From: Minisyncoccota bacterium
GTDB lineage: Bacteria; Patescibacteriota; Minisyncoccia; Minisyncoccales; RBG-13-42-11
Direction: 5' to 3'
DNA length: 46,295 nt
NCBI GenBank assembly: GCA_028712445.1
Contig: JAQTPY010000006.1
Location: forward strand, 1 to 46,295
A model generated the notes under the pieces. That model had not been told where the DNA came from. It did no database searches and was given only the letters and a program-made list of their open reading frames with translations. A program made the translations under genes and the position numbers. This document shows positions 1 to 46,295 of the stretch, in pieces (positions within the stretch are counted from its first letter, which is position 1; every line of letters begins with the position of its first letter).

Positions 1-82
1 GATCGATTAAATCTTTTAACATTTTTACTTCATGTCTATTATACTCTGCCTATTTTTTTCTGCAACCAATCTTTTAAAACCA

Positions 83-104
83 AAGCTCCCCTTCCGGGGA
101 GCTT
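83..104 (-). terminator. Terminator after rpsI
   Basis: A perfect 9-bp stem (AAGCTCCCC/GGGGAGCTT) with a 4-base GGAA loop lies 13 bases past the rpsI stop codon and runs into a short T-rich stretch on the minus strand. It probably ends the infA-to-rpsI transcript. Bases 1-82 hold nothing I can recognise. Confidence 0.75.
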
Positions 105-116
105 AAATAACATACG

Positions 117-575
117 CTATCTTTTTGCCCACTGTGGAGCCCTTCTTGCTCTTTTTAGACCAAATTTCTTTCTTTCCCTCATGCGAGGATCTCTGGTTAA
201 ATATCCTGTTTTCTTTAGCTTCTGCCTTAATTCAGGATCAAAAGTAATGATAGCATTGGAAACTCCATGTCTGACAGCTTCAGCTTGCGAATGAATCCCT
301 CCGCCTTTTACTTTTACCGAAAGACCGAAAGTGCCCATTATTCCTGCGGCTTCCAGAGGAGAAACGATAATTTTCTGTAATTCATTCGTTGGAAAATACT
401 TTTCTAAATCCTTTTCATTAACAGTGAATGTTTTTTCTGCCTGAAGAAGTCTAACTCTCGCCTGAGAAGTCTTTCTTCTTCCTATTCCCTCAAAAAATTT
501 ATCTTTCTTTAAGACAGCTTTGGGTTTTCTAATCTCTTTTTTAATTGTGGTTTTAACGGTGCTTGTTCTTGGCAT
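117..575 (-). CDS. rpsI: 30S ribosomal protein uS9
   Basis: Small-subunit protein of the 30S head whose C-terminal tail reaches the P-site tRNA. The body carries the family landmarks GIGRRKTSQARVRL near the N-terminus and a basic C-terminus ending APQWAKR, close to the usual ending in KR. An upstream TTG in frame would overlap the rplM stop, so I choose the ATG at 575, which leaves a 4-base gap after rplM. There is a roughly 25-residue Lys-rich N-terminal extension before the conserved fold. It is the last gene of the infA-rpmJ-rpsM-rpsK-rpsD-rpoA-rplQ-rplM-rpsI run and is followed by a hairpin terminator. Confidence 0.97.
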   Translation of the reverse strand: MPRTSTVKTTIKKEIRKPKAVLKKDKFFEGIGRRKTSQARVRLLQAEKTFTVNEKDLEKYFPTNELQKIIVSPLEAAGIMGTFGLSVKVKGGGIHSQAEAVRHGVSNAIITFDPELRQKLKKTGYLTRDPRMRERKKFGLKRARRAPQWAKR

Positions 576-579
576 AATA

Positions 580-927
580 TTATTCAAATTTCAATCTTTT
601 TATTTGTTGCACTCTTAAAGTATTTTTAGGAAGCATCCCATAAACAGCTTTCTTTAAAACCTCTGTGGGCCTGGCGGCAAAAAGCCTCTTTAAAGGAACT
701 TCTTTTAATCCTCCCAGATAACCTGAATAATGATAATATTTTTTCTGCTCAATCTTCTTGCCTGTAAATTTAACTTTATCAGCATTTTTAACGATGACAA
801 AATCTCCCATGTCTTTATAGCTGACAAAATCGGATTTGCTTTTTCCTCTCAACAGGGCGGCTATTTCTACTGCCAGTCTTCCTAAAACCCTGCCGGAAGC
901 GTCAATTGTATGCGTTTGTCTTTCCAT
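580..927 (-). CDS. rplM: 50S ribosomal protein uL13
   Basis: Early-assembly large-subunit protein. It shows the conserved N-terminal fold with DASGRVLGRLAVEIAALLRGK, then the SGYLGGLKEVPLKRL segment and the GMLPKNTL motif typical of L13. At 115 residues it is shorter than the usual ~142, losing mainly C-terminal sequence after the MLPKN helix. It starts at an ATG and sits directly upstream of rpsI, the standard L13-S9 pair. Confidence 0.97.
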   Translation of the reverse strand: MERQTHTIDASGRVLGRLAVEIAALLRGKSKSDFVSYKDMGDFVIVKNADKVKFTGKKIEQKKYYHYSGYLGGLKEVPLKRLFAARPTEVLKKAVYGMLPKNTLRVQQIKRLKFE

Positions 928-974
928 AATTAGTTCTAGATTGTATGTTTATTCATTGGCGAATCAAGATTCTC

Positions 975-1325
975 TTACTTCACAAGTTCGATGATCGCCA
1001 TTCTGGCACCGTCAGATTTGCGGGGACCTAATTTGAAAATCCTGGTATATCCTCCCTTTCTATCCTTATATCTGGGCGCTATCTCTTCAATCAATCTCTT
1101 GGATATGGACGGTGTGAAAAATTTAGCCAAAATCCTTCTAGCGGGGATATCTCCTTTTTTAGCTCTGCTGATTTTCTTTTCAACATAAGTGGCAAGCTCT
1201 TTGGCTTTCGCTTCGGTTGTTTTAATTTTTTCTTTCAAAATTAAAGCTGAAGCAAGAAGCTTCAAAAGAGCTTTTCTCTGATCTGAACTTAAACCTAATT
1301 GTCTTCCTTTTTTTCTCTTTCTCAT
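975..1325 (-). CDS. rplQ: 50S ribosomal protein bL17
   Basis: Large-subunit protein near the exit tunnel. Recognised by the basic N-terminus (MRKRKKGRQLGLSSDQRKAL), the ATTEAKAKEL-like segment (here KTTEAKAKELATYVEK) and the terminal GGYTRIFKLGPRKSDGARMA motif. The length of 116 residues is normal. It follows rpoA, as in the alpha operon of most bacteria, with 19 bases between them. Confidence 0.97.
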   Translation of the reverse strand: MRKRKKGRQLGLSSDQRKALLKLLASALILKEKIKTTEAKAKELATYVEKKISRAKKGDIPARRILAKFFTPSISKRLIEEIAPRYKDRKGGYTRIFKLGPRKSDGARMAIIELVK

Positions 1326-1344
1326 AATATAACTGATTCAAAAA

Positions 1345-2142
1345 CTACTTCTTCTTTTTGGCGGGAGCCGCTTTTTTTACGACTGATTTCTTTGCCGGTT
1401 TCTTTTCTGCTTTCTTTTCGGTTTTCTTTGGTTCCTTCTTAACTGGAACCGCGACTTCCTTGGGGAATGTCTGGGAAAGCAGATCGAAGTGCTTCAATAA
1501 AGTTTCCGATGCCTGGGCAAAAGCGTTTTCAGGCTCAATCACTCCATCGGTTTCAATTTCCAAAAAAAGTCGGTCAAAATCCGTTCTCTCTCCTACCCTC
1601 ATGTTCTCCACTCTGTAATTTACTCTTTTTACAGGTGTGAAAATTGAGTCCAACATAATTGATCCTATTTCTGATTTTTCTTTGTTTCGTGCTTCCCTGG
1701 GAAGATACCCTATCCCCTTCTCAATAACTATTTCCATTTCCAATTCAGATGTTTTGGAAGTTAGGGTAGCAATATGAGCCTCTTTGTTGGTCAGCTCCAC
1801 TTGACTGGGAATCTCAAAGTCTGAACCCTTCACCTTTCTTTCTCCTTTAACTTTTAAGGTTGCTTTTTGAGGTTCATCAGAAAAAATCCTAAATCTTAAC
1901 TGTTTTAAATTCAGCATTATCTGAATCACGTCTTCCTGAACTCCCGAAATAGTGGCAAATTCATGAGAAACGCCTTTTATCTTCACCTGAGTGACGGCTG
2001 CTCCTGTCAAAGAAGACAATAATACTCTTCTTAACGAGTTTCCAATAGTGACGCCATACCCCGGATAGAGGGACTCTATGACAAAAACTGCTTTATTTCC
2101 TTCCTTTTTGATAACTTTTGGACTCTGAGATAAAGGAATCAT
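1345..2142 (-). CDS. rpoA: RNA polymerase alpha subunit lacking the C-terminal domain
   Basis: Alpha subunit that dimerises to nucleate RNA polymerase assembly. The N-terminal domain is complete: YGVTIGNSLRRVLLSSL, the ISGVQEDVIQIMLNLK helix and the GIGYLPRE motif are all visible. After about residue 225 the family normally has a linker and the helix-hairpin-helix alpha-CTD. Here there are only about 35 residues of Lys/Pro/Ala-rich tail (KKTEKKAEKKPAKK region) and a stop, giving 265 residues instead of about 315-330. The start is the ATG at 2142 (MIPLSQ); a TTG three codons upstream is less likely. Without an alpha-CTD, the usual contacts with UP elements and many activators cannot form. Confidence 0.95.
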   Translation of the reverse strand: MIPLSQSPKVIKKEGNKAVFVIESLYPGYGVTIGNSLRRVLLSSLTGAAVTQVKIKGVSHEFATISGVQEDVIQIMLNLKQLRFRIFSDEPQKATLKVKGERKVKGSDFEIPSQVELTNKEAHIATLTSKTSELEMEIVIEKGIGYLPREARNKEKSEIGSIMLDSIFTPVKRVNYRVENMRVGERTDFDRLFLEIETDGVIEPENAFAQASETLLKHFDLLSQTFPKEVAVPVKKEPKKTEKKAEKKPAKKSVVKKAAPAKKKK

Positions 2143-2167
2143 AGTTAACAATTAATTAGTTAGTAAA

Positions 2168-2794
2168 TTACCTTGAATAAAACTCAAAAATGACTGATAT
2201 TTCCGCGGGAGGGGCTGCCTCCTGAAAAGCAGGTTCCCCAATCACCTCTGCTTCCACTTTCTCTGCATTTAATTTCAGCCATGACGGAGGAGTCTGCCTT
2301 TTCAAAACAGCAGTGATATTTTTAAAAATATTCTTCTTTGAGGAAGAAGGAACGAGAGTTATTTTGTCTCCCTTTTTTACCGAATAACTTGGAATATTTA
2401 TATATTTGCCATTAACCATGAAATGACAATGAGTAACAAGCTGGCGAGAAGCTGCCCTTGAAGACGCGAATCCCAGCCTGTAAATGACATTGTCCAATCT
2501 TTTTTCCAAAGTATTAATCAAAAACTCTGCCGCATTCTCAACCTTGCTCCTCATGCTTAAAGTCTTCTTAACATAGGTCTTAAATTGCCCCTCGCTTAAA
2601 TTGTACCAATTTTTTAATTTCTGTTTTTCTTTTAACTCCTTTGCATATTCAGAAACGTTCTTTCTTCTCTTAACCCTGGGGCCGGGAACGTAGGGTTTTC
2701 TGACCATCGGACACTTGGGTGAAAGACATTTTTCACCTCTTATTAGCAACTTTACTCCCTGCCTGCGGCAAATTTTACACTTTGATTCTGACAT
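2168..2794 (-). CDS. rpsD: 30S ribosomal protein uS4 (zinc-binding form)
   Basis: Primary 16S rRNA-binding protein of the 30S body. The N-terminus has four cysteines (C6, C9, C23, C28), so it is the zinc-binding type. The S4 RNA-binding domain follows (TLEKRLDNVIYRLGFASSR) and the protein ends in the usual EFYSR. It carries a 10-15 residue insertion rich in Ala/Pro near residue 190. A second, shorter S4-like protein without the cysteines is encoded at 38595-39077, so this copy is the housekeeping one by context, lying between rpsK and rpoA. Confidence 0.97.
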   Translation of the reverse strand: MSESKCKICRRQGVKLLIRGEKCLSPKCPMVRKPYVPGPRVKRRKNVSEYAKELKEKQKLKNWYNLSEGQFKTYVKKTLSMRSKVENAAEFLINTLEKRLDNVIYRLGFASSRAASRQLVTHCHFMVNGKYINIPSYSVKKGDKITLVPSSSKKNIFKNITAVLKRQTPPSWLKLNAEKVEAEVIGEPAFQEAAPPAEISVIFEFYSR

Positions 2795-2808
2795 AAAAAT
2801 TCAAAATA

Positions 2809-3258
2809 TTAGATTCTTCTAACTTTAGGCGGCCTGCAGCCATTGTGAGGGACCGGGGTGACGTCTTTAATCGAATTAACCTCTATACCCCTGGCGGTCA
2901 AAGATCTTATAGCTGATTCTCTTCCTGAACCTATGCCCTTAACAAAAACCCCCACCTTCTCAATGGCAAATTTTTTAGCAATCTGAGAAACGGCTTCAGC
3001 AACTTTGGAAGCGGCAAAGGGAGTGGCTTTTTTTGCTCCTTTAAAACCGATGAGACCTGAACTTGTCCAACCTAAAACATTCCCCTTCGTATCAGTTAAA
3101 GTGATTATAGTATTATTATAAGTTGAAGAGATATAAATCTTTCCTTCATTAATTCTTTTTCCTCCTCCTAAAACCTCTTTGGCAACTTTGGCATCAATCC
3201 TGTCTCTTTCCTTCAATAACTCTTCTTGATTTGGAACGATTACGTGTTTCTTTCCCAT
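2809..3258 (-). CDS. rpsK: 30S ribosomal protein uS11
   Basis: Platform protein of the 30S subunit. Landmarks: [37 protein letters not shown], and the C-terminal [18 protein letters not shown]. The N-terminus is extended by about 25 charged residues relative to E. coli. It lies in the alpha operon between rpsM and rpsD with 14 bases to rpsD. Confidence 0.97.
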
Positions 3259-3284
3259 GTTTATAAAATTATTATGCGTTTACT

Positions 3285-3674
3285 TTATGTCGGAGTTGCG
3301 GCGGGTTTCCTTCCCGAACCAACAGTCTTTCTTACGTTTCCTCTGACCGTCCTGGTATTGGTTTTAGTTCTCTGTCCTCTGACCGGCAATCCTTTGATAT
3401 GGCGCAACCCTCTCCAGGCGCCGACATCTTTCAATCTTTTGATATTCATCATCTTTTCTCTTTTCAGTTCACCTTCAACCTTGAAATTCTTTTCGATATA
3501 ATCCTTTAGAGAAACTAACTCCTGCTGAGTTAATTCCGAAGCTTTCTTTTTCTTATCTATATTGGTTGCTTTGAGAATTTTTTCAGACAAAGCAATACCT
3601 ATTCCATATATATAGGACAATGAATACAATATTTGTTTGTTGTCGGGTATACTTACCCCACCGATTCTTGGCAT
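3285..3674 (-). CDS. rpsM: 30S ribosomal protein uS13
   Basis: Head protein of the 30S subunit that contacts the P-site tRNA and 50S bridges. It begins MPRIGGVSIPDNKQI, contains the helix-two-turn-helix (YIYGIGIALSEKIL), and ends with the RGLRHIKGLPVRGQRTKTNT motif followed by a basic tail. The length of 129 residues is normal. It follows rpmJ closely. Confidence 0.97.
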   Translation of the reverse strand: MPRIGGVSIPDNKQILYSLSYIYGIGIALSEKILKATNIDKKKKASELTQQELVSLKDYIEKNFKVEGELKREKMMNIKRLKDVGAWRGLRHIKGLPVRGQRTKTNTRTVRGNVRKTVGSGRKPAATPT

Positions 3675-3700
3675 ATTTTCTTATATATTTAGATTCAAAA

Positions 3701-3817
3701 TTAACCCTGTCTTTGTTTATGTTTGGGGTTCTTTTTGCAAATTACGTAAACTTTATTTTTTCTTTTTACAATTTTGCAATCTCTACAAATTTTTTTAACT
3801 GATGGTTGAACTTTCAT
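3701..3817 (-). CDS. rpmJ: 50S ribosomal protein bL36
   Basis: A 38-residue gene, short enough to be missed by a length cut-off. It starts [10 protein letters not shown] and has the zinc site C11, C14, C27 and H33 of the zinc-binding (C+) form of L36, then a Lys/Arg-rich end. It lies between infA and rpsM, its normal place. Confidence is high because size, motif and position all agree. Confidence 0.96.
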
Positions 3818-3865
3818 GTTTTTGCTCGCAAAAATTCAAGAATCCGCAGCAAGCAGGTTATTTTC

Positions 3866-4081
3866 CTACTTTCCTCTGAATACAATTCTTCCTCTTTTTG
3901 TGTCGTAAGGACTCATTTCCACTGTCACTTTGTCTCCTGTAAGAATCTTTATTCTGTAGATCCTGAGTTTCCCCGCCAAATGACATAAAACCTCTTCTCC
4001 ATCGTCAAGCTTCACTCGAAAAGTAGTGCTTGGCAGAGCCTCTATTACCTGTCCTGTTTTTCTCAATATTTTTTTATCCAT
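3866..4081 (-). CDS. infA: Translation initiation factor IF-1
   Basis: Small OB-fold factor that occupies the A site during initiation. The family signature is clear: [31 protein letters not shown] split across strands 1-3, then [20 protein letters not shown]. The length of 71 residues matches the family. It is the first gene of the alpha-type operon. A strong promoter sits just upstream with a leader of only about 10 bases, too short for a normal Shine-Dalgarno arrangement. Confidence 0.97.
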
Positions 4082-4098
4082 TACAAAGTCAATTTAAT

Positions 4099-4127
4099 AG
4101 TATAGCAAATGAGACAAAATTAGTCAA
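4099..4127 (-). promoter_or_regulatory. Promoter for infA operon
   Basis: Minus strand: -35 TTGACT, 17-base spacer, -10 TATACT preceded by TG-C (extended -10). The -35 overlaps the last codons and stop of the upstream gene ending at 4120. The predicted start near 4092 leaves only about 10 bases before the infA ATG. Confidence 0.8.
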
Positions 4128-5442
4128 TTAATAATTCAACATTAATTTTCTCCGGGTTTCCGGGAGCTCTTTTTACCCAGAATGGCCAGAAATCAACCTG
4201 GGCGCGAGTAACTCCTGGCTGATTCTCGAGAAATATTTTAGAAGAAAGAATTGATTTACCGGTTACTGATTTTTTGTAATTCAGAACGTCTACGTCCAAA
4301 TAGCTTGTGGCTGAAATATCCAAAGAAATAATCATTTTTCCGGAATTCAAATTTGCACTTTTCAACGTATAATCGATTTTCAAATTATCATCGTAGACCC
4401 TATAATTGTCAGGACTTTTGGAAAGAATTAATTCATCAACAAGCTTGTTAATGTCCTCTTTTTCAAAAATCAAAGTCTTCGATTTGGCTCTGCTTTGATA
4501 ATCGAAATTTTCTTTTTCAGTTAAAGCCGGTACTAAGGAAAAGCTTTCAACTATCTCGGTCTGAATGGCATTATTAAAAAAAATATATTTTTGCGCATTT
4601 TCAGGCAGGGCGAGATCATTTTTTAAGGAAGCTTCGCATTCACTCTTTGCCTCTCTATTTACGCTAATTTCCGCTTTTTCCACATCTTCTTTGGTCACCA
4701 AAGATGCTCCTTGGAGGAAACCGCCGGTCATGGAGCCAGTGGATTTGGCATAGAATTTAGTATAACGATCAGTGCCTGCAAAACCTGGTATGGAAAAATG
4801 AGAAGGGCCAATGTTATATTCCGGGCCAGGCTCATCGGCAACCACTCTAATATCGACATATGATGGAACTAATTTTCCTTTATCTAAAGTGGCTCCAGGA
4901 ACAACAACTCTCAAAGGAGTTCTAAATAAAAAACCTTCTGTGGAAATAAAACGCGTGGTAGCGATTAAAACCTGCGAAGCAGTTGAATATTCATTATAGA
5001 CTCTTATTGTCCCTTCCGCTTTACCTTCTTTGGTAGCCCTGCCTGTGGCGGCAAGGTTCTTTGCAAGCACTTTTTCCTTCTCAAAGATTATTCCCGGAAT
5101 AGTTTTTGCGGCCAAACTAACGCTTTCTGCATTTTTATCAATAGTAATATCTGCCTGCAAATTAAAAACCTGGGTTTCCGGCCAGATTTTTATTTCAGCT
5201 TTAGAAAGGTTAATGTAGCAGAAAACCGAGATAAAAATAATAATCAATCCGCCAGCAAGGAAGCTTAATTTGTTTCTAAAGCGGAACTCTGTCTTTTCTT
5301 TCTTAACCTTAATTAGAGGAATTTCTGAAGAAAATGAAGACTGCTCTTTTTGAAAGAAAGGTTTTGATCTCTGCGCAATAGAAGATTTTTTTTCTTGCTT
5401 CTTTTGTGGCGAAATAATATCAATTACTTTTTTATTGGGCAT
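4120..5442 (-). CDS. Membrane-anchored protein of unknown function, possibly baseplate-J/gp47-like
   Basis: A 440-residue protein with a charged cytoplasmic N-terminus (1-57), a single hydrophobic segment (about 58-78) and a large outward domain rich in beta strands (80-440). The segment with GTIRVYNEYSTASQVLIATT followed by FISTEGFLFRT resembles proteins of CPR genomes that match the baseplate J family weakly. I infer that resemblance by eye and do not assign a function. It has its own promoter, and its stop overlaps the infA promoter. No enzyme motif is visible. Confidence 0.55.
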   Translation of the reverse strand: MPNKKVIDIISPQKKQEKKSSIAQRSKPFFQKEQSSFSSEIPLIKVKKEKTEFRFRNKLSFLAGGLIIIFISVFCYINLSKAEIKIWPETQVFNLQADITIDKNAESVSLAAKTIPGIIFEKEKVLAKNLAATGRATKEGKAEGTIRVYNEYSTASQVLIATTRFISTEGFLFRTPLRVVVPGATLDKGKLVPSYVDIRVVADEPGPEYNIGPSHFSIPGFAGTDRYTKFYAKSTGSMTGGFLQGASLVTKEDVEKAEISVNREAKSECEASLKNDLALPENAQKYIFFNNAIQTEIVESFSLVPALTEKENFDYQSRAKSKTLIFEKEDINKLVDELILSKSPDNYRVYDDNLKIDYTLKSANLNSGKMIISLDISATSYLDVDVLNYKKSVTGKSILSSKIFLENQPGVTRAQVDFWPFWVKRAPGNPEKINVELLID

Positions 5443-5474
5443 ACTTTATTTCAAAGCAACAAACTTGTTTATAT

Positions 5475-5504
5475 ATTCTATCAAAAAACAGCAAATATTG
5501 TAAA
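5475..5504 (-). promoter_or_regulatory. Promoter for the membrane protein at 4120-5442
   Basis: Minus strand: -35 TTTACA, 18-base spacer, extended -10 TGATAGAAT. It gives a leader of about 25 bases with no clear Shine-Dalgarno sequence. The -35 lies in the short gap after the alaS stop. Confidence 0.6.
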
Positions 5505-5511
5505 TTCCTGG

Positions 5512-7278
5512 CTAGGGATTCAAGACGGCTTTAATTCTTCTTATCCCCGCCCCCGAAGATTCTTCTTTCAAAATTTTAAAATTTCCCAACTCTCCAGTTT
5601 CCTTAACATGCGGCCCGCCGCAAATCTCTTTTGAAAATTCTTCAATCATATATGTTTTCACCTTTTCCCCATATTTGCTTTCAAAGATTCCCATCATGCC
5701 TTTTTTCCTCGCTTCCTCCAGAGACATTTCCCTGCAGACAACAGGGATGTTTTCTTTTATCTTTTCATTAACCAGTTCTTCAACTTTCTTTATCTCATCT
5801 TCTGTCATTTTTTGAGGATGAGAAAAATCAAACCTTAACCTTTCAGCATTAATATTGCTACCCCTTTGATACACATACTCTCCTAAAACCTGTCTTAAAG
5901 CGGCTAATAATAAATGAGTCGCTGTATGATATTTGACGGCTTTCTCTCCCGTATCAGCCAGTCCCCCCTTAAACATTCCTGCTGATGCAGTCCTCGAAAG
6001 TTCTTGATGACCCCTAAACTCTTCTTTGAAACCTTTCTTATCTAAGCTCAATCCTTTTTCTTTCGCCATTTCTTCGGTAAGCTCAAAGGGAAATCCGTAG
6101 CTTTGATAAAGATCAAAGATGACTTTTCCCGGAATAACTTTTCCCTCATTTTTTTCGGCCTTAATTTTAAACTCTCTTAGGCCTTGCTCTAAAGTTTTTT
6201 CAAATTTCTCCCCCTCTTTTTTCACCACATCAATAATATAATCTTCTTTGGCCTTCAAATAAGGATATGAATCGCTGTAAATTTCCAGAACTTTTTCAAT
6301 AAGGGGAATCAAAAAATCACCAGACAGTTTTAAAATCCTTCCGTAACGAATAGCTCTCCTAATCAATTTTCGAACCACATAACCTTGTCCGACATTGGAG
6401 GGCTCCACCCCTTTTCTGTCTCCCGTGATAAATGTGGCAGCCTTAATATGATCTGAAATGATGCGGAATTCTTTTTTATTGTCTTCATATTTCTTTCCAG
6501 ACAGATCCTCTAGCTCCTTAATTATTGGCCAGAAAACATCAGTTTTATAATCATCTCCCAAGCTGCCAATCGCAGATAAAATTCTTTCCAACCCCATGCC
6601 CGTATCAACGTTTTTCTGAGAAAGAAGCTCATATTTGCCATCCAGACTTTTAAAATATTGCATAAAGACATCGTTCCATATTTCAATCCATCTTTTATCT
6701 TCAGAATCAAATTTTTCAGGCGCCTTTTCTTTACCCGACCAATAAAAGATTTCTGTGTCGGGACCACAGGGACCTGTTTCTCCGGCTGGACCCCACCAGT
6801 TATCTTTCTTCCCAAGCTTTTTTATTCTTTTTTGGGGAATGCCCAAACTTAGCCAAATTTTTTCAGATTCCTCATCTTGTGGCGCATCCTTGTCTCCGGC
6901 AAAAATGGAAACTGCAATTCTGTCTTTTTTTAAGCCCAGCCATTTAGAATCAGTTAAAAACTCAAAACTCATTTTGATTGCCTCTTCTTTGAAGTAATCT
7001 CCCAAAGACCAGTTTCCCAGCATTTCAAAGAAGGTATGGTGAACATCGTCACCCACTTCGTCAATATCGTCAGTGCGAATGCAAATTTGGACATTAGCTA
7101 ATCTTTTTCCCGAAGGATGTTTTTCTCCCAACAAAAAAGGAACCAGAGGATGCATGCCTGCCGTAGTAAAAAGAACCGTAGGATCATTTTCCGGGACCAA
7201 AGAAGCTGAGGGAATTATCTCGTGCCCTTTTCCCTTAAAGAAAGCTAAAAAATTTTCTCTTAATTCAGAAGATTTCAT
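5512..7278 (-). CDS. alaS: Alanyl-tRNA synthetase, short form without the C-Ala domain
   Basis: Charges tRNA-Ala. The class II catalytic core occupies the first half (LVPENDPTVLFTTAGMHPLV, DDVHHTFFEMLGNWSLGDYF, GPAGETGPCGPDTEIFYW). The second half is the editing domain with the zinc motifs HTATH and CGGPH. The protein stops at residue 588 just after the editing domain, where bacterial AlaRS (about 870 residues) continues with the DHHA1/C-Ala region. One motif normally read as QKCIRTNDIENVG is here VQICIRTDDIDEVG. A -10 element lies 6 bases before the ATG, so the mRNA may be leaderless. Confidence 0.93.
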   Translation of the reverse strand: MKSSELRENFLAFFKGKGHEIIPSASLVPENDPTVLFTTAGMHPLVPFLLGEKHPSGKRLANVQICIRTDDIDEVGDDVHHTFFEMLGNWSLGDYFKEEAIKMSFEFLTDSKWLGLKKDRIAVSIFAGDKDAPQDEESEKIWLSLGIPQKRIKKLGKKDNWWGPAGETGPCGPDTEIFYWSGKEKAPEKFDSEDKRWIEIWNDVFMQYFKSLDGKYELLSQKNVDTGMGLERILSAIGSLGDDYKTDVFWPIIKELEDLSGKKYEDNKKEFRIISDHIKAATFITGDRKGVEPSNVGQGYVVRKLIRRAIRYGRILKLSGDFLIPLIEKVLEIYSDSYPYLKAKEDYIIDVVKKEGEKFEKTLEQGLREFKIKAEKNEGKVIPGKVIFDLYQSYGFPFELTEEMAKEKGLSLDKKGFKEEFRGHQELSRTASAGMFKGGLADTGEKAVKYHTATHLLLAALRQVLGEYVYQRGSNINAERLRFDFSHPQKMTEDEIKKVEELVNEKIKENIPVVCREMSLEEARKKGMMGIFESKYGEKVKTYMIEEFSKEICGGPHVKETGELGNFKILKEESSGAGIRRIKAVLNP

Positions 7279-7284
7279 TAACTT

Positions 7285-7290
7285 ATTGTA
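7285..7290 (-). promoter_or_regulatory. -10 element for alaS, leaderless spacing
   Basis: Minus strand TACAAT with 6 bases to the alaS ATG. No convincing -35. If used, transcription would start at or next to the start codon. It overlaps the terminator stem of the upstream gene. Confidence 0.4.
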
Positions 7291-7293
7291 TTT

Positions 7294-7319
7294 AAAAAGA
7301 GGTTAATCCTCTAATTTTT
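7294..7319 (-). terminator. Terminator after the YkuK-like gene
   Basis: Minus strand: A-rich side, AGAGG stem, 5-base loop, CCTCT, then a run of T. It lies between the stop at 7332 and alaS. Confidence 0.55.
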
Positions 7320-7331
7320 GAATCCAATATT

Positions 7332-7844
7332 CTAGCTGAACCTGTCGGCAACACACGAGGCCGCGTAAGATTCAGGCTTTATTTTAGGTTCAAACCCGTT
7401 CCCTTTAATTAAGCCCACGACCTCCTTGATCATGTCTTTTGTTTTGCCATTCTCCCCCACATCAGCATGAATGTATCTGAACTGAAAATGGAGATTTTTA
7501 TTCTCCACTTTCAGAGCTTCTTTATCAAAATTTTCCCGCAGATAAGAAGCCAATTGGCAGGAGAGAAAAACTTCTTCCAAAATTCTGGTTTTATAGCTGT
7601 AGAACTTTCTGTCTTTGTAATTGATCTTTTTCAAAAAAAATCTGCCACCTTCACCCGTTCTTAAGACAACTACCGCTAAAGGAAAATGCGGCTCTTCGCT
7701 GGATGAGGAGTCACACCCCACGACAATATCGTAAAATCTTTCTGGTTTTTCAGAAATGTATCTTATAATCTCCTTTATCATTGCAGGAATTTTCAGTTTC
7801 CCCTTGCTTGGATTAAAAAAATGACCGTTCAAAATCTTATCCAT
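7332..7844 (-). CDS. YkuK-like RNase H-fold protein (DUF458 family)
   Basis: A 170-residue protein matching the YkuK/DUF458 family by pattern: an N-terminal FFNPSKGK motif, then VVGCDSSSSE with the first acidic residue of an RNase H-like site, a central ILEEVFLSC helix and the closing YAASCVADRFS motif. The family is widespread in Firmicutes and other bacteria but its role is not firmly known; nuclease activity is an inference from the fold. The ATG at 7844 overlaps a 6-codon reading frame that begins at the predicted transcription start. Confidence 0.75.
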   Translation of the reverse strand: MDKILNGHFFNPSKGKLKIPAMIKEIIRYISEKPERFYDIVVGCDSSSSEEPHFPLAVVVLRTGEGGRFFLKKINYKDRKFYSYKTRILEEVFLSCQLASYLRENFDKEALKVENKNLHFQFRYIHADVGENGKTKDMIKEVVGLIKGNGFEPKIKPESYAASCVADRFS

Positions 7845-7864
7845 AATAGCGTTTCATCCCTTAT

Positions 7865-7893
7865 ATAATAACAGGAAAAACGGCCAAAATCAA
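7865..7893 (-). promoter_or_regulatory. Promoter for the YkuK-like gene
   Basis: Minus strand: -35 TTGATT, 17-base spacer, extended -10 TGTTATTAT. The predicted start coincides with an ATG at 7857 that opens a 6-codon frame (MKRYYG) overlapping the main start at 7844. Confidence 0.65.
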
Positions 7894-7911
7894 TTTGATA
7901 TCCGATTGTTT

Positions 7912-8607
7912 TTAACCTTCTAAAGAAGCAATGATCTTAAAAAATTCTTCGGGATTTAAGGAAGCGCCTCCGATTAAAAGCCCATTATAATTAGCTTTCT
8001 CAATATAATCTTTGGCATTACTCGAGTTAACGCTTCCTCCATAAAGAATGGGCAGACTGTCTCCAATAATTTTTCTGATTTCTGTGTTTTCTTTTAAGGC
8101 CAAGTCTACGCTGCAGGGTTTTCCCGTTCCGATGGCAAAAATTGGTTCGAATGCCAAAATCAAATTACCCATACTTTCCTTGGAAACATCTTTTAAATCA
8201 TCTTTAATCTGAGAGCTGCCTTCAATACACAAAACAGTTTTTAAGCCCCTTAACAGAGACGCTTTGACCTTGGAATTTATCATCTGATCTGTTTCCTTTT
8301 GATATTTCCTTCTTTCTGAATGCCCTATTATTACATATTTACAGCCAATATCTTCCAGCATCAGCGGAGAAACTTCGCCCGTATATGCTCCCTTATCCTC
8401 CCAGAAGCAATCCTGGGCCCCAAGCTTAATATCTGTTCCCTCCATATTCAGGCAGGCTATATATGGGAAGGGTGGACAAATGACGACATCGATCTTTCCC
8501 GACCAAGACAAATCTGAGATCTTATCTTTTATTTTAGCTAAAAGCTCCCCTGCTTTTTCCAAATTTTCGGGATTGCATTTCCAATTGGCTATGATTATAT
8601 TTTTCAT
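7912..8607 (-). CDS. tpiA: Triosephosphate isomerase
   Basis: Interconverts glyceraldehyde 3-phosphate and dihydroxyacetone phosphate. The substrate lysine is K10 (ANWKCN), the electrophilic histidine H96 (IIGHSERR) and the catalytic glutamate E154 (LAFEPIFAIGTGK, start of the flexible loop). The phosphate-binding LYGGSV is near the C-terminus. At 231 residues it is about 20 shorter than most bacterial forms. It starts 16 bases after galT and probably shares its transcript. Confidence 0.96.
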   Translation of the reverse strand: MKNIIIANWKCNPENLEKAGELLAKIKDKISDLSWSGKIDVVICPPFPYIACLNMEGTDIKLGAQDCFWEDKGAYTGEVSPLMLEDIGCKYVIIGHSERRKYQKETDQMINSKVKASLLRGLKTVLCIEGSSQIKDDLKDVSKESMGNLILAFEPIFAIGTGKPCSVDLALKENTEIRKIIGDSLPILYGGSVNSSNAKDYIEKANYNGLLIGGASLNPEEFFKIIASLEG

Positions 8608-8623
8608 TGTTTTTTTTATTAAT

Positions 8624-9568
8624 TTATTGCTTCCTTAAATGAGCTGCTGCTTTTTCTGGTTCAATGGTCGTTATCTCCATCTGGGATCCTAACTCAAAAC
8701 CCGCCCAGTTGGCTGTTTTTGGCATTATTGTCCAATGCCAATGATAAAAAAAACGCTCTCTCTTGTCGCAAGGAGCCGTATGCAGATAAAAATTATAATC
8801 GGGGTTATTCAAACCCTTTTTAATCTTCTTTAAAACTGCCTGAAAAGCTTCTGCTAATCCTGTTATTTCTGCCTGATTTATCTTTTCAAAATAGGGCAGA
8901 TGCTTTTTAGGCGAAATAACAACTTCGAAAGCGGCTTTGGGAGCGAAAGGGCAAAGGGCCACAAACTCGCTGTTTTCAAAAACAATTCTTTTCTTGCTTT
9001 TCTTTTCCCATTCGATCATTTGGCAGTATATGCATTTTCCGGTATTCAAAAAATGGCTTTCGGCATTGCTGAGAGAAGTTTTCAAGTTTATATCTATAAA
9101 AGGAGTGGTTGCTATTTGGGAATGGGCATGGGATATGGAAGCCCCTGCTCCCTTTCCCTGATTGTGGAAAATGGCAATGTGATTGACTAATTTTTCAGAA
9201 AGCAAAGCCAGGTATCTTTCTTTGTAAACCTCTATCAGCTCTTTCATTTCCTTTTCCGAAATTTCAGCCAAGTCTTTCCCATGATCTTTAAGCACCACCA
9301 CTTCGTGAAAACCGTAAGCGTTGAAACTTTCGTACAAACCTCCTTCCCTTTTTCTTTCAAGTTTCCCTGAAACAGAAAAAGCGGGATATTTGTTGGGAAT
9401 GACTTTGACTGATTTCCCTTTAAAATCCAATTTACAGAAAGGACATTTTTCTTTTTTCCCGAAAACCTCGGGGCGGCTTGACCTCCCCTTGGCAATAACA
9501 ACCCAATCATTGGAAATCAAATCAAATCTCAGTTCCGAAAGTATTTTTGTTTTCTTGTTTTTTGCCAT
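8624..9568 (-). CDS. galT: Galactose-1-phosphate uridylyltransferase family protein
   Basis: HIT-superfamily nucleotidyltransferase. Zinc-type CPFC lies at 42-45, then GFHEVVV, and the active-site segment SISHAHSQ at 145-151 with the nucleophile expected at H149. The usual motif is HPHGQ; here it is HAHSQ, as in some archaeal and CPR homologs that may use other nucleotide-sugars or ADP. A second HIT-like half is recognisable (FYHWHWTIMP). The exact substrate is not settled by sequence. It lies between map and tpiA. Confidence 0.85.
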   Translation of the reverse strand: MAKNKKTKILSELRFDLISNDWVVIAKGRSSRPEVFGKKEKCPFCKLDFKGKSVKVIPNKYPAFSVSGKLERKREGGLYESFNAYGFHEVVVLKDHGKDLAEISEKEMKELIEVYKERYLALLSEKLVNHIAIFHNQGKGAGASISHAHSQIATTPFIDINLKTSLSNAESHFLNTGKCIYCQMIEWEKKSKKRIVFENSEFVALCPFAPKAAFEVVISPKKHLPYFEKINQAEITGLAEAFQAVLKKIKKGLNNPDYNFYLHTAPCDKRERFFYHWHWTIMPKTANWAGFELGSQMEITTIEPEKAAAHLRKQ

Positions 9569-9585
9569 TTAGGTATTCCCGTGAA

Positions 9586-10353
9586 TTAAATTATTTTATC
9601 ACAGGCGTCAAAAGGAGTTAATATGAGCCATCCTTGATGAGTCAGCGCTATTGTCTGCTCAAAATGGGCCGACAATGAATCGTCTTTGGTGGCATACCCG
9701 AATCCGTCACGCATCTTTTTGATCCTGTAATCTCCCATGCTCACCATGGGTTCTAAACAAAAAACCATGCCCTCTCTGAATTTCGGACCCGTATGACGGT
9801 CTCCGTAATTTAAAATTTGAGGATCCTCATGGAGTTCTTTGCCTATTCCGTGGCCGCAAAGATCGCGGATGACGCTGAATCCTTGCTTTTCTACATACTT
9901 CTGAGCAATATTCCCCACATCCCCCAAAGTATTCCCTATCTTAACTTCCGACAATTCCACCCTCAAAGTTTCCCTGGTCACCCTAAGAAGCATCTCGACT
10001 TCCGGTGGAATCTTGCCCACGGGCACGGTAATGGCCATATCGGTATGATACCCTTTATGCTTGATTCCTATATCCAGAGAAACGATGTCTCCTTCCTTAA
10101 GCTTTCTTTCTGAAGGCACTCCATGGACTATCTCTTCATTTATCGAAACACATAAAGCTGCCGGATAGCCACCGTAACCTTTGAAAGAGGGTTCTCCGCC
10201 ATATTTTAAAATGAGGTTTTCAGCAACCTCATTCAAATATTTTGTAGCAACACCATCCCTTACTTCCTTCCTCACTTCTCCCAGGATTTGAGACAAAATC
10301 TGCCCCCCCTGAGCCATAACTTTTATTTCCTCGGAATTCTTAAGAAAAATCAT
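9586..10353 (-). CDS. map: Methionine aminopeptidase, type I
   Basis: Removes the initiator methionine from new proteins. Metal-binding motifs are visible: SLDIGIKHKGYHTDMAIT with two aspartates, GHGIGKELHEDP with the histidine, and the closing glutamates in FCLEPMV and AHFEQTI. The length of 255 residues is standard. The start overlaps the adk stop by 4 bases (ATGA type), so adk and map are translationally coupled in the secY-adk-map order. Confidence 0.96.
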   Translation of the reverse strand: MIFLKNSEEIKVMAQGGQILSQILGEVRKEVRDGVATKYLNEVAENLILKYGGEPSFKGYGGYPAALCVSINEEIVHGVPSERKLKEGDIVSLDIGIKHKGYHTDMAITVPVGKIPPEVEMLLRVTRETLRVELSEVKIGNTLGDVGNIAQKYVEKQGFSVIRDLCGHGIGKELHEDPQILNYGDRHTGPKFREGMVFCLEPMVSMGDYRIKKMRDGFGYATKDDSLSAHFEQTIALTHQGWLILTPFDACDKII

Positions 10354-11012
10354 TGAATAGCTTTTAGGATGTCTTTGAAAACGTCTTCGATTGATTGTTC
10401 TCCGTTTACTCTTACCAATTTTTCCTGAAGATTGTAATAATGAATTACAGGCACAACTTCACTTTTATACTCTGCTAGACGTTTTCTGATAGCAGTCGGC
10501 TTGTCATCTGTCCGGAAAATAAGTTTGCCGCCGCATTTGTGGCACTTATCCATTTTTTTAAAATCACCTATCCAGGGAATCACTTTTTTGCATTTCTCGC
10601 ACTGCCTTCTTTTCGTTAATCGATTGAACGATTCTTTCTCTGAAACTTCAATTAAAACAACTTTTCTGTTTTTATCCCATTCATACCATTTCAATGCATC
10701 TTCAAGAAACTTAGCTTCTGCCAATTTCCGCGGAGTACCATCAAAAACTATCCCCTTAAAACCCTTTTTCTGCTTTAACTCCTCAAGGGCGTCCATCCAA
10801 AGATTGGAAATTACAAAAGCCGGGACCAGCTCCCCTTTTGCCATAACTTCGGCTGTCTTTTTACCGGTAAAATCAGCTTTTTTAGCCCGGGCTCTAAGAG
10901 ATTCTCCTGAGCCAAAATATTCGAGGCCAAATTTTTCAACCAACAGATCAGATTGCGTTCCCTTGCCGCATCCGGCTCTGCCTAAAACTGAGATTGCTTT
11001 TGGAATAAACAT
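10350..11012 (-). CDS. adk: Adenylate kinase, zinc-lid form
   Basis: Phosphorylates AMP using ATP. The P-loop is GRAGCGKGTQ (residues 11-20), with Ala where most adenylate kinases have Pro. Next come GELVPAFVI, FDGTPRKL and a LID carrying CEKC and CHKC zinc ligands. An in-frame ATG lies 10 codons upstream (11042), but MFIPKAISVLG fits the family start better. Gene order secY-adk-map supports the identity. The window has a second, larger paralog at 28721-29812. Confidence 0.9.
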   Translation of the reverse strand: MFIPKAISVLGRAGCGKGTQSDLLVEKFGLEYFGSGESLRARAKKADFTGKKTAEVMAKGELVPAFVISNLWMDALEELKQKKGFKGIVFDGTPRKLAEAKFLEDALKWYEWDKNRKVVLIEVSEKESFNRLTKRRQCEKCKKVIPWIGDFKKMDKCHKCGGKLIFRTDDKPTAIRKRLAEYKSEVVPVIHYYNLQEKLVRVNGEQSIEDVFKDILKAIQ

Positions 11013-11133
11013 AAATTTGCAGTAACTTTGTTCATAATACATTTTTTAGGAACAAAAGAAAAGTTTTGAAGATAAAAGAAAAGACCGTCTTAAAATTTCA
11101 GCTAGGCGGCCGAATGCGATTTTCCGTTTAAAG

Positions 11134-12411
11134 CTAAAAGGTCTCGTACTCTCTCATCTCCAGCTGGGATTTAATCTGGCGCATAATGTCTAAAACCACT
11201 GAGACGACGATTAGCAAGGCGGTTCCGCCAATCAAAAATTGAAAAACTCCCACGCCCGTCACCCCCTGAATCACCGAGGGCATAATGGCGATTAGCCCCA
11301 AAAAGACGGCGCCGATCAACAAAACACGGTTAAGAACATAATAAAGGAATTTAGAGGTCGATTCTCCAGGCCTGATGCCAGGAATAAATCCTCCCATCTT
11401 CTGTAAATTAGAAGAGACGCTTTTGGGATCAAACGTGACAGCTGTGTAGAAGAAGGTAAAGAGAACGACAAGAATAAAATAGAAAATACCGTTAACCCAT
11501 GGGTTCTGGAAAAAATATCCCATTTCTCTGGCAAAAGATCCTATGACCCCCCCTGCTCCGCCAAGAAAACCGGCAACCATGGTCGGAAAAAGCATTATAG
11601 ATAAGGCGAAAATAATGGGAATCACTCCGGCAGGATTAATGTTTAAAGGCAGGAAAGTGGAAACACCTCCGTACATTTTCATTCCTCTCACTCTTTTGGC
11701 ATAAGAAACCGGGATGTTTCTCCTCCCTTCGTTTATTAAAACAACTCCTGCGATAATAGCTATAGCCATTGCAAAAAACAAAATGTAGGCAGGAATTTTG
11801 GCCGGATCCCAGGTAAACAACAACTGTCTTAAATTATTTGGAAAATCAGATATGATCCCAGCAAAAATCAAAACAGAAACTCCATTTCCAATACCTTTCT
11901 CGGTAATTAATTCACCTAACCACATCAAAAGCATCGTTCCTGCAGTCACCATAATTAAAGCTGTGACCAGCATAAATCCAGGCAAGGGTTCAACTATTTG
12001 CTGGCGCTGAAGCAGCGAAATCATAGTGTAGGCCTGGAGAATAGCCAAGGGAATTGTAGCCATCCTTCCATACTGGTTGAACTTCTGCCTGCCTGACTCC
12101 CCTTCTTCTTTGTAGAGTTTTTCCAATTGGGGAAAAATCATAGTCAGAAGCTGGAGAATGATTACTGCGGTGATATAAGGGCCTAAACCCATCATTACTA
12201 TAGAAAGATTGTCTAGAGCGCCGCCACTGAATAAATTCAAAAGCCCGAAAGCTTGATTCCCCTCGGCCAAACTTTTCATTTTTTCCACATCTATTCCCGA
12301 CACTGGAATATGGGCCATTAATCTGAAAATAACAAGAATCCCTAAAACAAACAGAATCTTGTCGCGAAGCTCTTTTATTCTAAAAATTTGGATTACTTTT
12401 TGAAACCACAT
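11134..12411 (-). CDS. secY: Protein translocase subunit SecY
   Basis: Channel of the Sec translocon in the inner membrane. Ten hydrophobic segments can be traced. Landmarks: NLFSGGALDNLSIVMMGLGPYITA, the cytoplasmic YEEGES-type loop (KEEGESGRQKFNQYGR) and GIRPGESTSKFLYYVLNR. The length of 425 residues is normal. It follows rplO in the spc operon by 25 bases. Confidence 0.97.
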   Translation of the reverse strand: MWFQKVIQIFRIKELRDKILFVLGILVIFRLMAHIPVSGIDVEKMKSLAEGNQAFGLLNLFSGGALDNLSIVMMGLGPYITAVIILQLLTMIFPQLEKLYKEEGESGRQKFNQYGRMATIPLAILQAYTMISLLQRQQIVEPLPGFMLVTALIMVTAGTMLLMWLGELITEKGIGNGVSVLIFAGIISDFPNNLRQLLFTWDPAKIPAYILFFAMAIAIIAGVVLINEGRRNIPVSYAKRVRGMKMYGGVSTFLPLNINPAGVIPIIFALSIMLFPTMVAGFLGGAGGVIGSFAREMGYFFQNPWVNGIFYFILVVLFTFFYTAVTFDPKSVSSNLQKMGGFIPGIRPGESTSKFLYYVLNRVLLIGAVFLGLIAIMPSVIQGVTGVGVFQFLIGGTALLIVVSVVLDIMRQIKSQLEMREYETF

Positions 12412-12435
12412 GACTTTGTTTTTTGAAATTCAAAA

Positions 12436-12966
12436 CTAGGATTTAGCTTTTTTGGGTTTAGAAATTTTAGATTTAGGGGCTTCCTTCTTTTTCTTTGCCT
12501 CCTCTTTAACCTCAGCTTTTACCTCTTCCTTAACACCTTCTATATGGCCACCGGCCTTCTCTATCTTTTCCTTGGCTGACTTTGAAAATACGAATCCCTT
12601 CAAAATTATTTTTTTTGATATTTCCCCCTCTCCTAAAATCTTGACCTGAGGAATTTTACCATTGATCTTTGAAATGATATTTTTCTCAACTAATTTCTGG
12701 GGGGTTATTTCCTCCGAAGATTCTAGCATCTTGTCCAATATTTCCAAATTCAAAACAGCAATTTCTCCTTTGATTGATTTAAATCTGTATCCTCTTAATT
12801 TTGGATAACGCTTAATCAATTCTCTGATTGCCGGCTGAAGCTTTCTGCTTCCTCTGGATCCCTGGCCTGAAATCCCTCTCCCGCAATGAGTTCCTCTTCT
12901 TCCTCCGTGACCCACTCTTTTCTTTTTCTTTGTTTTGAATTTTGGCTTTAAATCTTGCAATTGCAT
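12436..12966 (-). CDS. rplO: 50S ribosomal protein uL15
   Basis: Late-assembly large-subunit protein. It has the Gly/Arg-rich N-terminal tail (GHGGRRGTHCGRGISGQGSR), the RGYRFKSI segment and the KIILKGFVFSKSAKEKIEKAGG domain. A Lys/Glu-rich tail of about 35 residues follows, which most bacteria lack. uL30, normally encoded between rpsE and rplO, is absent: rpsE ends 5 bases before this gene. Confidence 0.97.
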   Translation of the reverse strand: MQLQDLKPKFKTKKKKRVGHGGRRGTHCGRGISGQGSRGSRKLQPAIRELIKRYPKLRGYRFKSIKGEIAVLNLEILDKMLESSEEITPQKLVEKNIISKINGKIPQVKILGEGEISKKIILKGFVFSKSAKEKIEKAGGHIEGVKEEVKAEVKEEAKKKKEAPKSKISKPKKAKS

Positions 12967-12970
12967 AAAA

Positions 12971-13525
12971 TTACACCTTAACCTTCAGTTTCTTCAATGC
13001 TTTTATGGTAGCTTCTGCATTATTCAATTTATTGCTTGTTCTGCCTAAAATTTTGGAGGAAATATCTCCTACGCCAGCTAAACTGCAGATTATCCTTACG
13101 GTTCCTCCTGCTACCAACCCTCTTCCTTTTCTTTGCGGTTTCAGAAGAACTTCAGATGCTCCAAACTTGGCTGAAACCTCGTGAGGAATAGTTCCTTTAA
13201 CTATCGGAACTTTTATTAAGTTCTTTTTTGCCAGTCTGGTAGCTTTATCTACGGCTTGAGCCACATCCAACCCTTTAGCAATACCAACACCGACACTTCC
13301 TTTTTTATCTCCAACAATGATTACCGCTCTGAATCTAAAATGTTTTCCCCCTGAAGAAACCCTGGTCACTCTGGCTAAATCCAAAAGCTTTGATTCAAAT
13401 TCATCTTTCGGTTCTCCATATCTTTGGCCTCTTCCTCCTCCGAACCTGGGACCTCTTGGCGCCCCGAAAAAATCTCTGCCCTGGGATGTTTTTACAGTAT
13501 TATCTTTTGTGTTTTTTTCAATCAT
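12971..13525 (-). CDS. rpsE: 30S ribosomal protein uS5
   Basis: 30S protein involved in decoding accuracy and mRNA unwinding. Motifs: VTRVSSGGKHFRFRAVIIVGD, GVGIAKGLDVAQAVDKA, and GVGDISSKILGRTSNKLN. The N-terminus has a Gly/Arg-rich stretch (about residues 18-36) not present in most homologs. It lies between rplR and rplO with 4-5 base spacers. Confidence 0.97.
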   Translation of the reverse strand: MIEKNTKDNTVKTSQGRDFFGAPRGPRFGGGRGQRYGEPKDEFESKLLDLARVTRVSSGGKHFRFRAVIIVGDKKGSVGVGIAKGLDVAQAVDKATRLAKKNLIKVPIVKGTIPHEVSAKFGASEVLLKPQRKGRGLVAGGTVRIICSLAGVGDISSKILGRTSNKLNNAEATIKALKKLKVKV

Positions 13526-13529
13526 AGTT

Positions 13530-13874
13530 TTAAAACTTTAATCCGCCTTCTCTCGCCCCTTCAGCTAATGCCTTAACTCTTCCATGATATTGATTGCCTC
13601 CCCTGTCAAAAACGACGCTGGATATCTTCTTTTCCTGAGCTTTCTGGGCAATTAACTTCCCTAGCTCCTTGGCAATATCAACTTTCTTTCCTGATTTTTT
13701 AATCTCAATGTCTTTGGCAGATATAATGGTTTTATTTTTTTGATCATCAATCAATTGGGCATAGATATGGTTTGAGGATCTGAAAACGCAAAAACGCGGA
13801 GTTTTATCTGTCCCGAAAATCTTCGCCCTTATTCTTTTATGCCTTCTTTGTCTTTTTTCTTGCGTCTTTAACAT
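13530..13874 (-). CDS. rplR: 50S ribosomal protein uL18
   Basis: 5S rRNA-binding protein. Motifs [24 protein letters not shown] and the C-terminal [24 protein letters not shown] are typical. The length of 114 residues matches the family. Order rplF-rplR-rpsE is as expected. Confidence 0.97.
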
Positions 13875-13914
13875 TTTTGAAATTTAATCAAAATTAAATG
13901 GATTTTGCTTCTAC

Positions 13915-14469
13915 CTATTTGCCAGGCGTAGTGGCCCCAGCAACCTTCTTTCCAACCTTTCTCCTAACCTTTTCTCCCAAATACCTGATACCTTTTCCTT
14001 TGTAAGGTTCGGGGGGCTTAACTCTCCTTATATTGGCAGCAAACTGACCCACTGCCTCCTTATCAAAACCGGAAACTGTAATAATGTTTTTATCTAATGA
14101 AACTTTAATATCCTTGGGAATTTCCATTTTTACAGAATGGCTGAAACCGACGTTCAACACCAGACTGTCTCCGGACACCTCCGCCTTATAGCCAACTCCC
14201 TGAATTTCCAATTTCTTTTCAAAACCCTCGACAACCCCTTTTATCATGTTGAACAAAAGCATTCTGCTTAATCCCCAAAGAGAACGGGAAAGCTTTGTAT
14301 TTTCATCAATTGAAAAAACAATTTCGTTTTCTTTTGTTTCGATTTTGACTTCGGGTCTGAATTCGCGGGATAGTTCGCCCTTGGGCCCTTTGACAAAAGT
14401 TTTTTGTCTCTCTACTCTCACTTCCACCCCTTGCGGTATTTGAATTGGTTTTTTACCTACTCTGCTCAT
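13915..14469 (-). CDS. rplF: 50S ribosomal protein uL6
   Basis: Large-subunit protein near the factor-binding site. It begins MSRVGKKPIQIPQGVEV, has the LEIQGVGYKAEV motif in the second domain, and ends with PEPYKGKGIRYLGEKVRRKVGKK plus a short tail. The length of 184 residues is normal. Confidence 0.97.
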   Translation of the reverse strand: MSRVGKKPIQIPQGVEVRVERQKTFVKGPKGELSREFRPEVKIETKENEIVFSIDENTKLSRSLWGLSRMLLFNMIKGVVEGFEKKLEIQGVGYKAEVSGDSLVLNVGFSHSVKMEIPKDIKVSLDKNIITVSGFDKEAVGQFAANIRRVKPPEPYKGKGIRYLGEKVRRKVGKKVAGATTPGK

Positions 14470-14475
14470 AATTTT

Positions 14476-14865
14476 TTACCAAACATTGCACAATAATTCT
14501 CCTCCCAGCTTTTCTTTTCTGGCCTCCCGGGCAGTCATCAAGCCCCTTGAAGTTGAAATAATAGCAAATCCGTATCCTCCTTTGACCTTTCCTATTTTTG
14601 AAAATTCTGCATAAATTCTCTGACCGGGCTTGGAAACCCTTTCTAAACCGGAAATTACTCCTTTTTTATCTTGATATTTTAAGGTCAGTTCAATAAATTT
14701 TCTCGTTTTTCTCCCCTTCTTTTCCACTTTTTCAATAAAATTGTTCTTTTCCAAAATCTTGGATATTTCAAACTTCAAATTGGAGTAAGGAAATTCAACC
14801 GTCGGTTTGTTCACGGCTTGAGCATTCTTTATTTGATTTAACATGTCGGCTATTGGATCTGTCAT
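14476..14865 (-). CDS. rpsH: 30S ribosomal protein uS8
   Basis: Central-domain 16S rRNA binder. It begins MTDPIADMLNQIKNAQ and ends with the family motif GYGFAIISTSRGLMTAREARKEKLGGELLCNVW. The length of 129 residues is normal. It lies between rpsN and rplF. Confidence 0.97.
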   Translation of the reverse strand: MTDPIADMLNQIKNAQAVNKPTVEFPYSNLKFEISKILEKNNFIEKVEKKGRKTRKFIELTLKYQDKKGVISGLERVSKPGQRIYAEFSKIGKVKGGYGFAIISTSRGLMTAREARKEKLGGELLCNVW

Positions 14866-14869
14866 AAGT

Positions 14870-15055
14870 TTACCAACTACTTTTTTTAACTCCAGGAATT
14901 AAACCTTTGTTTGCCATCTCTCTGAAACAAATACGGCACAATCCGAATTCCCTCATATATCCCCTCTTCCTGCCGCATTTAAAACAGCGTCTGACTACTC
15001 GACTCTTGAATTTTGGTTTTTTCTTTGATTTTGCAATCTGTGATTCTGTTGCCAT
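14870..15055 (-). CDS. rpsN: 30S ribosomal protein uS14, zinc-binding type Z
   Basis: A 61-residue S14 of the short zinc type: C24, C27, C40 and C43 form the zinc site, and it ends in [11 protein letters not shown]. It is encoded between rplE and rpsH. Confidence 0.97.
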
Positions 15056-15066
15056 AGTATATAAAT

Positions 15067-15630
15067 TTATTCACGCCTCAGGGGAAATCCTAACAATTTT
15101 AACAACTCCAAACCTTCTTCCTTGTTTTTGGCTGTTGTCACAACGGTAATTTCCAAGCCAAACATGTTTCTAATTTTTTCCGGAAGAATTTCAGGAAAGG
15201 CGATGTGCTCCCTGATCGCAAAAGTCAAACTCCCTTCGGGATCCAAAGACTTCGGATCAATTCCTCTGAAGTCCCTGGTTCTAGGTAGCACCAAATGTAT
15301 CAGCTTGTCAAGAAAATCATACATTCTTTTTCCTCTTAAAGTCGCCTTTGCGCCCAAAGCCATTCCCTCTCTTACCTTAAAGGAAGCTATTGATTTTCGA
15401 GCCACAGTTATTAAAACTTTTTGGCCCGTAATTGTTCCCAAATCTTCAGCAATCGCCTGGGCATGTTTCTTCTGTTCATCGTTAGTCTTCCCGGCGATCT
15501 GTTTGCCAAAGCCAGTATTGACAGCCACCTTCACAATCTTGGGGACAGCCATGGAACTGCTGTATCCGAATTTCACCATCATCTTGGGAACAGCTTCTTT
15601 TATATATTTTTCTTTTAAGGAAATAATCAT
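15067..15630 (-). CDS. rplE: 50S ribosomal protein uL5
   Basis: 5S rRNA-binding protein of the central protuberance. Motifs: [37 protein letters not shown], and [10 protein letters not shown]. The C-terminus has [23 protein letters not shown]. The length of 187 residues is normal. It follows rplX. Confidence 0.97.
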
Positions 15631-15666
15631 TTTTTTGATTTCATAATTCCCCTCGGGAAATTACAT

Positions 15667-15975
15667 TTACTCTAATACTTCTTTGCATTTTTTACAAAAT
15701 CTGGCTTTTTTCTTATCAGAAATTTTATATCCGATGCGACTGGGCTTATTACATTTCGGACAAACCAGCATTGCATTCGAAGAGGGAATCAAACCGGGCA
15801 TGGACACGATCTGCCCCTTCTCTCCCTGCTTCTTTGGCCTCTGGTGCTTTTTCTTCAAATTAATCCCCTCAACCAAAATCTTTCCTGCCTGAGGAAGGGC
15901 TTTGATGATCTTTCCTTTCTTTCCGCGATCCTTCCCTGAAATTATTAAAACTGTGTCACCTTTTTTTACTTTCAT
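15667..15975 (-). CDS. rplX: 50S ribosomal protein uL24 with zinc-ribbon tail
   Basis: Assembly-initiator protein with the KOW motif (KKGDTVLIISGKDRGKKGKI). After GLIPSSNAMLV the C-terminus carries two CxxC pairs (C72/C75 and C94/C97), a zinc ribbon found in many but not all bacterial L24 proteins. The spacer to rplN contains a 25-bp tandem duplication. Confidence 0.97.
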   Translation of the reverse strand: MKVKKGDTVLIISGKDRGKKGKIIKALPQAGKILVEGINLKKKHQRPKKQGEKGQIVSMPGLIPSSNAMLVCPKCNKPSRIGYKISDKKKARFCKKCKEVLE

Positions 15976-15990
15976 ATAATGTATGTTTAA

Positions 15991-16045
15991 AATGAAATTT
16001 CTAGCGTAGCGTTTAAATGAAATTTCTAGCGTAGCGTTTAAATGA
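15991..16045. repeat. 25-bp perfect tandem duplication in the rplN-rplX spacer
   Basis: Two head-to-tail copies of a 25-bp unit (15991-16015 and 16016-16040), followed by 5 bases of a third. The unit contains the palindrome GAAATTTC and CTAGCGTAGCG. The last copy includes the rplN stop codon. Confidence 0.95.
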
Positions 16046-16409
16046 CTTCTTCAGCTAATGCGGCTACTTTTTCAAATCCCTTTTCCCTTATCTCTTTAGG
16101 AACAGGCCCCAATATTCTCCCCCCTTTGGGATCCTTTGACTTTCCTTCAAGAATAACAGCCGCATTGTCGTCAAATCTGATATAGCTTCCGTCAGCCCTC
16201 TTGTAATTCTTTTTTTGTCTTATAACAACGGCATGAACTATCTCATGAGTCTTAACCATTCTTCTGGGTTCAGCCAACTTAACTGCTGCTGTAATAATAT
16301 CTCCTATCTGGGCATATCTTTTTCCCGTGCTTCCTTTTATCCCAAAACACTGGATGATTTTAGCTCCGCTGTTGTCTGCAACTTTTAACATTGTTCTTAA
16401 TTGAATCAT
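16038..16409 (-). CDS. rplN: 50S ribosomal protein uL14
   Basis: Large-subunit protein at the intersubunit face. It begins MIQLRTMLKVADNSGAK and has the motif RRMVKTHEIVHAVVIRQKK and the closing ILGPVPKEIREKGFEKVAALAEEV. The length of 123 residues is normal. The stop codon lies inside the 25-bp tandem repeat. Confidence 0.97.
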   Translation of the reverse strand: MIQLRTMLKVADNSGAKIIQCFGIKGSTGKRYAQIGDIITAAVKLAEPRRMVKTHEIVHAVVIRQKKNYKRADGSYIRFDDNAAVILEGKSKDPKGGRILGPVPKEIREKGFEKVAALAEEVI

Positions 16410-16438
16410 GTTGGTTTAAAATTGAACGAAATTAAAAC

Positions 16439-16777
16439 CTATTCCTTCTGGCCCTCTTGAGCTTCTTTCTTATCTTCTTTCTTATCTTCTTTCTTCTCCA
16501 AGCTTTCTGTTTCCTCAACGATCTGTTCTGCTTCCTCAGCGCGAGAAGTTAATTTCTTTATTATTTGCCAGCTCTTGCCTTTGCTGATGGGTCTGCATTC
16601 CTCGATTATCACCTTATCGCCCTCTTTTACCTCGAATTCGCCCAAAGCGGCCTTGTATCTTTTATGCACCTTATATCTTCTTCTATATTTGGGGTGTTCT
16701 ACCAATCTCTCAACTTCAACCACAGCGGTTTTGCTCATTTTATTTGAAACGACTTTTCCAGTTAGGGTTTTCTTCAT
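16439..16777 (-). CDS. rpsQ: 30S ribosomal protein uS17 with charged repeat tail
   Basis: OB-fold 16S rRNA binder. The conserved part (1-75) has [21 protein letters not shown] and [17 protein letters not shown] 35-residue acidic/basic tail follows, built partly from a KKED repeat encoded by a 12-base period at 16463-16498. The tail is longer than in most bacteria; its length may vary between strains because of the repeat. Confidence 0.96.
16463..16498. repeat. 12-bp periodic repeat in rpsQ
   Basis: About three copies of a 12-base unit (TCTTTCTTATCT on the plus strand), in frame, encoding KKED repeats in the uS17 tail. Being a multiple of three, gain or loss of a copy would keep the frame. 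Confidence 0.9.
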
Positions 16778-16781
16778 AAAA

Positions 16782-16967
16782 TTACTTGTTTACTTCTAGT
16801 AAAGTTAAAATCTGAGCGATTTCCTTTTTGATTTTCCTTATCTCTCTTACGTTTTTGACCTTACCGGCAGCCAAATCAAATCTCAACTGTCTCAATTTTT
16901 CTCTGTCTTCAGACAAATTTTTTGCCAAATCTTCCTTGTTCCTCTGTCTTAATTCAGCTATTTTCAT
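16782..16967 (-). CDS. rpmC: 50S ribosomal protein uL29
   Basis: A 61-residue two-helix protein at the tunnel exit: [18 protein letters not shown], then [21 protein letters not shown]. Encoded between rplP and rpsQ with 2-4 base spacers. Confidence 0.97.
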
Positions 16968-16969
16968 AA

Positions 16970-17386
16970 TTATACTTCTCTTTTGATAAATTTGGTTTTA
17001 ACCGGAAGCTTGTCTGCGGCTATTCCAAAAGCCTCTCTGGCAACCTCTTCTTTTAATCCGTCCAGTTCAAAAATGACTCTTCCAGGTTTGATCGCAAAAG
17101 CGTAATGATCAACTGCACCCTTTCCGCCTCCCATGGGGGTTTCTGTTCCTTTCGCGGTGACGGGCTTATCCGGAAAAATTCTCACCCAAAGTTTCCCTCC
17201 TTTTTTCAAATATCTGATTATAGATCTCCTGGCAGCTTCTATCTGTCGGCCTGAAATCCAACGACTGCCCAGGGACATTAAACCATACGAACCGAAAGAA
17301 ACTTTAGTTCCTCTTGTTTCGTTCCCCTTAGATCTTCCTTTCTGCCACTTTCTATGTTTTACCCTTTTGGGCATCAATATCGACAT
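16970..17386 (-). CDS. rplP: 50S ribosomal protein uL16
   Basis: Large-subunit protein near the A-site elbow. It contains [34 protein letters not shown] and the [13 protein letters not shown] motif. Two ATGs are possible (17386 and 17374); the second gives the usual MPKRV start and I cannot decide between them. The upstream spacer holds a 25-bp copy of the rpsC 3' end. Confidence 0.96.
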
Positions 17387-17396
17387 AACTTTAAAT

Positions 17397-17480
17397 TATT
17401 TATCAAATTTATCACCTTTATGACTGCGGACATACAGGTGAAAAATTATTTTATCTATTTATCAAATTTATCACCTTTAT
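17397..17480. repeat. 25-bp direct repeat copying the rpsC 3' end
   Basis: Identical 25-bp copies at 17397-17421 and 17456-17480, separated by 34 bases. The copy at 17456-17480 encodes the last residues of uS3 (KGDKFDK and stop); the other lies in the spacer before rplP. Confidence 0.95.
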
Positions 17481-18099
17481 AAATCCAGACTTTAACTCCG
17501 ATAATTCCGTAAGAACACATTGCATTTACCTGCGCATAATCAATATCTGCTCTAATGGTTTGACGAGGAAGTCTTCCCTGCTTTAGCCATTCTCTTCTTG
17601 CAATTTCCCCTCCCCCCAAACGTCCGGCAGTATTGATTTTAATGCCTTTGTTTGTTTTTATGGCCATCACTTTCTCAATGGCCTGCTTTATGGCTCTTCT
17701 TGGAGGAATTCTTCTTTCAAGCTGTTGAGCGACCCACTGGGCGGTCAGATTAGCTGAAGACCATGGATCTTTCACTTCTCTGATTTCTACTTTGAGTTCT
17801 TTCGGCGAACTGGTTCCCAAAACTTTGATTAGGCCTTTTTTTAAATCATCAACACCGCCACCCCCTCTTCCAATAATAAGACCTGGGCGAGCAGAAGAAA
17901 TAATAATGATCAATTTTCCTGAAAATCTTTCAATTTCAATTCTTTCTACTCCCAATTTACCTACTTTTTTATCGAGATACTCGCGTATCTTAAAATCTTC
18001 TTCAAGAAATTGAATTTGCTTTTTGGAATTAAACCAACGCGAATCCCAATCTTTTAAATCTCTCAGTCTATATGATTTTGGATTAACTTTATGAGCCAT
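17455..18099 (-). CDS. rpsC: 30S ribosomal protein uS3
   Basis: mRNA-entry protein of the 30S head. The KH domain has the GRGGGGVDDLKK loop (usual form GxxG) and the C-terminal domain has RRAIKQAIEKVM and GRLGGGEIARREW. The length of 214 residues is normal. Its terminal codons are duplicated in the downstream spacer. Confidence 0.97.
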   Translation of the reverse strand: MAHKVNPKSYRLRDLKDWDSRWFNSKKQIQFLEEDFKIREYLDKKVGKLGVERIEIERFSGKLIIIISSARPGLIIGRGGGGVDDLKKGLIKVLGTSSPKELKVEIREVKDPWSSANLTAQWVAQQLERRIPPRRAIKQAIEKVMAIKTNKGIKINTAGRLGGGEIARREWLKQGRLPRQTIRADIDYAQVNAMCSYGIIGVKVWIYKGDKFDK

Positions 18100-18115
18100 A
18101 ATTAATTAAAATTGA

Positions 18116-18646
18116 CTAAAACGTTGTTCTTTTGAAAAATCTTTTGTCTCTATTTTCTGCCTTGGGTTTTTTTACGTCAAACTTTTCTTCAAATTTAGGC
18201 TTTTCTTTCTTGCTTTCCTTTAATTCTCCTGCGCCGACAGCTTCCTGGGAACTTAAAATAACTTCTGACTTAACCTCATCTGACCCCTTTGACTTTTTTG
18301 TTTTTTTGCTTTTCACCAATTCATCTAAAATCAAATTAATATGTGATGTTTTCTTTTGTATTTCGTAGCCCTGTCCTCTCGCCCTGGCTCTCCATCTTTT
18401 TAATTTGGGACCCTCGTCAACCGTTAGTTTTGAAATAAAAAGATTGGTGGGATCAAGCTGAAAATTATTTTTAGCATTGGCCAAAGCTTGATTCAAAAGT
18501 TTTAAAAATGGCAAATTCGATTTCTTGACAGTGAAAGTCAACAAATTCTTGGCCTCTTCAGCCTTTTTTCCTCTTATTAAATCAGCAACTAATCTTACTT
18601 TTCTTGGCGCTATTCTTAAATATCTGAGTTTAGCAGTCACTTGCAT
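18116..18646 (-). CDS. rplV: 50S ribosomal protein uL22 with long charged tail
   Basis: Lines the exit tunnel. The conserved domain (1-110) has LRYLRIAPRKVRLVADLIRG and ends in RARGQGYEIQKKTSHI. About 65 further residues are Lys/Glu/Ser-rich and of low complexity, ending KRFFKRTTF. Most bacterial L22 proteins stop near residue 110, so the tail is an extension whose role is unknown. Confidence 0.96.
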   Translation of the reverse strand: MQVTAKLRYLRIAPRKVRLVADLIRGKKAEEAKNLLTFTVKKSNLPFLKLLNQALANAKNNFQLDPTNLFISKLTVDEGPKLKRWRARARGQGYEIQKKTSHINLILDELVKSKKTKKSKGSDEVKSEVILSSQEAVGAGELKESKKEKPKFEEKFDVKKPKAENRDKRFFKRTTF

Positions 18647-18664
18647 AAAATTATCTTAGGAAAT

Positions 18665-19009
18665 TTATTTGGCAGGTTTGCCAGGCGCTTTAGCTGCCGG
18701 CACTGGTGCAGGAACAGCAGGCGTTGATGCTTTGGATTCAATTTCTCTCTGCATCTTTCCTCCGTGTCTGGAAAATTTTGTGGTCTGAGAAAATTCTCCC
18801 AACTTATGTCCCACCATGTTCTCGGTCACCCTGACTGAAATGAAATCCTTTCCATTATAGACACCGAAAATAAATCCGATCATTTCGGGCGTAATAGTTG
18901 ATCTTCTTGACCATGTCTTTATCACTTCCAATCCTCCAGCCTTTATGTTCTTTAACTTCTTTAACAAATTTTCATCCACGAATGGACCTTTTTTTATTGA
19001 TCTTGCCAT
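18665..19009 (-). CDS. rpsS: 30S ribosomal protein uS19
   Basis: 30S head protein. [19 protein letters not shown] at the start and [19 protein letters not shown] near residue 75-92 are the family motifs. A 20-residue Pro/Ala/Lys tail ([14 protein letters not shown]) extends it to 114 residues against the usual ~92. Confidence 0.97.
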
Positions 19010-19030
19010 ATATTTAATTCAAGATTATTC

Positions 19031-19819
19031 TTACTTTTTCTTACTTTTTCTGTGCTCTAATATTAATTTAGTCGTCCATTTTTTCTTGTTTCTTGTCTTG
19101 ACTCCGCGGGCAATATGGCCCCAAGGAGTTTTAGGATATTTCAAACCAATGGAAGTCTTGCCGTCACCTCCTCCATGAGGATGGTCTTTGGGATTCATAG
19201 CTGTTCCTCTTACTGTCGGTCTAATTCCTCTGCGTCTCGAAACACCAGCTTTTCCAACTTTAATAAATTTATGTTCAGGGAAAGAAACTTGACCCACGGT
19301 GGCGTAGCACTCTCCAGAAACCATCTTAACTTCGGTTGAAGGAAAAAGCAAATGGGTATATTTTCCTTCTTGAGCAACTATTCGGCAAGCGCTTCCTGCG
19401 CTTCTTACCATTCTTCCTCCTCTTCCGGGTTCTATTTCAACGTCATGTATCTGTGTTCCAACCGGAATATTCTTTAATTTCATCCTGTTTCCGATTTTGA
19501 CTTCGGCTTTTTCAGAACAAATCACTGTGTCTCCAACATTAATCCCGTGGGGACAAATTCTATATCTTTTTTCACCATTTTCAAATTGCAAAAGACAAAT
19601 ATAAGAAGTTCTGTTGGGATCATATTCAATGGCAATGACTTTTGCCGGAAGATTAATTTTTTCCTGCCCAAAGTCAATCAATCGGTACATCCTTTTGACG
19701 CCACCACCCTTATGCCTCACCGTAATTCTGCCATTTCTTGACCTTCCCGCTCTTTTTTTGAAAGCAAAGAGCAGATTCTTTTCCGGCTCTTTTTTTGTTA
19801 GTATTTTTGCAATCTTCAT
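19031..19819 (-). CDS. rplB: 50S ribosomal protein uL2
   Basis: Large-subunit protein next to the peptidyl-transferase centre. Motifs: RNGRITVRHKGGGVKRMYR, AVSRR-type region (GKAGVSRRRGIRPTVRGTAM), and NPKDHPHGGGDGK with the conserved histidine. At 262 residues it is slightly short at the N-terminus. It follows rplW. Confidence 0.97.
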   Translation of the reverse strand: MKIAKILTKKEPEKNLLFAFKKRAGRSRNGRITVRHKGGGVKRMYRLIDFGQEKINLPAKVIAIEYDPNRTSYICLLQFENGEKRYRICPHGINVGDTVICSEKAEVKIGNRMKLKNIPVGTQIHDVEIEPGRGGRMVRSAGSACRIVAQEGKYTHLLFPSTEVKMVSGECYATVGQVSFPEHKFIKVGKAGVSRRRGIRPTVRGTAMNPKDHPHGGGDGKTSIGLKYPKTPWGHIARGVKTRNKKKWTTKLILEHRKSKKK

Positions 19820-19831
19820 AATAAATTTGCT

Positions 19832-20278
19832 TTAGACGGGCAAAACTTCAATTTTTTGTCCCTTCATTACTTTAACAATGGCTTTCTTGTATCCTTTTTT
19901 TAAACCCGTTCTCTTACCCACTCTCCTTTCTTTGCCTGGGACATTGATTATATTAACTGCCACCACATTAACGCCATAAACGTCTTCAATCGCCCTTTTT
20001 ATCTCAATTTTATTCGCGCTCTTCCAAACTTTAAAAACATACTGGCCGTTTGCGGTCAAGCCGCTCGCTTTCTCGGTAATATGGGGAAAATTTAAAACCT
20101 GGAATGCTTTTCCCGATTTTTTCCTGTTTTTATTAACCTTATCAATATTTTTAATTGGGGAAGCATCAACTTCAGTCTTTGATTTCTTTGCAGTTTTTGA
20201 AACCTTAACTTTAGCCATTGCTTTCTTTGGCTCTTTCTTTTCGGGATTTTCTTTTTTGAAAATATTCATTAATGCCAT
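19832..20278 (-). CDS. rplW: 50S ribosomal protein uL23 with basic N-terminal extension
   Basis: Tunnel-exit protein that docks SRP and trigger factor. The conserved domain occupies the C-terminal ~95 residues (NFPHITEKASGLTANGQYVFKV and the KRTGLKKGYKKAIV loop). The first ~55 residues are a Lys-rich extension. The start is the ATG at 20278; a TTG further upstream would overlap rplD. Confidence 0.95.
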   Translation of the reverse strand: MALMNIFKKENPEKKEPKKAMAKVKVSKTAKKSKTEVDASPIKNIDKVNKNRKKSGKAFQVLNFPHITEKASGLTANGQYVFKVWKSANKIEIKRAIEDVYGVNVVAVNIINVPGKERRVGKRTGLKKGYKKAIVKVMKGQKIEVLPV

Positions 20279-20282
20279 ATAA

Positions 20283-20912
20283 TTATTGCTTGGCAAAAAC
20301 CTCTTTTAAAGTTTTGATTCCCTCTTTGGGCATGATTAAATATTTATAAGAAAGAAGATCAAGCGCATTCAAATTTCTTGCCTCCTCAGCGTCAACGCCT
20401 GAAATATTTCTAATTGCCTTATTCATTCCTTTCTCCCTGTCTGTCAGGGCAAAGAGCACCGATCCTTTTACTGGCAATTTTAATAAAATATTTGCCATGA
20501 GTTTGGTCTTTGGCTTTTCCAAAGATATTTCATCTAAAATCAGAAGCAAATTTTTTCTGGCTTTTTCAGAAAGCACCATAAAGAGTGCTTTTCTCTGCAT
20601 TTTTTTGTTTATCTTTTTGTCATAAACCACACCCTTTCTTGGCCCGAAGGTAATACCCCCGCCTCTCCAAATCGGAGATCTTCTCGATCCGTGTCTTGCT
20701 CTACCCGTCCCTTTTTGTCTCCAGGGCTTCTTGCCTGTGCCAGAAACCTCTCCCCTGCTTTTTGTATTAGCTAAAACCATTCTTCTGTTGGCCATCTGAG
20801 AAACAACCACCTGATAAACCAAATCAGGATTCAGCTCCACGTCAAAAATATCTTTCGGCAAGACAACCTGATCCAACTCTTTTCCTTCTTGATTGTAAAC
20901 TGAAAGCTTCAT
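20283..20912 (-). CDS. rplD: 50S ribosomal protein uL4
   Basis: Tunnel-lining protein. The loop motif GTGKKPWRQKGTGRARHGSR and GGGITFGPRKG are clear, as is KKMQRKALFMVLSEKA. The length of 209 residues is normal. In E. coli L4 represses its own S10 operon; whether that holds here is unknown. Confidence 0.97.
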   Translation of the reverse strand: MKLSVYNQEGKELDQVVLPKDIFDVELNPDLVYQVVVSQMANRRMVLANTKSRGEVSGTGKKPWRQKGTGRARHGSRRSPIWRGGGITFGPRKGVVYDKKINKKMQRKALFMVLSEKARKNLLLILDEISLEKPKTKLMANILLKLPVKGSVLFALTDREKGMNKAIRNISGVDAEEARNLNALDLLSYKYLIMPKEGIKTLKEVFAKQ

Positions 20913-20928
20913 AAAACTAGCGTTTTAA

Positions 20929-21540
20929 TTACGAAGTAATCAAGGTTCTGCCCGAAGGGCAGGTTCTTATTTCCAGAAGCGTACCTCTTCTTCCGGGAAC
21001 AGCTCCTCTGATAGCCAATAAATTATTTTCTTTGTCAATTTTAACAATTTTTAAATTCTTTACCGTCACTCTGTCTGTTCCCATCCTTCCTGCCATCTTT
21101 TTCCCCTTCATTACTCCACCCGCAGTCCCGATTGACCCCAGCGTCCTTAAATCATGTTTCTGGCCATGAGTGGCATTCTTTCCGTGAAAACCCCATCTTT
21201 TTACTGCTCCCTGAAATCCTTTTCCTTTTGAAATTCCTGCAACTTTGATCATCTCCCCCTCTTGAAAAACAGAGACGTCAATTTTATCCCCTATGTTCAT
21301 ATTGTCGTTCCTGACTTCTCTGATGAAACGAAAAGGTTTATTCTTCATCGGTTTCTTGATGTTTTTTTCCTTGGTCATTTTCTCAAAACCAATTTGAATG
21401 GCGTCATATCCGTCCTTTTCTTTGGTCTTTTTCTGCAAGACTTCGCAGGGGCCAGCTTCAACCAAAGTCACCGGAACAAACTTTCCTTTTTCATCAAACA
21501 GCTGGCTCATTTCGATTTTTTTACCGAGTATAAACTTCAT
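20929..21540 (-). CDS. rplC: 50S ribosomal protein uL3
   Basis: Early-assembly protein reaching the peptidyl-transferase centre. It has MKFILGKKIEMSQLFDEKGK at the start, KGFQGAVKRWGFHGKNATHG in the loop and GRMGTDRVTVKNLKIV later. It is first in the block rplC-rplD-rplW-rplB-rpsS. Unusually, rpsJ is not adjacent: 483 bases with a promoter intervene. Confidence 0.97.
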   Translation of the reverse strand: MKFILGKKIEMSQLFDEKGKFVPVTLVEAGPCEVLQKKTKEKDGYDAIQIGFEKMTKEKNIKKPMKNKPFRFIREVRNDNMNIGDKIDVSVFQEGEMIKVAGISKGKGFQGAVKRWGFHGKNATHGQKHDLRTLGSIGTAGGVMKGKKMAGRMGTDRVTVKNLKIVKIDKENNLLAIRGAVPGRRGTLLEIRTCPSGRTLITS

Positions 21541-21560
21541 GGTTTTCTTTCAACAAAACA

Positions 21561-21576
21561 CGGGGCACTAACCCCG
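21561..21576 (-). promoter_or_regulatory. Hairpin in the rplC 5' leader
   Basis: Minus strand CGGGG, 6-base loop, CCCCG, in the leader 20 bases before the rplC ATG. It may affect ribosome loading. Confidence 0.5.
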
Positions 21577-21657
21577 CGATAAAATCTTGGATTAGTACTT
21601 ATTCTATTTTTCCGTCACAGTGCGACGTACCGAATAGATAGTATACTCATAGTAGAC

Positions 21658-21686
21658 AGTATACACAAAACTCAGTTTAATGTCAA
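21658..21686 (-). promoter_or_regulatory. Promoter for the rplC (S10/spc) operon
   Basis: Minus strand: perfect -35 TTGACA, 17-base spacer, -10 TATACT. The leader is about 110 bases. A second TATACT at 21640-21645 could act as an alternative -10. Confidence 0.85.
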
Positions 21687-21795
21687 TGTTATAAGGTAAA
21701 GCACGCGCGCTTAAATCGCTTAAACATTAAGTACTCGTAAAAAATATGCCTAAGCATAAATATTACGACCGATGTTAGACATGCTAAAACATATC

Positions 21796-21819
21796 CTAGC
21801 CAACTTCTCTGTCGGCTAG
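21796..21819 (-). promoter_or_regulatory. Strong hairpin in the rpsJ-rplC gap
   Basis: Minus strand 9-bp stem (CTAGCCGAC/GTTGGCTAG, one G-U pair) with a 6-base loop. The wobble favours folding as minus-strand RNA. No T run follows, so it is not an obvious terminator. Confidence 0.55.
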
Positions 21820-21895
21820 TAGCGCGGCTGGCTAATCCAGGATGACCATTTCGAGGTTCCTTGAAAATTTGATACCCGCCCTTCTTCAGAAAACC

Positions 21896-21925
21896 ATTAT
21901 CGATTAAACTGAGAAAGAAAATCAA
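21896..21925 (-). promoter_or_regulatory. Possible upstream promoter for the rplC leader
   Basis: Minus strand: -35 TTGATT, 18-base spacer, -10 GATAAT. It would transcribe the hairpin-rich stretch into the rplC operon. Confidence 0.35.
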
Positions 21926-21961
21926 GTTTCTTGAAGTTTAAAACCTAGCTTCCCTTAAAAG

Positions 21962-21996
21962 AAAAACCGCCCTGAGTTTATCGAAGGACGGTTTTT
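21962..21996 (-). terminator. Terminator after rpsJ
   Basis: Minus strand: 11-bp stem (AAAAACCGTCC with GGGCGGTTTTT, one U-G pair), 13-base loop, ending in five T. It closes the rpsL-rpsG-fusA-tuf-rpsJ group and separates it from rplC. Confidence 0.85.
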
Positions 21997-22023
21997 CTAA
22001 TTACCTAATTTAGCGATGCCAAA

Positions 22024-22368
22024 CTACATTTTTAACTCAATGTCCACTCCCGCAGGTAAATTCAAACTCATTAAAGCGTCTATCACTTTGGGATTCGGAT
22101 TTAAGATATCAATCAATCTCTTATGGACTCTCATTTCAAACTGCTCTCTTGCGTCTTTATGGACGAATGAAGAGCGATTTACGGTATATTTGTGGACCTC
22201 TGTCGGCAAAGGAACAGGGCCCAAAATTTCAGCCCCATGCCTTAAGGCAACATCAATAATCTGGCGAGCAGAATTATCAATCACCTTATTATCGTAAGCC
22301 CTTAATTTAATCCTGATCTTGGCTTTCGTCTCTTGGACAGTTTCAGTTTTTTTCTTGACAGCTGGCAT
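22024..22368 (-). CDS. rpsJ: 30S ribosomal protein uS10
   Basis: 30S head protein, also the NusE transcription factor. Motifs: [39 protein letters not shown], and [19 protein letters not shown]. About 12 extra residues lead the N-terminus. It follows tuf by 16 bases and is cut off from the other S10-operon genes by a terminator. Confidence 0.97.
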
Positions 22369-22384
22369 CCTTGTTATTCTGTTT

Positions 22385-23584
22385 CTATTTAATAATTTTG
22401 GTTACAACGCCTGCGCCGACAGTCTTTCCGCCTTCTCTGATAGCGAATTTCTGTTTTTCCTCCATTGCGACAGGGGTGATAAGATTTATGCCGACAGACA
22501 CCGTGTCTCCGGGCATAACCATTTCTGTTCCTTCAGGCAACGTCACTTCACCCGTCACATCAGTGGTTTTAAAATAGAATTGAGGCTTATACCCTTTAAA
22601 GAACGGAGTGTGGCGGCCGCCTTCTTCTTTGGTTAAAATGTAAACTTCTCCGCTAAATTCGGTGTGAGGAGTAACTGAACCCGGCTTGGCTAAAACCTGT
22701 CCTCTCTCAACATCTTCTTTCTTTAAACCTCTGAGTAAAATACCGACATTGTCTCCGGCTCTTCCTTCATCCAAAATCTTATTGAACATTTCAATGGAAA
22801 CAGCTGTTGTTTTTGAAGTCGGCTTAATTCCAACCAATTCCACATCCTCGTTGGAGCGGATGATTCCTCTTTCAATTCTTCCTGTGGCAACAGTTCCTCT
22901 GCCTGCAATTGTGAAAACGTCCTCAATTGCCATCAAGAAAGGTTTGTCTGTCTCTCTGGCGGGCTCTGGGATATAATCATCAACTGCTTTAACTAATTCA
23001 AAAATCGGTTTTAAGGCTTCGTCATCTTTTGAAGTAGATTCCAAGGCCTTCAAAGCTGATCCTTTAATGATGGGGGTAGTGTCTCCCGGGAAATGATACT
23101 TCTTCAATAACTCTCTCACTTCCGATTCAACTAAGGTAATCATTTCAGGATCATCAACTGCATCAACTTTGTTCAAGAAGACTACCAATGAAGGTAAGCC
23201 CACCTGATGAGCCAAAAGAATATGCTCTCTGGTCTGAGGCATGGGGCCATCTGGAGCAGATACCACCAAGATGCCTCCGTCCATTTGAGCGGCTCCGGTA
23301 ATCATGTTTTTTACATAGTCGGCGTGTCCCGGACAATCAATCCAGGCATAATGCCTTTTTTCTGATTCAAATTCAACGTGAGTTACGTTAATCGTCACCC
23401 CTCTTGCTTTTTCTTCAGGAGCTGAATCGATCTGATCCACTGATCTGGCGGTTGATTTAAAACCAGCTAAATTCTGGGCCTTCAACACCGCTGCGGTCAA
23501 GGTAGTTTTTCCATGATCAACATGACCTATGGAACCTATGTTTAGATGGGGCTTTCCCCTTTCAAATTTTTCTTTCTCTGCCAT
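22385..23584 (-). CDS. tuf: Elongation factor Tu
   Basis: Delivers aminoacyl-tRNA to the ribosome. G1 is GHVDHGKT, G2 is in [14 protein letters not shown]3 DCPGHADY, G4 NKVD and G5 SALKA. All three domains are present in 399 residues. It has its own promoter in the 114-base gap after fusA as well as probable read-through from rpsL. Confidence 0.98.
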
Positions 23585-23658
23585 GTTTTTTCTTTAATTT
23601 TAATTAATTTTTAATTATTAATTGTTGCGAAGCAACAAACTATTGCGCAGTAATATTT

Positions 23659-23686
23659 ATTTTACTCAACCTTTAAAATTTGTCAA
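23659..23686 (-). promoter_or_regulatory. Promoter for tuf
   Basis: Minus strand: perfect -35 TTGACA, 16-base spacer, -10 TAAAAT. The leader of about 68 bases contains a 7-bp hairpin (TTGTTGC/GCAACAA at 23622-23638). Confidence 0.75.
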
Positions 23687-23698
23687 TTGCTAAAATTA

Positions 23699-25786
23699 TT
23701 ATTTCCTCTTGCCTTCGATTATTTCCTGGGTAATATTGACGGGCACTTCCTCGTAATGATCAAACTCCATTGTTGAAGTTCCTCTTCCCTGGGTCAGACT
23801 GCGAAGCGAGGTGACATAGCCAAACATTTCAGACAAAGGAACTTTGGCATTGATTATTTTGCTTTGGGCTCTGTCTGAAGTCTCTTCTATTCTTCCCCTT
23901 CTGGAAGCCAAGTCTCCAATTACATCTCCAAAAAATTCTGCAGGCGAAATCACTTCTATCTTCATTATCGGCTCCAATATCGCGGGTTTTGCTCTTTTGA
24001 CAGCGTCCTGAAAAGCCATTGAAGCGGCAATCTTGAAGGCAATTTCCGATGAATCAACTTCGTGATAGGAACCGTCGAGCAAGGTGGCCTCAATATCTAC
24101 CACAGGATAACCAGCGATCACCCCTTTGTCCATGGCCTCCTTTACTCCTTTCTCCACTGCCGGAATGTATTCCTGAGGAATAACCCCTCCTTTGATTTCA
24201 TTAACAAATTCAAATCCTTTTCCTCTCTCCTTAGGAACAACTTTCAAAACAACGTGTCCATACTGGCCACGGCCGCCTGTCTGACGGATATATTTAGACT
24301 CGGCTTCCGCCTCAACTTTTATGGTTTCCTTGTAGGCAACCAAAGGTCTGCCAACATTGGCGTCAACCTTAAATTCCCTCTTCATTCTGTCCACGATTAT
24401 TTCCAAATGAAGTTCCCCCATTCCGGAAATGATAATTTCCCCGGTTTCGGGTTCAGACTTAACCCTGAAAGTAGGATCTTCCTCGGCCAGTTTTTTCAAA
24501 GCAATACCCATCTTTTCCTGATCTGCTTTGGTTTTAGGTTCAATCTTGATTCCAATCACGGGTTCCGGGAAAGTAATCTTTTCCAAAACCAAAGGAGCTG
24601 ATTCATCGCAAAGCGTGTTGCCGGTCGAAGTGTTTTTTAAGCCGACTGTTGCTAAAATATCTCCGGAAAATCCTTCCTCGAGCTCCTGTCTTTCATCAGC
24701 ATGCATTCTCAATATTCGCCCTATCCTTTCTTTTTCCCCGGTAATTGAATTTAAAACATATGAACCGCGGATCAAATGACCGGAATAAACTCTGAAGAAA
24801 GTCAGTGTTCCGACAAAAGGGTCGGTCATGACCTTAAAGGCCAAAGCTGAGAAGGGATCTGAATCCACAGGATTTCTCTCGACTATTTCCCCTGTTTTAA
24901 GATCAATTCCCTTAACAGGGGGAAGATCTGAAGGGCTGGGCAGGTAATAAACTGCAGCATCAATCAGAGGCTGAACCCCGATTCTTTTAAAAAGAGACCC
25001 GAAGAAAACAGGAAATAATTTTGTGGCAATTGTTGCTTTCCTCAAGCCTTTTCTCAACTCATCTAAAGAAATATTTTCCCCTGCCAAATATTTTTCCAGC
25101 AAAGATTCATCTTCGGCGGCAATTCTTTCTATCATTTTCTTTCTCCAGGTTTCAGCCATCTCTTTCATATTGGCTGGAATTTCTTCTTCTTTTATTATCT
25201 CTCCTTCACCGCCTTCAAATTTAAGCGCCTTCATTGTAAATAAATCAACGACGCCTGAAAAACTATCTTCAGCTCCTATGGGCAATTGAACAGGGATGGC
25301 ATCCGGGCTCAGTCTGGTCCAAATGGATTCCAAATTCTTATCAAAATCAGCTCCCATTTTATCCATTTTATTAACGAAGCAAACACGGGGAACTTTAAAT
25401 TGATCTGCCTGCCTCCAAACCGTTTCTGATTGGGATTGGACACCAGCTCCGCCGTCAAAAACAACAATGGCTCCGTCAAGAACCCTCAAAGACCTCTGAA
25501 CTTCAGCTGTAAAATCAATGTGGCCGGGAGTATCAATAATATTTATCTGGTGCATATCTTCTCCAACCTTCCAGTAAGTGGTCGTGGCAGCGGCCATAAT
25601 AGTCATTGCCCTTTCTTGAGATTGAACCATCCAGTCTAAAGGAGTGGTTCCTTTTTCTAAAGTCCCGATTTTGTGAACTTTTCCCGTATGATACAAAATA
25701 CAGGTGCTTGTGGTTGTTTTACCTGCTGAAATATGGGCAATGATTCCTATGTCTCTAATTTTTTCTATTGGATATGGTCTTGCCAT
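23699..25786 (-). CDS. fusA: Elongation factor G
   Basis: Catalyses translocation. Five domains are present in 695 residues from the ATG at 25786 (MARPYPIEK); an upstream TTG is unlikely. G3 (DTPGHIDF) and G4 (NKMDK) are standard. The P-loop reads AHISAGKTT, with Ser at the position that is Asp in nearly all translational GTPases, and the switch I motif is ERAMTI instead of ERGITI. The rest, including GRGQYGHV of domain IV, looks normal. It lies between rpsG and tuf. Confidence 0.95.
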
Positions 25787-25833
25787 AACAAAAAAATCTT
25801 GTTTCCTAATTTCTAATTCCAAAATTGAGCATT

Positions 25834-26301
25834 TTACCAGGAGAAATGAGCGAAAGCTCGGTTTGCTTCAGCCATTCTGTGGGTATCCTCTTTCTTCTTT
25901 ATCGCCGATCCTTCATTCTTAAAAGCCAATAATATCTCTTCGGCCAATTTCTCTTTCATTGGTTTTCCTTTTTTTGATTGAGCAGCTCCGATTATCCATC
26001 TTAAAGCCAAAGCTTCCCTTCTTTCCCCTCTTACTTCTCTGGGCACCTGATAAGTGGCTCCCCCCACTCTTTTCGGCTTAATTTCCAGCAAGGGGCCTGC
26101 ATTATCAATCGCTGTTTGAAAAACTTCCAAAGGATCCTTGTTTGCTTTTTCCTTTAAAATATCAAAGGCATTGTAAACAATCTTCTGAGCAATGGTTTTC
26201 TTTCCGGCTTTCATCAGGTGGTTAATAAGCTTGGTCACCAAAACGTTATTGTAAGTATAGTCTGGCACCAATATTCTTTTTTTGATTTTTCCTCTTGACA
26301 T
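25834..26301 (-). CDS. rpsG: 30S ribosomal protein uS7
   Basis: Head assembly protein contacting the E-site tRNA. Motifs: [36 protein letters not shown] and the terminal [11 protein letters not shown]. The length of 155 residues is normal. It is in the str operon, 15 bases after rpsL. Confidence 0.97.
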
Positions 26302-26315
26302 ATATTATAGGTAGA

Positions 26316-26729
26316 TTACTTAGCCTTTTTAGTTCCGTACTTTGAACGCCCTTGCTTGCGATTCTCAACGCCAGTGGTATCCAGCTTTCCTCTGATAATA
26401 TGGTATCTTACACCGGGAAGATCTTTTACTCTTCCTCCTCTGAGCAAAACTACTGAGTGTTCCTGTAAATTATGCCCCTCTCCGGGAATGTAAGCCGTCA
26501 CCTCCATGCCGTTTGTTAAACGGACTCTAGCCACTTTTCTTAAAGCAGAGTTAGGTTTCTTGGGAGTGACAGTAAAGACTTTCAGGCAAACTCCTCTTTT
26601 GAATGGAGAGAAATATTCTTTAGGTCTGTTTTTTGAAATATTAAAACCAAAAGTTAAGGCAGGAGTCTTGTCTTTCTTTTTAGTTTTTTTCCTTCCTTTT
26701 TTAATTAATTGATGAATCGTCGGACACAT
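26316..26729 (-). CDS. rpsL: 30S ribosomal protein uS12 with loop insertion
   Basis: Decoding-centre protein. The conserved [17 protein letters not shown] and [27 protein letters not shown] are intact. Between the N-terminal tail and KRGVC there are about 15 extra residues ([15 protein letters not shown]) compared with E. coli. The ATG sits 7 bases after an extended -10 element, so the str mRNA is probably leaderless; the codon order ATG-TGT-CCG has no Shine-Dalgarno upstream. Confidence 0.96.
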
Positions 26730-26736
26730 AGAAAAC

Positions 26737-26765
26737 AGTTTAACAAAAATTATTTAAAATGTCAA
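26737..26765 (-). promoter_or_regulatory. Promoter for the rpsL (str) operon, leaderless spacing
   Basis: Minus strand: perfect -35 TTGACA, 17-base spacer, extended -10 TGTTAAACT, then 7 bases to the rpsL ATG. Transcription would begin at or beside the start codon. Confidence 0.8.
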
Positions 26766-26768
26766 ACC

Positions 26769-27371
26769 CTAAAGAATTCCTGTGATAAAATAATAAGTCC
26801 AGGAGGCAAGATAAGGCAAAAACATCATGGCTAAAGCCAAAGCAATGAACATTCCCACTAACGATTGTTCCAAAAATCTTAAAACCTGAGATCTGGGCAT
26901 AAGATCCATTAATAATTTTGAACCATCAAGAGGAGGGATTGGAATTAGGTTGAAAAATGCAAGGAAGACATTAATATAACCTATCTCAAAAAAGATTTCT
27001 CTTAGGGACCCCGTAATTGGAAGAAACCGGATAGCCAGACCGAAAATCAAAGCTATCGCAAAATTAGCCAAGGGTCCGGCAAGAGCTACCTTTGTTGAAC
27101 CATATTTTCTGTCTCGAAGATTGAAAGGATTATAGGGAACAGGTTTGGCCCAACCTATAAATCCTCCGGCAAAAAACAAAAGCAAAAGAGGAATCAAAAC
27201 CGTGCCGAAAGGATCCATATGTTTCAATGGGTTCAAGGTCAAGCGCCCGGCATCTTTGGCAGTTGAGTCCCCCATTCTGAATGCTGCCCATCCATGAAAA
27301 TATTCGTGAAAGACTGCTGAGATCACGACTATCAAATATAAAAATAATTTTGAAGTCAGGTTTATGTCCAT
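26769..27371 (-). CDS. Site-2-protease-type metalloprotease (peptidase M50)
   Basis: Integral membrane zinc protease of the small SpoIVFB/M50 type. HEYFH (22-26) supplies the two histidines and the glutamate, and NLIPIPPLDG near residue 145 supplies the aspartate ligand. About five hydrophobic segments are visible in 200 residues. The substrate is unknown. Its stop is 4 bases from the rpsL promoter. Confidence 0.85.
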   Translation of the reverse strand: MDINLTSKLFLYLIVVISAVFHEYFHGWAAFRMGDSTAKDAGRLTLNPLKHMDPFGTVLIPLLLLFFAGGFIGWAKPVPYNPFNLRDRKYGSTKVALAGPLANFAIALIFGLAIRFLPITGSLREIFFEIGYINVFLAFFNLIPIPPLDGSKLLMDLMPRSQVLRFLEQSLVGMFIALALAMMFLPYLASWTYYFITGIL

Positions 27372-27413
27372 GTTCTATTGATTAAAATGTAATCCATAAT
27401 AAATTATATCCTA

Positions 27414-27442
27414 TTTGCAAAAAAATAAAATTCTGCTATTAT
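27414..27442 (+). promoter_or_regulatory. Promoter for rpmB, leaderless spacing
   Basis: Extended -10 TGCTATTAT at 27434-27442 with 7 bases to the rpmB ATG; a weak -35 (TTTGCA) lies 17 bases upstream. Confidence 0.65.
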
Positions 27443-27449
27443 AGATACC

Positions 27450-27641
27450 ATGTCAAAAGAATGCGCGATCTGCGGAAAATCATCAATGCTGGTTTGGAAA
27501 TTAAGAAAGCTCAGGGGGAAGTTTAATCCAACCACTCAAAGAAGAAAATATCCCAATTTGCAATGGGTCACTTTAGCTGCCGGAAAAAGGATTAAAGCCT
27601 GCACAAAGTGCATCAAAACCCTTGCAAAAAGAAACAAATAA
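27450..27641 (+). CDS. rpmB: 50S ribosomal protein bL28, zinc-binding
   Basis: A 63-residue large-subunit protein. C5/C8 and C51/C54 form the zinc site of the C+ form. RRKYPNLQWVTL matches the central L28 motif. Plus-strand and monocistronic by its promoter and terminator, against the direction of the neighbouring genes. Confidence 0.94.
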   Translation: MSKECAICGKSSMLVWKLRKLRGKFNPTTQRRKYPNLQWVTLAAGKRIKACTKCIKTLAKRNK

Positions 27642-27722
27642 AAATCCCCCGTATTGGAAAAAATGAGAGCCGCAGCGAGCCAAAAAACCGAAGGTTTTTT
27701 GAGCCGGGGGTCGGGGGATTTT
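27641..27722 (+). terminator. Terminator complex after rpmB
   Basis: An 11-bp outer stem (27641-27651 with 27712-27722) closes over an inner hairpin of 8 bp (AAAAAACC/GGTTTTTT, loop GAA) at about 27681-27700. The inner hairpin ends in six T. It overlaps the end of rpmB and stops 3 bases before the tRNA. Confidence 0.7.
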
Positions 27723-27725
27723 ATT

Positions 27726-27796
27726 CGGGGTGTAGTACAACGGCAGTATTTACCCTTGGGGTGGGTAAGACCCGGGTTCAATTCCCGGCACCCCGA
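27726..27796 (+). tRNA. tRNA-Pro, anticodon GGG
   Basis: Cloverleaf folds fully: 7-bp acceptor (CGGGGTG/CACCCCG), 4-bp D stem, 5-bp anticodon stem (TACCC/GGGTA), anticodon GGG at 27758-27760 followed by G37, variable loop of 4, and a 5-bp T stem with TTCAATT. C1:G72 is an unusual pair that marks tRNA-Pro. Discriminator is A; the 3' CCA is not encoded. Confidence 0.95.
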
Positions 27797-27802
27797 CTAC
27801 TG

Positions 27803-27847
27803 CCCAACAAAAAATCTCCTTTAATTAAACTCAGGAGGTTTTTTGTT
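27803..27847. repeat. Hairpin repeat, copy 1 (also a terminator)
   Basis: A 45-base element, 44/45 identical to 28404-28448. It folds into a 15-bp stem (27806-27820 with 27833-27847) with a 12-base loop and ends in six T on the plus strand, so it can terminate the tRNA transcript. The reverse strand also carries a T run. Confidence 0.9.
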
Positions 27848-27875
27848 TTCTGCTAAACCAGGTTTAGCAAGATTA

Positions 27876-28380
27876 TCAAAAAATTAAATTGGTTATCAAT
27901 TTTATTAATGTGTCTTTCTCCTTGGGATTGCTGGCTGCAATTAAAAGAGCTAATACGGTCAGGGCATTATCATTAATCTTCCTCTCCCCGCTCTTCTTGT
28001 AAAAACATTCGTTTTTGTCTAGTAGGTAGATAAACAAAAACGAGGCGATTCTTTTATTTCCATCAACAAAAGGATGATCTTTTACTGCAAAATACAAAAA
28101 ATGCGCAGCTTTCTCTTCAATGCTTTGATATAATTCTTTACCTCCGAGAGTCAGAATTAGCAATGTGCAAATTTTGCACATTGCTTTTTTCTATAAGTTC
28201 CCCGCTATTAAAAATATTACGCAAATGTTTAGTAATAGAACTCCTTTCTGTTCCAAAAAGCCGGCTGATTTGGTCTTGCGTCAACCAAACAGTTTCCTTG
28301 TCCAACTTCACGTCCAAAGTCGGCCCTTCCGGACTTTTATAAATTATCATTTCTCCCCTTTTAATTTCTTTTTCTTTCAT
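27876..28380 (-). pseudogene. RhuM/Fic family gene with internal deletion and frameshift
   Basis: Two frames on the minus strand correspond to the two ends of one RhuM-type protein. Positions 28380-28138 encode the N-terminal part with the helix-turn-helix (TVWLTQDQISRLF, then SSITKHLRNIF) and end at IANSDSR. Positions about 28150-27876 continue in another frame with LGGKELYQSIEEKAAH and the Fic motif HPFVDGNKRIASFLF. Intact family members are about 330 residues; roughly 150-180 residues between these ends are missing here. I infer a deletion that joined the ends out of frame. The Fic motif is intact, so a short product from an internal start cannot be excluded. Confidence 0.8.
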
Positions 28381-28386
28381 AAATAT

Positions 28387-28395
28387 AGAATAACA
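28387..28395 (-). promoter_or_regulatory. Extended -10 for the rhuM remnant, leaderless spacing
   Basis: Minus strand TGTTATTCT with 6 bases to the ATG at 28380. No clear -35. Confidence 0.45.
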
Positions 28396-28403
28396 CGAAC
28401 AAC

Positions 28404-28448
28404 CCCAACAAAAAATCTCCTTTGATTAAACTCAGGAGGTTTTTTGTT
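28404..28448. repeat. Hairpin repeat, copy 2 (also a terminator)
   Basis: The second copy of the 45-base element, same orientation as 27803-27847. The stem extends to 16 bp (28405-28420 with 28435-28450). On the minus strand it ends in six T and would terminate the candidate RNA starting near 28680. Confidence 0.9.
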
Positions 28449-28680
28449 GGCCCCACCACCTAGCAGATTTATCGGAAAAAAATCCAAGTGGGAATCTTAG
28501 TCCCGCTCCACGAAGCGGGAATCATATCTGATTCCCTATAAGAACTTTTGTACCAGATCTAACTAGGGTGGCGGAGCCCCCTTGAAAACTATAGAATAAT
28601 TTCCAAAGGGGCTCCTCCTTGCCTAAAAATTTTGCTTGAATGAAATTCAGATTTAAAAAAACTTGGGGATCTTCCCCAAG
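28405..28680 (-). ncRNA. Candidate structured non-coding RNA, family not recognised
   Basis: A near-consensus promoter (28684-28713) starts minus-strand transcription near 28677-28680. The RNA would begin with hairpin CTTGGGGA/TCCCCAAG (28662-28680) followed by seven U. Next is a 16-bp hairpin (28576-28591 with 28603-28618) with an 11-base loop; its two G-U pairs fit only the minus strand. A helix with one bulge (28563-28571 with 28456-28463) encloses two overlapping hairpins, and the 16-bp terminator hairpin ends it. No long reading frame fits: a 63-codon frame starts with the TTG of the -35 box. It does not show tmRNA, RNase P, SRP or T-box signatures. Confidence 0.6.
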
Positions 28681-28683
28681 TAA

Positions 28684-28713
28684 ATTATAACCTGCGTCAA
28701 AATTTCTTGTCAA
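28684..28713 (-). promoter_or_regulatory. Near-consensus promoter in a gene-free region
   Basis: Minus strand: perfect -35 TTGACA, 18-base spacer, perfect -10 TATAAT, beginning 7 bases after the stop of the kinase at 28721. Confidence 0.85.
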
Positions 28714-28720
28714 ACGAATG

Positions 28721-29812
28721 TTATTGATTCTGCAACCCCAAAGCTTTTACAGTTTGCTTAATTAAGGAAACGACCACAGGAGGAGGCATTAAGCTGAAGT
28801 AAGGATCCTCCACTCCGTCGTTAATCACCCAGGGCCTTTCCTTGACTATTGTTTTTTGATCCTTTTCATCCCACTCGTAATAGTACTCTGGAGTGAGCTC
28901 GTAATCGTCAACATATTCGGAAGCGTTCTTTTGAGGAACTGAATTCCTTAAAAGCACTTTGGGTACTCCATAAAGAGAATAAGCCATTTCCATCATTTTT
29001 TGGTCTTTTTCCAATCTATCTTTAATGGGGGCTATTCCCTGCTCATCCCCTTCTTTCTCAACCATTTTTGGATTTCCCTGACAAAGAGGATTATCGCAGA
29101 GCAGGGAAAATTCCTTGCTTTTGACATCGTAATCTATTTTTGAAGTAGGAAGCAGTTTTATGCTTCTTGATGTCTGACATTTAGGACAAATCCTTCTGTA
29201 TTTGATTCTTTCATCAATTATTTTTTCAGGAACGTCGATTAAAACAAAAAGGTCCGGATCGTCTCTATATCCGATCAGGTCGCGAAGAAATAAGGCAAGA
29301 TTAATTTGGTCTAAATCTCTGGGAAAACCGTCAATAAATAAAGTTTTCTTTTCTCTCCTGGCAATCTCTCTTTTTGCCAAAATCAAAATCAATTCTGTGG
29401 GCAAAAGGGTTTTAGTGCTTCTCTTTTCCAAGGAGGCCATCAAATCCTCTACCTGAGTCCATCCGCGGTAATTTTTCTTTAAATAATCCATTAATTCTGC
29501 TTTCTTTTTTTCATCCTGCAATTCCTCATCCAGAGTCCTTATCATGTCGCCAATTGAAAAATGATCTATTTTTGAGGGATCAACCGCTTCAGCAAACATT
29601 TTAGAATAAGTTCCCTTACCGGAATTCTTTTTTCCGAGCAAATAAGCAATGAAAGTGTTTCCACTGTTAAAATACTCTCTCAGAAGTCTTATTTCTTCAC
29701 TGGCTTTGTAATCAAAATACTCCGCCCTTTCTTTGGGGTTGTTTAAATCAAACTTTCTGTCTAAACCCTTTATCTTTGTTTTAAATAGAGGAAACTGCAT
29801 AATTTTTTCCAT
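28721..29812 (-). CDS. Adenylate-kinase-like nucleoside monophosphate kinase, large form
   Basis: A 363-residue paralog of adenylate kinase. The P-loop GKKNSGKGT is at 60-68, after a 50-residue N-terminal addition; DGFPRDLDQ is the usual NMP-binding motif. A LID region has CPKC and CDNPLC cysteines, likely a zinc site. About 100 residues beyond the kinase fold include a Tyr-rich YYYEWDEKD stretch. True Adk is encoded at 10350-11012, so this one may act on another nucleotide; I cannot tell which. Start 29812 overlaps the upstream gene; ATG 29800 is an alternative. Confidence 0.8.
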   Translation of the reverse strand: MEKIMQFPLFKTKIKGLDRKFDLNNPKERAEYFDYKASEEIRLLREYFNSGNTFIAYLLGKKNSGKGTYSKMFAEAVDPSKIDHFSIGDMIRTLDEELQDEKKKAELMDYLKKNYRGWTQVEDLMASLEKRSTKTLLPTELILILAKREIARREKKTLFIDGFPRDLDQINLALFLRDLIGYRDDPDLFVLIDVPEKIIDERIKYRRICPKCQTSRSIKLLPTSKIDYDVKSKEFSLLCDNPLCQGNPKMVEKEGDEQGIAPIKDRLEKDQKMMEMAYSLYGVPKVLLRNSVPQKNASEYVDDYELTPEYYYEWDEKDQKTIVKERPWVINDGVEDPYFSLMPPPVVVSLIKQTVKALGLQNQ

Positions 29813-30635
29813 TTGCTTTTATTTTAATTGAACCCAATAAGTCTGTTCTCAAAATATCTATATCATATTTCTTTAAAATATCCAAAGTTTCCTGGTGAGG
29901 ATGGCCGTAGGAATTGTCCTTCCCACAGGAAATTACAGCCATTCGAGGAGTAATCTTTTCCAGAAACTCCTCTCCGTTTGAAATTTTGCTCCCATGATGG
30001 GCAACCTTTAAAATATCTGCCTCAACATCAGTTCCTCTTTCAATAATCTTCCTTTCCTGCGGCTTTGAAATATCGGCAGCAAAAAGAAAATCATTTTCCC
30101 TGAAACCGGCTTTGATCACTAACGAATTATTATTGGCATCCGCCTCTTTGCCCTCCATATTCTCAAGGGGGGAAATTATTTCCAAGAAGAATTCTCCTTC
30201 TTTTATTCTCTGCCCCGCCCAGCCAACATACATGTTCGCGCCCTCCTCATCGATCAGTCTTTGCCACTCCCTGAATTCATCACTGTCTTTTTGAATGCCA
30301 TTCCATAAAATATTTTCAACTTCATAAGACTTTAAGACCTCTATTAGTCCTGCCATGTGGTCATGATCTGGATGGGTCAGAACCATTAGATCCAAAGACC
30401 TATCCCAGAAAGGAATTTCCTTGCTTAGTCTTTCCAATACGCACGAGTCGGGTCCTCCGTCAATTAAAATCTGGTTTTTCAAAGGAGTTTCAATGAATAT
30501 GCTGTCTCCCTGACCTACGTCAAAGAAAGTAATTTCCAACAAACGAGGCTGCCAATAATAGAAAATGGCGCTCCCAATTAAAATATTCAATCCCGACAAA
30601 ATGCCAATAAAAAATAAAATATTTTTCTTTTTCAT
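29781..30635 (-). CDS. ComEC/Rec2-like metallo-beta-lactamase-fold protein
   Basis: A 284-residue protein with one N-terminal membrane segment (about 6-28) and an outward metallo-hydrolase domain: FFDVGQGDSIFI, metal motif HPDHDH (88-93), and KVAHHGS near residue 219. This is the C-terminal domain of ComEC without the channel domain. In other bacteria such single-domain forms accompany competence or nucleic-acid degradation; the role here is inferred. A -10 lies 6 bases before its ATG. Confidence 0.88.
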   Translation of the reverse strand: MKKKNILFFIGILSGLNILIGSAIFYYWQPRLLEITFFDVGQGDSIFIETPLKNQILIDGGPDSCVLERLSKEIPFWDRSLDLMVLTHPDHDHMAGLIEVLKSYEVENILWNGIQKDSDEFREWQRLIDEEGANMYVGWAGQRIKEGEFFLEIISPLENMEGKEADANNNSLVIKAGFRENDFLFAADISKPQERKIIERGTDVEADILKVAHHGSKISNGEEFLEKITPRMAVISCGKDNSYGHPHQETLDILKKYDIDILRTDLLGSIKIKANGKNYAVSSI

Positions 30636-30641
30636 TAAATC

Positions 30642-30650
30642 AGTTTAACA
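30642..30650 (-). promoter_or_regulatory. Extended -10 for the ComEC-like gene, leaderless spacing
   Basis: Minus strand TGTTAAACT, then 6 bases to the ATG at 30635. No good -35. Confidence 0.5.
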
Positions 30651-30662
30651 CGAATTCTAAAC

Positions 30663-30688
30663 AAAACACCCCCTTGCAAGGGATGTTT
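30663..30688 (-). terminator. Terminator after the DUF5679 gene
   Basis: Minus strand stem AAACATCCC/GGGGTGTTT (one U-G pair) followed by T-rich sequence. Confidence 0.55.
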
Positions 30689-30717
30689 CTAAAAAACTCC
30701 GGAGAATTTTTTAATAT

Positions 30718-30876
30718 TTATGCTTTCCCTAAGATCCTAAACATCTTGGTGCCGCACTTGGGACATATGCCGGTCATAGCCCTTCTTTTGACTCCTCCTT
30801 TTCCGTTCATTGAAACTTCTTTGGCCTGAGTCATTTCCTGTTTCTTTTTGCATTTAACACAGTAAGCTTCTGTCAT
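30718..30876 (-). CDS. Small zinc-ribbon protein, DUF5679 type
   Basis: A 52-residue protein too short for most gene callers. It begins MTEAYCVKCKKKQEM and ends CPKCGTKMFRILGKA. C6/C9 and C38/C41 form a zinc ribbon. The pattern matches DUF5679 proteins found across CPR and Chloroflexi; their function is unknown. A possible promoter (TTGACG, 17 bases, TAAGCT) lies at 30929-30957. Confidence 0.8.
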   Translation of the reverse strand: MTEAYCVKCKKKQEMTQAKEVSMNGKGGVKRRAMTGICPKCGTKMFRILGKA

Positions 30877-31012
30877 ATCGATAAAAAATATTAAAAGATT
30901 AGAAATCGACTTTTAAAGAGATTAATTCAGCTTAAGGGAAGCAAAAAAGCCCGTCAAGACCTCTGTTTTTCAAATTTTCTTCAGAATGTTAAAATATGCT
31001 TAGGGGGTAAGA

Positions 31013-31324
31013 ATGGACAAAGAGATCAAAATATGGCGAGGAGAAGAATCGGATGGTTATGTTTTCAGCGGTATTGCCAGCATTGAAAGAGAAAAGAAGT
31101 TTGTAAAACTGCAAAGAAATGAAGAAATAATGACTGCAAAAATTATCCCCTTGAAACGCCGCGCCATCATCATAGCGGTGAACTCGAACAAACCGCACGC
31201 AGAGAATTTCTATTTTGAATCCGTTAACCTAAACTGCAAATATTTCAGGAGTGACTGCGCTAAAAACCCGGAAACTGATCAGGCAGTCCCCTGGAGCTGC
31301 TCTTTAAAAACAATAAAGAAATAA
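31013..31324 (+). CDS. Hypothetical protein, 103 residues
   Basis: I do not recognise the family. It is a basic, soluble-looking protein with alternating strands (KIWRGEESDGYVFSGIASIE, then FVKLQRN) and two late cysteines in CKYFRSDC plus one in PWSCSLK. A good ribosome-binding site (GGGGGTAAGA) precedes the ATG, and a terminator follows, so it is probably a real single gene. It runs opposite to its neighbours. Confidence 0.65.
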   Translation: MDKEIKIWRGEESDGYVFSGIASIEREKKFVKLQRNEEIMTAKIIPLKRRAIIIAVNSNKPHAENFYFESVNLNCKYFRSDCAKNPETDQAVPWSCSLKTIKK

Positions 31325-31341
31325 CCAAACGCCACGGGGGA

Positions 31342-31370
31342 GGGCATCTGAATACAAGAGATGCCTTTTT
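31342..31370 (+). terminator. Terminator after the 103-residue gene
   Basis: Stem GGCATCT/AGATGCC with a 9-base loop and five T. It overlaps the nrdG stop from the other side. Confidence 0.8.
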
Positions 31371-32070
31371 AATACCTGAGTTCGCAAACTTCAAAGAAAG
31401 GAGAAATTTCTTTTTTCAATTCCAGAAAGAATTCCTTGGAATAGGGCCTTATTTTCTCAAAGCGGGGGTCCAGGGTTTTTTCTGGCCGAAAATTCTGGAG
31501 AAAAATCTTTTTGGCTCCGGCCAGCCATTTTGCGATTTTCAAGACATCTTCTTTTGAATGAAGAGTGGGCACCACCGTCACCCTGAACTCATAACCAATT
31601 CTGCCTTCTTTCAATATTCCTATACTTTTCTCAATTTTTTCAATATCAACCTCTCTTCCTATTAGTTCTGAATATTTCTCCTTCGGAGCCTTAATGTCCA
31701 TTGCCATATAATCTACCAATTCTCTTTTAAGTAAATCCTTTAAAACCGAAGGGTTGGAGCCATTTGTGTCCAGCTTTACTGCAAATCCAAGCTTTTTTAT
31801 CGCATCTATGAATTCGGGCAAATCTTTATTCAAAGTCGGCTCACCGCCGCAGATAACCACTCCCTGAAGAAGTCCCTGTCTCTCCTTTAGAAAATTGAAA
31901 AATTCATCTTTTGAAATTCTGGGTTGATCCTTTATCTTTTCTGGCAGAACCAATTCCGGAGAATAACAAAAAGGACAGCGAAAATTACAGCCTGAAAGAA
32001 AAACCGTGGCCGCAACGCGGCCAGGGTAATCAACGAGAGTAGATTTTTCTAATCCCCCGATCTCTATCAT
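31369..32070 (-). CDS. nrdG: Anaerobic ribonucleotide reductase activating protein
   Basis: Radical-SAM enzyme that installs the glycyl radical on NrdD. The cluster motif is C28-x3-C32-x2-C35 (CNFRCPFC) and VICGGEPTL is the usual SAM-binding GGEP. At 233 residues it is longer than E. coli NrdG (154) and of the kind annotated as NrdG/PflA-like. It overlaps the nrdD stop by 4 bases, so the two are co-translated. Confidence 0.93.
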   Translation of the reverse strand: MIEIGGLEKSTLVDYPGRVAATVFLSGCNFRCPFCYSPELVLPEKIKDQPRISKDEFFNFLKERQGLLQGVVICGGEPTLNKDLPEFIDAIKKLGFAVKLDTNGSNPSVLKDLLKRELVDYMAMDIKAPKEKYSELIGREVDIEKIEKSIGILKEGRIGYEFRVTVVPTLHSKEDVLKIAKWLAGAKKIFLQNFRPEKTLDPRFEKIRPYSKEFFLELKKEISPFFEVCELRY

Positions 32071-34190
32071 TTTTCAGCCAAAGTCACTTTATTAACTTTG
32101 TATTCCTTTCTCTGACGGTATTCTTCCTGTTTTCCCTCGTTCCACTGCTGAACGGGTCTCAGATAGCCCACCACCCTGGAATAAACCTCACAAGGCTGCT
32201 TTATTGCGCACTGAGGGCAAAAGAAATGCTCTCCCTCAATATATCCATGCACAGGACAAATTGAAAAAGTGGGAGTAATGGTAATGTAGGGTAAATGAAA
32301 ATTCGAGAAAACCTTTTTTATCATCTGTTTTACTGTCTCTATATCTGAAATCTTTTCTCCCAAGAAAAGATGCATTACTGTCCCACCGGTATACTTGCAC
32401 TGAATTTCATCCTGCAGTTTCAGAGCTTCAAAAAGATCATTTGTGTAATTAACCGGCAACTGGCTGGAATTAGTGTAATAAGGCACTTTTTTCGTTCCAC
32501 AGGATACGATGTCTGGAAATTTTTCCTTGTCCTGAAGCGCTAAACGATAGGCAGTGGATTCAGCCGGAGTGGCTTCAAGATTATAAATGTTATTTGTTTC
32601 TTTTTGATATTGAACCAGCTTTTCTCTCATGAAATCCATTATTTCCAAAGCGAATTTTCTTCCCTTCTTTGCGGCCACATTCTCGCCTAAGAAATTAATC
32701 AAAGCCTCGTTCATTCCCACCAAACCTATAGTGGCGAAATGATTTGCATAATAAGCCCCCCTGGCCTTTTTGATGTCGGACAAATAGAATTTTGAATAAG
32801 GATAGAGCCCTTTCTCAATGAAGTGTTCTATCGTTTTCCTCTTAATTTCCAAGCTTTCCTTAGCTAAATCCATCACTTTCCCAAGTCGATCAAAAAATTC
32901 CTTTTTAGTTTTAGACAAATATCCTATCCTGGGAAGATTCACTGTCACCACTCCAATGCTTCCCGTCTTGGCCCCTGAGCCAAAAAGTCCTCCCCCGCCT
33001 CGGTTATATAATTCCTTTAAATCAAGGCGCAAACGGCAGCACATTGACCTGACATCTTCGGGTTCCATGTCCGAATTTATGTAATTCGCAAAATAATTAG
33101 TTCCATATTTGGCCGAAGCCTCAAAAATCAAATCAAAAGCGGGATCGTCCCACGGGAAATCCTTCGTGATATTAATGGTTGGTATCGGGAAATGAAAGGG
33201 TCTGCCAAATCTGTCTCCCTCAAGCATTGTCTCGTAAAGAGCCTTATCTAAGATCTTCATTTCCTCCTGAAAATCCCCGTAGTTCTCTTTTTGCGGCTTT
33301 CCTCCTATGATCACCGGCTGTTTAGCAAAGACTTCCGAAGGTTTTAAATCCAAAGTGATGTTGGAAAAAGGACATTGAAAACCCACTCTGGTGGGCACTG
33401 CCATATTAAACAAAAATTCCTGAATGCTTTGTTTGACTTGAGGGTAGCTCAAATTGTCAAACCTTATGAAAGGGGCCAGAAGGGTATCGAAATTGGAAAC
33501 AGCAACCGCTCCCGCCACCTCGCCCTGAAGGGTATACAAAAAATTAACAAGCTGCCCTAAAGCCGCCCTTAAATGTTTTGCAGGCTTAGTTTCAACTTTG
33601 CCGGCAACCCCCTGGAATCCTTTTAACAACAGGTCGTAAAGATCCCATCCTGCGCAGTAAGGACCCAAAGTATCTAAATTGTGAAGATGAAAATCTCCGG
33701 ATTCATTGGCGTCTCTAATCTCCTCGGGGTAAATCTTGTTCAGCCAATACTTTTTAACAATATATGAAACACCATAATGGTTCAGCCCCTGCAGAGAAAA
33801 AGCCATGTTGGCATTTTCCTGAACCTCCCAGTCAAGCTTTCCCAAATACTGGTCCATTCTTTCCACTGCTTCTTCTGAAACAGCCACAGCCTCCCTGATT
33901 CTTCTCCTTTGTTCCCTGTAGAGGATGTAGGCCTTTGCCGTCTCTACCAGGTTTTCTAAAATCAATGCTTCCTCGACAATATCTTGAATTTGTTCAACGT
34001 TGGGAATCTCGCCTTTTTTGAATCTTCTGTTTAAAAGTTGAATGACTTTCTCTGAAACTTTTTTTGAAATAATACCGTCCCCCTGGCCGGTGGCAGTAAT
34101 CGCTTTTTCAACCGCATTGATGATTTTGGATTGATCAAAATCGACAATCAGCCCGTCTCTCTTTTGAACTTTGGTGATTCTATTTTCCAT
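32067..34190 (-). CDS. nrdD: Anaerobic ribonucleoside-triphosphate reductase
   Basis: Class III ribonucleotide reductase making deoxynucleotides without oxygen. An ATP-cone occupies about residues 1-95. The catalytic barrel follows; the C-terminal zinc site is C645-x2-H648 and C658-x2-C661, and the glycyl-radical motif RVVGYL puts the radical at G675. The length of 707 residues is normal. The promoter lies partly inside the terminator stem of the next operon. Thioredoxin-type genes are encoded just upstream, a plausible electron source. Confidence 0.96.
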   Translation of the reverse strand: MENRITKVQKRDGLIVDFDQSKIINAVEKAITATGQGDGIISKKVSEKVIQLLNRRFKKGEIPNVEQIQDIVEEALILENLVETAKAYILYREQRRRIREAVAVSEEAVERMDQYLGKLDWEVQENANMAFSLQGLNHYGVSYIVKKYWLNKIYPEEIRDANESGDFHLHNLDTLGPYCAGWDLYDLLLKGFQGVAGKVETKPAKHLRAALGQLVNFLYTLQGEVAGAVAVSNFDTLLAPFIRFDNLSYPQVKQSIQEFLFNMAVPTRVGFQCPFSNITLDLKPSEVFAKQPVIIGGKPQKENYGDFQEEMKILDKALYETMLEGDRFGRPFHFPIPTINITKDFPWDDPAFDLIFEASAKYGTNYFANYINSDMEPEDVRSMCCRLRLDLKELYNRGGGGLFGSGAKTGSIGVVTVNLPRIGYLSKTKKEFFDRLGKVMDLAKESLEIKRKTIEHFIEKGLYPYSKFYLSDIKKARGAYYANHFATIGLVGMNEALINFLGENVAAKKGRKFALEIMDFMREKLVQYQKETNNIYNLEATPAESTAYRLALQDKEKFPDIVSCGTKKVPYYTNSSQLPVNYTNDLFEALKLQDEIQCKYTGGTVMHLFLGEKISDIETVKQMIKKVFSNFHLPYITITPTFSICPVHGYIEGEHFFCPQCAIKQPCEVYSRVVGYLRPVQQWNEGKQEEYRQRKEYKVNKVTLAEK

Positions 34191-34233
34191 TTTTCAAAAA
34201 AATAATTCCTCAATGTTAAATAAAGATTACTTT

Positions 34234-34262
34234 ATGATATCGCGAATAAAGAAGACGGTCAA
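34234..34262 (-). promoter_or_regulatory. Promoter for nrdDG
   Basis: Minus strand: -35 TTGACC, 17-base spacer, -10 TATCAT, leader about 37 bases. The -35 lies within the 3' arm of the upstream terminator hairpin. Confidence 0.65.
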
Positions 34263-34280
34263 ACCTTGACCGTCTTCTTC
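34248..34280. terminator. Terminator after the thioredoxin-FTR gene
   Basis: A 14-bp perfect stem (AAGAAGACGGTCAA with its complement) and 3-base loop. T runs follow on both strands. Confidence 0.85.
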
Positions 34281-34304
34281 TTTTTAAACTTTTTCCACAG
34301 GCAG

Positions 34305-34883
34305 CTACTTCAAAAAAAGCCCGCAAGCACATCTCCCCTCCTTGTCAAGTTCCTCCAGATGCCATCGGCATGGACATATCTTTGACCTATCCTCTTCTTC
34401 GTTTCCGGAAACTCTTCTGCAGGGACAATATTTCTTTCCGTATTTTTTTTCATTAGAAAGAAGGCCCCCTATCAACCTCTTTAATGCTTCTTTGTCGGGA
34501 TTCAGCTTAAAACCATTCTTTCTGGCATATTCCTCATATTCCTTGATCAAATTATCCGCTTCGCTATTGCCTAAAGTATTATTTATCCAATCTCTGATCA
34601 TGTCTTCCGACTTCAATCCCACAAATCCGCTCACAGGTTCTCCTTCTTTAAAAATGACCACTGTCGGAACAAGGTTCACTTGGAATTTCTGGGCAGTTTG
34701 AGGAGCCTGATCTAAATCAACTTTGGCTAAAATCAATCTGCCCTCAAAATCCTTAGCTATATTTTCCAAAATTGGTCTTAAAACCGAGCAAGGACCGCAC
34801 CATTCAGCAAAAAAATCAACCAAAACAGGAATCTTGGCCTCCTTTATTTCTTTTTCAAAATTTTGATCGTTTAATTCCAACAT
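34305..34883 (-). CDS. Thioredoxin fused to a ferredoxin-thioredoxin-reductase-like catalytic domain
   Basis: Two domains in 192 residues. Residues 1-105 are thioredoxin with WCGPC (28-32) and the cis-Pro segment LVPTVVIF. Residues 112-192 resemble the catalytic subunit of ferredoxin-thioredoxin reductase: CPC (153-155), 14 residues, CPC (170-172), 12 residues, then CACGLF (185-190). The plant and cyanobacterial spacing is CPC-16-CPC-8-CHC, so the His of the last motif is Ala here, but H175 follows the second CPC. Those cysteines normally hold a 4Fe-4S cluster and the redox-active pair. A ferredoxin gene lies 43 bases upstream. The fusion would pass electrons from ferredoxin to thioredoxin in one chain. 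Confidence 0.85.
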   Translation of the reverse strand: MLELNDQNFEKEIKEAKIPVLVDFFAEWCGPCSVLRPILENIAKDFEGRLILAKVDLDQAPQTAQKFQVNLVPTVVIFKEGEPVSGFVGLKSEDMIRDWINNTLGNSEADNLIKEYEEYARKNGFKLNPDKEALKRLIGGLLSNEKKYGKKYCPCRRVSGNEEEDRSKICPCRWHLEELDKEGRCACGLFLK

Positions 34884-34926
34884 TTTGTTTAATTCTAAAA
34901 ATAATCTTATTTCTGGTCTGAAGCTT

Positions 34927-35094
34927 TTATTCCTCTATGGCTTCGTAGGGGCAAATGGTTTTACCGCCGCACCCTTGAAGCTTCTCAGACTCAATCACTT
35001 CTGCTTTGCCATCCTCCCCCAATTTCGCCCCTTCCGGACAAATAGCGGCGCAAAGGCCGCACCCTATGCACTTTTCTTTATTTATTTTTAACAT
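34927..35094 (-). CDS. 4Fe-4S ferredoxin, 55 residues
   Basis: Short gene with CIGCGLCAAICP (9-20) and a second cluster segment GCGGKTICPYEAI (41-53). The first motif is a full CxxCxxCxxxCP; the second has only two cysteines plus one Gly-Cys pair, so one or two clusters are possible. It lies between the thioredoxin-FTR gene and the CcdA-like gene, the natural electron donor for the former. It is too short for the usual length cut-off. Confidence 0.9.
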   Translation of the reverse strand: MLKINKEKCIGCGLCAAICPEGAKLGEDGKAEVIESEKLQGCGGKTICPYEAIEE

Positions 35095-35133
35095 ACATAC
35101 TTAAATTAAATAATTTAGTTTAAATTATCATTT

Positions 35134-36303
35134 TTACCCGAACATTAAAAATTGCGGCTTGAAAATCAATAAGATTCCTAAAATTATAATAAGCAAACCT
35201 CCTATGAGGGTTGACCAATAATTATATTTCTGAGTGAAGCCAAACCGATTTAAAGTAATTACGGCCAGAAAAAATACTATCGCGTCATCAAGCATGAAGA
35301 ATAACGTATAAAGAAGCAGATAAAGATAATAGGAAGCTGAAGAAAGGTCGCTTAAAGAAAGAATTCTGGTGTATATTGCAGGCAAACCTGCTGAGCAGAA
35401 GAATTCGACAACATTCACCCCGATTGCCAGCAAAACAGTTCCTCCCAAAATCGCAAAAGTAAACGGAGAGAGAGCTATTTTTTCAGCCCTGCCCTTCAAT
35501 TTTTCTTTAAGTTTTTCCTGAAAGCCAGCCTTTCCGTCAGTGACTTTGCAGACCCCCGGCCTGAATTGGATAAAATTCTTTATTTGCCAGGCGCCTATTC
35601 CAAGAGCGACAAGGCCGATAGCGATTCTTGTAATATTGACGTAGGATATTGCCAGAAACAGATTCAGCCAGGCAGAAAGAATCAGATAATAAATAACACC
35701 CGAAACCAGAATAAACGTTCCTCCTACAAACCACATTCTTTTTCTGGAGCGTGTATTTATCAAAAGAGCCAGCAACAGAATCAAAATCCACATGGCGCAG
35801 GGATTAAATCCGTCTAGAACGCCGAAAATGATTGTTAAAACAGGCAAAGAAAAATTGGAGACATCTATTTTTCCTATTAAGGGAAGTATGATGTTCTGGT
35901 CAGATTCTCCGGTTTTCCCGTTAATGCATTCTTCCAGACAATTCTCTATCTCTCTTGCTGTTTGGTCATTGAAACCGACAAAATATTTGTTTGAAGTAAA
36001 TGTGACAGGCACCCAGCCCTGATCTTTTGAGGGAACATTGTATCTGTTATAAAAATCCTGAAGAACGGGCTGGTTTTCCGGATGAAAAACCACCTCGTAT
36101 TCTTTTATTTCAATCTCAGGATATTTTTCTTTCAGCGTTTCTAAAAACTGCCTTTCCTGGGCGCAATGCGGACAGGTCTGGCTGGAAAAAAAGTAAATTT
36201 CAGGATTTTGATAACTATCCTCCCCTTCCTGTGCCGCAGAGAGGCCGTTCCAGCTAAAAATCAAAGCCAGGACGGTAAAAAAGAAAAAATATTTCTTGAT
36301 CAT
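35134..36303 (-). CDS. Thioredoxin/glutaredoxin-CcdA fusion membrane protein
   Basis: A 389-residue protein: signal or membrane segment (5-24), an outward thioredoxin-like domain with CPHC (44-47), then six hydrophobic segments of the CcdA/DsbD type from about residue 145. The membrane part keeps the two cysteines expected for a CcdA relay: DGFNPCAMW and VEFFCSAGLP. It likely moves reducing equivalents across the membrane to extracytoplasmic thiols. Its transcript could continue through the ferredoxin and thioredoxin-FTR genes, 39 and 43 bases apart. Confidence 0.88.
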   Translation of the reverse strand: MIKKYFFFFTVLALIFSWNGLSAAQEGEDSYQNPEIYFFSSQTCPHCAQERQFLETLKEKYPEIEIKEYEVVFHPENQPVLQDFYNRYNVPSKDQGWVPVTFTSNKYFVGFNDQTAREIENCLEECINGKTGESDQNIILPLIGKIDVSNFSLPVLTIIFGVLDGFNPCAMWILILLLALLINTRSRKRMWFVGGTFILVSGVIYYLILSAWLNLFLAISYVNITRIAIGLVALGIGAWQIKNFIQFRPGVCKVTDGKAGFQEKLKEKLKGRAEKIALSPFTFAILGGTVLLAIGVNVVEFFCSAGLPAIYTRILSLSDLSSASYYLYLLLYTLFFMLDDAIVFFLAVITLNRFGFTQKYNYWSTLIGGLLIIILGILLIFKPQFLMFG

Positions 36304-36333
36304 TAAAGTAAACTCATGAAACTATCGTTTCCT

Positions 36334-36362
36334 ATTTTATCATTAAATGACCCCGCCTTCAA
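36334..36362 (-). promoter_or_regulatory. Promoter for the redox cluster
   Basis: Minus strand: -35 TTGAAG, 17-base spacer, extended -10 TGATAAAAT. The leader includes a GAAAC/GTTTC mini-hairpin. It is divergent from the NagZ-like promoter. Confidence 0.6.
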
Positions 36363-36381
36363 TCCAATAAAGCTTAAAGTG

Positions 36382-36390
36382 TGATATTAT
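36382..36390 (+). promoter_or_regulatory. Extended -10 for the NagZ-like gene, leaderless spacing
   Basis: TGATATTAT with 6 bases to the ATG at 36397. No good -35. Confidence 0.6.
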
Positions 36391-36396
36391 ATTTGA

Positions 36397-37578
36397 ATGA
36401 AAAAAAGAAGCGCTGCCTGTGTGGCAATATTTATAACTCTTTTCCTTCTGACTGTCTGCGGATTTATTTATTTCTCTGGATTTTTTGAAACAAAAAATCT
36501 TGTAAATATTCCTCGGGAAGGACCGGAAAATGTTTCTGATCAGGAACTGAGAGAAAAAATCGGGCAAATGCTGATTTTAGGATTCAATGGAACCTTAGTC
36601 ACTCAAGCTTCACCCATTGTTAAAGCAATCAGAGATTTAAGTTTGGGAGGAATTATTCTTTTTGATTATAACGTGGCTGACGAATTTCAATCCCGCAATA
36701 TAATTTCTCCCGAACAAACCAAAACCCTGATTTCAGATCTCCAAAAATTCTCCGCAACGCCGCTTTTTGTCGCCATTGACGCTGAAGGCGGAAAAGTAAA
36801 CAGATTAAAAGAAAAATACGGATTCATTAATGTGCCGAGCGCCGAATCTTTGGGGAAAAAGAGTGTTTTGGAAACAGAAAAAGCGGCTCAAGTCCTGGCC
36901 GCAGAGCTTTCAACCCTCGGAATTAATTTAAATCTGGCTCCGGTGGTTGATGTTAATGTCAACCCGCGTAATCCGATAATAGGATCTCTTGCCCGATCTT
37001 TTTCTTCCGACCCCCAGGAAGTCCTTTCCCATTCTTTGGCCTTCATTGAAGCCCATCATCAGAACAACGTTCTGGTTGCAATAAAACATTTTCCGGGCCA
37101 CGGAAGTTCAGAAGAAGACAGCCATGAAGGATTGGTTGACATCACAGACACTTATCAGGATTCAGAAATGATTCCCTTCAGGGAAATAATCGGAAAAAAT
37201 CAGGCAGACATGGTAATGGCGGCTCACTTGATGAATCTGAAAATCGACCCCAATTATCCCGCCTCTCTTTCTTCTATTTTCATCAAAGATATTCTTCAAG
37301 GAGAATTAGGATTTAAGGGGCTCGTGATTTCAGATGACATGCAAATGGGAGCTATTGAAGAGAATTATAGCTTCAAAAGGGCTCTCATCCTGGCTATTAA
37401 TGCAGGATGCGATCTCTTAATCATTTCCAATAACGGAAAAACATATAATGAGCGTATTTCGTATGAGGCCTCAGATATTGTTTTTGACGCAGTAAGGTCA
37501 GGAGAAATCCCCCTGTCCAGAGTCCTTGAATCTTCAGAGAAAATCGAGAAAACAAAAAGAAAGTTAAAATTATTTTAA
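36397..37578 (+). CDS. Glycoside hydrolase family 3, NagZ-like
   Basis: Beta-N-acetylhexosaminidase of the NagZ type. The signature KHFPGHGSSEEDSHE supplies the catalytic His-Asp dyad, and VISDDMQMGAI the nucleophile aspartate. An N-terminal membrane segment (about 7-27) anchors it outward, unlike the cytoplasmic NagZ of E. coli, so it probably trims cell-wall or glycan material outside the cell. The length of 393 residues is in range. The start is an ATG 6 bases after an extended -10. Confidence 0.9.
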   Translation: MKKRSAACVAIFITLFLLTVCGFIYFSGFFETKNLVNIPREGPENVSDQELREKIGQMLILGFNGTLVTQASPIVKAIRDLSLGGIILFDYNVADEFQSRNIISPEQTKTLISDLQKFSATPLFVAIDAEGGKVNRLKEKYGFINVPSAESLGKKSVLETEKAAQVLAAELSTLGINLNLAPVVDVNVNPRNPIIGSLARSFSSDPQEVLSHSLAFIEAHHQNNVLVAIKHFPGHGSSEEDSHEGLVDITDTYQDSEMIPFREIIGKNQADMVMAAHLMNLKIDPNYPASLSSIFIKDILQGELGFKGLVISDDMQMGAIEENYSFKRALILAINAGCDLLIISNNGKTYNERISYEASDIVFDAVRSGEIPLSRVLESSEKIEKTKRKLKLF

Positions 37579-38313
37579 CCCAATCTCAATCAGTCCTCCC
37601 TGATTGGGTTGAATAAATCTGAAGGTGGAAAGCATCTTGTCAAAAACCGAATCGTAATCATACGCCGTTTTCAGCCCCAAGGTAACCAAAAGGGGCATTT
37701 CGCTTCTTATCTCGTAGATTTTTCCATTTCCCTCCCCAAAGACTATTTTGACTAATTTATTCACTTCCAAAGAGTCAAACTTTTCCAGGAACACTCCTTC
37801 ATAACCCTCTTTTCCGAATTTAACCTTGGATTTGCTTTCACCTCCGCGCAAGGGCAGAAAAATTTCGGAAATCCAGTCATTTAAAGAAAGATTTCTTTCC
37901 TGGTTTCCCGGCAATTCTCTTCTATTCTCGTATTGCTTAATAACAAAACCTGCTTTGAATAATTTAAGAGCCCCATTCATTTCAGTTCTGCGATCAGTTT
38001 CTACTTCTTTTTCCTCTCCAAAACTTACCTCTCTGGTCAAAATATTTTCTTTAATAATCCAATCCTCAGGATACTCTATTGAAAAACCAAGGTTTTCGTT
38101 AATATGAATATTCCAATCGATATAATTATCCAGGGAATCGAATGAATAATCCAAAGCTTCTTTTTTTATCTTCCAATGGCCGTACATGATGAGACCCAAC
38201 CCGACGACCATGGCAAAAGCAAGAATCAATAATGTTCCCAAAACAGTCGGGATTCTCTGTCTTAAAATATTTGGGTATTCTTCCTTCAAATCAGCCACTG
38301 ATGTTTTTTGCAA
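37570..38313 (-). CDS. Membrane-anchored protein of unknown function, possibly PsbP-like
   Basis: A cytoplasmic N-terminus, one membrane segment (about 21-46) and an outward domain of about 200 residues. The stretch LGFSIEYPEDWIIKEN resembles PsbP-type or DUF1795-type domains common in CPR membrane proteins, recognised only by pattern. The track-derived start is TTG at 38313, overlapping the upstream gene; a GTG at 38298 is as likely. Its end overlaps the NagZ-like stop on the other strand by 9 bases. Confidence 0.6.
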   Translation of the reverse strand: MQKTSVADLKEEYPNILRQRIPTVLGTLLILAFAMVVGLGLIMYGHWKIKKEALDYSFDSLDNYIDWNIHINENLGFSIEYPEDWIIKENILTREVSFGEEKEVETDRRTEMNGALKLFKAGFVIKQYENRRELPGNQERNLSLNDWISEIFLPLRGGESKSKVKFGKEGYEGVFLEKFDSLEVNKLVKIVFGEGNGKIYEIRSEMPLLVTLGLKTAYDYDSVFDKMLSTFRFIQPNQGGLIEIGLK

Positions 38314-38587
38314 TTTCTCTTTGGATTTTTTCCTTTAAAGAAGATAGCGCAAAAAAGAGAGCATCTCCCTCTTCGCGGGCAAAAATGTGACGATTGCCGG
38401 GGAGCCACATGCTGAACGTGACTTCGTAACCCCAGCGCGCTCTTTTTTCAACTCTTATTGTCGCTTTTCTTAAACTTTCGCTGAAGCGTTGTAAATGATT
38501 TTCGATTCCTGTTCCTAATTTATCGTCGATGATGTTTCTTGTGCGCTGATTAACTACGAAATTTCTGCCTATAATTATTAAGATCAT
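38291..38587 (-). CDS. Ribosome hibernation factor homolog (HPF/RaiA family)
   Basis: A 98-residue protein of the sigma-54 modulation/S30EA family: MILIIIGRNFVVNQRTRNIIDDKL, then the beta strand FSMWLPGNRHIFAREEGDALFFALSSLKEKIQ, matching short HPF. Start ATG 38587; a longer TTG frame would overlap the S4-like gene. Members bind the 30S decoding site and block translation in stationary phase. Its neighbour encodes a divergent S4. Confidence 0.8.
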   Translation of the reverse strand: MILIIIGRNFVVNQRTRNIIDDKLGTGIENHLQRFSESLRKATIRVEKRARWGYEVTFSMWLPGNRHIFAREEGDALFFALSSLKEKIQREIAKNISG

Positions 38588-38594
38588 GATTATT

Positions 38595-39077
38595 TTACAC
38601 CAAGGCATAATACTCAATCACGCGCTCAAGATTAAATCTTTTTTCCGAATCTCTCAGGGAAGGCAAACGGATGACCCTGCCCATCCTGTCTTTTCTTTCT
38701 AACCATGGAGGAACAATCGAAAACTTCGTTTGTTTGCTGTAATGTCCATTACCCGCAAATTCAATTACATCTCTCTGCTGAAGATGGAAGAAAGGATCGT
38801 CTCTCTTGATTTCATTCACTGTCACATGCCCGCTTTTAATCAATCTGGCAGCATTTTCTCTGTCTTTAACGAAGCCCAGGCGAAAAACAATATTGTCTAA
38901 CCTTGTTTCCAGTTTTTTGAATAAATCTTTTCTGGGATTTTCACTGGAAGTGATTGTTTCCTTGGCATACCTTTTGAGCTCTCTTTCTGAAATATTATAT
39001 TCTTTTCTTAATCTTTCTTTTTCCTTAAACCCCTTCGGGATCCTGCTTCCCGGTTTATGCCTTAAGTAATTAGCCAT
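38595..39077 (-). CDS. Second uS4-like ribosomal protein, zinc-less and N-terminally short
   Basis: A 160-residue paralog of uS4. It has the S4 RNA-binding domain (KLETRLDNIVFRLGFVKDR, about 55-105) and the closing PPWLERK and ERVIEYYALV in the same layout as uS4. It lacks the four N-terminal cysteines and about 45 residues of uS4 (208 residues at 2168-2794). The next gene, 8 bases on, is an HPF homolog. Sequence similarity suggests a variant 30S protein; use in hibernation or stress is inferred from the neighbour. Confidence 0.85.
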   Translation of the reverse strand: MANYLRHKPGSRIPKGFKEKERLRKEYNISERELKRYAKETITSSENPRKDLFKKLETRLDNIVFRLGFVKDRENAARLIKSGHVTVNEIKRDDPFFHLQQRDVIEFAGNGHYSKQTKFSIVPPWLERKDRMGRVIRLPSLRDSEKRFNLERVIEYYALV

Positions 39078-39161
39078 TAATAATAAATTAATGATTTTTC
39101 AAACTGAAAAATTATAAATTCCGCATCGGGCTAATTATGACTGGCATTAGAACTTTTTTCC

Positions 39162-39190
39162 TTTAAAAGTTAAAGCAACGCCACTGTCAA
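39162..39190 (-). promoter_or_regulatory. Promoter for the S4-paralog/HPF pair
   Basis: Minus strand: perfect -35 TTGACA, 17-base spacer, -10 TTTAAA. The leader is about 78 bases. Confidence 0.6.
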
Positions 39191-39341
39191 CTCTTTTATG
39201 TTTCAATCACTCCAGTTTTTTTCTATCCACATTGCAGGCATCTGATTTGCAATGAAATTAAAACTATTCGCAAGGCCCCAATCAAATTTTAACCAGTTCT
39301 TTTTTACTATTCAATTTTCAATTAACTTACATTCTTTATTC

Positions 39342-39376
39342 CTTAGCGCAGCTTAGCTGACCTAAGCGGCACTAAG
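39342..39376. terminator. Nested hairpin after superoxide dismutase
   Basis: Stem CTTAG/CTAAG outside GCTTAG/CTAAGC. Only a weak T run follows on the minus strand. Confidence 0.4.
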
Positions 39377-39381
39377 AAACA

Positions 39382-40008
39382 TTAAATGCAATATCGAATT
39401 CTTTTTTCAACCTCCTCCCAGCTGACAATGCTCCAAAATCCTTCAACGAATCTGTCTTTTTCATTCTTGTAATCAATATAATAAGCATGCTCCCACATAT
39501 CCAAAACTAGCAGCAGGATGTTCCCTGGCGGAAAATTAACATTATGTTTTTCTATTTGCATTATCAGAGGTCTGCGGGACTCAGGATCATAGCTCAGAAC
39601 AGCCCATCCTGACCCTTCAACAGATAAAGCTGCTGCGCTGAATTCGTCTTTGAATTGCCTGAAACCTCCGAATCTCTTTTTAAACAGACTTTTTAACTTT
39701 CCTTCAGGTTCTCCTCCTTTGTCCGGAGAAGTCAAATTAGACCAAAAAAGCGAATGGAGAATATGGCCACCAAGTTCGAAAGAAAGGTTTTTGACATAAC
39801 ACTTATATTCTTTGAGATCTTTTTTCCTTCGCTTTTCCTCAAGTTGCCTTAAAATTCTGTTTGCATTTTTGACATAATTCAAATGGTGTTTCTGATAATG
39901 AATCTTAAGCTGCTCTGCTGAAATATAAGGATCCAATGCGTTGTAGTTATAATGAAGATCCGGTAGCCTATAAACTCCTTTATTGTCTAGATGAAGTTTA
40001 TTATTCAT
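39382..40008 (-). CDS. sodA: Superoxide dismutase, Fe/Mn family
   Basis: Converts superoxide to peroxide. Metal ligands are H37 (IHYQKHH), H85 (GGHILHSLFW), D170 and H174 (DMWEHAYY). The order and spacing match Fe/Mn SOD. The length of 208 residues is normal. No signal peptide, so it is cytoplasmic. It and anaerobic NrdD in one window suggest life at low but variable oxygen. Metal choice cannot be read safely. Confidence 0.95.
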   Translation of the reverse strand: MNNKLHLDNKGVYRLPDLHYNYNALDPYISAEQLKIHYQKHHLNYVKNANRILRQLEEKRRKKDLKEYKCYVKNLSFELGGHILHSLFWSNLTSPDKGGEPEGKLKSLFKKRFGGFRQFKDEFSAAALSVEGSGWAVLSYDPESRRPLIMQIEKHNVNFPPGNILLLVLDMWEHAYYIDYKNEKDRFVEGFWSIVSWEEVEKRIRYCI

Positions 40009-40033
40009 CTTTTGAATGCCAGAGAGATTTTTC

Positions 40034-40501
40034 TCACCTGTACATTACCTTGAGAATTCTGAAAGTCTTGTTTATCGGCTCAGGAATAAAAACCTCCTCG
40101 CTTACTCTTCTGCCAAGCAAGGCCTTTCCGATTGGCGATTCGTCGCTGATTTTTCCGACGATAGGATCGTTTTCAACAGTTCCCACCAATTCAAACTCGC
40201 TGATTCCTTCTTCCCCCTCTACGACCACTTTGGCTCCCAAATAAACATGATCCCGCTCATTCTTGGAAGGTGTCTTGATAAGTACGGCATTTTCCAAAAC
40301 ATTATTTATTTCCACTATCCTCTTTTCCAATAAACCCAATTCTTCGTAAAAAATAATCTGATCTGATTCCGGCTCACCATGTTTTAAAACCGACGGCAAT
40401 TCCATCCTCACCTTCTCTGTTTTGTATTTTTCAAGAAGATACTTTTCTTCCCTTATTTTCTTTAAACCTTCTTTTGTGAGATAAAAAACTCTCTCCCCCA
40501 C
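40034..40501 (-). CDS. greA: Transcription elongation factor GreA/GreB
   Basis: Rescues backtracked RNA polymerase. A coiled-coil N-terminus (YLTKEGLKKIREEKYLLEKY) precedes the C-terminal FKBP-like domain (ELVGTVENDPIVGKISDESPIGKALLGRR). The length of 155 residues is normal. The start is GTG at 40501; no ATG is nearby. Confidence 0.93.
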   Translation of the reverse strand: MGERVFYLTKEGLKKIREEKYLLEKYKTEKVRMELPSVLKHGEPESDQIIFYEELGLLEKRIVEINNVLENAVLIKTPSKNERDHVYLGAKVVVEGEEGISEFELVGTVENDPIVGKISDESPIGKALLGRRVSEEVFIPEPINKTFRILKVMYR

Positions 40502-40556
40502 AGTTCTTTAAGCTCTTTATTAATTTTTCTAACTCCCTCGACTTTGAATTAAAATA

Positions 40557-40615
40557 GTTAAAATATATCTGTGGATGAATTTCAACTTGATTCTGCGCCT
40601 GCAAGTTAAAATATA
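40557..40615. repeat. Direct repeat upstream of greA
   Basis: The 12-base sequence AGTTAAAATATA occurs at 40557-40568 and 40604-40615. It resembles -10 elements and may be an operator or paired promoters. Role unknown. Confidence 0.7.
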
Positions 40616-40663
40616 GTTCTTTGAAATGAAATCTTTGTGAAGATTTTAAAGAAAAAATTTAAC

Positions 40664-40692
40664 AAAAAAGAGCTGCTTTCAGCAGCCCTCTT
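40664..40692 (-). terminator. Terminator after the response regulator
   Basis: Minus strand GCTGCT/AGCAGC stem with a 3-base loop, followed by six T. Confidence 0.75.
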
Positions 40693-40696
40693 AATA

Positions 40697-41371
40697 TTAT
40701 TCGCCCTTTAATCTATATCCCACCCCTCTGATTGTTTCGATCATTTTTGAATGATTATTTCCTATTTTTTTTCTCAGATTCTTAATATGAACGTCAACCA
40801 CATTGCTGAAAGAACTAAAGTCAAAATCCCAAAGATTATCCAAGATCTGATCGCGATTGATTACCTGGTTCGGATGCCTCATTAAATATTCCAACAGACG
40901 GAATTCCTTTAAAGTGAGGGAAATTTCTTTTGCCCCCCTATGCACTCTTTGGGTAAGGGAATTCAACATCAGATCTGAGACTGTCAGTTCTTCAGCCAGC
41001 ATCTTTGCCGGCCTCCTTATTATGGCGCGCATTCTGGCCAACAGCTCAGGAAAAGCAAATGGTTTAACTAAATAATCGTCTGCCCCTTCATCTAATAGAT
41101 GAATTTTTTCTTCAGTGTCGGCTTTTGCAGTTAAAATCAAAATCGGAACCGTGATTCCTTTTTTTCTTATGTTTTTACAAATTTCTGCTCCATCTTTTTT
41201 AGGAAGCATCAGATCGAGAATGATTAAATCATAGTCCATGTAGTGAAGCTCCAGCCTTCTTTCTCCCGCTTCTCCATCAGTTAAATAATCGACCGCATAT
41301 CCTTCCTTTCCCAGCCCGGTTTTCAGCATTTGAACCAGAACCTCATCATCCTCGATAATTAAAATTTTCAT
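40697..41371 (-). CDS. OmpR-family response regulator
   Basis: A 224-residue regulator. The receiver has the acidic pair D8/D9, the phosphorylation site D53 (ILDLMLPKKDG) and the switch lysine in PILILTAKAD. The winged-helix effector ends IRGVGYRLKGE. The start ATG 41371 has a strong ribosome site (GGAGGGAG) 7 bases upstream; a TTG further up is unlikely. No histidine kinase is encoded within the window on either side, so it is an orphan here. Confidence 0.95.
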   Translation of the reverse strand: MKILIIEDDEVLVQMLKTGLGKEGYAVDYLTDGEAGERRLELHYMDYDLIILDLMLPKKDGAEICKNIRKKGITVPILILTAKADTEEKIHLLDEGADDYLVKPFAFPELLARMRAIIRRPAKMLAEELTVSDLMLNSLTQRVHRGAKEISLTLKEFRLLEYLMRHPNQVINRDQILDNLWDFDFSSFSNVVDVHIKNLRKKIGNNHSKMIETIRGVGYRLKGE

Positions 41372-41429
41372 GTTTATTCTCCCTCCTAACTGGAATCTGG
41401 CTGCAAAATTCAATTTGCATCAGACCCCA

Positions 41430-41443
41430 AGTATATTTTAACA
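41430..41443 (-). promoter_or_regulatory. Promoter for the response regulator
   Basis: Minus strand: extended -10 TGTTAAAAT overlapping a TATACT. -35 is weak. The leader is about 60 bases. Confidence 0.45.
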
Positions 41444-41470
41444 AAAATATGCTTATTGGAACAATGCGGG

Positions 41471-42487
41471 TCAAATCTGCTTCCCTGCCAATTGGCCGCA
41501 GGCCGCGTCTATGTCCTCTCCGAAACGAAACCTCTGGGTAACGCTGATCCCATTCTTTTCCAGAATTTCCCTGAATTTTTTTATTCTTTCAGTTCCAGAT
41601 GGTTGAAAAATTCCCGTCGGATTGTAAGTAATAAGATTAATGAAAAAAAGATTGTTGTTTGCAGAAAGAGTTTTTTTTGTCAAACTTGCCAGCTTTTCGG
41701 CCATTTCGTCTGAATCATTAACATCTCTGATCATAAGATACTCTATCATAACCCTTCTCTTTGTTTCTTTAATGTATTCTTCCACAGTGTTTAAAACGCT
41801 CTTTATTGGATATTTTCTGTTTACCTGCATTATTCGAGATCTTAAACCATCTTCAGGCGCATGAAGGGACACGGCTAAATTTATCTGCATGCTTTCTTTA
41901 GCCAAATTTTTTATTCCCTCAATAATCCCCACTGTGGATATTGAAAAATGTCTGGCCCCCAGATTAAAACCATCTTTATCGTTAAGAATCTTGACTGCCG
42001 AAATCACGTTATCGTAATTTAAAAAAGGTTCTCCCATGCCCATAAAGACGATACTGGTCACCTTTCCCCCTTTTTTCTTTAAAAGACGGGAAAAATGAAT
42101 TATTTGTTCGACTATCTCCCAGGAATCAAGATTTCTTTTAAATCCCATTTTGCCTGTAGCGCAAAAAGAACAGCCCAGAGGGCAACCGGCCTGAGAAGAA
42201 ACGCAAACCGTGTTTCTGCCGTCCTTATGGCGCATTAATACGGTTTCAATCTTTAGACCGTCTTTAAGGGTGATTAAGGATTTTATTGTGTCCTTATCTT
42301 TCGAAATAAAATCTTTTGCAGATATGTTGATGGGACATTTATCCTCCAGCTCCTTCCTTAAATTCAATGGAAAAACACTGGCTTCCTGCCAGCTTTCAAT
42401 CAAATTCTGGAAAAGAGCTTTCTTGGCCTGTTTCAGTCTGAAAGAAGGCTCTTTTTTAAATAAATTATCGAATTGATCAAGGTTCAT
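41471..42487 (-). CDS. rlmN: 23S rRNA (adenine2503-C2)-methyltransferase
   Basis: Radical-SAM methylase of 23S A2503 and of some tRNAs. The cluster is CPLGCSFC (C106, C110 and C113 counted from 42499), GMGEP is the SAM motif, and the methyl-carrier cysteine is in DAACGQLAG near the C-terminus. The length of about 340 residues is normal. Two starts are possible; ATG 42487 is 10 bases after an extended -10 that overlaps the longer start at 42499. Confidence 0.95.
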   Translation of the reverse strand: MNLDQFDNLFKKEPSFRLKQAKKALFQNLIESWQEASVFPLNLRKELEDKCPINISAKDFISKDKDTIKSLITLKDGLKIETVLMRHKDGRNTVCVSSQAGCPLGCSFCATGKMGFKRNLDSWEIVEQIIHFSRLLKKKGGKVTSIVFMGMGEPFLNYDNVISAVKILNDKDGFNLGARHFSISTVGIIEGIKNLAKESMQINLAVSLHAPEDGLRSRIMQVNRKYPIKSVLNTVEEYIKETKRRVMIEYLMIRDVNDSDEMAEKLASLTKKTLSANNNLFFINLITYNPTGIFQPSGTERIKKFREILEKNGISVTQRFRFGEDIDAACGQLAGKQI

Positions 42488-42497
42488 GTTTAATCTC

Positions 42498-42506
42498 ATG
42501 ATATCA
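42498..42506 (-). promoter_or_regulatory. Extended -10 for rlmN
   Basis: Minus strand TGATATCAT. It includes the upstream ATG at 42499, so the used start is probably 42487. No good -35. Confidence 0.5.
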
Positions 42507-42520
42507 AAAAATAGAATCTT

Positions 42521-42548
42521 TTTACATTTTAAAATGTTATGTTAAAAT
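42521..42548 (+). promoter_or_regulatory. Promoter for the debranching-enzyme-like gene
   Basis: -35 TTTACA, 16-base spacer, extended -10 TGTTAAAAT. The predicted start near 42555 lies after the ATG at 42539, so translation probably begins at ATG 42572. Confidence 0.65.
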
Positions 42549-42571
42549 ATTCACGAAAATTAAAAACGAAA

Positions 42572-43774
42572 ATGGCATTAGTAAATTCAAAAAAAATTGA
42601 AAAGCAGATTGTTGAAAATTTAACAAAACTCAAGGATAAAAAGGGTTTTTTAAGAGCCAATTCGACAAATTACAATCGCCTCTTCGGACGAGACTCCCTT
42701 ATTGCTTCCTGGCAGCTGCTTGATCGGGACCCTGGCATCTGTAAAGCCACTCTTGAAATCCTGTCCAAACTTCAGGGAAAATCGACAAACAGGGAAAAGG
42801 ACGAGGAGCCGGGAAAAATCCTGCACGAAACAGATTTGACAAGAGATGTTCATCCTGAAAACTATTTCTCCTTTCCATACTACGGCTCAGTAGATTCAAC
42901 TCCTCTCTTTTTAATTGTCTTTGCTTTTTATTTCAGAAAGACCAAAGATTTTGATTTTTTAAATTCTCATTGGAAAAACATTCTTGCTGCTTTCAACTGG
43001 ATGGAAACATGCGGAGACAAAGACAAGGATCTGTTTTTGGAATACGAAAGCGCTCATTCCACCGGCTTATTCCACCAATGCTGGAAAGACAGTTTTGAAA
43101 ATCATCTGAAAATGAATCCTCCCGTAGCGATTGTCGAAGCGCAGGGATATCAATACTCTGCCCTAATGGAAATGGCTTATTTGGCAGGAATAAAAAAAGA
43201 TTATGGGCTGGCTCAGTCAGCAGAAAAAAGAGCCAGAGCATTAAAGGAAGTCTTTAACGAAAAATTCTGGCTAAAGGATTGCGATTTCTTTGCTTTAGGG
43301 TTAGACGGAGCCAAAATGCCCAGAAAAGCCATTGCCTCAAACCCGGGATTGCTTTTATTCACAGGTATCGTTGATGAAGAAAAAATCGATCCTACTGTTT
43401 CCCGGCTGTTTAAAGATGATCTTTGGACTCCTTTCGGAATCAGGACTCATTCTTCCCTGGAGTCTGATTTTGACCCTTTTAATTACCATTTGGGAACCAT
43501 CTGGCCTCATGACAACTGGATAATTGCTGAAGGATTGAGAAAATTGGGAAAGAATAAAGAATATAAAAAGGTGAGAGACGCTGTTCTGGAAGCTGTAAAA
43601 GGAACCGGATTCAAATATATGCCCGAATATTACGTAGTTTCGGAGGGAAAACTCATCTGGAGCCCTGGAGCAGGCAACCCTCAGGCCTGGACAGTGGGAG
43701 CAATATCGAATTTTCTTGAAATCAGCCGAACAATTGATGAAAACCAACCCGTGGCACACTCTCTTGACACCTAA
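42572..43774 (+). CDS. Glycogen-debranching-type glycoside hydrolase (GDE_C/MGH1-like)
   Basis: About 400 residues with the alpha/alpha toroid pattern of amylo-alpha-1,6-glucosidase and mannosylglycerate-hydrolase-like proteins: YNRLFGRDSLIASW, YYGSVDSTPLF, VEAQGYQYSALMEMAY, ASNPGLLLFTG and YHLGTIWPHDNWII. Two acidic residues in GRD and WPHDN are likely catalytic. Only the catalytic barrel is present; the N-terminal sugar-binding part of classic debranching enzymes is missing. No glycogen synthesis genes are in view. Start 42572 (MALVNSKK) is chosen over 42539 because the latter precedes the predicted transcription start. Confidence 0.8.
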   Translation: MALVNSKKIEKQIVENLTKLKDKKGFLRANSTNYNRLFGRDSLIASWQLLDRDPGICKATLEILSKLQGKSTNREKDEEPGKILHETDLTRDVHPENYFSFPYYGSVDSTPLFLIVFAFYFRKTKDFDFLNSHWKNILAAFNWMETCGDKDKDLFLEYESAHSTGLFHQCWKDSFENHLKMNPPVAIVEAQGYQYSALMEMAYLAGIKKDYGLAQSAEKRARALKEVFNEKFWLKDCDFFALGLDGAKMPRKAIASNPGLLLFTGIVDEEKIDPTVSRLFKDDLWTPFGIRTHSSLESDFDPFNYHLGTIWPHDNWIIAEGLRKLGKNKEYKKVRDAVLEAVKGTGFKYMPEYYVVSEGKLIWSPGAGNPQAWTVGAISNFLEISRTIDENQPVAHSLDT

Positions 43775-43827
43775 GAGTTATTATTATAAGCTTGTCTTAG
43801 ACTTTAAGTCGGAGTGTTTCGGAAAAC

Positions 43828-43856
43828 AAAGCGACTGAAAGTCAAAGGGTCGCTTT
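43828..43856 (+). terminator. Hairpin after the debranching-type gene
   Basis: Stem AAAGCGAC/GTCGCTTT with a 13-base loop. No long T run follows. Confidence 0.45.
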
Positions 43857-43884
43857 AAACATCTCCATTGGAGATAAAGAAAAG

Positions 43885-43892
43885 TATATAAT
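43885..43892 (+). promoter_or_regulatory. -10 for the small zinc-ribbon gene, leaderless spacing
   Basis: TATATAAT, 4-6 bases before the ATG at 43897. -35 not evident. Confidence 0.45.
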
Positions 43893-43896
43893 ATTT

Positions 43897-44082
43897 ATGG
43901 CATTCGACAATTTCAACGGAGGAAATAAGAATTTTCCTCCTCGCGAGATGGTCAAAGGAAACTGGAAATGCTCAGAGTGCGCAAAGGAAATTACCGAACT
44001 CCCTTTCGCTCCGGCTCCAGACAGACCTATCTACTGCAAAGATTGCTGGGGAAAGAAAAGAGCTGAAAGATTCAGCAGATAA
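43897..44082 (+). CDS. Small CxxC zinc-ribbon protein
   Basis: A 61-residue protein with C25/C28 and C47/C50 (KCSECAKEI and YCKDCWGKK), a zinc ribbon seen in CPR proteins of unknown role. A terminator follows directly, so it is monocistronic. Confidence 0.75.
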   Translation: MAFDNFNGGNKNFPPREMVKGNWKCSECAKEITELPFAPAPDRPIYCKDCWGKKRAERFSR

Positions 44083-44097
44083 GCAAAAAAACAAAAG

Positions 44098-44119
44098 TCC
44101 CGCTCAAAGCGGGATTTTT
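44098..44119 (+). terminator. Terminator after the zinc-ribbon gene
   Basis: Stem TCCCGCT/AGCGGGA, loop CAA, five T. Confidence 0.9.
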
Positions 44120-44144
44120 GTTTTATCAAAAAAAAGAGATGTTA

Positions 44145-44525
44145 TTACACCTCTTCGAGTCTCACTTCGCCAGTATCTATTACTCCCAAGACCATTCTAA
44201 CTTTCAGGTAAGGATACTTAGCTAAAATCAATTCTTTGGCTTCTTGCATTTCTTTCTTATGAAAAGCTCTCTCTTCTTCAAATGAGCTGAACTTGCCATA
44301 AGCCCCGCAATCAGTATGATTGCAAAGAATGACTTCTTTAATATCGTGAAGGTTGACGGAACTTTCCACTTCCTCCATCAAGAAAACTCTGTCTTTGACA
44401 CCGCCAGCCCTTGCATGAATATCGCAATCCCCCAAAAGCCCGTTTGTCTCTAAGTATTCCAGTATTTTTTTCCACAGCCTGAAGTCCTTGCAGAATATAG
44501 CGAAAAATTTACAACGATGACTCAT
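44145..44525 (-). CDS. Very short beta-carbonic-anhydrase-like protein
   Basis: A 126-residue protein carrying both zinc motifs of beta-carbonic anhydrase in order: C12-x-D14-x-R16 and H70-x-x-C73 (CNHTDCGAYG). Typical enzymes are about 200 residues; here the loops between and after the motifs are trimmed. A good ribosome site (GGAGG) precedes the ATG. It may hydrate CO2 or have changed substrate, as some small homologs have; the sequence cannot decide. Confidence 0.75.
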   Translation of the reverse strand: MSHRCKFFAIFCKDFRLWKKILEYLETNGLLGDCDIHARAGGVKDRVFLMEEVESSVNLHDIKEVILCNHTDCGAYGKFSSFEEERAFHKKEMQEAKELILAKYPYLKVRMVLGVIDTGEVRLEEV

Positions 44526-44584
44526 ATTCCTCCAAACGTTTAATAAAATTACTTAGACCACTCTAAGCCATATTTTAAAAAAAA

Positions 44585-44884
44585 TCAAGATCTGCTGAAC
44601 AATTTACGAAGTTCCTTCTTTGCTTCTTCTAGAATCTTCTTTTGGCCTGGATCTAAATTCTTTCCTGCGCGGTTGATATAGAAGTTGAGCATGGACATTG
44701 CCGACTGAAAGGGACCTGCTTTCCTCGTTTTGCTCCTTTCGGCTGACCTCTTAAGGGATAAGGCAATCTTTTTGGGGTTTTTGAGAACAAATACTCCTTT
44801 TTCTAAATCAAGAGCATGACTAAATCTTGTCACTTTGTCTGACCAAAGCTTTCTTGGATCATTATTTTTCAATCTCTGAATCAT
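44585..44884 (-). CDS. DUF3175 protein
   Basis: A 99-residue basic protein. LWSDKVTRFSHALDLEKGVF, KKIALSLKRSAERSK and QSAMSMLNFYINRAGKNL follow the DUF3175 pattern found in proteobacteria and CPR. Function unknown. It overlaps the rluA stop by 23 bases and is probably co-expressed. Confidence 0.8.
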   Translation of the reverse strand: MIQRLKNNDPRKLWSDKVTRFSHALDLEKGVFVLKNPKKIALSLKRSAERSKTRKAGPFQSAMSMLNFYINRAGKNLDPGQKKILEEAKKELRKLFSRS

Positions 44885-45545
44885 CGAATTTAATATATTT
44901 TCTCCATTCTTCAGGAAGAGGAACGGAAATTGTCTTCTCCTCGTCCTTTGTCGCCAGCTTGAAGGAGAGCTGACAGGAAACCAGAGCTATCTCTCTGCCT
45001 GGCAAAGAAGTCGATGAACCATATTTGGTATCTCCTAAAATTGGAAAACCAACTGCGGAAAGCTGGGCTCTTATCTGGTGGAATTTTCCCGTACCCAACG
45101 TTATTCTCAATAAAGAATATTTATCATTCGAGACTACTAATTCGTAAAGGAGAGTGGCTTTTGCGCCCTCCTCATCACTAACGCTAGTTTTTCTGGTAAG
45201 TTCATCCTTTTTTAAGTAATTTACCAATTCTCCTCTTGCCTCCTTTGGCTTGCCTGAAACCAAAGCATAATATATTTTTTTTACTTCGTGGTTTCTGAAC
45301 TGTTCAGAAATCCTGGAAGCTCCCTTGCTGGTTTTAGCAAAGAGAACTATGCCTGAAACCGGCCTGTCTAAACGATGCAAAAGACCAAGGAAAACATTTC
45401 CCGGCTTCTTGTATTTTTCTTTAAGATATTTCTTTACTTCATCAAAAAGACTGGTTTCCCCACTCTTATCTCCCTGTGTCAAAAATCCTGCCGGCTTGAA
45501 AACTGCGATTAAGTGGTTGTCTTCATATAAAATTTTTGGGACCAT
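44862..45545 (-). CDS. RluA-family pseudouridine synthase
   Basis: Isomerises uridine in rRNA or tRNA. HRLDRPVSG (57-65) has the catalytic D60. The second motif GTGKFHQIRAQL follows near residue 150. No S4 domain is present. The target base is not readable. A -10 sits 6 bases before the ATG. Confidence 0.9.
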   Translation of the reverse strand: MVPKILYEDNHLIAVFKPAGFLTQGDKSGETSLFDEVKKYLKEKYKKPGNVFLGLLHRLDRPVSGIVLFAKTSKGASRISEQFRNHEVKKIYYALVSGKPKEARGELVNYLKKDELTRKTSVSDEEGAKATLLYELVVSNDKYSLLRITLGTGKFHQIRAQLSAVGFPILGDTKYGSSTSLPGREIALVSCQLSFKLATKDEEKTISVPLPEEWRKYIKFDDSEIEK

Positions 45546-45551
45546 ATTTTC

Positions 45552-45560
45552 ATATTATCA
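45552..45560 (-). promoter_or_regulatory. Extended -10 for rluA-type gene, leaderless spacing
   Basis: Minus strand TGATAATAT with 6 bases to the ATG at 45545. Confidence 0.5.
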
Positions 45561-45613
45561 GAAAATTAAATTTTATTCAGTAAAAAGTTAATCAAAAATT
45601 AAGATTGGAATTT

Positions 45614-45619
45614 TATACT
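45614..45619 (+). promoter_or_regulatory. Possible -10 for the exported protein gene
   Basis: TATACT, about 52 bases before the ATG at 45671. The leader has a small GACC/GGTC hairpin. -35 is weak. Confidence 0.35.
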
Positions 45620-45670
45620 AAGATTGAAAATGACCAAAGGTCGTCAAATAAATAATTAAAGCATAAAAAT

Positions 45671-46096
45671 ATGACAAAAAAAATCTTTTTTCCAATATGG
45701 CTGCTGCTTCTGTCTGCGCTAATTGCGGGCGCGCCCGCAATTACCAATGCAAATGATAAAAATGATGAATCAGAAGACGGAATTGAGGAATTTATGGAAA
45801 AAGGCAGGGAAAAAATTGAAGAATTTAAAAAGGGTCTTTTAGGAGAAGAAATGCTTATGATGGGCAAGGTTGTTTTGGCAACAGAAAACTCTTTAGTGAT
45901 AAACATTAAAGATAAAGACTACACTGTCAACATTGTTTTTAACGGCATAATCGCAAACCGCGTCTGGGATAAAATGGATCTGGAAGATTTTAAGGAGAAT
46001 GACAGGGTGATGATTTTCGGCAAGATCGAAAAAGACACTATTGAAGCTAAAATGGTAAGGAATATTTCTCAGCCCCCCTTGAAGGAAAATGATTAA
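45671..46096 (+). CDS. Exported protein of unknown function, possibly OB-fold
   Basis: A 141-residue protein with a signal peptide (MTKKIFFPIWLLLLSALIAG, cleavage likely near residue 27), an acidic-basic helix (30-60), then about 75 residues of short strands (MGKVVLATENSLVINIKDKD, RVMIFGKIEKDTIEAKMV) that look like an OB fold as in DUF5666. It has its own promoter and terminator. Confidence 0.6.
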   Translation: MTKKIFFPIWLLLLSALIAGAPAITNANDKNDESEDGIEEFMEKGREKIEEFKKGLLGEEMLMMGKVVLATENSLVINIKDKDYTVNIVFNGIIANRVWDKMDLEDFKENDRVMIFGKIEKDTIEAKMVRNISQPPLKEND

Positions 46097-46116
46097 AAAT
46101 CAAACTACTCTTTAAG

Positions 46117-46145
46117 AAAAACCGCCATTCTACTTGGCGGTTTTT
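46117..46145 (+). terminator. Terminator after the exported protein gene
   Basis: 11-bp stem AAAAACCGCCA/TGGCGGTTTTT, 7-base loop, ending in T. Confidence 0.9.
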
Positions 46146-46162
46146 AATTTTTCAGAAACAAA

Positions 46163-46184
46163 AAACCAGCCAGTAGGCTGATTT
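46163..46184 (-). terminator. Terminator after the RGG-rich protein gene
   Basis: Minus strand 9-bp stem AAATCAGCC/GGCTGGTTT (one U-G pair), loop TACT, then six T. Confidence 0.8.
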
Positions 46185-46211
46185 CTTGCTTTTACAATTC
46201 TTTAAAATTGT

Positions 46212-46295
46212 CTACCAATTGCTGTCTCTGCGACCACCGAATCCGCCGCGTCTGTCTCCTCCGCGAGAATCGCGTCTGAAACCACCTTGAGGTCT
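46212..46295 (-). CDS. C-terminal end of an RGG-rich protein (partial)
   Basis: 27 codons at the window edge, open upstream. The tail is Arg/Gly-rich (GGFRRDSRGGDRRGG) and ends RRDSNW, typical of RNA-binding RRM proteins or DEAD-box helicases. Which one cannot be seen here. A terminator follows. Confidence 0.7.
   Translation of the reverse strand, partial: RPQGGFRRDSRGGDRRGGFGGRRDSNW

What the first reader, a model, noticed from the sequence alone, without database searches (positions are those of the whole stretch)
28405..28713. Candidate new structured RNA with a near-perfect promoter and terminator
A minus-strand TTGACA-18-TATAAT promoter starts into a gene-free stretch. The predicted RNA (about 275 bases) opens with an 8-bp hairpin and U7, carries a 16-bp hairpin (28576-28618) whose G-U pairs fit only this strand, has an enclosing helix around 28456-28571, and ends in a 16-bp terminator. 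I see no signature of tmRNA, RNase P, SRP RNA or T-box.
Basis: partly seen in the sequence, partly recalled or inferred. Interest (0 to 1): 0.75.

Follow-up and report, generated by a model that had tools for sequence, protein, structure and literature searches.

The report
Divergent 6S RNA in Patescibacteria (CPR)
The "unknown" RNA is real: it is the long-diverged 6S RNA (a decoy promoter that ties up RNA polymerase) of a large group of tiny uncultured bacteria, present once in most of their genomes but missed by the standard RNA library.

Summary
A perfect TTGACA-18-TATAAT promoter, two 5' hairpins, a structured core and a strong terminator lie on the minus strand, with no Rfam hit. Homologs show that the conserved RNA is not the whole 275 nt but a 130-nt rod (28578-28449). 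It occurs once per genome in 177 of 247 genomes of the order, with massive compensatory change: 94% of cells paired against 69% in shuffles, and 701 double changes against 195.

The interpretation "new RNA class" does not hold. Rfam's 6S model (RF00013), run blind, lands on this same locus and strand in 9 of the 11 order genomes where it fires. In the wider phylum it coincides with my model in 21 of 21 genomes where both fire, two of them above Rfam's own cut-off. The RNA has the 6S layout: closing stem, central bubble, apical arm, and the 6S motif CCCACYUGGA. It is a compact 6S RNA (SsrS) of a Patescibacteria order, invisible to Rfam in the window itself.

One unusual feature remains: in this genome and at seven other loci of 89, a 65-105-nt leader separates promoter and 6S, here with a hairpin that competes with the closing stem. 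RNAP binding and pRNA synthesis are inferred, not shown.

The parts
28708..28713 (-). -35 element TTGACA of the distal promoter
   Evidence: relatives have TTGACA at the same place right after the adk-like stop codon
28684..28689 (-). -10 element TATAAT of the distal promoter (105 nt before the 6S core here; within 14 nt in 80 of 89 homologs)
28661..28681 (-). leader hairpin 1 followed by U7; resembles an intrinsic terminator placed at the expected transcription start
28579..28683 (-). 5' leader between promoter and 6S core; absent from the other family members aligned, comparable leaders in 7 other order members
28573..28615 (-). leader hairpin 2 (20 pairs); its 3' arm overlaps the first 6 nt of the 6S core and so competes with the closing stem
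   Evidence: two folds -88.4 and -87.4 kcal/mol
28449..28578 (-). 6S RNA core (compact, 130 nt), R1/R2 model match
   Evidence: 123.8 bits; 103.8 bits
28563..28578 (-). closing stem, 5' strand
   Evidence: covariation in helices 1 and 2
28449..28463 (-). closing stem, 3' strand
28553..28558 (-). inner closing helix (P2), 5' strand AUCUGG; partner CCGAU at 28475-28471
   Evidence: helices 3 and 4
28537..28552 (-). 5' strand of the central bubble (UACAAAAGUUCUUAUA); predicted pRNA start at C28550
   Evidence: unpaired in the covariation consensus; pRNA start inferred by position
28490..28536 (-). apical arm: GGGAAUC (28536-28530) with GAUUCCC (28496-28490), internal loop and terminal hairpin
   Evidence: helices 5 and 6
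28476..28489 (-). 3' strand of the central bubble (ACUUGGAUUUUUUU), carries the 6S motif (CCC)ACYUGGA
   Evidence: alignment of homologs to RF00013
28405..28450 (-). intrinsic terminator of the RNA; near-identical second copy at 27803-27847
   Evidence: sequence

Best explanation
The minus-strand RNA is the 6S RNA (SsrS) of this Patescibacteria lineage. It is a 130-nt rod with a closing stem, an open central bubble (about 16 and 14 nt) and an apical arm, which mimics melted promoter DNA. By analogy with E. coli and B. subtilis 6S RNA it should bind the housekeeping-sigma RNA polymerase holoenzyme and block promoters. It should be released when polymerase uses the bubble as a template for a short pRNA, which unwinds the inner closing helix; the predicted start is C28550, giving 5'-GUACCAGAUCUAAC. 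Shown here: homology, structure, promoter and terminator, single copy. Inferred: transcription, RNAP binding, pRNA. In this genome the RNA is probably made with a leader of about 100 nt, whose hairpin abuts the 6S 5' end and may be removed by processing.
For: (1) A model from ten homologs finds one copy per genome in 177/247 order genomes, two in a few. A 90-sequence model finds 69/188 of the class and 98/380 of the phylum, one match per genome. (2) Rfam 6S RF00013, independent of my models, in the order: 11 hits at E <= 1. Nine are the same locus and strand as my RNA, best 5.4e-8 and 7.7e-8; one weak hit lies elsewhere (G119, E 0.52); one was not checked (G062). Against all 4227 families, 6S is the best non-tRNA match at the two best loci, E 8.1e-6 and 9.6e-6. 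(3) In the phylum sample, 21 of 21 genomes with both a 6S hit and an R2 hit agree in place and strand, two of them above the Rfam cut-off; the other two cut-off 6S genes are found by R2 without filters. (4) 30 pairs: 94% of cells paired against 69% shuffled, covariation 0.733 against 0.245, and at most 0.160 when slid by 1-3 columns. (5) The consensus leaves both central-bubble strands open and conserved, and aligns GGGAGYC..GRCACCCACCUGGA to the 6S consensus. (6) The promoter -10 ends within 14 nt of the core in 80/89, with promoter scores far above shuffles and a terminator-like hairpin in 47/90 against 1% shuffled.
Against: The window sequence itself does not match RF00013 (E <= 1), and no order member reaches the 6S cut-off. 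The reciprocal search with R2 does not find E. coli ssrS. The core is shorter (130 against 187 model positions). No expression or binding data. In the window, the terminator-like hairpin at +1 raises the question how well the gene is transcribed.
Confidence: 0.93

Rival explanations
1. A genuinely new rod-shaped housekeeping RNA that only resembles 6S RNA.
For: No member of the window's order reaches the RF00013 gathering score (0 of 247); the window copy has no 6S match.
Against: RF00013 and my models pick the same loci blind, in 9 order and 21 phylum genomes, including genes above the Rfam cut-off. Shared bubble motif.
Confidence: 0.04
2. An Ms1-like RNA that binds the RNAP core without sigma (as in Actinobacteria).
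For: 6S-like rod; in the window extra 5' hairpins and a long transcript recall Ms1 (about 300 nt, extra hairpins at both ends, PMC9130861).
Against: Most family members have no extra hairpins and are about 130 nt. The matching Rfam family is 6S.
Confidence: 0.02
3. The SRP RNA of this lineage (also a rod with one hairpin).
For: No SRP RNA is found in 39 genomes, so the slot is empty.
Against: The protein partner is missing too: the Ffh M domain is absent in 19/19. The SRP domain IV motif is not seen in the sequence. 6S matches, SRP does not.
Confidence: 0.005
4. In the window genome the 6S gene is decaying: an insertion with a terminator-like hairpin separates promoter and core, so the RNA is hardly made. 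(This is compatible with 6S identity and concerns only the window's copy.)
For: Leader absent from the other family members aligned; hairpin + U7 at the expected start site; the core-proximal -10-like TATAGT has no good -35.
Against: The core is intact with a well-paired closing stem, and comparable leaders with well-formed promoters and hairpins occur at seven other loci.
Confidence: 0.12

Closest known systems
6S RNA / SsrS (Rfam RF00013; E. coli ssrS, B. subtilis 6S-1)
   Same: Rod with closing stem, open central bubble, apical arm; GGGAG..CCCACCUGGA around the bubble; single gene with sigma-70-type promoter and terminator; the two models co-locate.
   Different: About 130 nt instead of about 187-200; no window match to the Rfam model; neighbours are an adk-like gene and tRNA-Pro(GGG), whereas the E. 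coli gene lies between zapA and fau; optional 5' leader with competing hairpin.
Truncated B. subtilis 6S-1 variants (6S78, 6S82cp; PMC8876501)
   Same: Show that a bubble with short arms, almost 60% shorter than wild type, still binds sigma-A RNAP and makes pRNA, so a 130-nt natural 6S is plausible.
   Different: Engineered; about 10-fold weaker binding.
Ms1 RNA of Actinobacteria (PMC9130861)
   Same: 6S-like rod; extra terminal hairpins as in the window's leader.
   Different: About 300 nt, binds RNAP core; not the Rfam family that matches here.

Membership tests
6S RNA (RF00013) | Window sequence scores at or above the Rfam gathering cut-off (46.4 bits) | tested here: not met
   this is a detection threshold, and membership therefore rests on family-level homology, not on this score
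6S RNA (RF00013) | Homologous to genes that do pass the 6S cut-off | tested here: met
   R2 finds G460 and G421 at the 6S locus, and L135 and L137 without filters
6S RNA (RF00013) | Closing stem - central bubble - apical stem rod with covariation | tested here: met
6S RNA (RF00013) | Conserved, mainly single-stranded 5' and 3' bubble strands | tested here: met
   consensus GGNACAAA..UUUU and ACUUGGAUU..UUUUCC
6S RNA (RF00013) | Stand-alone, usually single-copy gene with own promoter | tested here: met
6S RNA (RF00013) | Length about 180-200 nt | tested here: not met
   130-nt core; length is not diagnostic, see truncated variants in PMC8876501
6S RNA (RF00013) | Central-bubble collapse helix between the 5' bubble strand and the 3' strand of P2 (B. 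subtilis type) | tested here: inconclusive
   family mean above all 200 permutations (4.86 against 4.49), but rows are related and the window offers only 4 pairs
6S RNA (RF00013) | Binds sigma-70-type RNAP holoenzyme and templates pRNA | not testable with these tools
   needs biochemistry
Bacterial SRP RNA (RF00169) | Matches the model; Ffh partner present | tested here: not met
tmRNA | ARAGORN/Rfam detection | tested here: not met

The most novel reading that the evidence does not exclude
The leader hairpin is a regulatory switch on 6S itself: in the window, the 5' strand of the closing stem can pair either with the leader (20-bp hairpin) or with the 6S 3' end, at nearly equal energy (-88.4 against -87.4 kcal/mol), so processing, a protein or transcription speed would decide when an active 6S rod forms. 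Related leaders with a UURGAARUUAU/AUARUUUYUAA-type hairpin next to the 6S start occur in order members of several families and, by exact pattern, nowhere else in 247 genomes.
Probability: 0.12. Interest if true: 0.65.

Novelty: new member of a known kind. Interest (0 to 1): 0.48.

Why it matters
6S RNA is one of the few RNAs that regulate RNA polymerase globally, and I found no held paper that reports it in Patescibacteria/CPR. Finding it once per genome in most genomes of an order, with relatives across the phylum, means that these streamlined cells kept this control even where SRP is not detectable. It also gives a covariance model that raises detection in the order from 11 of 247 genomes (loose) or 0 of 247 (cut-off) with the Rfam model to 177 of 247, and a natural minimal 6S for structural work.

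Tried and rejected
New RNA class: dropped once the 6S model co-located. SRP RNA. tmRNA. Coding: the 63-aa ORF is mechanical. Folding z-score as strand evidence: both strands give about -6. Mobile element or MITE for the leader: the leader-hairpin pattern occurs once in each of four genomes, always abutting 6S, so no dispersed element; note that the pattern was derived from those four. Helix P3 inside the bubble (used in R1) was dropped in R2 because relatives break it. Reciprocal hit of R2 on E. coli ssrS: none, presumably too distant. Phage collection: no match. RNase P RNA was not searched genome-wide; the Rfam scan of the window includes it and gave no match.

Full report
What is there. The minus strand of 28713-28405 carries a 12/12 sigma-70-type promoter, two leader hairpins, a structured core and a 16-bp terminator. 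No Rfam family reaches its cut-off; a permissive scan gives only noise. Both strands fold equally well relative to shuffles, so comparative data were needed.

Homologs. A DNA search of 59 genomes found the core in 10 including the window's own, as short matches centred on 28566-28469. Aligned with their flanks, the homologs show the same order: adk-like gene, promoter (TTGACA..TATAAT), RNA starting a few nt after the -10, terminator, often a convergent tRNA-Pro(GGG). Over 90 order members, the adk-like gene lies upstream on the same strand in 55 and a convergent tRNA-Pro lies within 400 nt downstream in 26. Promoter scores of 10/12 or more were seen in 68 of 90 loci, against 33 of 1800 shuffles; terminator-like hairpins in 47 of 90 against about 1%.

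Structure. A covariance model of ten sequences (R1) found matches in 177 of 247 order genomes (134 of 178 high-quality ones), nearly always one per genome. On 90 of these (A4), 30 pairs in six helices have 94.0% of cells paired against 69.0% when partners are shuffled, 701 cells with changes on both sides against 195, covariation 0.733 against 0.245, and at most 0.160 for any slide of 1-3 columns. The alignment was fitted to R1, which favours its pairs, but the unfitted MAFFT alignment of ten already shows double changes in 12 of 32 pairs. The helices are: closing stem, inner closing helix, GGGAGYC/GRYWCCC apical helix, terminal hairpin. Between the inner closing helix and the apical helix both strands are conserved in sequence and have no consensus pairing: a central bubble.

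Identity. A blind search with Rfam 6S (RF00013) hit G032 exactly at its R1 locus. Extended to 247 order genomes it gave 11 hits at E <= 1. G068, G079, G032, G171, G225 and G232 coincide with R1 matches; G145, G151 and G195 coincide. G119 (E 0.52) lies elsewhere, and G062 was not checked. At the two best loci 6S is the top non-tRNA match among all 4227 families, over the full model (E 8.1e-6, 9.6e-6), aligning UUAGGGAGCC...GGCACCCACCUGGA to the 6S consensus around the bubble; another member gives E 0.0064. In 380 phylum genomes R2 matches 98 and RF00013 30 (E <= 0.1), four above cut-off. In the 21 genomes with both, place and strand agree every time, including two of the four above cut-off. The other two are found by R2 with filters off (E 0.0067 and 3.4e-5). 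R2 does not reach E. coli ssrS, as one may expect for so distant a relative. This is family-level homology; the window's own sequence does not match RF00013 on its own.

Mechanism (inferred). 6S RNAs are rods with a central bubble that mimic an open promoter, bind sigma-RNAP, and are released when a pRNA starting in the 5' bubble strand unwinds helix P2 (PMC8876501). Truncated 6S-1 RNAs with an almost 60% length reduction still run this cycle (same paper), so a 130-nt natural version is plausible. By position the pRNA should start opposite C28550 and read 5'-GUACCAGAUCUAAC. The B. subtilis-type collapse helix has some family-level support but only 4 pairs in the window.

The leader. In 80 of 89 members the best promoter's -10 ends within 14 nt of the core. 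In eight members, the window included, it lies 65-105 nt upstream and a leader intervenes; a ninth (L101) has a 10/12 site 42 nt upstream and a 9/12 site at 6 nt, and is not counted. Leaders of the window, L031, L034, L040, L056 and L061 share a hairpin of the type UURGAARUUAU...AUARUUUYUAA immediately before the 6S start; L060 and L103 carry leader segments complementary to the 6S start. In the window the hairpin's 3' arm includes the first 6 nt of 6S, and the two competing folds differ by 1 kcal/mol. A strict pattern for the hairpin occurs only next to 6S in 247 genomes, though it was derived from the four genomes it finds. Processing site, switch or neutral addition cannot be told apart here.

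What is new. No held paper joins 6S RNA with Patescibacteria, CPR, Saccharibacteria or Parcubacteria (the one co-occurrence is unrelated). Subscription papers are not covered, and Rfam's model already reaches cut-off in 4 of 380 phylum genomes, so 6S in the phylum may not be unknown. New here: its identification in this order, its near-universal single copy, its compact form and the leader variant.

Noticed in passing
27876-28380 (-) between terminator copies 27803-27847 and 28405-28450: Two out-of-frame ORF pieces, RhuM-like by eye (28138-28380, no Pfam hit) and partial Fic/DOC (27876-28181, PF02661), lie between two near-identical terminators (98% over 45 bp). In relatives the RNA terminator is often followed directly by tRNA-Pro, so this looks like an inserted, frameshifted gene with a duplicated terminator.
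   Followed up: partly
window's genome and relatives (G000-G038): The signal recognition particle appears to be missing: no SRP RNA in 39 genomes, no Ffh M domain in 19, and no convincing Ffh/FtsY GTPase domain in 19 (one hit over cut-off, two weak), while the same searches find them in 13, 14 and 14 of 14 control genomes.
   Followed up: partly
window 28683-28579, and L031, L034, L040, L056, L061, L060, L103: Optional 65-105-nt 5' leaders of the 6S gene, with hairpins or segments complementary to the 6S start; in L034, L060 and L103 the transcript start looks like a second copy of the 6S 5' end.
   Followed up: partly
L012 (G020), minus strand after the RNA: Here no terminator is evident and an ORF (ATGGCAGATAAAAAACAAG...) starts within about 10 nt of the 6S 3' end, unlike in other members.
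   Followed up: no
28721-29812 (-): Adenylate-kinase-like protein of 363 aa (PF00406) directly upstream of the 6S gene; homolog upstream of the RNA in 55 of 90 order loci.
   Followed up: partly
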